IMG/VR virus record: IMGVR_UViG_3300030107_007542
Coordinates: 1 to 30,956 of that record
Length of the DNA stretch: 30,956 nt
Origin: a virus
Strand: one strand, 5' to 3'
In this document: one piece after another, positions 1 to 30,956 of the stretch
Layout: each line of letters starts with the position of its first letter
Position numbering within the stretch: the first letter of the stretch is position 1
Made by a program: the position numbers and the translations under genes
Notes under the pieces: model-generated
The model's input: only the letters and a program-made list of their open reading frames with translations
The model's database searches: none
What the model was told of the DNA's origin: nothing

Positions 1-564
1 GCCAGTCTGAACCCTAGTTGAACAAATAGAACCGCCACCAATATTGCAACGCACACTATCGGCTCCCCAATCGACCAAATCATTATAACCCTCCAAGGTT
101 GCGATGTTACCCGCCATGATGTGAACTACGTCGCCAAAGACTTCACGTAATTCATGGAGCGCTTCTTGCATTAGTATGTGGTGGCCATGGGCCACATCCA
201 CACATAAGATGCGAGCGCCTGCATCATAAAGGTACTTCGCTCTATCTAAATAGTCTCCTGTAGTTCCTATTGCGGCAGCGGCATTACAATTGGCACCGAC
301 TGTGATCTCGTCCATGATTTTTACTTGTTGTTCGATCGTGTTATAACGATGTACAACTGCCAGGCCTCCATGGCGCCACATTGTAATTGCCATCTCCTCT
401 TCACTAACTGTGTCCATCGGACTCGATATAATGGGGAGAGACAGATGGGTGGTCGGACCATTACCTCTCAACATCGATGCAATACTTACTTCGCTGCGGC
501 TTCTAATATTGGAATACTGCGGCTTAAGCAATACGTCATTATAAGTTAGGGTCTTTTGTGTCAT
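1..564 (-). CDS. IMP dehydrogenase / GMP reductase-like enzyme, CBS-less (3' end cut by window)
   Basis: Purine nucleotide oxidoreductase of the IMPDH/GMPR TIM-barrel family, acting on IMP or GMP in guanine nucleotide supply. The 188 visible residues begin MTQKTLTYNDVLLKPQYSN, matching the family start (LT-DDVLL-P-YS). They continue with the PMDTVSE segment, VDVAHGHH, a GNIAT segment, and the active-site loop GGGSICSTR with the catalytic Cys near residue 181. The barrel runs straight from the HRYNTIEQQ region to VGAN with no room for the two CBS domains of typical bacterial IMPDH. It could therefore be GMP reductase or a CBS-less IMPDH; the discriminating C-terminal flap is outside the window. 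The start is set by a good ribosome site (GGAGAAGGA) and an ATGA overlap with the upstream gene. Family is confident; the exact reaction is not. Confidence 0.88.
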   Translation of the reverse strand, partial: MTQKTLTYNDVLLKPQYSNIRSRSEVSIASMLRGNGPTTHLSLPIISSPMDTVSEEEMAITMWRHGGLAVVHRYNTIEQQVKIMDEITVGANCNAAAAIGTTGDYLDRAKYLYDAGARILCVDVAHGHHILMQEALHELREVFGDVVHIMAGNIATLEGYNDLVDWGADSVRCNIGGGSICSTRVQTG

Positions 565-809
565 TCTTCCTTCTCCAATGCTTCTTGTATTGTACTCCAA
601 CATTTCGGACATGTCAAGCGCACTCTCTTTTCTCTTACAACAATTTTCCATTCCGTAACGGTTGCAGGAGTTCTCTCAAACTTGGTGGCACACACACAAC
701 ACTCTTTAGGATGTTTCATCATCAAAGAAGTTTGGTTTTGCAACTTCTTTTGAAGTGCCTTACGTTCCTTCTTGCGTTTGTTGGTGTTAACCTTGCGAAG
801 CTTTTTCAT
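561..809 (-). CDS. Small zinc-ribbon-like protein, 82 aa
   Basis: Function not recognised. The N-terminal 30 residues are very basic (KKLRKVNTNKRKKERKALQKK), suggesting nucleic acid contact. The centre carries ECCVCATKF and later TCPKCW, two CxxC-type knuckles about 28 residues apart, which would fit a zinc ribbon. It ends in an acidic tail (EALEKEE). It overlaps both neighbours by ATGA (stop TGA sharing bases with the next ATG), so it is translationally coupled between the ClpP-like protease and the IMPDH/GMPR gene. A structural zinc site is inferred from the cysteines only. Confidence 0.75.
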   Translation of the reverse strand: MKKLRKVNTNKRKKERKALQKKLQNQTSLMMKHPKECCVCATKFERTPATVTEWKIVVREKRVRLTCPKCWSTIQEALEKEE

Positions 810-1378
810 ACTATCTCGTCAATAACGCCTAACTGAAGTGCTTCCTGTGCGGTCATATACCAGTCCACCTTATTCTTGAGAACTTCTCTCAACTTCTTTT
901 GACTGATCTGGGTGCGCTCCAGGGTGATTTCTTCGATCTTCTTTTGGAGTCTTTTGGTCTCCTCCAAGCTCTCTTCCATATCCTTAACCTTCCCCAAAAA
1001 ACCAGTGGAAACTTGATGATAAAGCGGAGTCGAATACTCATACCCAAAGCGCTTGTGGCCAGAAATCAAAATCATAAAGCCACATGACATAGCTGCGCCG
1101 GCAGCAAAGGTATGAATCGGAGTAGTGCTTTTCTTCATCACTCCCAAAAGCCCCAGGCACTGATAGACAGCGCCGCCATAAGAATCAATATATATCTTAA
1201 TAGGCTTGGGCTTATACTCTAAATCATAGATAGGATATAACTTTTCCAAATAGCGATCATGATCATTGATCTGAATGATGGCTTTGGTCAGGTCATTCAT
1301 CGACTTTTGATTAACCTGCGCCGCTAGATAAAGCACTCGTTTATGCGGCGGAGGGATATCAGGCATATTATCAGCCAT
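806..1378 (-). CDS. clpP: ClpP-like serine protease subunit, 190 aa
   Basis: Proteolytic subunit of the Clp family, which forms a barrel that degrades proteins fed by an AAA+ unfoldase. The fold signature and triad are visible: Ser98 in AAGAAMSCGFM, His121 in PLYHQVS, and Asp172 in KVDWYMTAQEA followed by LGVIDEIV. IYIDSYGGAV is the strand before the active site. I chose the internal start MADNMPDIPP. The ATG is one base after the dUTPase stop, and the upstream extension would read through the dUTPase gene in another frame and has no ClpP similarity. No ClpA or ClpX ATPase is in this window, so it may use the host unfoldase, replace host ClpP subunits, or act in capsid maturation as some phage ClpP-fold proteases do. 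Function in the phage is inferred. Confidence 0.88.
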   Translation of the reverse strand: MADNMPDIPPPHKRVLYLAAQVNQKSMNDLTKAIIQINDHDRYLEKLYPIYDLEYKPKPIKIYIDSYGGAVYQCLGLLGVMKKSTTPIHTFAAGAAMSCGFMILISGHKRFGYEYSTPLYHQVSTGFLGKVKDMEESLEETKRLQKKIEEITLERTQISQKKLREVLKNKVDWYMTAQEALQLGVIDEIV

Positions 1379-1379
1379 T

Positions 1380-1844
1380 CTACTTACCCGTACTCCCCAA
1401 GGCACCATTGCCTCGGTCTGATATAGTAATAGGATACCACTCATAAATGTCTGGGCTTGTTGCGGCCACGAAGCGTGCATGGACCACGGGGACTACGACG
1501 GCCTGGGCAACCTTATCGCCAGGCTCGATAGTTTGTGGTTCCGTCCCAATGTTGTGAAGATTCACGAACACCTCTCCCTCGTAGCCGCTGTCAACTACAC
1601 AAGCGCCCACAATTAGTTTCTTCTTGTATGCGACGCCCGACTTGTTCATAATTTCCATCATGTATCCATGCGGAATTGCAAACTTACATCCGGTGGGCAC
1701 CAAAACACTCTCATTAGGTTGAATTACCAAGGCACACTCAGATGCCTCAGTTGGGGTCCATCGCAAATCAAGGCCAGCGTCGCTGGGATTCGCACGGACC
1801 GGAGGGAAATCACTTCCCCTTAACATATAATATTGTAAAATCAT
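1380..1844 (-). CDS. dut: dUTP diphosphatase (dUTPase), 154 aa
   Basis: Trimeric dUTPase hydrolysing dUTP to dUMP and pyrophosphate, keeping uracil out of phage DNA and feeding dTMP synthesis. All five family motifs are present in order: SDAGLDL (about residues 21-27), NKSGVA in place of the usual R-S-S-G-A type motif 2, VVDSGYEGEV (motif 3, nucleotide pocket), GDKVAQAVVVPV (motif 4) and the C-terminal RGNGALGSTG arm (motif 5, P-loop-like). Length is normal for the family. The ribosome site upstream (GAGG about 10 bases before ATG) is moderate. It is 25 bases downstream of the methyltransferase and one base from clpP, so it is part of the operon from the promoter at 2897-2925. Confidence 0.96.
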   Translation of the reverse strand: MILQYYMLRGSDFPPVRANPSDAGLDLRWTPTEASECALVIQPNESVLVPTGCKFAIPHGYMMEIMNKSGVAYKKKLIVGACVVDSGYEGEVFVNLHNIGTEPQTIEPGDKVAQAVVVPVVHARFVAATSPDIYEWYPITISDRGNGALGSTGK

Positions 1845-1869
1845 TTTTCTTTGTCCTCAATATGGTTTC

Positions 1870-2874
1870 TTATAATTTTGTTTCCACCGTGCGCTCGGTC
1901 TTCGATACGCTTGGTGAACTTGTTGTTACCGATGCTAGTTTTTTCCTTTCGGCCTTTCTCTTTTTTTCCATCTGTTCTTCGTGCCATTGGATTTCTCCTT
2001 CGATTCTAGTAATAGATTTCTCCCATGTTTCCTCATCTAATTCGCACCCACAAAAGTGTCGGCCTGAAACATGAGCGGCAACTGCGGTAGTGCCTGAGCC
2101 TGAGAAGCTATCCAACACCATGTCTCCCGGGTTAGAATGCTTTTCGATCAAAGCCCGAATGAATTTGGTATTCTTCTGAGTTGGAATGATTCGAAACTTT
2201 CCTCCCTGGATAGGGTATTGATAAAGGCCTGTGTCGTAGAAGCTATGGAAGGTCGGCTTACCCACCTTGACCCCCAAGATAGCAACCTCGCGACCATTTG
2301 AAAGATAGTTGCGATGACTGTTGATGGGGGGCGGGTTGGTCTTAAGCCACTCAATGAGTCGCAATTGCTTAAACTTATATTTATCAAAATGCTTCTTGAC
2401 GTCGGTGATCTTCCAAAGATCAAAGAAGACGATGCATGTTCCACCGGGTCGAAGGACTCGGTAATACTCTTCGATAACTTCTGCCAGATCTTCCATGGTA
2501 AAGGTAGAATCCCATTCCCCGTAATCCGTCTTCACGGCATATTTATCCCCATAGATGGAACCGTACTTTAAATAGTTTCGTTTAGCGACGCGTAGGGCAT
2601 CAAAGCTTTCCTTGCCGGTAGCATAGCCCCCCTGCTCTAGCCATTCCTTCCACTCGTCCGAGGTCTTCAGATTTCTCCACTCCGCCTCGGACTTATAATT
2701 AACGCCGCTTTGTTTGCGCGCGGCAATATGATCAACCCACTTATCCATTCCCGAAGCACGAGAAGTAATATAAGGGGGATCTGTTAAAACGAGATCAATA
2801 CTATTGTCAGGAATATTCTTTAGAAAGTCTACCCCGCTACAACAACCGACTCGAAGTGTTAAATTATCAGACAT
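1870..2874 (-). CDS. DNA methyltransferase, beta-class (N4-cytosine or N6-adenine), 334 aa
   Basis: S-adenosylmethionine-dependent amino-methyltransferase acting on DNA. The catalytic motif IV DPPY (residues 32-35, LVLTDPPYITS) comes first. The SAM-binding motif LDSFSGSGTTAVAA comes near residue 255, the order of the beta class. The target recognition region would lie between them (residues about 40-180). The start MSDNLT is preferred over an upstream in-frame ATG at 2928, because the longer version would run through a perfect promoter (2897-2925) and because AAAGGA lies a suitable distance before MSDN. No restriction endonuclease adjoins it, so it is an orphan methylase: host-mimicking protection or regulatory methylation are the usual roles. 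The gene just upstream is a MORC-type ATPase. Specificity cannot be read from sequence. Confidence 0.92.
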   Translation of the reverse strand: MSDNLTLRVGCCSGVDFLKNIPDNSIDLVLTDPPYITSRASGMDKWVDHIAARKQSGVNYKSEAEWRNLKTSDEWKEWLEQGGYATGKESFDALRVAKRNYLKYGSIYGDKYAVKTDYGEWDSTFTMEDLAEVIEEYYRVLRPGGTCIVFFDLWKITDVKKHFDKYKFKQLRLIEWLKTNPPPINSHRNYLSNGREVAILGVKVGKPTFHSFYDTGLYQYPIQGGKFRIIPTQKNTKFIRALIEKHSNPGDMVLDSFSGSGTTAVAAHVSGRHFCGCELDEETWEKSITRIEGEIQWHEEQMEKKRKAERKKLASVTTSSPSVSKTERTVETKL

Positions 2875-2896
2875 TACATTTTCCTTTACTCTCTTA

Positions 2897-2925
2897 ATTG
2901 TATATGATTCAAATCTCTTTGTCAA
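2897..2925 (-). promoter_or_regulatory. Sigma-70 promoter for methyltransferase operon
   Basis: On the minus strand TTGACA (2920-2925), a 17-base spacer and TACAAT (2897-2902). A start about 7 bases downstream leaves a leader of some 15 bases with AAAGGA before the ATG at 2874. It lies just after the terminator at 2942-2967, separating the MORC and methylase units. Confidence 0.9.
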
Positions 2926-2929
2926 CACT

Positions 2930-2967
2930 TAAGTGAAATAAAAATGGGGGACCGAAGCCCCCCATTT
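2930..2967 (-). terminator. Rho-independent terminator after MORC-like gene
   Basis: A hairpin with a nine-pair perfect stem (AAATGGGGG against CCCCCATTT, 2942-2950 and 2959-2967) is extended by two inner pairs closing a UUCG tetraloop (read on the minus strand). It is followed by TTATTTC on the minus strand. It sits 25 bases after the stop of the MORC-like gene and just before the next promoter. The C(UUCG)G loop is a classic stable terminator loop. Confidence 0.88.
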
Positions 2968-2991
2968 CTAGCCGTCTTGTTCGGCACACCC

Positions 2992-4455
2992 CTAGATGAG
3001 TGTCATCATGTTAGTGAGGAACGACTCATATTCGTCAACACTAATGGTGACACCAGCAGCAGCCAAGTCACTGCGGAGAGCATTGGCTGTTGCCAGCGCT
3101 CTTCCGGCAGTTCGAGACATGGGTGCCTTACCGCTCACAAGAAGGGCAGCGATATTAGTGTTGCCACTATTATATTCAATGATACCCCCCGAGAGCTTTG
3201 CGACCTCCTTGGGGTCAGAGAAACGGCTTGCATTAATTCCATCAATCTTTCCAAGATAAGTAAGGAAGTTTCGTGAAGAACCATAGACTTCTTTACGCTC
3301 GTTAAGAGCATCAACAAACTTGGTGTCCTCTTCGCTTACTTCATGCCGGTGCTTGATGATGGCCTCAGCAAGCTTCTCATCTGCGCGGCGTTTCTCTTCC
3401 ACGGTATAAGCCTTACCAATCTTCGTATCGCGCAGCCAATCCGTAAAGGACTGGGAGGTTACACGAGCTGCGTGCTTGTGTGAGGTAAACGTCATGACCT
3501 TCATAAAATCGGTTTTAGTGGCGAAATCAATTTCACCCCGGAGACCCCAATGATAGGAATGACTTGCATCTGGCTTGTAAAGGCCAAGCAAAGTGTCCTT
3601 GTCGCGATAGATAACAACACCCGCTACCTTAATAAATATTCCAAAATTAGTACCGCTTCGCTCTTCATCGCTCAGACGCTGCATACGAAAATTGAAGTGA
3701 ACTGGGCCCGTTGATCCCCTCTTGGGATTATAGACAAAACTCTCATCGATTACCATCGTAGACTTCTTAGGGTCGTTCCGGAACAAGGGATCATAAGAGT
3801 CCAGTACCGTTGGGCGCCCCTTCTTTCCATTCTGTGTAGTAATGGTCAGGCGACCGCTATCAATCAGCACCCTATAGCGAAGAGCGAGCAGGGAAGGGTT
3901 GCGAATACCCTTAATAAAGTTAGCGCAGCTAGCGTACTTTGTCTGTGTTACCTCTTCAAGATAAACAATCGTGCCACTCTTTTCTGGGTCGATGGCAAAC
4001 TCTGCCCAAATGTCCCCATAGTTATAAGTGGGATTCTTCTCGGTCGGATCTTCATAAAAGTTAGGCTTTTTCGAGATACGATCCAGGTTCAGATAAGCTC
4101 CGGAAAGATTCCCAGAGCAGTCTCGGCTGACGAGAATGAACCGCTTAGCTAGAGCGAAGGCCGCTGCCTTCATGCCGACACCAAATTCAGAAATTTCATT
4201 TGGTGCGCGTGCACGGATCTCGCCGGCGAACACTAATGCATCGATGAGCTGCTCGGCGCTCATGCCATCACCATCATCGGCGATAACGATTTGGTTCAGG
4301 GGCTCTCCGCCACCGTCCCGTGCATGTATGCGAATGTTATTGGCGTTCGCCACTTCAGAGTTGTCAAGAAATTCGTAGAGAGAGTCCTCAACTCCATAAG
4401 TTCCCTCTGTAAATGCGTTTAAAGTCCGCCCGACGTCCATAGTAAATCTACCCAT
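2992..4455 (-). CDS. MORC/Hsp90-type GHKL (Bergerat-fold) ATPase, 487 aa
   Basis: The N-terminal ATPase domain is clear. The N box is E28-F-L-D31-N32-S (magnesium and ATP contacts), the G1 box is DDGDGM (residues 60-65), and the G2 box is EFGVGMKAAA (residues 90-99). The pattern G-FG-G-K-A after DxGxG is typical of MORC and MutL/Hsp90-like ATPases and not of histidine kinases. A likely S5-type transducer follows to about residue 350. The C-terminal ~130 residues are charged and Ala-rich with no nuclease motif I recognise. Such proteins dimerise on ATP binding and clamp DNA. The ribosome site is strong (TAAGGAG). It has two promoters (4555-4583 and 4717-4745) and its own terminator. The neighbour downstream is a DNA methylase. 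The role (anti-restriction, DNA compaction or clamp) is inferred. Confidence 0.85.
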   Translation of the reverse strand: MGRFTMDVGRTLNAFTEGTYGVEDSLYEFLDNSEVANANNIRIHARDGGGEPLNQIVIADDGDGMSAEQLIDALVFAGEIRARAPNEISEFGVGMKAAAFALAKRFILVSRDCSGNLSGAYLNLDRISKKPNFYEDPTEKNPTYNYGDIWAEFAIDPEKSGTIVYLEEVTQTKYASCANFIKGIRNPSLLALRYRVLIDSGRLTITTQNGKKGRPTVLDSYDPLFRNDPKKSTMVIDESFVYNPKRGSTGPVHFNFRMQRLSDEERSGTNFGIFIKVAGVVIYRDKDTLLGLYKPDASHSYHWGLRGEIDFATKTDFMKVMTFTSHKHAARVTSQSFTDWLRDTKIGKAYTVEEKRRADEKLAEAIIKHRHEVSEEDTKFVDALNERKEVYGSSRNFLTYLGKIDGINASRFSDPKEVAKLSGGIIEYNSGNTNIAALLVSGKAPMSRTAGRALATANALRSDLAAAGVTISVDEYESFLTNMMTLI

Positions 4456-4466
4456 TGTGTTACTCC

Positions 4467-4550
4467 TTATCTGCCCAGGTCAAAACCCAGGCGGTTATTG
4501 GGCTGTTGCAAGCTTTGTTTCCCAGGTGGCCCCAGGGAACGCTCCAACAT
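4467..4550 (-). other. Possible 27-codon leader ORF before MORC-like gene
   Basis: The 5' leader of the MORC-like gene (4456-4550) contains an ATG 5 bases after the -10 box of the promoter at 4555-4583. It stays open for 27 codons (begins MLERSLGPPG, ends FDLGR). Its TAA stop is the first three bases of TAAGGAG, the ribosome site of the next gene. That layout would couple translation of the two. There is no ribosome site for the leader ORF itself, so it may be chance. The same stretch contains two direct copies of CCTGGG and short complementary segments (GTTCCC with GGGAAC-like). Confidence 0.3.
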
Positions 4551-4554
4551 CTTT

Positions 4555-4583
4555 ATAATACCAAACTCTCCATGAGATTTCAA
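4555..4583 (-). promoter_or_regulatory. Sigma-70 promoter, proximal, for MORC-like gene
   Basis: TTGAAA (4578-4583), 17-base spacer, TATTAT (4555-4560) on the minus strand. It lies in the gap after the dnaE stop at 4602. It gives a leader of about 95 bases. Confidence 0.85.
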
Positions 4584-4601
4584 GTACTATTTTTATTTTT
4601 T

Positions 4602-7600
4602 TTATCCGAGCAGCCTAAGATTGCGTCTGATCGATCGCGTGGAAAATCCCCACGCGGGATCGTAATCTAGCTTACCCATATAAGGACGGTTCAAATGAAT
4701 CCTATCCTTACCCTCTACTATACCCCAACAGCGGAACTTTGTCAACACTGAATTTGAATCAATCACTGCGACGATCCAATAGGGCTTTCCATTCTTTGTC
4801 TTCTTGCGAATGATCTCCCGCGGGATGAACCATACGAGACCGAGTTCCGGGTCGTAATCTGATACAGGCGGGACATAATAGTTCTCCAGTTTCGTCCGTA
4901 CGGCATCAGTCATGACAAGGTGCATCGGAAAGATGCCCGTCAAGGTCGTCTTGTTGTCGATTTCTTCTGCTGTGGTAAAGTCCCCTTCAGGCCGATACTC
5001 CTCGATGTTCTCCAGAAACTTCTTCTTGCTGTACACTCGATCTACAGCGACTGCAGTCCAGAAGTGCTTGCGGCCACTGAAGCGGTCATCCATGAGGTTA
5101 TTCATAGCCCCCGACCGAACCAGCACATCCAGTGCTTTCTTGTTTAGTTTGCTGTACACAATCTCATCATGAAACAGGAACTCCTCAATATTGTTGAAGG
5201 GCCTGTTCGCGACAATTTGTTCGATCGCTGCATCTCCCAATCCTTTGAGTCCCGCAAGCGGCTGGACTAACCTCTTATCATTGTCGGGGTCGATCTCCCA
5301 TACAAACGACGAGGTATTCACATCGGCCTCTACAATCTCAAAGCCGTTCTGCTTCGCAATGTTGATTGCCTTCTCCTTGCGCTTCTCTGGTTCCTTGTCG
5401 AGGAACGACGCCATCCATTCTACCGGATAGTAATTGTAGAGCCACGCGCACTGGAACGAGATTGCCGAGTATGAGATTGCGTGTGACTTATTGAAACCGT
5501 AACCCGAGAAGTACTCGAATCGCTCCCACATATCCTCGGCCTCGCTGTGGCGAATGCCCTTCTCCACGCAACCGTTGATAAACTTTTGTTTGAGCTTGTT
5601 CTTGACTCGTGCTCCCTTACCTGTTCCCTTCTTGGTCAACACCTTGCGGAGCATGTTGCCCTCGTCTAGTGTCAACCCCTTCCCAAGCCTATGCGCAAGC
5701 AGCGCGATCTGCTCCTGGAAGATGAGGAAGCCGTAGGTCTCCTGAGTTACGTCCTTCACCTGCTCATTGAGGTAATCAATCTCGTGCGGCATACTCTTAG
5801 CTTGAATGTATTGCTCGTGCACATTGGCCGAAAGTGGACCAGGGCGATAGATTGAAGTGATGGCCGAGATATCAACTAGTGACTTCGGCTTTGCGTTCGC
5901 GCAGAATTCCTGTGCCCGCTGTTCCGTAAACTGAAAAATTCCCGCGAAATTTGCTCGCTGAAAAATGTTTCTATACACGGCCTGATCATCAAAGTCGATA
6001 ACATCTGGATGAAGATTCTTATCATAGAATTTCTTAACATCCTCGAACGTAGGTTCTGGAACATTGTGATGTCTCTTCAAGATATGGCGAATTGCACCTT
6101 CGATCATCCGGAGGGTCGAGAGACCCAACAGGTCAAACTTAATAAACCCGAGAGGCTCCAAGTGACGAACGTTCTGTCCTTCGGACCAGGGTGATTGTCG
6201 TACCCCACCCGAACTGATGATCGGCATGTGCTCGTTCAAGTCATCCGCAATCAAGACACCCCCCGCATGGCGGGAGCAGGAACGAACCTGTCCAACAAGC
6301 GCCTCGACGTGTGTCTTGATGTGCGGATACTTTACTAGGAAGCCGCGCAAGGATGGAGATAGTTCCATGACCTCTTCCCAAGTTGGAGTATAAACACCCG
6401 CTTTAATACCGTGCTTTGCTTTCGCTGCAGGCGTAGCTTCGAAGATCATATTTGATGTGACTTTGTTAACTTCAGTAAACTCAATACCATAAAACTTTGA
6501 AATGTCTTTAATCAGGGACTTGAGTTGAAGTGTGTTCCAATTGGATATCGGAACGACGGAGTTCTTCCCCCAATCATCCATAAGCATTTCTTTGAGTTCC
6601 ATGGGTTCAGCAACGTCATAATCAATATCCGGATAGTCCGTTGCATCCTTGCGCAAGAATCTCTCAAAAAGAAGCCCGTACTTAATTGGGTCAATCTGTG
6701 TGATTCCCAATACATAGGCTACCAAGGAGCCTGCAGCCGAGCCGCGGCCAGGGCCAGTCAACTGAACTTCGTTTGCCTTATCGGAGATCGCCTTCATTGT
6801 CAAGAAGTATTTGCTAAATCCGCGGTCCTCAATAACGTCGAGTTCCATCTGGAGGCGATCAGTATACTCCTTATTCTCGTGGAGTCCCCGTTGTCGGAGG
6901 CCCTCAAGCGCATAGTTCACCAAAGCCCCTGCATCCGTGAAGCCCGCGGGGACCACAAAGTCTGGGAGCTTCACGGCGGTATCAGGAACAAAGTCCTCGA
7001 TACGATTGAAAGCGATGTGGTGTGTTTCGGTGATGGAGTTCATCACGAGGTCATCATCATATTCATGACCTCCCACCTTAGAGTAATATTTATAGGCATC
7101 CCACATCTGGTTGCCATTCTTAGGGTAAAGTTCGTACCCAATTTCCTCTACACCCTCGGGTAGTTCAGTGTTGTCTTCGGCCCAAGCCGGGGTTCCCTTA
7201 CCGAGCCAGCCGAGACGCTTATACAGTTCTCGATCCTTCCAAGCCTCGTTGTTGGGGTAATGGCTGTCCGCTGTTGAGATCAGAGTAATATCAAATTCTT
7301 TACAGGTCTCGATGATGTACTGATTAAGCTCATGTTGTTCCGGGATATTATTCCACTGGAGTTCTCCGTACCACCGGTCTCCGAAGACCTCCACAAAGCG
7401 CCGGCTTGTTTCCCTCATCGCCTCGCGTACTGCCTCGGGCCCTTCCTCTCGGTTAGCCCAATAGTTGCCAGCGTAGGGTCCTCCCAAACAAGCAGAGGAT
7501 GCAATGACACCCTCCGAATACTTAGCGAGGAGCTTGTAGTCCACTCGGGGGTAACGATAGAAGTTCTCTTCCTTGTATGATTCCGAGATAAGCTTGAACA

Positions 7601-8042
7601 AGTTGTTCAGGCCTGTCTGATTCTGAGCTAACAAAACCAAGTGGCGGCGGCGGTTCAAAATGTTCTTCACCTCCTTCTTGGAGGCCTCCTCATCTTCAAC
7701 CGTAGCCCCAGACGTGTCTCCTGCCTTTGCGAGTGTCTTCGCAAGCTTAGCGTCTGCCTTAATACGATCGTAGTCTTCGCGCCACTCATCAATAGAAGGC
7801 AGGAAATAAGCCTCGACACCAAAGATCGGCTTAAACTCCTTTCCTTGTGCTTTCATCTTCTGCCAGTGTAAGAACTGGTGTGAAAAGCCATTCATATTCC
7901 CATGGTCTGTTAGAGCTAGTGCCTCTCCACCGTTCTCATAACAAAAGTCCATGTGCTCGTCTGGATACCCGATGGCATCAAAGATAGAACCCGCGACGCT
8001 GTGAGCGTGCAGTCCCACGAAAGGAATCTTTTTGTCTGTCAT
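4602..8042 (-). CDS. dnaE: DNA polymerase III alpha subunit (family C), 1146 aa
   Basis: Bacterial-type replicative polymerase. Residues 1-300 are a PHP domain with metal-site residues that look intact (H12-x-H14, TDHG near 43, GVEAYF, and ADSHY near 260). E. coli DnaE has lost several of these, so Mn/Zn-dependent proofreading is possible here. The palm carries GRGSAAGSLVAYV, then PDIDYD (two catalytic aspartates) and later KFDLLGL with the third. A helix-hairpin-helix/fingers region follows, with GYGFNKSHA and a glycine-rich GLKGLGDAA. The end (residues about 1040-1146) is OB-fold-like; the E. coli-style tau-binding tail appears absent. GGGGAAG precedes the ATG, which overlaps the upstream stop (ATGA). 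Length is normal. Phages carrying DnaE as well as a PolA relative are uncommon. Confidence 0.96.
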   Translation of the reverse strand: MTDKKIPFVGLHAHSVAGSIFDAIGYPDEHMDFCYENGGEALALTDHGNMNGFSHQFLHWQKMKAQGKEFKPIFGVEAYFLPSIDEWREDYDRIKADAKLAKTLAKAGDTSGATVEDEEASKKEVKNILNRRRHLVLLAQNQTGLNNLFKLISESYKEENFYRYPRVDYKLLAKYSEGVIASSACLGGPYAGNYWANREEGPEAVREAMRETSRRFVEVFGDRWYGELQWNNIPEQHELNQYIIETCKEFDITLISTADSHYPNNEAWKDRELYKRLGWLGKGTPAWAEDNTELPEGVEEIGYELYPKNGNQMWDAYKYYSKVGGHEYDDDLVMNSITETHHIAFNRIEDFVPDTAVKLPDFVVPAGFTDAGALVNYALEGLRQRGLHENKEYTDRLQMELDVIEDRGFSKYFLTMKAISDKANEVQLTGPGRGSAAGSLVAYVLGITQIDPIKYGLLFERFLRKDATDYPDIDYDVAEPMELKEMLMDDWGKNSVVPISNWNTLQLKSLIKDISKFYGIEFTEVNKVTSNMIFEATPAAKAKHGIKAGVYTPTWEEVMELSPSLRGFLVKYPHIKTHVEALVGQVRSCSRHAGGVLIADDLNEHMPIISSGGVRQSPWSEGQNVRHLEPLGFIKFDLLGLSTLRMIEGAIRHILKRHHNVPEPTFEDVKKFYDKNLHPDVIDFDDQAVYRNIFQRANFAGIFQFTEQRAQEFCANAKPKSLVDISAITSIYRPGPLSANVHEQYIQAKSMPHEIDYLNEQVKDVTQETYGFLIFQEQIALLAHRLGKGLTLDEGNMLRKVLTKKGTGKGARVKNKLKQKFINGCVEKGIRHSEAEDMWERFEYFSGYGFNKSHAISYSAISFQCAWLYNYYPVEWMASFLDKEPEKRKEKAINIAKQNGFEIVEADVNTSSFVWEIDPDNDKRLVQPLAGLKGLGDAAIEQIVANRPFNNIEEFLFHDEIVYSKLNKKALDVLVRSGAMNNLMDDRFSGRKHFWTAVAVDRVYSKKKFLENIEEYRPEGDFTTAEEIDNKTTLTGIFPMHLVMTDAVRTKLENYYVPPVSDYDPELGLVWFIPREIIRKKTKNGKPYWIVAVIDSNSVLTKFRCWGIVEGKDRIHLNRPYMGKLDYDPAWGFSTRSIRRNLRLLG
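4717..4745 (-). promoter_or_regulatory. Sigma-70 promoter inside 3' end of dnaE
   Basis: TTGACA (4740-4745), 17-base spacer, TATAGT (4717-4722) on the minus strand, about 115 bases before the dnaE stop. Together with 4555-4583 it would double-promote the MORC-like gene. Confidence 0.8.
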
Positions 8043-8890
8043 TTGCTTCTTCCCCTATACATTGTGTTTGTACTCGGACGCTTGGTTTTTTTGGCCAGAT
8101 CCGATGATATAAATTTACCATATCCCTCCCATGTTGTCAAGTCATAAAAGGCATTAATTGTTTGAACTGTTCCTTCCGGCCCGTCGCCGAAGACATCCTG
8201 GAGCCCATACGACCGAGAGACATACCGCTCTTCAGGAGGGAGCGCCTCGCTAGGCATCTCGCCGGGTGGAGGTGCTTTATAATACGAGGCATTGGTGGTT
8301 ATTACCCTCTTGGCTCGGCGCCATTCGTCGGGGTCAATAACAAAACTCAAAGGGTAACCATCTTTCACTGTCTTTCCTTCATGGGCAAAATAAAAGGACC
8401 CCGTTTTTCGGAGGGCAGACCTATGTCGAAGCACCTCTTTCGCATCCATCATTCCGAGTGGAAAAGATATATAGTATCGAGTAGGCTGTACCCACCTTGA
8501 AAACTTGGTCTGAATCCAATACGCGACGTTGGCGCCATAAATAACAGACCATGCATAGTTGTCTACCTTGTCGCGATGTTTGGGGTGAATAGGTACATAG
8601 TATATGGGAACCTCTAGATGCTTTGTTTGTCCAAATTTAACAAACGTGCCGCGCTGGATACTGTCAATGTCCGTGGCATACTCTCCTAAGCGATGGCGCA
8701 AGAGGGGAGCCACATCGTCGTTGGCAACAATCCAAATTGAACTGCAACCCGCGTGAAGACACTCATAGACGCTCGCCTCAATAGCTGTGTAGCCCGGGCC
8801 AACGGGAACCAAAGATGCATCCCATTCCATTCCGAACTCCGCGGTCATTCCAGCAACCGGAATGATGGCGGGCATGTTTATCTTACTCAT
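8039..8890 (-). CDS. Putative nucleotidyltransferase-like (GT-A fold) protein, 283 aa
   Basis: Function uncertain. The N-terminal half resembles NDP-sugar pyrophosphorylases: IIPVAGM...FGMEWDASLVPVGPG, then TAIEASVYECLHAGCSSIWIV and a NDDV segment. That is a P-[VA]-G-M start, a K-P-V-G-like step and an alternating sheet-helix pattern. A canonical GxGTRxxP loop is missing, so activity is doubtful. The C-terminal third is basic (KKTKRPSTNTMYRGRSK). It overlaps the upstream unknown gene by 8 bases and dnaE by ATGA, so the three form one translational unit. The ribosome site is weak, consistent with coupling. Alternative: a phage-specific family with no enzymatic role. Confidence 0.55.
   Translation of the reverse strand: MSKINMPAIIPVAGMTAEFGMEWDASLVPVGPGYTAIEASVYECLHAGCSSIWIVANDDVAPLLRHRLGEYATDIDSIQRGTFVKFGQTKHLEVPIYYVPIHPKHRDKVDNYAWSVIYGANVAYWIQTKFSRWVQPTRYYISFPLGMMDAKEVLRHRSALRKTGSFYFAHEGKTVKDGYPLSFVIDPDEWRRAKRVITTNASYYKAPPPGEMPSEALPPEERYVSRSYGLQDVFGDGPEGTVQTINAFYDLTTWEGYGKFISSDLAKKTKRPSTNTMYRGRSK
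8112..8140 (-). promoter_or_regulatory. Sigma-70 promoter ahead of dnaE
   Basis: TTGACA (8135-8140), 17-base spacer, TAAATT (8112-8117) on the minus strand, inside the end of the upstream gene. The -10 is less perfect than the others. It gives a leader of about 65 bases to dnaE. Confidence 0.65.
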
Positions 8891-9611
8891 GAAGAACTAT
8901 TCTCTCATCCACCTCATCTAAGGGTTTGAAATAAAAAGTGTTCTTTATGGCGTGACGAAATGCATGGCGCACCTTGAGACTTCGACCACTAGGTTGTTTA
9001 ATATTGTGTTCCTTTAACTTACGCTCAATAAAAATACGAATAACTGTGTCTGAATAGTCGAAACTCTTGATATCTTGCTGTTTTATTATGCTTGTAACTA
9101 AGATGTCCTTAAAATCACCGGCACTGTTTCTATCTATCCGGTTTGACTCAACAAATTCGATTAACTGAACGAACACATCTTTAGGTTTCAGCACGATCTC
9201 TCGTCCCAAACGTGATCCAGATGTGATATCAAACATATCGTGCACCAAATAGTCCTCGATAACCTCGTCCACACCCAAATGGCCACAGTTGTCCAAATCA
9301 AAAATGTGAAGCCTAGCGAAGTTAATCATTATTTTGGTATTACCCTGCGTGACCACCTTGAGCTTCCCATCATCCAGTGCAATCGTCTGAACATCAAAAG
9401 GAATAGGAAGCAGTGACCTCATTCCGAGATTAAAAATGCCCTCGTACCATTTGCTTTTAGTCTCTTGGTGCCCCAAGAAACGATGGAAGGGGCGCTGTTC
9501 GCTATTCACAATGAGGTGATAGCCGTGCTCTCGCGCAAACGAAACCGCCTCCTCTCGCCACCCAAGGACTACGTTGTCGAAGGTGTATTCAAGAGGAGGC
9601 AGTTTCATCAT
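8883..9611 (-). CDS. Uncharacterised phage protein, 242 aa (predicted leaderless mRNA)
   Basis: I do not recognise this family. It is a soluble, mixed-charge protein with no membrane segment. The first half contains SEQRPFHRFLGHQETKSKWY and a basic-aromatic pattern. The C-terminal half is Lys/Arg/His rich (KEHNIKQPSGRSLKVRHAFRHA), so nucleic acid binding is conceivable. No catalytic motif stands out. There is no ribosome binding site: the ATG at 9611 lies 6 bases after a TATACT box, so transcription should begin at the A of ATG. The next codon is also ATG. It overlaps the nucleotidyltransferase-like gene by 8 bases and heads the unit leading to dnaE, so a replication-linked job is plausible but unproven. 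Confidence 0.72.
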   Translation of the reverse strand: MMKLPPLEYTFDNVVLGWREEAVSFAREHGYHLIVNSEQRPFHRFLGHQETKSKWYEGIFNLGMRSLLPIPFDVQTIALDDGKLKVVTQGNTKIMINFARLHIFDLDNCGHLGVDEVIEDYLVHDMFDITSGSRLGREIVLKPKDVFVQLIEFVESNRIDRNSAGDFKDILVTSIIKQQDIKSFDYSDTVIRIFIERKLKEHNIKQPSGRSLKVRHAFRHAIKNTFYFKPLDEVDERIVLHE

Positions 9612-9617
9612 AGTGCT

Positions 9618-9646
9618 AGTATAACACTGATGATTGGAGGGGTCAA
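9618..9646 (-). promoter_or_regulatory. Sigma-70 promoter placed for leaderless start at 9611
   Basis: TTGACC (9641-9646), 17-base spacer, TATACT (9618-9623) on the minus strand. The TGA stop of groES (9643-9645) is embedded in the -35 box. Six bases separate the -10 from the ATG. Confidence 0.88.
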
Positions 9647-9924
9647 GTATTTTCTGACAAAATGCCGATTACGTGGTTTTCCTTGATGACCGTGAAGGTC
9701 TCGCCGTTGTGCTGAATATCACGGAGCATGTGTGCTTCCACAACAATTTGCAATCCGGTGCCCCATATGGTTCCGTTTTCGCCCGAGCAGTTGACTACCT
9801 CAACCACGGCAAATGGGCTCTCGACCGAGCGGTAGTCCTGGGGTAGCAGGATGCCGCTGTCTTCTATGTCTGTGTCCTCGACTGTCTTTACGACGAGGTA
9901 ATTGTTAACTGGTGATAAATTCAT
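9643..9924 (-). CDS. groES: GroES-like co-chaperonin, 93 aa
   Basis: Lid of the GroEL folding chamber; phage versions (such as T4 gp31) adapt host GroEL for capsid protein folding. The sequence follows the GroES barrel: MNLSPVNNYLVVK at the first strand, a mobile loop with DSGILLPQDY (about residues 21-31, the hydrophobic GIL triplet that contacts GroEL), AVVEVVNCSG, then VVEAHMLRDIQHNGETFTVI and VIGIL. That aligns with the GroES end (I-Y-GEEY-I---DILAIL). The length is normal. TTAGGAG precedes ATG by 7 bases. It follows the Fe-S carrier gene by 8 bases and may have its own promoter at 10065-10093. No GroEL is seen, so it would pair with host GroEL. Confidence 0.9.
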   Translation of the reverse strand: MNLSPVNNYLVVKTVEDTDIEDSGILLPQDYRSVESPFAVVEVVNCSGENGTIWGTGLQIVVEAHMLRDIQHNGETFTVIKENHVIGILSENT

Positions 9925-9932
9925 CTCTTCTC

Positions 9933-10244
9933 CTAATAACTAAATGATGATCCACATCCGCATGTGATGTTTGCCCGTGGATTCAAAAAAGTAAACCCCT
10001 CGGACTGCAATGTTTGCACATAATCTACGGTGGTATCGTTTAGAATCTCTGCGCTATAAGGGTCAATATACACCTTAACACCGGGAATGTCAAGTAAAAT
10101 ATCTTCTTCGTCAAATTCGGTTTCGACATTTAACACATAGGACATTCCTGAGCAGCCGCCACCCTGGACGGCGACGCGAGCCAGTTCGCCCTCATCAAGA
10201 CAGGCCCTCAAGTGTTCCATGGCTGCAGGGGTAAATTGAATCAT
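9933..10244 (-). CDS. iscA: A-type iron-sulfur cluster carrier (IscA/ErpA/SufA family), 103 aa
   Basis: Small Fe-S carrier that passes clusters to apo-enzymes. The three ligand cysteines are in place: C31 in GGGCSGMSY, and C95 and C97 in the C-terminal CGCGSSFSY. The spacing of 63 residues between C31 and C95 is the family's. The body matches the HesB fold (VRVAVQGGG, GVKVYIDPYSAEIL, VDYV, FLNPRA). It follows nrdJ with three bases between them and precedes groES, suggesting joint expression. The phage target is unknown. Class II RNR does not need an Fe-S cluster, so the client may be another phage or host enzyme outside this window. The ribosome site is weak (GGAT), suggesting coupling to nrdJ. 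Confidence 0.95.
   Translation of the reverse strand: MIQFTPAAMEHLRACLDEGELARVAVQGGGCSGMSYVLNVETEFDEEDILLDIPGVKVYIDPYSAEILNDTTVDYVQTLQSEGFTFLNPRANITCGCGSSFSY
10065..10093 (-). promoter_or_regulatory. Candidate sigma-70 promoter inside iscA, for groES
   Basis: TTGACA (10088-10093), 17-base spacer, TATATT (10065-10070) on the minus strand, within iscA codons for LDIPGVKVYID. It gives a leader of about 130 bases to groES. Confidence 0.6.
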
Positions 10245-10247
10245 AGG

Positions 10248-12674
10248 TTATCCACACTTTGCATAACCGCACACCGTGCAGGTTATACACCCCTCTACAT
10301 AAATCAAGCCCTCATGGCCGCATTCTGTACAGGTCTTCTCCGTGGCTGTTTGGCCGTCAGGAATATAACTTTTTAAGATACGGGCAATGCAGCGTGCAAA
10401 ACTGAACATATCAGAGTCGCGATCTTTCTGTAGTTGTTCCACCACATACTGAATGTTGGCCCCGTGGCGCAGGCCCAAAGAGATAATTCTAGTAAACGCT
10501 GAGTGGTTGGGATTATCGAAGGCCTTTACCAAGTCTTTAATAATAATCGTGTCCCCATTTTTACCCACCTTTAAATCATAAATTGAATTCATTGTCTTAC
10601 GAGGGTTTTTAACCAAAATTCCCTCTACCTTATCACGAGGGATTTCAATAAGATTAGAGAGACCACCCATGACTTCATATGGTTTCCCTTCCAGGAGACC
10701 TACTACAATGATCCACTTCTCCCCCTTTATGGTCGTGTGGTGAATACTGCAGGGCAACTCAATAGGGCGCTTGGGGGCTTTGTGTTGAGGAAAGGATGGA
10801 TCCTCTTCGCTAGCTGTAACCAGCACCCCAGAGCGAGAGCCCTCAACATAAACCGTAATGCCTTTAAGTCCCTGGCGCCACCCTTCCATATAGAGTTGTC
10901 CCACCAATGCGGGCTCGGTTCCCTTTGGTAAATTAATAGTAGAGCTGATGCTGTGATCGATGTTCTGTTGAATTACCGATTGGACTGCCACTCTTTGCTG
11001 CCAGTCAATGTTGTCGGACTCTACAAAAAAGGCCGGAAGAGGTCCTGGATCCTTAAAAGGGTGCCAGTCGAGCCATGCCTGGACATTATGGTGGTGCACC
11101 GTGTACTCCAGCCAGCGATCTCCTAGGTCATCTACGTGATCTGCCTCGACGTCTTGCTCATCGTGCGATAACTTGCGTCGGCGAATGTAAGAATTCCTAA
11201 AGACTGGCTCTAGGCCTGACGAAGTCTGTGACATTATTGATACAGAGCCGGTGGGAGCGTTCGTGAGAATAGAAATGTTCCGGCGTCCATGGGTAGCAAT
11301 CATGTCTCGGATGCTCTGCGGGAGTCTGCTGATGAATTCGTTTTTTTCTTCTAGCTCCCAACTAAATGCCGGGAAGGATCCTCGTTCCTGGGCCAAATAC
11401 ACACTTTCCTCGTAGGCCGCATCGCGCAGGGTGCGATAGATTTTCTCCACAATCACAAGAGCTTCGGGACTATCATAGGCGAGGTTTAGGCACGCTAGGG
11501 CATCCGCGAGGCCGTGTGTCCCCAGGCCGGTTCGGCGCCCGTTAGAGGCGGCGGCATGAAGCTTCTGCCACAATTCCTTTTCGTCTTCCGTGTCCGCTAC
11601 CTTTTCAATATTGGTTAGCTTTTCTAGCTCCAGTTCCACCAGATCATCAGAGAGTCGCATTCCTACAGCAGCAACCTCCTTAAGTTTGTTAAAGTCAAAG
11701 TCTGCATTTTTTTCAAAAGAATTTTTTACGAGACTTTTTAAATTCAAAGAGATAAGCCTACAGGAATCGTAAGCAGAGAGTGGTATTTCCCCACAAGGGT
11801 TGGTTGTCTTCGTTTCAAATTCAGGATAAGCATGCGCAGGCAAGTTCTTGATAATGTTGTCCCACATTAAAAGGCCTGGCTCGGCTGTCTTGGTAGCCGA
11901 GTCAATGATGGAATCCCACAAAGTTGCTGCATCCACCTGCGCAGTGTATTCTGGCTCTTCCGCATCAACGGGATACTGTAATGTGAAGCCCTCATTGGCT
12001 TCTACGGCTTCCATAAAACTGTCGCTTATCTTAACTGATACGTTTGCCCCCGTCACTTTCGACAGGTCATGCTTCATTTCTACAAACTTCTGAATGTCCG
12101 GGTGACGAATATCCATGGAAATCATCAGAGCGCCACGACGACCATTCTGTCCTATCATTCGGCAGACGTACGAGTAAAAATCAGCAAAAGACCACGCACC
12201 AGTAGTAGTACGAGCGGAATTATTAACAGGGGCCCCTTCAGGACGAAGGTCAGATATATCAAGGCCAACACCGCACCTACGCTTGAAAAGGTTCGCAAGA
12301 TCCTTGCCGGCGTCCATGATACTCGACACCGAGTCGGCGGGATTATCGACAACAACACAGTTAGATAAAGACACATTAACATAATCATTTCCTATTCCCA
12401 TCATGGGCGAGCCCTGCGGGACAATATATTTAAAATCCTGGAGATACGAATAGATATCGCTCTCTGTGAGGTGATTGGACTTGCGCGTAATAAACTTATC
12501 CTCTATACGAGCGAACTCTTTAGCTAAACGCTTGTGCATGTCATCGGGAGTCTTTTCTACAAACTGCCCCTTCTTATCTCGCAAGCAATATTTAGTCATA
12601 AATACATTCGTCGCAAGCTCATCACCATTAAAATACTCTAAGGTCGCCTCACGGACTTCAGATTCATCAAACAT
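10248..12674 (-). CDS. nrdJ: Class II (adenosylcobalamin-dependent) ribonucleoside reductase, 808 aa
   Basis: Makes deoxyribonucleotides using a B12-generated thiyl radical, so it needs no separate small subunit. The radical-site motif NPCGE is at residues 292-296 (C294, E296). The redox pair is C106 (SLSNCVVVD) and C305 (DSCRLISLN). The conserved NISILTNAPTGSVSI segment follows. The C-terminus carries a zinc-type CTECGHEG...CITCTVCGYAKCG tail typical of NrdJ, thought to shuttle electrons from thioredoxin. The absence of any NrdB-like gene nearby fits class II. The start MFDESE is chosen for GGGAGG nine bases upstream; an upstream extension (to 12719) would lie in the helicase gene. It overlaps the helicase stop by 8 bases. 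Oxygen-independent function suits variable-oxygen or marine hosts. Confidence 0.96.
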   Translation of the reverse strand: MFDESEVREATLEYFNGDELATNVFMTKYCLRDKKGQFVEKTPDDMHKRLAKEFARIEDKFITRKSNHLTESDIYSYLQDFKYIVPQGSPMMGIGNDYVNVSLSNCVVVDNPADSVSSIMDAGKDLANLFKRRCGVGLDISDLRPEGAPVNNSARTTTGAWSFADFYSYVCRMIGQNGRRGALMISMDIRHPDIQKFVEMKHDLSKVTGANVSVKISDSFMEAVEANEGFTLQYPVDAEEPEYTAQVDAATLWDSIIDSATKTAEPGLLMWDNIIKNLPAHAYPEFETKTTNPCGEIPLSAYDSCRLISLNLKSLVKNSFEKNADFDFNKLKEVAAVGMRLSDDLVELELEKLTNIEKVADTEDEKELWQKLHAAASNGRRTGLGTHGLADALACLNLAYDSPEALVIVEKIYRTLRDAAYEESVYLAQERGSFPAFSWELEEKNEFISRLPQSIRDMIATHGRRNISILTNAPTGSVSIMSQTSSGLEPVFRNSYIRRRKLSHDEQDVEADHVDDLGDRWLEYTVHHHNVQAWLDWHPFKDPGPLPAFFVESDNIDWQQRVAVQSVIQQNIDHSISSTINLPKGTEPALVGQLYMEGWRQGLKGITVYVEGSRSGVLVTASEEDPSFPQHKAPKRPIELPCSIHHTTIKGEKWIIVVGLLEGKPYEVMGGLSNLIEIPRDKVEGILVKNPRKTMNSIYDLKVGKNGDTIIIKDLVKAFDNPNHSAFTRIISLGLRHGANIQYVVEQLQKDRDSDMFSFARCIARILKSYIPDGQTATEKTCTECGHEGLIYVEGCITCTVCGYAKCG

Positions 12675-14058
12675 TTTCAGCCTCCCGCCTTTTCTTTGGC
12701 ATACTTTTATACACATCAAGCAGTCTCTTGCTTTGTTTCTTCACACTCACCTCTGCAATTTCATCTTCTTCCGAGGGCTCCAACACCTTAATGCACACGT
12801 TGGATGTATCCATGAAAAGAGGATACACTAGGCCGTCGGGCCCGTTTCGATTCTTAGCTATAAAAAGGCGACCCGAGTTGGTGGTTTTATCCTCAATGGT
12901 TCGAGAAATGGTGAAAATAAAATCAGCAACGAAGCACTTATTAAAGGCTTCAGAAATAGATTCCATTGTAATAACTTCAGCGTTTAATCCAGATCGATTC
13001 GTCTGTGATGCTGTCCACACGGGTGCCTCATATTCTGCTGCCATACCACGCAGCTCTTCATAAATAGATTCCAACTCTGTTCTCTTCTCTTTAAGATAGC
13101 GAACAGGGCGTAATAAATCTCCATAATCAATGATGATCATGTCTACATTAATATCACGCATCCGAAGCTTTTCTAAGTGATTTCGAATAGTTTGGGTACT
13201 GGCTGTCTTGGTGGGATACTCTTTAACAATTAACTTACCCTGAATGCCCTGTACCTCCTCATAAATCTTCTCCTTGAAGGCGGTCAGGCTTTTGAGAGGA
13301 ATCTTGGTTAAACAAGAATCGTAGCGAGAGGCCACCACAGTATCTTGTAGTTCTAGGGTATAGTGCACCACCGTCTTACCCTCTCGAATCGCCTGAGTTC
13401 CCAGGTGTACAAGCGCCATCGATTTTCCTGCGCCAGTGGGAGCAACAACAACTCCCAGTTCTTTCTGGCCCAGACCACCCTTGCATACCTCATCAATCAA
13501 ATCCCAACCAGTAGATACAGGATTACGAAAGCGCGGCTTGAATCTTTCTTCAAAGTCTTTCTTCCAATCGTAACCTTCCTCGTTATCCATCCCCAACTTA
13601 AGAGAGTCATTAATCACCTGAGATATCTCATCGAAAGAAGAGCTTTGTAGGAGGCCGATAGATTTAACCATAGCTGATTTGAGGTTTTGCTTTTTACAAA
13701 AATCCAGAGAAGTATCCTTAATATACTCTACATCACTGAGAGGTGCGACTTGGCTCCGCACATAAAACTCGCGAACCTGCTTGGCCGTCAGCTCATTTTC
13801 ATTGTCCAGTTCGGACCGTAGAATTGTCTTCATGATGTCACGGGACGGATGGACTCCATACTTCTTACGATAGTCAAATATTTTATTTAAAAATAATTTA
13901 AGATAATTGGTTTCTAGGAACCCGACATCAAGAACTTCTTCAATTTGATCAGCGAAGGGCCGATCGTCTAATATTACCATACATAATTTTTCCTGAAAAC
14001 TCCTCCCATACTTGGAGAAGTTAGCAGACTCGCCGTTTAATTTCATTGCTGTTCCCAT
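12667..14058 (-). CDS. dnaB: Replicative DNA helicase, DnaB/gp41 superfamily 4, 463 aa
   Basis: Hexameric 5'-3' helicase for the replication fork. An N-terminal helical domain (to about residue 175) precedes the RecA-like core. This has STGWDLIDEVCKGGL, Walker A APTGAGKS (206-213), LELQDTVVASR (H1a-like), Walker B MIIIDYGDLL near 305, the glutamine switch WTASQTNRSG, and arginine-finger-containing IAKNRNGPDG. There is no primase domain, so primase must come from elsewhere. The ATG at 14058 follows the TAAGAT box by 7 bases with no proper ribosome site, so the mRNA may be leaderless. A second ATG four codons on (MKLNGES) is preceded by GGGAAC and is an alternative start. It lies directly after the 5'-3' exonuclease. 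Confidence 0.93.
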   Translation of the reverse strand: MGTAMKLNGESANFSKYGRSFQEKLCMVILDDRPFADQIEEVLDVGFLETNYLKLFLNKIFDYRKKYGVHPSRDIMKTILRSELDNENELTAKQVREFYVRSQVAPLSDVEYIKDTSLDFCKKQNLKSAMVKSIGLLQSSSFDEISQVINDSLKLGMDNEEGYDWKKDFEERFKPRFRNPVSTGWDLIDEVCKGGLGQKELGVVVAPTGAGKSMALVHLGTQAIREGKTVVHYTLELQDTVVASRYDSCLTKIPLKSLTAFKEKIYEEVQGIQGKLIVKEYPTKTASTQTIRNHLEKLRMRDINVDMIIIDYGDLLRPVRYLKEKRTELESIYEELRGMAAEYEAPVWTASQTNRSGLNAEVITMESISEAFNKCFVADFIFTISRTIEDKTTNSGRLFIAKNRNGPDGLVYPLFMDTSNVCIKVLEPSEEDEIAEVSVKKQSKRLLDVYKSMPKKRREAENV

Positions 14059-14065
14059 TTGTCCT

Positions 14066-14094
14066 ATCTTACCGCTTTTTCAATGCTTTGTCAA
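14066..14094 (-). promoter_or_regulatory. Sigma-70 promoter overlapping exonuclease stop, for helicase
   Basis: TTGACA (14089-14094), 17-base spacer, TAAGAT (14066-14071) on the minus strand. The TAA stop of the exonuclease is the first half of the -10 box. Seven bases separate the -10 from the helicase ATG. Confidence 0.85.
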
Positions 14095-15052
14095 GGCAGA
14101 TTCGATTCATTGTTGCGTGAAGATCGTCCCAGTTAAACACCCCAAAACCGTCCTGGTTCATCATGCGAATAATCTCTGTTTTGTTGTAGTCGTATTCAAA
14201 ATTATCCAAAGCATAATGCACCTTATCCCGACATTGTAAAGAGAGGGCGGGAGCATACAATTGCATCAATTTATAGTTCTCTATAATTACATCTCTATAC
14301 TCTAAAACGTTCGTGAAAAACTTTGCCTTCGACTCTGTTTGAAGGCAGCAATCAAAAATCTCCTGCAATGTTACGTCCTTATCCTCTCTCAAAAAATTTA
14401 AGTTTTTTGAAATACTTTTTAGGCCGGCGCGGGGAACGCCCTTAAGGTTGTCCGATGGGTCGCCCGCAATGGCGCGGGCCACTGCAAAGTTACGGGGATG
14501 AATATCGTAATCCTCCACAATATTTAACTTGGTGTGAACCTTCTTTTGAATGGGCCGAAACAAAACTGTCTCACCATCACATAGCTGAAGGAAGTCCTTG
14601 TCGCTGGAGACCACAACCTTTTCCCAACCCTTAAACGTGTCAATCTGGGTGGCATAGGCGATAACATCATCGGCCTCGACTTCATCAAATCTCAACTGAA
14701 CAACGGGCAACTCATTCAAGTATTCCATTAACCTTAGTTGCTGCCACGCCATGTTGGCGCGCTGCTGCTCGTCGGTCAAATCTGTCTGTCGATTAACGCG
14801 AATAGGTTTTCGACCCTCTTTGTAATTCTTGTTTTGCTCGCGGCGCTTGCGACTGCCGCCCGGGCCGTCCCAGATGATCATCACAGTATCGGGCTTGATG
14901 TCGCGGCAAAGCTTCTGCAGGATGCCCAGGAAGCCCTTCAGGCCGCCGATAGGCTCTCCATGTGTAGACAGACTCGGGTTTACAATAAAAGCCCTGAAAT
15001 AAGCGTTCAGGGCGTCGACGATCATTACTCTTTTCATGCTGCTGTCCACCAT
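14069..15052 (-). CDS. 5'-3' exonuclease / flap endonuclease (FEN family), 327 aa
   Basis: Removes RNA primers and 5' flaps during lagging-strand processing, like T4 RNase H or the PolA 5' nuclease domain. Visible metal-site residues are the first Asp in MIVDALNAYFRAF, VMIIWDGPGG, EVEADDVIA, VSSDKDFLQL, and GDPSDNLKGVPRAGLKSI, the last being the helix-3-turn-helix DNA clamp. The start MVDSSMKR has GGAGG seven bases upstream. A longer version from 15130 would run through the preceding gene. It overlaps the upstream gene by 19 bases. The short PolA-family polymerase at 22188-23387 lacks this domain, so the two activities are encoded separately. Confidence 0.93.
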   Translation of the reverse strand: MVDSSMKRVMIVDALNAYFRAFIVNPSLSTHGEPIGGLKGFLGILQKLCRDIKPDTVMIIWDGPGGSRKRREQNKNYKEGRKPIRVNRQTDLTDEQQRANMAWQQLRLMEYLNELPVVQLRFDEVEADDVIAYATQIDTFKGWEKVVVSSDKDFLQLCDGETVLFRPIQKKVHTKLNIVEDYDIHPRNFAVARAIAGDPSDNLKGVPRAGLKSISKNLNFLREDKDVTLQEIFDCCLQTESKAKFFTNVLEYRDVIIENYKLMQLYAPALSLQCRDKVHYALDNFEYDYNKTEIIRMMNQDGFGVFNWDDLHATMNRICLDKALKKR

Positions 15053-15504
15053 TGTGGCACCTCCGATTTCCAAGTTGCGAAGCTTGCCTTCTCTCCGTGG
15101 TAGTATGCACGGTAAGCAGTTACCGCGCAAGGGTTTTTATACTGTGCCGGCATTGCCTGCGCAAAGGGCGTGAGTCCTGTCTCGGGGAAGTCAATTTTGA
15201 TTCCCTGCCACAGACACCAGTCAATAACGGCCCGACTCTTGTGGTTCTTGCCATAACGGCGAGTATATTCTGCGCACATTGCTAATGCATGGCGCATCAG
15301 CCAATCCCAATTGGCCTTGGATCGGCCCGCCCACAAGGTGCACGGGTGCTTGGGGTGCGTCTTGCGATAAGGCGCATCAAAGCCGTGTTCGTGCGCCACT
15401 GTGCAAAGCATCTGGGCGCTCTCTAAAATCATTTTAACAACGTGCTTGTCGCAGAGCATCTGCGCTGCAGTGTCTGGATCTTCGTCCAGAATAAATATGT
15501 TCAT
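15034..15504 (-). CDS. Conserved phage protein of unknown function, 156 aa
   Basis: I recognise the pattern but not a function. MNIFILDEDPDTAAQMLCDK followed by HVVKMILESAQMLC, then THPKHPCTLWAGRS, NWDWLMRHALAMC, EYTRRYGKNHKS, and a closing PQWW-type motif recur in many phage genomes. Conserved His, Cys and Asp residues (LCDKHVVK, KHPC) look like a metal or catalytic site. It has a good ribosome site (AGGGGAT) and its own promoter at 15537-15565, and runs into the exonuclease gene, suggesting DNA metabolism. An enzyme is likely; no reaction can be given. Confidence 0.8.
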   Translation of the reverse strand: MNIFILDEDPDTAAQMLCDKHVVKMILESAQMLCTVAHEHGFDAPYRKTHPKHPCTLWAGRSKANWDWLMRHALAMCAEYTRRYGKNHKSRAVIDWCLWQGIKIDFPETGLTPFAQAMPAQYKNPCAVTAYRAYYHGEKASFATWKSEVPQWWTAA

Positions 15505-15536
15505 TGTGTTATCCCCTAACGTTTGAAGCTCCTATG

Positions 15537-15565
15537 AGTATATCTCACAGGAGCCTCGGTGTCAA
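15537..15565 (-). promoter_or_regulatory. Sigma-70 promoter for the 15034-15504 / exonuclease unit
   Basis: TTGACA (15560-15565), 17-base spacer, TATACT (15537-15542) on the minus strand, in a true intergenic gap. Leader of about 25 bases with a ribosome site. Confidence 0.92.
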
Positions 15566-15582
15566 GGGTTTAAATCAGGTTT

Positions 15583-16188
15583 TTAGTTAGGGTCCGGAGG
15601 TGGCTCGATGTCCCCCACATGCTGTTTGGCTTTCAAGTAATTTGACAAAGCTTGCTCGGCAAAGGCGTCGGGATTGGGAATCAAAGTATTGGGACTCTGG
15701 CTCAGATGTTGCAGCAAAATGCCAGCAAAGTTAGTTAAAAACTCTTCAGAAATTGGAACCTCCATTCGATCGTCAATATTCAATAACTTAGCAATAGGAT
15801 TGGTCCCCACTTTACTATCATCCATTCCTACAAAATCATCTGCCGCAACCTTCAACACGTCGAAAGCTGCTTTGCCTATCTCTTTGGCGCTCATCAAAGT
15901 TTTGAATGTGGCTTTTCCTGTTTTCCAGATGGCCGCTGGACCAGCAATGAAAGTGCCAATTCCCGGGATTGCTTTCGCCCACTCAAGTGCGGCTTCAGCA
16001 ATTTCGGGGCCGACTTCTGTAATGGCTTGGTTTAAAAACTCCTTGCCAGCAGCCTTCGCACCCAGAACGATGATCGTGCGCTTAATAGCATCCACATAAT
16101 CCTTGGCTCGTTTGGCCTCGGCTTCTGTGAGAAGGTGCTCTGAACTTTCTGCCAGATAATGCCTCCATCCTTCCATGATGGGCTTCAT
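15583..16188 (-). CDS. Putative head-targeted (internal/ejected) protein with capsid-targeting-like N-terminus, 201 aa
   Basis: Function inferred. The first residues MKPIMEGWRHYLAES match those of the 394-residue protein at 16435-17619 (MKLIMEGWRQYLQEN). Basic-hydrophobic N-termini ending in L-x-E recall T4 capsid-targeting sequences, which are cut by the prohead protease after (L/I)-x-E; here the site would be YLAE. The body is Ala/Lys-rich and helical, with a moderately hydrophobic GIGTFIAGPAAIW stretch (near residues 80-95). It ends in a Pro-rich tail. An in-frame ATG six codons upstream (MHNHNN) is possible, but neither start has a ribosome site. It lies directly after the small membrane protein. 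Confidence 0.75.
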   Translation of the reverse strand: MKPIMEGWRHYLAESSEHLLTEAEAKRAKDYVDAIKRTIIVLGAKAAGKEFLNQAITEVGPEIAEAALEWAKAIPGIGTFIAGPAAIWKTGKATFKTLMSAKEIGKAAFDVLKVAADDFVGMDDSKVGTNPIAKLLNIDDRMEVPISEEFLTNFAGILLQHLSQSPNTLIPNPDAFAEQALSNYLKAKQHVGDIEPPPDPN

Positions 16189-16219
16189 ATTGTTATGGTT
16201 GTGCATACTATATATAGTC
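16150..16219 (-). repeat. Copy B of a 70-base shared 5' element (promoter-like palindrome plus tag codons)
   Basis: Aligns without gaps with 17581-17650, 52 of 70 bases identical and 26 of 31 in the part before ATG. It starts with a perfect 12-base palindrome ACTATATATAGT (16207-16218) that overlaps the stop codon of the preceding gene, then TGCACAAC and AACAATATGAA. Its position suggests a promoter or operator for head-protein genes; it does not resemble the sigma-70 sites elsewhere. Confidence 0.75.
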
Positions 16220-16372
16220 TTTTTTCCCTTTAATGGCTCGCTGTTTCCAATCCAGCCAAAAGCCCGCTCCCACCATTAGGTGCATCAGAATCGATGCCCC
16301 GTACTCCCAGGCGTCATGGTAGTTTACAAAGTGCAGATGCACATGGCCCACAACCCAAAAAGGTATAGCCAT
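16208..16372 (-). CDS. Small membrane protein, 54 aa (predicted leaderless)
   Basis: The protein MAIPFWVVGHVHLHF... has two hydrophobic segments: residues about 3-17, and about 26-40 around ASILMHLMVGAGFW. It ends with a basic tail (KQRAIKGKKDYI), so it is likely inner-membrane with the tail in the cytoplasm. I favour the ATG at 16372 because it lies 6 bases after TATAGT; an in-frame TTG at 16417 would add 15 residues but would sit upstream of that promoter. Function unknown. It sits between the two tagged head-protein candidates, which raises the possibility of a role in entry, injection or superinfection exclusion. Confidence 0.6.
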   Translation of the reverse strand: MAIPFWVVGHVHLHFVNYHDAWEYGASILMHLMVGAGFWLDWKQRAIKGKKDYI

Positions 16373-16378
16373 TTGCTG

Positions 16379-16407
16379 ACTATACCATAGTAGGAAGAAC
16401 TTTACAA
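16379..16407 (-). promoter_or_regulatory. Candidate sigma-70 promoter for leaderless membrane-protein gene
   Basis: TTGTAA (16402-16407), 17-base spacer, TATAGT (16379-16384) on the minus strand, six bases before ATG at 16372. The -35 is weaker than in the other sites. Confidence 0.5.
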
Positions 16408-16434
16408 ACTCTTTCAAGGGTTTTGTTTTACTCT

Positions 16435-17619
16435 TTAGGTGCCGCGGCTGGGTACGTATTTCCCTTTGGTTAAAGTAAAGTCCTTCACGCTCTGCGAGAA
16501 ATCATCGATGACCTTTTCGCCGCCAACAACCTTCGTATGTTGCTTCGACCAGGTTTCGAAGGTTGCTTGAACATGGCCACTCCACAGGGTCTTCACTTTT
16601 TGGCCAGCCTCAGCCGAGGCATCTGCCATTTCCGGATCTAATTCTCTCATCTCGGTTGCCATCTCAATAGCAGCTTCAATCTTCTCTGCCACCTTGGGGT
16701 GAAAATTGTCTAGCTTCCAGTGAAACTTCTCGCCGTCCCTACTCGTCAGATCATGCAAGTCATCGGACAATCCTCTAATCGCATCGACTGTTACATTAGC
16801 CTCATTATATTTTTGGTCTATAAGTTTATAATCAACAAGCTTTACTACATCATTATTCTCTGTTGCCTGCTCTTGATAGGTCATCATCATTTCTTCTTCG
16901 ATGCCGGCTTCGCCTCCGAGATTACTATACAAATCGCTAGTAAGGAGATCGACTGCGGACGCTAAAATGTTCTTTTCGATGACTTCGCCATTGCACTGAA
17001 ACTCGCAGATCATTGCTGCTTGTACCTGTGATGCATCTATCTCGCCCTTACCCAGTGCTTGGATAGCTTCGCCGGCTTGGTCCACGAGGACCTCAAGGGT
17101 TCCGCTGTAGGCGGCAACAAAAATTAGGATGGCTCCTAAGACCCAGAGGCCGGGGCCGATATAGGGTGCCAGTTTTCGGGCGCCAAGGGCGGCTTTGGCT
17201 ATCAATTGCATTGCCCCGAGATACAGCTTCATCCCAAAAGTATCAAGCATACTCGCGAGAATCTTAATAATACGATTTATGGCGTTTATTACAAACTTAA
17301 ATCCCTTAACTACAGCAGCACTCTTAAGCTTAGCCCACTTTTCTTTGCCCCACTTTTTAACAGCCTGGAGATCCACCCCCTCTTCAAGAGAAAGCTCTTC
17401 CTCGATTAGCGACCATTCGTGTTCGGCAGCTTCATTTAGAATGTCAAAAAAACGCTCTTCGGTAAGGGCTCCTTGTCGTGCCTCTTCACACAAAACATCA
17501 AAGTTCTTTTCACCAACTACTTGCTGGTTTTCAATTAACAGTACATTATCATCAATAAGGGCAGCGACTTCTTCATTTTCCTGAAGATACTGACGCCACC
17601 CCTCCATTATTAGTTTCAT
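16435..17619 (-). CDS. Putative head-targeted protein with capsid-targeting-like N-terminus and one membrane segment, 394 aa
   Basis: The N-terminus MKLIMEGWRQYLQEN is shared with the protein at 15583-16188 and ends in a possible prohead-protease site (YLQE). Residues about 25-95 are acidic (LTEERFFDILNEAAEHEW, LIEEELSLEE). A basic-amphipathic helical region follows, then a hydrophobic segment IGPGLWVLGAILIFVAAYSG (about 160-180) that could cross a membrane. The remainder is soluble and helical. An internally packaged, ejected protein that enters the cell envelope with the DNA would fit this layout. The upstream in-frame GTG (MHNPHN) is an alternative start; no ribosome site is seen. It lies 31 bases after uvsX. 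Confidence 0.75.
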   Translation of the reverse strand: MKLIMEGWRQYLQENEEVAALIDDNVLLIENQQVVGEKNFDVLCEEARQGALTEERFFDILNEAAEHEWSLIEEELSLEEGVDLQAVKKWGKEKWAKLKSAAVVKGFKFVINAINRIIKILASMLDTFGMKLYLGAMQLIAKAALGARKLAPYIGPGLWVLGAILIFVAAYSGTLEVLVDQAGEAIQALGKGEIDASQVQAAMICEFQCNGEVIEKNILASAVDLLTSDLYSNLGGEAGIEEEMMMTYQEQATENNDVVKLVDYKLIDQKYNEANVTVDAIRGLSDDLHDLTSRDGEKFHWKLDNFHPKVAEKIEAAIEMATEMRELDPEMADASAEAGQKVKTLWSGHVQATFETWSKQHTKVVGGEKVIDDFSQSVKDFTLTKGKYVPSRGT

Positions 17620-17650
17620 ATTGTGAGGATTGTGCACACTATAAATAGTC
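17581..17650 (-). repeat. Copy A of the 70-base shared 5' element
   Basis: Partner of 16150-16219. Begins GACTATTTATAGT (near-palindrome at 17638-17649), then GTGCACAATCC and ACAATATGAA, running into the tag codons. It sits immediately after the uvsX stop. Confidence 0.75.
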
Positions 17651-18772
17651 TTATTCTTTATCTACGTCGTAGAAATCCGCTGCGCTTCCTTCGCGAACAT
17701 CAAACTTGCGAATGATCTCTTCATCCATGATCTCGAACACTCGGTTCCTGAACTTCTCATCTTGGAGTTTGGTAACCCAATGTGCGCTTTGAAACTTCTC
17801 TTCGGTGCCGTCCTTGTGAACCAGCGCAAACCAAGCGCCTGCTTGCTTCACGTTGTCGGAGCCCTTAACAGCTTCCAGCCAACTCTCTTGGTCCTGGATA
17901 CCAACGTCATCGGTGCCCCAAAGGATCTTGAACGCACAGTTGCGTCCCTGTGTGCCAAAGCGAGACTTCTCCAACTTCACCTTCACCTCGGAGCCGATGC
18001 GGAAGCCGCTCTCGTCTTCAATGAAAGCCGACTTCGCCTTACGCCCCGTCAGCCAGATGCGCAGAGAATATACATAATGCATAGCCTTTCCGCCTGGAGT
18101 GATAAACGGTGTCGTCATTGCGACGATGCGTGCGTTCGGTCCCTGGGGAATATTAGTCTTTAGCTGGTTAAGAACCAGGAAGGCTGACTTAGTATTCGCG
18201 ATGGGGATAGTGAGTTTGGACATTCCCTTTGAGAGAATGCGCGCCTTCATTGCCATGGTGGATTGGGGATTAAAGTCCCCTTCCACATCGGAGACGGTAG
18301 GAGTCAGAGCCAACGAATCCCAAATAAACAGGGTTCTTTCGGCGCCCGAATTAAGGACGCTTTCCACTGTTTCTAGAACGTGTTCCACCGATTGGGCCTG
18401 GACATAGATCAGATCATCTAGATTACATCCGGTTCGTTCCAGGAATCCTGGGTCAATCGCTGACTCTGAATCCATATATACCACCGTCATGCCCTTTTTC
18501 TGGGCATTGGCTGCACACTGCGCGGCCATGAAAGACTTGCCGGTGGATTCAAGACCTGCAATCTCCGTGAACTTGCCGACGGGAATGCCCGCAAGTTGGC
18601 CGCGGCAGACAATAGAATCCAACCACCGAGAACCGGTGGGGATCCATTCTGTTACTTCTGTAGGATTTGCTTCCTTCAGATTGTGGGCGACTTCCACCCC
18701 TGATGTTTTATTGATTAGTGTGCGCAATCCCTCAATGGAGATCTTGCCTGCCTTTGATTTACTTTTTGCCAT
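17651..18772 (-). CDS. uvsX: UvsX/RecA-family recombinase, 373 aa
   Basis: ATP-dependent strand-exchange protein for recombination-dependent replication and repair. Walker A GLESTGKS at residues 73-80, the catalytic Glu in MDSESAIDP (E103), Walker B LFIWDS (148-153), and the VLNQLKTNI segment with a following Gly-rich loop. ITPGGKAMHYVYSLRIWL corresponds to the RecA L2/GGxALKFYAS region. The C-terminal region (residues about 290-373) is phage-specific and acidic. GGAGG is five bases before the ATG. It overlaps the end of the small membrane gene by 14 bases. The promoter at 18990-19018 should drive both. RecA and UvsX cannot be separated by eye; the phage context and the gp32-type SSB favour UvsX. 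Confidence 0.95.
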   Translation of the reverse strand: MAKSKSKAGKISIEGLRTLINKTSGVEVAHNLKEANPTEVTEWIPTGSRWLDSIVCRGQLAGIPVGKFTEIAGLESTGKSFMAAQCAANAQKKGMTVVYMDSESAIDPGFLERTGCNLDDLIYVQAQSVEHVLETVESVLNSGAERTLFIWDSLALTPTVSDVEGDFNPQSTMAMKARILSKGMSKLTIPIANTKSAFLVLNQLKTNIPQGPNARIVAMTTPFITPGGKAMHYVYSLRIWLTGRKAKSAFIEDESGFRIGSEVKVKLEKSRFGTQGRNCAFKILWGTDDVGIQDQESWLEAVKGSDNVKQAGAWFALVHKDGTEEKFQSAHWVTKLQDEKFRNRVFEIMDEEIIRKFDVREGSAADFYDVDKE

Positions 18773-18920
18773 AAAGGCCTCCGTATTTATATGAAAATTC
18801 TTCCATCACATCCTTTTGTAGAACAGCGAGTTGCTCGCTAAGTTCTCGGATATCTTGACGCGCCTCTAATAACAAGACGTAAAGGACTACCACCGCTATA
18901 GTTAATAAGCCAACAAACAT
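18759..18920 (-). CDS. Small single-pass membrane protein with coiled coil, 53 aa
   Basis: A short gene with a strong ribosome site (TTAAGGAG, 5 bases before ATG). The start MFVGLLTIAVVVLYVLLLEA is one hydrophobic helix (residues 2-18), followed by a heptad-rich amphipathic helix (RQDIRELSEQLAVLQKDVMEE), then SYKYGGLYGKK. It would anchor in the inner membrane with a cytoplasmic or periplasmic coiled coil. The last codons overlap the start of uvsX, so expression is coupled. Function unknown; the shape resembles small phage envelope or spanin-like proteins, but the position is not in a lysis cassette. Confidence 0.75.
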   Translation of the reverse strand: MFVGLLTIAVVVLYVLLLEARQDIRELSEQLAVLQKDVMEEFSYKYGGLYGKK

Positions 18921-18929
18921 TTGTACTCC

Positions 18930-19160
18930 TTAAAACCCATGCTCAGTAACCACCAAGCATCCCTCATTACTCCAACGTTCATAGTGAGTATCATAGCCCA
19001 AAAGTCGAACTGTGTCAACCACTATCTGTCGCATTTTTTCAGATTTGCCGGTGATAATCTTTAGTGGCAATTCATTGTTGTACACAAAACTGTGCACCTT
19101 CTGCTCTACCAGCTCATGCTTGTCGCCATGCAAATCTAATATCTTCACTCTTCTATACAC
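18930..19160 (-). CDS. Smr-domain protein, 76 aa
   Basis: Stand-alone small MutS-related (Smr) domain. The conserved LDLHG (residues 8-12) and the ITGKS element (near 36-40) are in place with the intervening helix (ELVEQKVHSFVYNN), and RQIVVDTVRLLGY follows as in the family. Smr domains are nucleases that nick DNA or cleave RNA (in bacterial MutS2 and SmrB, stalled ribosomes). The catalytic DxH of the LDLHG motif is present. The start is GTG at 19160, overlapping the upstream gene by 8 bases; GTG at 19148 is an alternative. A promoter for the next genes lies inside it. Confidence 0.8.
   Translation of the reverse strand: MYRRVKILDLHGDKHELVEQKVHSFVYNNELPLKIITGKSEKMRQIVVDTVRLLGYDTHYERWSNEGCLVVTEHGF
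18990..19018 (-). promoter_or_regulatory. Sigma-70 promoter inside smr gene, for membrane protein and uvsX
   Basis: TTGACA (19013-19018), 17-base spacer, TATGAT (18990-18995) on the minus strand. Leader of about 60 bases to the ATG at 18920. Confidence 0.82.
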
Positions 19161-19641
19161 CCAATGTCAAAAGGCCGTCTTTGGTTTGAACCACCACATC
19201 GAAGGGTGATACAAAAGTATCCGCCGCACTATTAAGGCTGTACAGATCGCTAGCCCGTACCTTGAGATTGGTGGCAATCTCGCACGTTCCACGCTTATGG
19301 TCATGCCGCTCGGTCGAAATGGTAAGCAAATCATGTTCGTAGGCTTCACGCTGGATTGTATCTGTCAGATAGTCCTCAAACGTCCCCTCCCGGTCATAGT
19401 CTTCCAAGAGCCCTGCGTCACGCATGATCTCCAAAACGTCCTCCTCATATCGCGAGTAGATAGTTATTCCCCGGGTTGCCAGCACACTTGCCAACACCTG
19501 AGCGGTGCGCGTCTGAGTCAGGGCTTCGTCGATATAATCATCCGAAATGTGCCAAACTGAGGCAGTGTCCTCATAGTTTAAATAAACAAAGCTGTCGCCA
19601 CCAATTCCCAACTCCCGTAGAGTTTCTACTATTTTTCCCAT
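19153..19641 (-). CDS. Uncharacterised protein, 162 aa
   Basis: Not recognised. An acidic, soluble protein: GGDSFVYLNYEDTASVW, a long charged middle with many Glu and Asp, ERHDHKRGTCEIATNL, and a hydrophobic end (FVSPFDVVVQTKDGLLTLGV) like a closing beta hairpin. There is no motif I can name. The ribosome site is good (GGGAG, 7 bases before ATG). It follows a probable terminator (19656-19685), so it needs its own start of transcription or read-through; I see no convincing promoter. It overlaps the Smr gene by 8 bases, which suggests joint action. Confidence 0.72.
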   Translation of the reverse strand: MGKIVETLRELGIGGDSFVYLNYEDTASVWHISDDYIDEALTQTRTAQVLASVLATRGITIYSRYEEDVLEIMRDAGLLEDYDREGTFEDYLTDTIQREAYEHDLLTISTERHDHKRGTCEIATNLKVRASDLYSLNSAADTFVSPFDVVVQTKDGLLTLGV

Positions 19642-19655
19642 TGTCGCTCCCTAAG

Positions 19656-19685
19656 TTAAAAATAAGGCACCTGTCGCCCGTGCCT
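19656..19685 (-). terminator. Probable Rho-independent terminator after Hc1-like gene
   Basis: On the minus strand AGGCAC (19680-19685) pairs with GTGCCT (19665-19670) around a nine-base loop, then TATTTTT follows. Six pairs is a modest stem. It lies 15 bases after the stop at 19700. Confidence 0.65.
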
Positions 19686-19699
19686 ACCTGCGGCTTGTT

Positions 19700-19888
19700 T
19701 TACTGATTATTCTTAGCGTTCTGGATTTCAACTCGCAAATCTTGCGCGAGGGCCTTGGCCTGTTGCATGGTCTTGCGGACCCGGGTGCCGGCGGCATTAT
19801 TCCCGCGATCGCAAAATTTATCATAATCCTCTCGGGTTTCCACCAAAAGAGAAATAAGTTGTTCCAGTAAATTGTCTTCAGTACTCAT
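19700..19888 (-). CDS. Hc1 / histone H1-like DNA-binding protein, 62 aa
   Basis: The C-terminal half RGNNAAGTRVRKTMQQAKAL followed by AQDLRVEIQNAKN matches the core of the bacterial Hc1 (histone H1-like) family, which has KGNKAAGTRxRKxMQELKxLAQEIRKEIQ. The N-terminal 25 residues form an acidic helix (LLEQLISLLVETREDYDKF). It is short compared with chlamydial Hc1, lacking the Lys/Pro-rich tail, but similar in size to the core-only family members. It probably binds DNA non-specifically and bends or compacts it, here or on host DNA. A good ribosome site (AGGAG) precedes it. It is 62 bases after the SSB gene and followed by a terminator, so it is the last gene of that unit. Confidence 0.8.
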   Translation of the reverse strand: MSTEDNLLEQLISLLVETREDYDKFCDRGNNAAGTRVRKTMQQAKALAQDLRVEIQNAKNNQ

Positions 19889-19909
19889 TGTAACTGCTCC
19901 TATAAATAT

Positions 19910-19934
19910 GAGGCCCCTGATAACCCTAGGCCTC
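19910..19934 (-). other. Intergenic hairpin between SSB and Hc1-like genes
   Basis: Perfect six-pair stem GAGGCC/GGCCTC with a 13-base loop, followed on the minus strand by ATATTTATAG. A weak terminator or attenuator that would lower Hc1 expression relative to SSB is possible; the U-tract is poor. Confidence 0.35.
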
Positions 19935-19950
19935 CCTGTGGGGGGGATGA

Positions 19951-20721
19951 TTAGAGAGCGCCAAGCTCTGCGAAAGCGGCATCTACGGCATTAGCTTCGC
20001 CGTCCTTGTTGCCATACTTCGTGGTCTCGCTGCTAACAGTCTCGGGGTCATCAACCTGAGAGTTAACAAACGTATCCAGAATCGTCTGCACATCGGCAGT
20101 CGTCTTTCGCTCAAACAGACCAGAAAACTCTGGGATACTGTCCAAAAGCTCCGCGCACTTGTCGGGCGTCAGATCCTCACAGAGAGGGGACGAACGGCGA
20201 CGGGGCACGAGCTTCGTCTGCGGGAAGGAAGCCCCGGGAGGCTTTCCGTAAGTCATGGTGAGATCGGTACCAGTCTCGGTATCAGTGATATCACCATACT
20301 CCGGGTTCAGCACGAGCGTCAGAAGGTTCTCATAGGCAGTCTTGCCATACCCCCACACGCGTACTCCCTTTTCTTCTTCGCCACGAACCATGACGGGGCT
20401 GAAGAACCGCTGTCGAACAAACAGAGACTTTGCAGTCTTCTTGCTATGCTCATCGTTGTTATCGACTCCTTCGCGCCACAGCTGCGACGCAAATTCACAC
20501 ACGGGACACTCGTCGCCGTAGTTGCGCTTGGGGCAAAGGAAGCCACCCTTCTCGATATTGTAATGAAACCACATCTCCTTGAAGGGGTCTCCGTCCGGGG
20601 TTGGGACGATGCGAATATCTTGGTCCCCATCCTCGGGGCGCCAGAAAGTGTCATTTGAGGAGTTTCCGTCTCCACGTAGTGACGAGAGCTTTTCCCTCAT
20701 CTTGTCTAAATTGATACCCAT
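19951..20721 (-). CDS. gp32-like single-stranded DNA-binding protein, 256 aa
   Basis: Coats single-stranded DNA at the replication fork and works with UvsX. Features match T4 gp32: a basic N-terminus (MGINLDKMREKLSSLRG) for cooperativity, then FWRPEDGDQDIRIVPTPDG and the zinc site. Ligands are H53, C63, C72 and C75 (YGDECPVCEF), the same His-Cys3 order and near-identical spacing as gp32 (H64, C77, C87, C90). The aromatic OB-fold core follows (RQRFFSPVMVRG, VRVWGYGKTAYENLL). The C-terminus is acidic (DDPETVSSE, then DAAFAELGAL), as needed for partner binding. The start MGINL has TAAGGAG eight bases upstream; a longer version from 20760 lacks a ribosome site. Confidence 0.9.
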   Translation of the reverse strand: MGINLDKMREKLSSLRGDGNSSNDTFWRPEDGDQDIRIVPTPDGDPFKEMWFHYNIEKGGFLCPKRNYGDECPVCEFASQLWREGVDNNDEHSKKTAKSLFVRQRFFSPVMVRGEEEKGVRVWGYGKTAYENLLTLVLNPEYGDITDTETGTDLTMTYGKPPGASFPQTKLVPRRRSSPLCEDLTPDKCAELLDSIPEFSGLFERKTTADVQTILDTFVNSQVDDPETVSSETTKYGNKDGEANAVDAAFAELGAL

Positions 20722-20748
20722 TTTTATCTCCTTAAGTTGGGTTAAAGT

Positions 20749-20772
20749 ACGATCAGCCAATATCCTGATCGT
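20749..20772 (-). repeat. 8-bp perfect inverted repeat at end of tubulin-like gene
   Basis: ACGATCAG (20749-20756) and CTGATCGT (20765-20772) flank an 8-base loop. It overlaps the last codons of the tubulin-like gene, 27 bases before the SSB start. It is followed by TACTTTAA on the minus strand, too poor for a clear terminator. An RNA hairpin or an operator for SSB (gp32 is autoregulated in T4 through its leader RNA) are possible readings. Confidence 0.4.
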
Positions 20773-21604
20773 CTAAAAATTCTATATATGATTGTACCAT
20801 AGAGGAATACTGAATGCAATAACAATATTTCTGTTCGTAAGTGGTTTTAAAAACGCCGTATGAAATATTGACACCCTCATTAAGCCTCGACTTAACGAAG
20901 GTGGTAATTTTTTGGAATAGTGTTGTGTCTTCTTCAAGGTCCGCTTCATTAATACCATAATAGTATACCATGTCTCGCGGCTTTTTCAAGTCATAAAACC
21001 ACTTTTCCGTCTCTTCCTCCACGTCCAACACCCCCACAGTCGCGATACGACTTAGCTCTGAAGGTGTTATGAAATTACCGATAATTGGTTCGGAATTTTT
21101 AAAAACGTTAATCATGTGAAGGGTATTAACGAGGGCCTGATTGAGAACATCAAAGTATCCCATGATTGGCACCTCGCCAATCCCCTTCTCGATAAGTATA
21201 TTGTCCACCAGTATCATGCACTCAAGGAGCCCCGAGCGGGCATACTCTTGAAGTACATTTCGTACAACACGCTCCTGCATTTTTTGCGTCTCGCTTACCA
21301 GATCCAAGTCCGGCTGTACGTACAGTACGGTGATGCGGTTATTCTGAAGCTGCTCCAGAAGCCTTAGGATGCCACCGGAAATCTGTCCGCTTCCGCCCAC
21401 TACGACCACCACATCCTCGTTAGTAAACTTAAGCTTACGCTTTAACGAAGGAAAGTGCTGTTCATAGTCTTCATGGCTATCTCTCTTGCGAATTGTGATA
21501 TCAGCATCTTTGTGTATATCAATACCCCATGTTTCGTACTGAGGATACTTTGAAAACACCCTGGCTATCTGACAACCAGCTTTGCCGAGTCCCACAATCT
21601 TCAT
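20753..21604 (-). CDS. Divergent FtsZ/tubulin-superfamily protein, 283 aa
   Basis: The N-terminus MKIVGLGKAGCQIA matches the FtsZ/TubZ T1 loop (GVGGAGG). A second Gly-rich element VVVVVGGSGQISGG (residues 65-78) sits where the tubulin signature GGGTGSG (T4) lies. The next strand and helix (NRITVLYVQPDLDLVSETQKM) follow the FtsZ pattern V-VVTRPF-FEG--R, with LECMILVDNILIEK for the D-LIVIPNDRLLE segment, then a helix like the FtsZ core helix. T4 is eroded (GGSGQ) and the T7 loop (GNFITPSELSRI) lacks the usual catalytic Asp, so GTP hydrolysis may be lost or altered. It is shorter than FtsZ and PhuZ. GGAAGAG precedes ATG, which follows the upstream stop. It could form a filament, or have been repurposed. 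Fold assignment is by eye. Confidence 0.7.
   Translation of the reverse strand: MKIVGLGKAGCQIARVFSKYPQYETWGIDIHKDADITIRKRDSHEDYEQHFPSLKRKLKFTNEDVVVVVGGSGQISGGILRLLEQLQNNRITVLYVQPDLDLVSETQKMQERVVRNVLQEYARSGLLECMILVDNILIEKGIGEVPIMGYFDVLNQALVNTLHMINVFKNSEPIIGNFITPSELSRIATVGVLDVEEETEKWFYDLKKPRDMVYYYGINEADLEEDTTLFQKITTFVKSRLNEGVNISYGVFKTTYEQKYCYCIQYSSMVQSYIEFLDDQDIG
20791..20819 (-). promoter_or_regulatory. Candidate promoter upstream of SSB (weak -35)
   Basis: TTGCAT (20814-20819), 17-base spacer, TACAAT (20791-20796) on the minus strand in the 3' end of the tubulin-like gene. Only the -10 is strong. Confidence 0.4.
20962..20989 (-). promoter_or_regulatory. Candidate sigma-70 promoter inside tubulin-like gene
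   Basis: TTGAAA (20984-20989), 16-base spacer, TATACT (20962-20967) on the minus strand. It would drive SSB and the Hc1-like gene with a long leader. It is the only listed candidate whose spacer is not 17. Confidence 0.5.
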
Positions 21605-21925
21605 TTACTCTTCCGCCCATTCCAAAAGGTAACCCATGTCAAACGAGCCGCGCGTAATGCGCTTAGAAATCTGGGCTGCTTGAATCGAGGATTCACCTAG
21701 GGCCAGACGGGCACACAAAAAGTCAAGGATTTCCCGAATATCAGCCGCCTCTTCAACGCATGGCTCCTTCACAAACTCCTGCACCTCCTCGCGCAACTTC
21801 TTTAGCGCAAAGCGGGTGAGATCCTCGCCGCGGATCTGACGGACACTAAAGTCTTTCCCAGCATCCGTAATAATCTCTGGAATCCGGTCGCGGACAAGCT
21901 TATAATATAGCTTCTTCTGCTTCAT
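21605..21925 (-). CDS. MazG-like NTP pyrophosphohydrolase family protein, 106 aa
   Basis: The start KLYYKLVRDRIPEII is the signature of the all-alpha NTP pyrophosphatase subgroup annotated as phosphoribosyl-ATP pyrophosphohydrolase-like. The helical core shows KLREEVQEF and EEAADIREILDFL, i.e. E-E-x-x-E and E-x-x-D metal ligands. Expected role: hydrolysing a nucleoside triphosphate (house-cleaning or ppGpp/NTP pool modulation in phage). The start ATG overlaps the upstream stop (ATGA) with GGAG 8 bases before. A longer version from 22009 would read into the previous gene. Confidence 0.85.
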   Translation of the reverse strand: MKQKKLYYKLVRDRIPEIITDAGKDFSVRQIRGEDLTRFALKKLREEVQEFVKEPCVEEAADIREILDFLCARLALGESSIQAAQISKRITRGSFDMGYLLEWAEE

Positions 21926-22191
21926 CGTTGCTTCTCCACTAGGCTCAGTCCTCTCAAGCGGTTCTTCTGAGGTTGGACATCTTCTGAGTATGCCACGAGA
22001 TATCCCCACAGATCCGCCATTGTTAAATCTTCAATGTCGCAGTTGTATGAGATCGCAGCTCTCTCGATGGCTTGCATGAGTCCGTCGGACACGAGTCCCG
22101 CGGCGCCATCAATGGTATAGGGCTGATACTTGCTTTTTACTTCCGGCACATGATAGCGGGATAAGCTTAAGTCTGGTTTGTCATATTTCAT
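21922..22191 (-). CDS. Uncharacterised small protein, 89 aa
   Basis: Not recognised. Begins MKYDKPDLSLSRYHVPEVKS, has a helical acidic middle (AIERAAISYNCDIEDLTMADLWGYL), and ends basic (PQKNRLRGLSLVEKQR). It overlaps both the family A polymerase (ATGA at 22188-22191) and the MazG-like gene (ATGA at 21922-21925), so it is translated in a coupled row. A consensus promoter lies 60 bases ahead, inside the polymerase gene. A DNA polymerase accessory role would fit position only. Confidence 0.7.
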   Translation of the reverse strand: MKYDKPDLSLSRYHVPEVKSKYQPYTIDGAAGLVSDGLMQAIERAAISYNCDIEDLTMADLWGYLVAYSEDVQPQKNRLRGLSLVEKQR

Positions 22192-23387
22192 AATTTTAAT
22201 TCCTTCATTGCTCCGAGGTTCCTTCCAGCGGAGACATTAACCTTGAACATATTATAACGTGTCTTCTTGAACGTGTCAAGTAAATTTAATATTTCGTAGC
22301 GATCCTCTTCAGCGAGGTCGATGTACACAGCGTCGTGAATAAGAAATGCGATGTGGCTTTTTCTCCCCTTCAAAAGCTCGTAGACTTTATAAGCCTGCTC
22401 GTGCACCATATCGATTGTGGTGCTTTGAACGATGTAATTAAGAGCATGATGCTCGTCTACGTTCTCTATTATTCTACCATAATCTGTCGTAATTTTACAG
22501 CCATCCCAGTACTTATTTCTCACTAAATTTTTGTTATAAAGACGCTCTAACTGCTTGTTTTCCTTATTAGAATAGAGCCACGCGAACGTCTTTACTTTGG
22601 CCTCTTCTCGCGTCAGCCCCCCCTCAAAAATGTTCTTCACATTCCAATCATGAATGTCGTTTGAAGGCTGGGTCACTCCGGCGAGGGCCAGCAGCACTCG
22701 AAGCTCAGCGGCATTAAAATCTAATTCCAGAAACCAATCATTTTGAGCTACCACGCACGGGCGAAACTCTTTATTCATGGTAAGAATTGGGAAACTGTTT
22801 GCATTGGCAGCTAACCTACCTGTAACTGTGCCCCATGGGTTATAATCACACACGGGCCGCACAGTTTGCAATGTGCGTAAAAAGTTCTTTCCCCTAACTG
22901 AGCCCAATAAGTGGTTTATGGGAGTGATGTCCAGACTGAGGGGCCTTTCTTTTATGTCTGCTAACATCTCAACCAGCCGATACATTCCGTCATAATTTGC
23001 AGGCCGCGCACAGGTGTCTAGGACATGAGCGGTTATCTTATTTTTGGCATGCAAATATTGAAAGAGAAAATATTCGGGAATAAGGTCGTACAAGCAATTT
23101 TCAGACAACGCTATTTGGGAAGTAGTAAAAGCCTTAAGGCACGACTTCAAAGTTTTCTTAATCTGATCCCATTCCTCTCGCAAACGAGGGGGACACGCTT
23201 CAGTCAACGTTGCTCCTTGGGCATAAATTTGACCCAACTCATACAGATGCCCCGGGAGGCGCGTGCTGTACTCCCAAGTCTGTCCCGACATCGGAAGGGC
23301 GCCCGTACCGTTAATAAAATTATCTACATAGTACCCAGCACATTCGGCCTTGGTGTCGAGAAGTTGAAACAAAGGTGCTTCAGTCAT
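22188..23387 (-). CDS. Short family A DNA polymerase (PolA-like), 399 aa
   Basis: Only the polymerase module is present; there is no 5'-nuclease and no 3'-5' exonuclease domain. Motif A region: GTVTGRLAANANSFPILT, followed by ELDFNAAELRVLLALAG (aspartate in the D-F-x-x-x-E-L-R pattern). Motif B: REEAKVKTFAWLYS, keeping R, K, F and Y of the R-x3-K-x3-F-x3-YG helix but with Ser for the last Gly. Motif C: FLIHDAVYIDL, where the usual HDE is HDA; the key Asp remains. I start at the ATG at 23387 (MTEAPLF), because it is 6 bases after the -10 box; a TTG further up (23405) would fall in the promoter. Perhaps a gap-filling or repair polymerase beside DnaE. Confidence 0.88.
   Translation of the reverse strand: MTEAPLFQLLDTKAECAGYYVDNFINGTGALPMSGQTWEYSTRLPGHLYELGQIYAQGATLTEACPPRLREEWDQIKKTLKSCLKAFTTSQIALSENCLYDLIPEYFLFQYLHAKNKITAHVLDTCARPANYDGMYRLVEMLADIKERPLSLDITPINHLLGSVRGKNFLRTLQTVRPVCDYNPWGTVTGRLAANANSFPILTMNKEFRPCVVAQNDWFLELDFNAAELRVLLALAGVTQPSNDIHDWNVKNIFEGGLTREEAKVKTFAWLYSNKENKQLERLYNKNLVRNKYWDGCKITTDYGRIIENVDEHHALNYIVQSTTIDMVHEQAYKVYELLKGRKSHIAFLIHDAVYIDLAEEDRYEILNLLDTFKKTRYNMFKVNVSAGRNLGAMKELKL
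22251..22279 (-). promoter_or_regulatory. Perfect-consensus sigma-70 promoter inside polymerase gene
   Basis: TTGACA (22274-22279), 17-base spacer, TATAAT (22251-22256) on the minus strand: both hexamers are exact. It should drive the 89-residue gene, MazG-like and tubulin-like genes. Confidence 0.92.
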
Positions 23388-23393
23388 AGAACA

Positions 23394-23422
23394 AGGATAT
23401 CTCAAATAAAAAAGAAAGTCAA
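23394..23422 (-). promoter_or_regulatory. Sigma-70 promoter for leaderless polymerase gene
   Basis: TTGACT (23417-23422), 17-base spacer, TATCCT (23394-23399) on the minus strand, six bases before the ATG at 23387. It lies in the short gap after the 439-residue gene and marks the change from virion genes to replication genes. Confidence 0.75.
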
Positions 23423-23423
23423 C

Positions 23424-24743
23424 CTATTTTTTAAAGGCTTTATTGGGGCTTCGGTGGGCGCCGGAAGTCTTGGATTTCCTAGGCGATACTCCTGTAAGTT
23501 GAGATATGTTCTCTGGATAAATAAACTTTCTGTACCGGTAGTTTACCTCGCGGGCAACCCGCTGAAAAGGAGTCAATGGACTATCCGGCATTTTTAAAGT
23601 ATACAAATTATAAACCATGCGTTTAAGGCGCGCAACCTGGTCAGGTGTGTAGCCGTTGCGCGACTCCAGCTGCCGCAAATCAATATAAAGATCTATTAAA
23701 AATTGAGGATCCAATTCCGCCAGGAGGCCCTCCTTATCGTACTTCTGGCGCTCTTCGGTATGGTAACAGAATGTGCCATCATCAGAAATATGCTCTATCT
23801 GATAGAGCGGCGACGAGGCGACCAACAACCGATACGCCTCAACAAACATATTAGACAAATCCTCAATATCACCTCGGTACGTAGGAGTGTAATAAACATC
23901 AAAAAAGTTATCCCGCGTGATCGGGTCACCCGTTGTTCCCACTACATAATTGTCCACATGAACCATTATAGCTGGCGAAAATAGGTCCGCTGTTAAAATC
24001 CAAGGCTGGTTCTTATCTACCACAAACCCATACTTTTTGGCTGCGCGACTATAAAAAGTAAAATTAGGATCATTAATAAACTTTTCATATTTAATTTTGT
24101 CATCTGCTGCATCCGCATTAGCAATTGCAATTGAAAGACCACTACAGAGGGGGTCCATACCGTACGTCAGAACGTAAGAAGTCTTAGTTATGGGAAACAG
24201 TGAAACAAGGCCTTTTAAATAAGCACTATAATATTTAACAAACGTTTGAAAGTTGTTAATGGGCGCCGCTACAGGCGCCTGGAAAGATTCAGCGAAGTGC
24301 TCGCTCAGGGCAGCATGAAATTCTCGGTACTGCTGTGTCGGATCGCGATAGGCTCGGCGCGGAGTAGGCTTAATAAGGTCTGGATTTCCTTCTGTGGTAA
24401 CCGCCCGGACCATGACCGCGTTGGCCATGTGGTCGGCGAACTTTGCGTATGCATCACTGACGAAATTTAGTGCAAAAAGGGGCTCTTTAGCATTGGGGAG
24501 CTGGACCAAATCGCTGGTTTTAGGAATAATAGTATTTTGTCTGCTATCGACGCGTCCGAACAAGTTTCGTTTATACCAAGTGTCGAGAGGGCGCGCAGCG
24601 AAAGGAGGCTTGGGATATATACGTTCTTTATACAGAGACCTCTGAAACATGGCCGCAAAGGACGAAAGGCCATTGGCCCCCTCTGGGTCCTGCAGGTCGG
24701 CGAGACTGAAGACGAAACCGTTTTTATTGCGTATCTGTGTCAT
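23424..24743 (-). CDS. Probable virion protein, 439 aa
   Basis: Not recognised. Soluble, with many aromatic residues (TWYKRNLFGRV, FYSRAAKKYGF, VEAYRLLVASSPLY) and a very basic C-terminus (PRKSKTSGAHRSPNKAFKK). There is no signal peptide, membrane segment or catalytic motif. It overlaps the 1344-residue gene by ATGA and is the last gene of the tail module, so a baseplate, tail or fibre-attachment component is the likely role. GAGG precedes the ATG. Confidence 0.7.
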   Translation of the reverse strand: MTQIRNKNGFVFSLADLQDPEGANGLSSFAAMFQRSLYKERIYPKPPFAARPLDTWYKRNLFGRVDSRQNTIIPKTSDLVQLPNAKEPLFALNFVSDAYAKFADHMANAVMVRAVTTEGNPDLIKPTPRRAYRDPTQQYREFHAALSEHFAESFQAPVAAPINNFQTFVKYYSAYLKGLVSLFPITKTSYVLTYGMDPLCSGLSIAIANADAADDKIKYEKFINDPNFTFYSRAAKKYGFVVDKNQPWILTADLFSPAIMVHVDNYVVGTTGDPITRDNFFDVYYTPTYRGDIEDLSNMFVEAYRLLVASSPLYQIEHISDDGTFCYHTEERQKYDKEGLLAELDPQFLIDLYIDLRQLESRNGYTPDQVARLKRMVYNLYTLKMPDSPLTPFQRVAREVNYRYRKFIYPENISQLTGVSPRKSKTSGAHRSPNKAFKK

Positions 24744-27700
24744 GGCTCTACCTCATCCTCTTCTCCCGGGAAGGAAGTGCCAGGGCCCTCTGTTGCGTCC
24801 CAATCGATATCCTCATCGGCAAGCTCGCCGCAGAAGTCATCAGGGTGTGCCTCAGGAGGAGGCTCTCGTGGAATCGGGGGGCGCCCATTGATAGATACAA
24901 TTTTGTCATCGTCAGCAGTGTCAAAAGAACTCATCTCTTGCATTGCTTCAACGGTGGTAGTAAAGCCTGCAGGGGAGACCTCATTTCTAACAGCGTTCAC
25001 TAAGAAATAGCCGCCCAAACCAATAAGGCGCGCGATATTGGGAATACCTCCTAGGGCTCGCGAGGAGCCAGCACCGATAGCAATGGGATCGATATAAACA
25101 TAAGTGCCATTTTTGTGGAGAGTGTTGCCAATCATGTCCATGTTGACAGTATACAGCTCTTTGAGCTGTTGGGCGCCTAAAGCGCCATCTTTTGAGATGC
25201 GCGCCTCACGATAAAAGGGCATATCCTGGCGCTGAAAATTGATTTCTTTTGCCAAGCCACAACGACCACCCAAATAATAGTGGTAAATGCCTTCCTGCAA
25301 ATCGGAAATACGGTCACCTGCCCGGGGGCGTGAGTCAACCGAATATATAACAGCTGTAGGAATTGAGGGTCCTTCTTTGCTTTGAAAGGATAGGCGCGCG
25401 CGATCGCGTGCTTGAGCATTTCGCGCCGAGTGTGCCATTTGATCGAGTGTTGCCGAGCAGCCCCGATAACTATTGACCATTTGGAAATTAGATGAGTTAA
25501 AAGTAAGCCTAAATTTAAATATATCTTCGAAGCAGACACTGCTATACGCCTCTGTTATTAGTGCGCTGCACATATCTTTAATAAAGTCTAATAACTTGTA
25601 TGACTCTACCTTCTTTTTAATAATATTGGTCACAAACCATTCATTAAACTTATCCAATGAAATCGGAATGCTTCCAATATTCATATATTCCCAAATTCCA
25701 GAAACTTTACGCACCCGGAAAGGGTCAATCTGGGACAAATGTCGAATCACTTTCTGCTTACCGGCTGGGGCGCCTGGGCAAAAGTACTTAATACTTTTAA
25801 TCTGATACGCCAGCAAAGGATTTATCATTTCTACGTTGCCCAGCACCACCTGCATAGGGGGAGTCCCACTTTCATCTTTCTCTATCAGGTGAGGTAGGCG
25901 GCTGACCAACAAAGCATCAATAAGATCTCCCAGATACATAAAAGGAATAGTAGTCATCCCGGGATCAGTAGCCACGATACCTACATTATCGGCCAGTTGT
26001 TTAAGTCGCGTGTTATCTTCTTGTTGTTTGTCGGCCGCAAGGGCATTGGTGGCGTCGTTGACCTCTAAGTCGCTCGATGTCTGTGCTTTGGTGGTTTGGG
26101 CTTTACTCGCCATCGTAAACTTTCTCTCCAGCTGGACTTTAGCCGCCTCGGCGCGTTCTTCGGGATCCATTTTCCCAAGAGGATTAAGCAACTCTTTAGT
26201 AGGTACTGGGACTGCTCGAACTTTATTGTGCTTTTGGAGTGAGCGCAGGAACTCTTTATATTTGGCAGCCCGGCTTTTCTGCATTAAAACAACTTGCTTT
26301 AATAATAAAGCTTCTTGCTTTTTTTGATACTCGGTTTCTTTGCCCGGGGGAAGGGTGTCACCTCCAGCAGCCAGAAGAGCCGCATTGTGGTCCTCTTCCA
26401 GTTCCGCAAGCTCGTCATCGATTGCAGCAACCGCATCTTCATGTATATCCTTCCCCACAAAAATATCGGCCACTGGGCTACGAGTCAGGCCCGACATTGA
26501 GGCCTGATAATCAATCACCAGTTCGAGGGTTCCATCCTGTTGAAAATTTATGGCATGGCTAACAATCTGAAGAAAGAGTGCTTTACGCGATGCGTCGATG
26601 GCAGCCTTAATATGCTCTAAGTCTTTGGTAGTGTAGCCCGGAATATTCATGTTGGTGAAACCAGGAGGCGTAGACCACCCAGCTATAACCTTAATACGAA
26701 AATTCTCCCCCTTATACTCATTGCTCAGTACATCCTCACAGGGTGCCTTACCATCGCCCGGATCTGATGAGTTGGCCATTTCTGATGTTGGACGTCCTTG
26801 AATTCCGGAGCCGATTATGAGGTCCAAATAGCCGGCTTGGCCAGGAATACCGGCAGCGAATTCTCCAGGCTTATCAGGCCTTTCATTGTGGCGAAATAAA
26901 TCATAAACACTCTGAAAATGCATCGTTAGCTGCGCGCTGATCATGTTATCAACTTCTGCCGGCTGTGTGCCATCGAGGCTCCACGTAAAAGAGGTCATAC
27001 CCGCACCACCTATGCGTCCATACGAGCCGGCGGTAATTTCATTAACATCTCTCTCATCAAGAAAATTACTAAAAGGAATCCGATTTTCAGAAATCGGGGT
27101 TAGACTCGGCTTGCCGTCTGGTGTTTTAAGATAATTGACACGATATAATTCAAAATGAGGAGTCATCAGCGCCCACAAATCAGGGCACATATTCTGTAGC
27201 GTATAGGCTTCCGAGTCTGGGCCTCCTTGGGTGGGAGGCCATACGCCCCCCTTGCCCGGTTGTGGGGCCCCATGATTTAATTTAGAAACGATGTTCCCTG
27301 GTTGTCCGGACTGAATCACCCCTACGTTTTCATAAGTTGTGGTTTCGCGAAGGGCTGCTAGCTGTTGAATATGTTCCAGCAAATAACACTGCACGTTCAT
27401 GGCATGTACTTCGCCCTTTTTCAGCTTCCGCTTGCCAACATTGCGGGGAGGCGGAGGGGTGTAAGAGCGCGGGGAACCACCACCAGGAGTAGGAACAGTT
27501 GGTCCGGGAGGAGTTGGGTCCTGCGCCCCCCATAAAATTTCATACATAATCTGGTCATACCAGCTTTTGCCTGTAGATGTTTTCCACTTACTGCGGCCTA
27601 TAGCCAGAAACATTTCTCGTAAAGCTACCGTAAGGGTCTGGGGGGCCGTGGCTTGAACATGACCTGCTAGCTCCCACAATGAATTTCGAATGTCTGCGTT

Positions 27701-28774
27701 GGCCACCTTTGTGATGGGCGATGTTTTTCCCAGATCGGAGTCTTGGTACGCGGTGAGATTGAGTTCGCCTCGGGCCACGCCGATGCCTGACCAGTTGTTG
27801 CACTTCGTCCACAAAGGCTGGAAGGCGTCTTCGGCGATGCTGTCCGACGTCATATTGCCCAATTCCATAGGATTCCCCACAACTAGCGAAGATGGTCTGC
27901 GGCCTCCTGCGGGTCGGAAATTGCCAACATTCTCGTTAATCACATAGCGAGACTTATATGACTCTCGGTGCTCGCGACCAAAATTGCTGTCGAGTATTTT
28001 ATGGTTTGAGCCGGCAATGCTGTTTTCATAATCTTTCTGTATGACTACACCGTAGGCGAATTCGTTGCTGTTCGGTAAAAGAGCCATCATCGGTACTGTG
28101 TACGCCAAGGGAACAATGTGCTTTTGCTCTTGCCAGCTCATCTCATACACTGTCTCAAGAGTTTTAAAAACCGAATCTACACCGGATCCTCCCGCATTCA
28201 TAATGGTTGACATAAGTACATTAAACGACCGGGGCTTATATACGGGCGATCCATTGATTCCCCAGAACTTAAATTTTTCAGATATAAGCCACAGGCCCGG
28301 CTGTCCTGCTGGCATCTCCATAAACGTTTTAAGGATGGGCTCCATTGTTCTAAACTTGTATCGCTTAGTCCAACCATGAACAAACATTTGTTTGTGTATG
28401 GTGCCGCCGGCGGCAATCTGCGCGTCGGTGAGTTCTGCTGCGTCTTGCCAAAAACTATATTCTCCTTTGCCACTGAGAAATCCTTGACGTACACGGTCAT
28501 ATGCATTTTGAGGTTGCTGCTGTGCGCCGATATTTGTTTGCTCCACAGGGGGCGCAGAGCCAGATTCATGTTCTTGATTAAGTTGGGGGGTGGGAATTTT
28601 AAATTCCGTCTCTTTTTCGAGAGCTTTCTTGTAATTCCAGTCTGCATTGCTGCCGTCTTTGCGCGTACCTTTAGGTTTACTCATATCATGGACAACCGCG
28701 TACAGCGCGCAGGCACGCATAAACTTCTGGGTGTACCAGTCTTTATATTGTTTTTCCCAATTTGTGGAGGTCAT
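24740..28774 (-). CDS. Large tail/baseplate-associated protein, 1344 aa
   Basis: The largest gene in the window; family not recognised. Polar throughout. A Pro/Gly-rich linker near residues 420-440 (PGPTVPTPGGG, then YTPPPPRN) separates two blocks. A charged helical stretch near residues 760-860 (AAIDDELAELEEDHNAALL, EYQKKQEALLLKQVVLMQKS, AKYKEFLRSLQKHNK) is likely coiled coil. The last ~20 residues are strongly acidic (LADEDIDWDATEGPGTSF). It lies between the gp53-like wedge protein and the 439-residue protein, where myophages place baseplate or hub proteins. The ribosome site TGAGG is somewhat distant. Role inferred from position only. Confidence 0.72.
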   Translation of the reverse strand: MTSTNWEKQYKDWYTQKFMRACALYAVVHDMSKPKGTRKDGSNADWNYKKALEKETEFKIPTPQLNQEHESGSAPPVEQTNIGAQQQPQNAYDRVRQGFLSGKGEYSFWQDAAELTDAQIAAGGTIHKQMFVHGWTKRYKFRTMEPILKTFMEMPAGQPGLWLISEKFKFWGINGSPVYKPRSFNVLMSTIMNAGGSGVDSVFKTLETVYEMSWQEQKHIVPLAYTVPMMALLPNSNEFAYGVVIQKDYENSIAGSNHKILDSNFGREHRESYKSRYVINENVGNFRPAGGRRPSSLVVGNPMELGNMTSDSIAEDAFQPLWTKCNNWSGIGVARGELNLTAYQDSDLGKTSPITKVANADIRNSLWELAGHVQATAPQTLTVALREMFLAIGRSKWKTSTGKSWYDQIMYEILWGAQDPTPPGPTVPTPGGGSPRSYTPPPPRNVGKRKLKKGEVHAMNVQCYLLEHIQQLAALRETTTYENVGVIQSGQPGNIVSKLNHGAPQPGKGGVWPPTQGGPDSEAYTLQNMCPDLWALMTPHFELYRVNYLKTPDGKPSLTPISENRIPFSNFLDERDVNEITAGSYGRIGGAGMTSFTWSLDGTQPAEVDNMISAQLTMHFQSVYDLFRHNERPDKPGEFAAGIPGQAGYLDLIIGSGIQGRPTSEMANSSDPGDGKAPCEDVLSNEYKGENFRIKVIAGWSTPPGFTNMNIPGYTTKDLEHIKAAIDASRKALFLQIVSHAINFQQDGTLELVIDYQASMSGLTRSPVADIFVGKDIHEDAVAAIDDELAELEEDHNAALLAAGGDTLPPGKETEYQKKQEALLLKQVVLMQKSRAAKYKEFLRSLQKHNKVRAVPVPTKELLNPLGKMDPEERAEAAKVQLERKFTMASKAQTTKAQTSSDLEVNDATNALAADKQQEDNTRLKQLADNVGIVATDPGMTTIPFMYLGDLIDALLVSRLPHLIEKDESGTPPMQVVLGNVEMINPLLAYQIKSIKYFCPGAPAGKQKVIRHLSQIDPFRVRKVSGIWEYMNIGSIPISLDKFNEWFVTNIIKKKVESYKLLDFIKDMCSALITEAYSSVCFEDIFKFRLTFNSSNFQMVNSYRGCSATLDQMAHSARNAQARDRARLSFQSKEGPSIPTAVIYSVDSRPRAGDRISDLQEGIYHYYLGGRCGLAKEINFQRQDMPFYREARISKDGALGAQQLKELYTVNMDMIGNTLHKNGTYVYIDPIAIGAGSSRALGGIPNIARLIGLGGYFLVNAVRNEVSPAGFTTTVEAMQEMSSFDTADDDKIVSINGRPPIPREPPPEAHPDDFCGELADEDIDWDATEGPGTSFPGEEDEVEP

Positions 28775-28781
28775 CGTCCGT

Positions 28782-29120
28782 TTACCTCAAATATATTCCG
28801 AGAATAGTCTCCAAGGGCAGCGGAATATAAATTAAATCACCAGGCGTAAGATCAGCCTCGGTGGGGCGCTTATTAAATTGTGCGATTACCCACCAATACG
28901 TCGGGTTGCCATAGAACTGAGCAGCTAGTTTATAATACCGATCTCCTACGCGCCACACATGTTGAACCCTCTTTACTCCCCGCATTTGAATGGTTGAGGG
29001 GTAGCTTGTCTTGGGGCTACCATAGTGACGAATAAATTTTACATCCCGCTCATCAAAAACGTGTTCATACATTTCGTTTGAATTTTTAAATATCTTGCGG
29101 TCATCGTATCGATTAGACAT
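28782..29120 (-). CDS. Baseplate wedge protein, gp53-like with LysM-type domain, 112 aa
   Basis: The C-terminal half (VWRVGDRYYKLAAQFYGNPT, then YWWVIAQFN, PTEADLTPGDLIYIPLPLE) is the LysM-like pattern of T4 gp53 and similar baseplate/tail X proteins: W-V--GD-L--LA--YYGDP--WW-IA--N, ---L-PGD-I-IP. The N-terminal 40 residues are charged and link wedges. It starts MSNRYDD with TTAGGAGG six bases upstream. It is a strong sign of a contractile tail. It lies between a tail protein and the 1344-residue protein. The exact counterpart among baseplate LysM proteins is not resolved. Confidence 0.85.
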   Translation of the reverse strand: MSNRYDDRKIFKNSNEMYEHVFDERDVKFIRHYGSPKTSYPSTIQMRGVKRVQHVWRVGDRYYKLAAQFYGNPTYWWVIAQFNKRPTEADLTPGDLIYIPLPLETILGIYLR

Positions 29121-29128
29121 ATTACCTC

Positions 29129-29956
29129 CTAACACTCTCCGGTGATTTGGCTGTTGTTGGCCTCTTGAACATCGGCTTCTGCACCTTGGGCAGTGGCGTC
29201 GGTCTCAGCTTCCGAAGCTAACATTGGGTCATTGCCGCCGGCGTCGGAGGGATCTCCTTCCGGCCGAGCTTCTGAGGTATCCTCCACCTCTCCTGTGGTT
29301 CCCCCATGAGGAAAGTTAGATAAATATTTTGTATCTCCGGTTTCGCCGGGGTTGGCGCCAAAATAAAAAGTGTTGCCTTCACCCTGTACCCAGCCCATAA
29401 GATGAGTATGCAACACTGTGAACGAAAGATTAATACTTAATTGTTGATATACTATTTCTCGCCCGGGGCTGGCTGTTTGTGTCGAAGTTGGTAAGAACTG
29501 GCCGGCTTCTAAATTGGGGGAATAATTAATGCCTGCCAAATATCCCACGAGACCCTGTTGGTCTACGTTATTCTGAACTAGGTTAGCATAGCTCATACGC
29601 AAAAGGGGCGCTGCAGCAACAATCGACTGATCCTTTGGTCGAGTACATGACACCCCTTCGCCACTTGAGCCTTGATCATAAACGGGATATAAAAACTGAA
29701 TCAACTTATTTATATTTTCATCATTTCTAATAGCTTCGGTACGGGAACCGGCCACAACATCAAATGATAGATTTATCGTGCGTGTAGTTCCCTGAAAGGT
29801 GGCCAGGGGGTCCATGCGACCATATACCTCTGTGGTGTTCCAATTCGAACTAAAATCATCGGAAAAATCTGTAACCCACCCTTTAAAAGAAACAGACTGG
29901 TGTGTCGCAAGATGCTCTATCTTAATTCTAAAATTTGAAATTAATCCTGGATCCAC
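29129..29956 (-). CDS. Probable tail tube-baseplate junction protein, 275 aa
   Basis: Virion protein by context, directly after the tape-measure-like gene. The N-terminal half FKGWVTDFSDDFSSNWNTTE, then VYGRMDPLATFQGTTRTINL and SFDVVAGSRTEA is a pattern I associate with phage tail/baseplate proteins (YGR-DP-x-TFQGT-R-I-LSFDV). It is followed by LIQFLYPVYDQG. The last 60 residues are acidic, Gly/Ala-rich and probably disordered (TGEVEDTSEARPEGDPSDAG). The start codon is GTG with GGAGGG seven bases upstream. Tube initiator or hub-side junction (T4 gp48/gp54 place) is inferred. Confidence 0.7.
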   Translation of the reverse strand: MDPGLISNFRIKIEHLATHQSVSFKGWVTDFSDDFSSNWNTTEVYGRMDPLATFQGTTRTINLSFDVVAGSRTEAIRNDENINKLIQFLYPVYDQGSSGEGVSCTRPKDQSIVAAAPLLRMSYANLVQNNVDQQGLVGYLAGINYSPNLEAGQFLPTSTQTASPGREIVYQQLSINLSFTVLHTHLMGWVQGEGNTFYFGANPGETGDTKYLSNFPHGGTTGEVEDTSEARPEGDPSDAGGNDPMLASEAETDATAQGAEADVQEANNSQITGEC

Positions 29957-29967
29957 GATCTACCCTC

Positions 29968-30956
29968 CTATTGTCCGTTCCGCGCGAACGGGCCGAAGAG
30001 TTTCTTCCCCTGCGGTCCATCGAAAGCGTCGATAACGATTGAGTCTACCTTCTTCTTACCCACATAGAAGTTAATTACTTGGGGCTCACCGCCCTTACCT
30101 CCTGTAAGCAAGTCCGCTGTGTGTTGTGCGTTTGCTCGGGCCATGTCTCTCATAAAGCGTTGGATGGTACCGCCGGCTTTCATGCCCAGAAGCTCGTCTC
30201 TCTTATCGATGGGAGTAATGGTACCTCCTCTTGCATTTCCTCGGAAAATAAAATCATCCACATCTGGCATCAGGTCCACGTTTGTGCCGCCTTCTTTCTT
30301 ATAGCGTCGCTGCCAGGCCAGGGTGCCCTTTTTATATCCTGCTTCCGTTGCGGCGGTTGCTGCGGCATCGTCCTTACCAAACAATCTCATTAGCAAGTCA
30401 CCCGCCCTCTTACCATACTTTAAGATCCCCTGGTCCCAGAAAAATTCTTTAAGTTGACCCGGTATCATCTTAAGGGCCTCCTTAAATTCAAACCAGATGT
30501 CTCCTGTAATGCCAAACTTTTTCTTAAACTTTTTAACAATCCAGTCCATGCCGCCCATGGTAATAGAATTAGCAAAATCCCAGAAAAATCCTGCCGCACC
30601 TTCCAATGCCATCTTAAAGTCAAGAGTGAAAACTCCCTTAACAAATTTTACCAAGTTTTTGAATCCTTCAACCACTCCAAAGATGGCTGTAATCAACGGG
30701 AAGCGCTTAGCAACAAACTTCAGTGCCCCAACAACACGGCTGCCCATTTTGAGCCCCCATTTGGGGAGCCACTTGCCGGCGGCTTCGAATGGTTTTTTCC
30801 ACTTTGATCCACCTTCTGCAATCGCTCCGAGGAAGGATCCCAGCCTTCCGCCGCCTGTTCCGGCTTTAGACCAGAATTTGCCAGTGCGCCCAGTGGCCAC
30901 ACGAAGGCGCCCCATTCCTCTCTGTAGGAGGCTTGGGCCTTTAGCAGGCCCTTTGG
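29968..30956 (-). CDS. C-terminal part of probable tail tape-measure protein (5' end outside window)
   Basis: The reading frame is open to the window edge; 329 residues are visible. An ATG at 30915 exists, but the frame continues upstream (KGPAKGPSLLQRGMGRLRVA) and has no clear ribosome site there, so the gene is probably larger. Content: Gly/Lys-rich start (TGRTGKFWSKAGTGGGRLGS), then hydrophobic-basic amphipathic stretches (FGVVEGFKNLVKFVKGVF, ALEGAAGFFWDFANSITMGG), and a hydrophilic end with VINFYVGKKKVDSIVIDAF. Membrane-active helices plus this ending are typical of tape-measure C-termini, which enter the host envelope. The tail-module position agrees. Confidence 0.65.
   Translation of the reverse strand, partial: KGPAKGPSLLQRGMGRLRVATGRTGKFWSKAGTGGGRLGSFLGAIAEGGSKWKKPFEAAGKWLPKWGLKMGSRVVGALKFVAKRFPLITAIFGVVEGFKNLVKFVKGVFTLDFKMALEGAAGFFWDFANSITMGGMDWIVKKFKKKFGITGDIWFEFKEALKMIPGQLKEFFWDQGILKYGKRAGDLLMRLFGKDDAAATAATEAGYKKGTLAWQRRYKKEGGTNVDLMPDVDDFIFRGNARGGTITPIDKRDELLGMKAGGTIQRFMRDMARANAQHTADLLTGGKGGEPQVINFYVGKKKVDSIVIDAFDGPQGKKLFGPFARNGQ

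Follow-up and report, generated by a model that had tools for sequence, protein, structure and literature searches.

What does a phage do with a protein of the tubulin/FtsZ fold when its gene is embedded among replication genes and the catalytic residues of the fold are missing? Known phage relatives of tubulin are GTPases that form dynamic filaments. The question is raised by one open reading frame in the stretch of DNA analyzed here (the window), which comprises bases 1 to 30,956 of a 193,778-bp viral record. An earlier note had read this frame as a divergent, shortened and possibly non-hydrolysing member of the tubulin/FtsZ fold from a possibly undescribed family, encoded between a MazG-like enzyme and a gp32-like single-stranded DNA-binding protein (SSB), and had suggested that it could organise phage DNA or inhibit host FtsZ. 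The frame lies exactly where it had been placed, begins with ATG, encodes 283 amino acids and occurs as a single copy within the record. The genes that matter for the argument are the following.

20753 to 21604, minus strand: gene of the predicted FtsZ-fold protein (open reading frame, family alignment, predicted structure, Foldseek).
19951 to 20721, minus strand: gp32-like SSB gene, the downstream neighbour (Pfam gp32, 1.6e-14; PHROG SSB, 2.7e-21).
17651 to 18772, minus strand: UvsX/RecA recombinase gene, which lies farther downstream within this module.
21605 to 21928, minus strand: small upstream gene, present in most of the window's clade and absent in many distant members.
22188 to 23405, minus strand: gene of a family A DNA polymerase domain of about 400 amino acids, the upstream neighbour (PF00476, 2.4e-13).

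With the window protein as query 127 relatives were found in IMG/VR, with identities of 56-90% among the 80 matches listed. Comparison of the window gene with its closest relative, L001, gave dN 0.058 and dS 0.94 (dN/dS about 0.06, YN00), and values for the gene were in the range of about 0.05-0.12. Since the gene is carried by 127 stretches and evolves under a dN/dS of about 0.06, 20753-21604 is no chance frame. A query consisting of a divergent SSB gene alone, with no part of the target in it, retrieved phages whose SSB is just 54-58% identical and which encode, upstream of it, a protein of about 280 amino acids with the motifs HMINVF, YYYGI and SYGIYxTxY and without the T4 glycines. New queries with these proteins led to family members as low as 28% identity. 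In total the IMG/VR relatives are well over 150, the lowest identity being 27%, and their carriers form a large and diverse phage group, widespread in metagenomes, mostly uncultured and mainly marine. In the joint alignment (A5) the members are 27-75% identical to the window protein, and motifs were surveyed in 45 diverse members.

Sequence databases do not recognize this family. No match of the window protein exceeded the threshold in Pfam, PHROGs, NCBIfam or PDB sequences, and a tblastn search of 50,697 phage records with it and three divergent members gave no credible match, in agreement with the proposal that the family is undescribed. Among 37 family members none matched the Tubulin/FtsZ GTPase domain (PF00091), FtsZ_C or TubZ_C_2 (PF22334); as positive controls FtsZ matched PF00091 at 8e-52, and phiKZ PhuZ, unlike the family, matched both PF00091 (5e-7) and TubZ_C_2 (1.7e-37). 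In profile-profile comparisons the hhalign E-values were 0.086 or 0.042 against FtsZ profiles and 0.0015 or 0.005 against PhuZ profiles, the latter over the N-terminal third only, and none was significant. FtsZ from every group sampled had no detectable sequence likeness to the family. Despite its non-significance the alignment with FtsZ (A1) is collinear, pairing T1 with T1, T4 with T4 and N135 with N165.

As sequence profiles alone fail to see the fold, the FtsZ assignment comes from structure prediction. The AlphaFold2 model of the window protein, obtained from a 50-sequence alignment, had a mean pLDDT of 90.6 and a pTM of 0.89, and its best 50 Foldseek matches in the PDB were all FtsZ, TubZ or CetZ. 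The earlier note had named a different Rossmann fold without a match to tubulins as what would refute it, and this check came out in its favour. The best single match by E-value (2.0e-12) was the TubZ of Bacillus plasmids and phages (2xka_C), compared with which the family is much smaller and lacks the catalytic loop and the H11 extension. Among viral models the best match was A0A6J5RW92, annotated 'FtsZ', from an uncultured Caudovirales (E 1.6e-12, TMq 0.75), a protein of 452 amino acids against the 283 of the window protein, compared with it by fold; PhuZ/tubulin-like proteins were among the next. A second model, of the divergent L205 protein, which is 28% identical and has no nucleotide motifs, reached a pLDDT of 92.1 and matched FtsZ best (E 4.7e-12), although the alignments behind the two models overlap in part, so that the models are not fully independent. 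Tubulin, too, is among the top matches of the models. The PDB matches of both had TM-scores of about 0.6-0.7 over essentially the full length (305-373 alignment columns in most rows), and the matched span takes in the C-terminal domain. The FtsZ-like order of strands and helices that had been noticed in the sequence is recovered in the window model as S1-H1-S2-(H2)-S3-H3-S4-H4-S5-H6-H7-...-S8-H10-S9-S10, followed by one short helix at residues 271-278. Neither model has an H11-like C-terminal extension or a long tail, and both end soon after S10. By its predicted structure the protein is a member of the tubulin/FtsZ superfamily, reduced in size as had been supposed, with two domains joined by the core helix H7. 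It might be objected that the FtsZ match is misleading and that this is a generic Rossmann protein. The sole recurrent Pfam hint, TrkA_N, and the non-significant hhalign results speak for this; the TrkA_N matches are weak (6 of 37 members, best E 2.9e-5; 13.2 bits in the window protein, below the gathering score of 23.8) and short, and one member aligns by another part of the protein. However, two models of proteins only 28% identical both match FtsZ-type structures best, and do so across a C-terminal domain that dehydrogenases lack, which makes the objection very improbable.

The model and the alignments allow the motifs of the fold to be located, as follows.

21572 to 21592, minus strand: T1-like loop GLGKAGC, residues 5-11, kept in the window's clade (alignments).
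21371 to 21397, minus strand: T4-like loop GGSGQISGG, residues 70-78, consensus GxGxISGG in the window's clade.
21230 to 21250, minus strand: QEYARSG, residues 119-125, at the C-terminal end of helix H4, the most conserved stretch family-wide.
21200 to 21202, minus strand: N135, aligned with E. coli FtsZ N165 (T6, guanine contact).
21140 to 21142, minus strand: N155 in the central helix H7, aligned with guanine-facing FtsZ H7 residues (alignments).
21044 to 21097, minus strand: T7-equivalent segment NSEPIIGNFITPSELSRI, residues 170-187, without the catalytic acidic residues and without H8.
20951 to 20968, minus strand: VYYYGI of strand S8, residues 213-218 (model and alignments).

Both glycine loops singled out by the earlier note are thus present, but the T4-like one is not, as that note had it, at the distance found in FtsZ: 66 residues separate the first T1 glycine (G5) from G71, against 86 between G17 and the profile-aligned G103 of E. 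coli FtsZ, which would leave the T2-T3 region about 20 residues shorter than that of FtsZ. The FtsZ signature GGGTGTG is not present: the window's clade has GxGxISGG, and other clades have lost the motif. The window and its clade keep both guanine-contact asparagines (N135 and N155), together with GxGxxG and an acidic residue after strand 2. Nucleotide binding has probably been retained in their pocket, and the ligand may have a structural or regulatory part. Elsewhere parts of the pocket are lost. T1 is absent from L170/L172, L198/L199 and L204/L205; T4 from L169-L173, L186, L195-L199, L201, L204, L205 and L207; and both asparagines from L195-L199, L201, L204 and L205. Hence L195-L197 and L201 have lost T4 and the asparagines, and L198/L199 and L204/L205, the latter the most divergent pair, have lost T1 as well. 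Independent changes in T4 and the asparagines are few. Several lineages probably bind no nucleotide. Selection persists in those without a pocket, with dN/dS of 0.076/1.12 (about 0.07) for L204/L205 and 0.108/0.915 (about 0.12) for L198/L199.

The T7 loop, which had been called degraded, is altered more deeply than that term implies. The catalytic NxDxxD occurs in none of the 45 diverse members and helix H8 is missing from both models; at the T7 position the window's clade has a different conserved motif, EPxxGxFxxPxxxxRI. Without NxDxxD canonical T7-driven hydrolysis is impossible for the family, and the protein is very probably non-hydrolysing, as had been suspected. The strongest conservation lies outside the nucleotide motifs: Q119, R123 and S124 are invariant in 45 of 45 sequences, and the mean conservation percentile is 92 for QEYARSG and 83 for YYYGI, while T4 and the T7 segment reach 48 and 45.

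The position of the gene is fixed. In the window's clade the order is polA, small gene, FtsZ-fold gene, SSB, recA and exonuclease wherever there is room to see it: at the loci with room the SSB gene was found in 106/106, polA in 87/87, recA in 73/73 and the exonuclease gene in 43/43. Exonuclease, helicase and ribonucleotide reductase (RNR) genes follow recA further downstream. The same order, extended to the helicase gene, is also seen in divergent members, many of which lack the small gene and some of which have an insertion ahead of SSB. With the SSB-only query the FtsZ-fold gene was upstream at 37 of 40 loci, and the other three have just 4, 84 and 553 bp of sequence upstream. In most loci the gene begins inside the preceding gene or directly next to it (-13, -4, -1 or up to +2 nt). 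The gp32-like nature of the downstream neighbour was borne out. Searches of Pfam, PHROGs, NCBIfam and PDB sequences did not support the MazG-like identity proposed for the small upstream gene. Related replication modules with other genes in the slot occur in Microcystis phage Mel-JY01, Flavobacterium phage immuto, SPO1, a 484-kb uncultured phage and a Lysinibacillus phage; the occupant in Mel-JY01 (L129, 4568-5851) has an S-adenosylmethionine lyase-like domain (Pfam 4.4e-10).

Some further observations were made in these loci. L056 has an apparent DNA methyltransferase gene, judged from sequence only, between the FtsZ-fold and SSB genes, and at the same place L177 has a 579-aa frame (289-2025) whose N-terminus resembles by eye a GHKL-type ATPase. 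Besides its separate family A domain of about 400 amino acids (22188-23405), the window encodes a DnaE-like polymerase at 4602-8042 (phrog_405, 1.2e-225), and at 24740-28774 a 1344-aa protein with no match in Pfam or PHROGs, syntenic family-wide with 24-57% identity. The only genome match of the family, a chromosomal copy in a WOR-3 MAG (L210, CP070664.1), was considered as a clue to the host and rejected: it is a probable mis-scaffold, as the phage replication fragment lies between two 100-N gaps and its recA is truncated.

Given a fixed place in the operon and a pocket that several clades do without, a structural component is a likelier role than a motor. We infer that GTP hydrolysis has been lost and that the protein would be made together with the family A polymerase and/or the gp32-like SSB and would probably bind one or both; the operon position suggests such a contact. 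In the window's clade the pocket would still hold a nucleotide as structural or regulatory ligand, and in several distant clades nucleotide binding would be gone, with the fold, the operon place and purifying selection remaining. That the FtsZ-fold protein, without hydrolysing GTP, has a structural, scaffolding role in the machinery of phage replication is a proposal to which we would give an even chance.

Other roles have to be weighed against the same facts. The two suggested by the earlier note, a DNA-organising filament and an inhibitor of host FtsZ, gained no support here. The protein could build a cytomotive or stable filament like those of PhuZ or TubZ, polymerising with GTP, hydrolysing it slowly or by replaced residues, and positioning or segregating the replicating phage DNA. 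The fold shared with TubZ and FtsZ, the PhuZ/tubulin-like models among the viral matches, the T1/T4 loops and asparagines of the window's clade and the location inside a replication operon would all fit such a filament. It is unlikely nonetheless, because the T7 acids are absent in all members and H8 is missing, because the pocket is gone in several clades that remain under purifying selection, and because the models have no H11-like extension; in PhuZ, polymerisation involves H11 and the C-terminal tail (PMC3678025). In the 193,778-bp record neither phiKZ gp54 (the nucleus shell protein, chimallin) nor the PhuZ profile found a match, in searches that had no positive control and in a record that is possibly a fragment. 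Mutation of the T7 loop does not necessarily keep FtsZ from polymerising, and the window's clade keeps the T1, T4 and asparagine set, so that nucleotide-driven assembly may occur in that clade.

An action on the host is also conceivable: the protein would mimic an FtsZ subunit and cap or poison host filaments, stopping division during infection. An FtsZ-like fold that lacks the T7 face would be suited to capping, and phage division inhibitors are known in general, e.g. lambda Kil (PMC3961180). Yet the nucleotide face, the would-be contact with host FtsZ, is not conserved family-wide, the gene is fixed within a replication operon and no sampled FtsZ group is detectably similar in sequence, and we regard an antagonist of host FtsZ as improbable. 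We consider equally improbable a nucleotide sensor or regulator, whose pocket would take up GTP, dGTP or a dinucleotide and inform the polymerase of the nucleotide supply. Such a sensor would fit the window's clade, with its GxGxxG and its acidic residue after strand 2, as well as the weak TrkA_N matches and the polymerase and RNR genes nearby, but it is at odds with the loss of the pocket in several clades, with the short and, in one member, differently placed TrkA_N match, and with a full-length fold that is that of FtsZ and not of a dehydrogenase; the unconfirmed MazG identity of the small gene also takes away from it.

The 3' end of the gene carries a signal of another kind.

20749 to 20772, minus strand: hairpin ACGATCAG-loop-CTGATCGT over the 3' end of the FtsZ-fold gene, just before the SSB ribosome-binding site.

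In alignment A7 its 8-bp stem is paired in 99.7% of cells, with compensatory changes in 4 of 8 pairs; TACTYTARCCCAA comes after the hairpin, just before the SSB ribosome-binding site, and a search of Rfam with the hairpin gave no match. The mRNA of T4 gp32 has an autoregulatory site, and by analogy the hairpin is possibly an autoregulatory site of the SSB; it may also be a DNA operator. In L002, L004-L008, L020 and L050 a compensatory change converts CAG into TAG, and the FtsZ-fold protein is four residues shorter. A conserved DDQDI tail considered as an FtsZ-type C-terminal peptide was rejected, as it coincides with the conserved hairpin: the compensatory change that makes a TAG stop in several phages places the constraint on the nucleic acid and not on the peptide. 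Amber readthrough at the TAG was dropped for the same reason.

The family is best filed as undescribed and new within the tubulin/FtsZ fold; a search of the open-access literature found no paper describing it. With bacterial and archaeal FtsZ it shares the two-domain fold, the central H7 and the strand-helix order and, in the window's clade, the T1-like and T4-like loops and guanine-contact asparagine. It differs from FtsZ in matching neither PF00091 nor FtsZ_C, in lacking the T7 NxDxxD and H8, in its core size and shorter T2-T3 region, and in its place in a phage replication operon. Like PhuZ and TubZ of phiKZ-like jumbo phages it is a phage-encoded protein of the tubulin superfamily. A cellular precedent for a degenerate FtsZ, likened here by its published description, is Nmar_1262 of Nitrosopumilus maritimus, a homologue without the GTP-binding motif and T7 loop that did not polymerise in yeast (PMC3684127); unlike the phage family, it is a cellular archaeal gene without a link to a replication operon. 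FtsZl1 and FtsZl2, divergent FtsZ-tubulin families found by genome context and implicated in membrane remodelling in bacteria and archaea, come from a paper whose text does not mention phages (PMC2875224), nor are phages mentioned in a 2023 overview of FtsZ/tubulin evolution (PMC9871819).

A broader interpretation, which we advance tentatively and as less than probable, is that a fold of the tubulin superfamily has become a component of a DNA replication machine, one that is obligatory and needs no nucleotide, with the intermediates (pocket kept, half lost and gone) present in living phages. To our knowledge no such use exists for any tubulin or FtsZ relative. The family offers a natural series in which to ask what the FtsZ fold does without GTP, and it puts a name to a likely core replication protein of phages that have no cultured representative in the 50,697 records. 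In these phages an ancient cytoskeletal fold seems to have found a new use, as a structural component in the replication of viral DNA.
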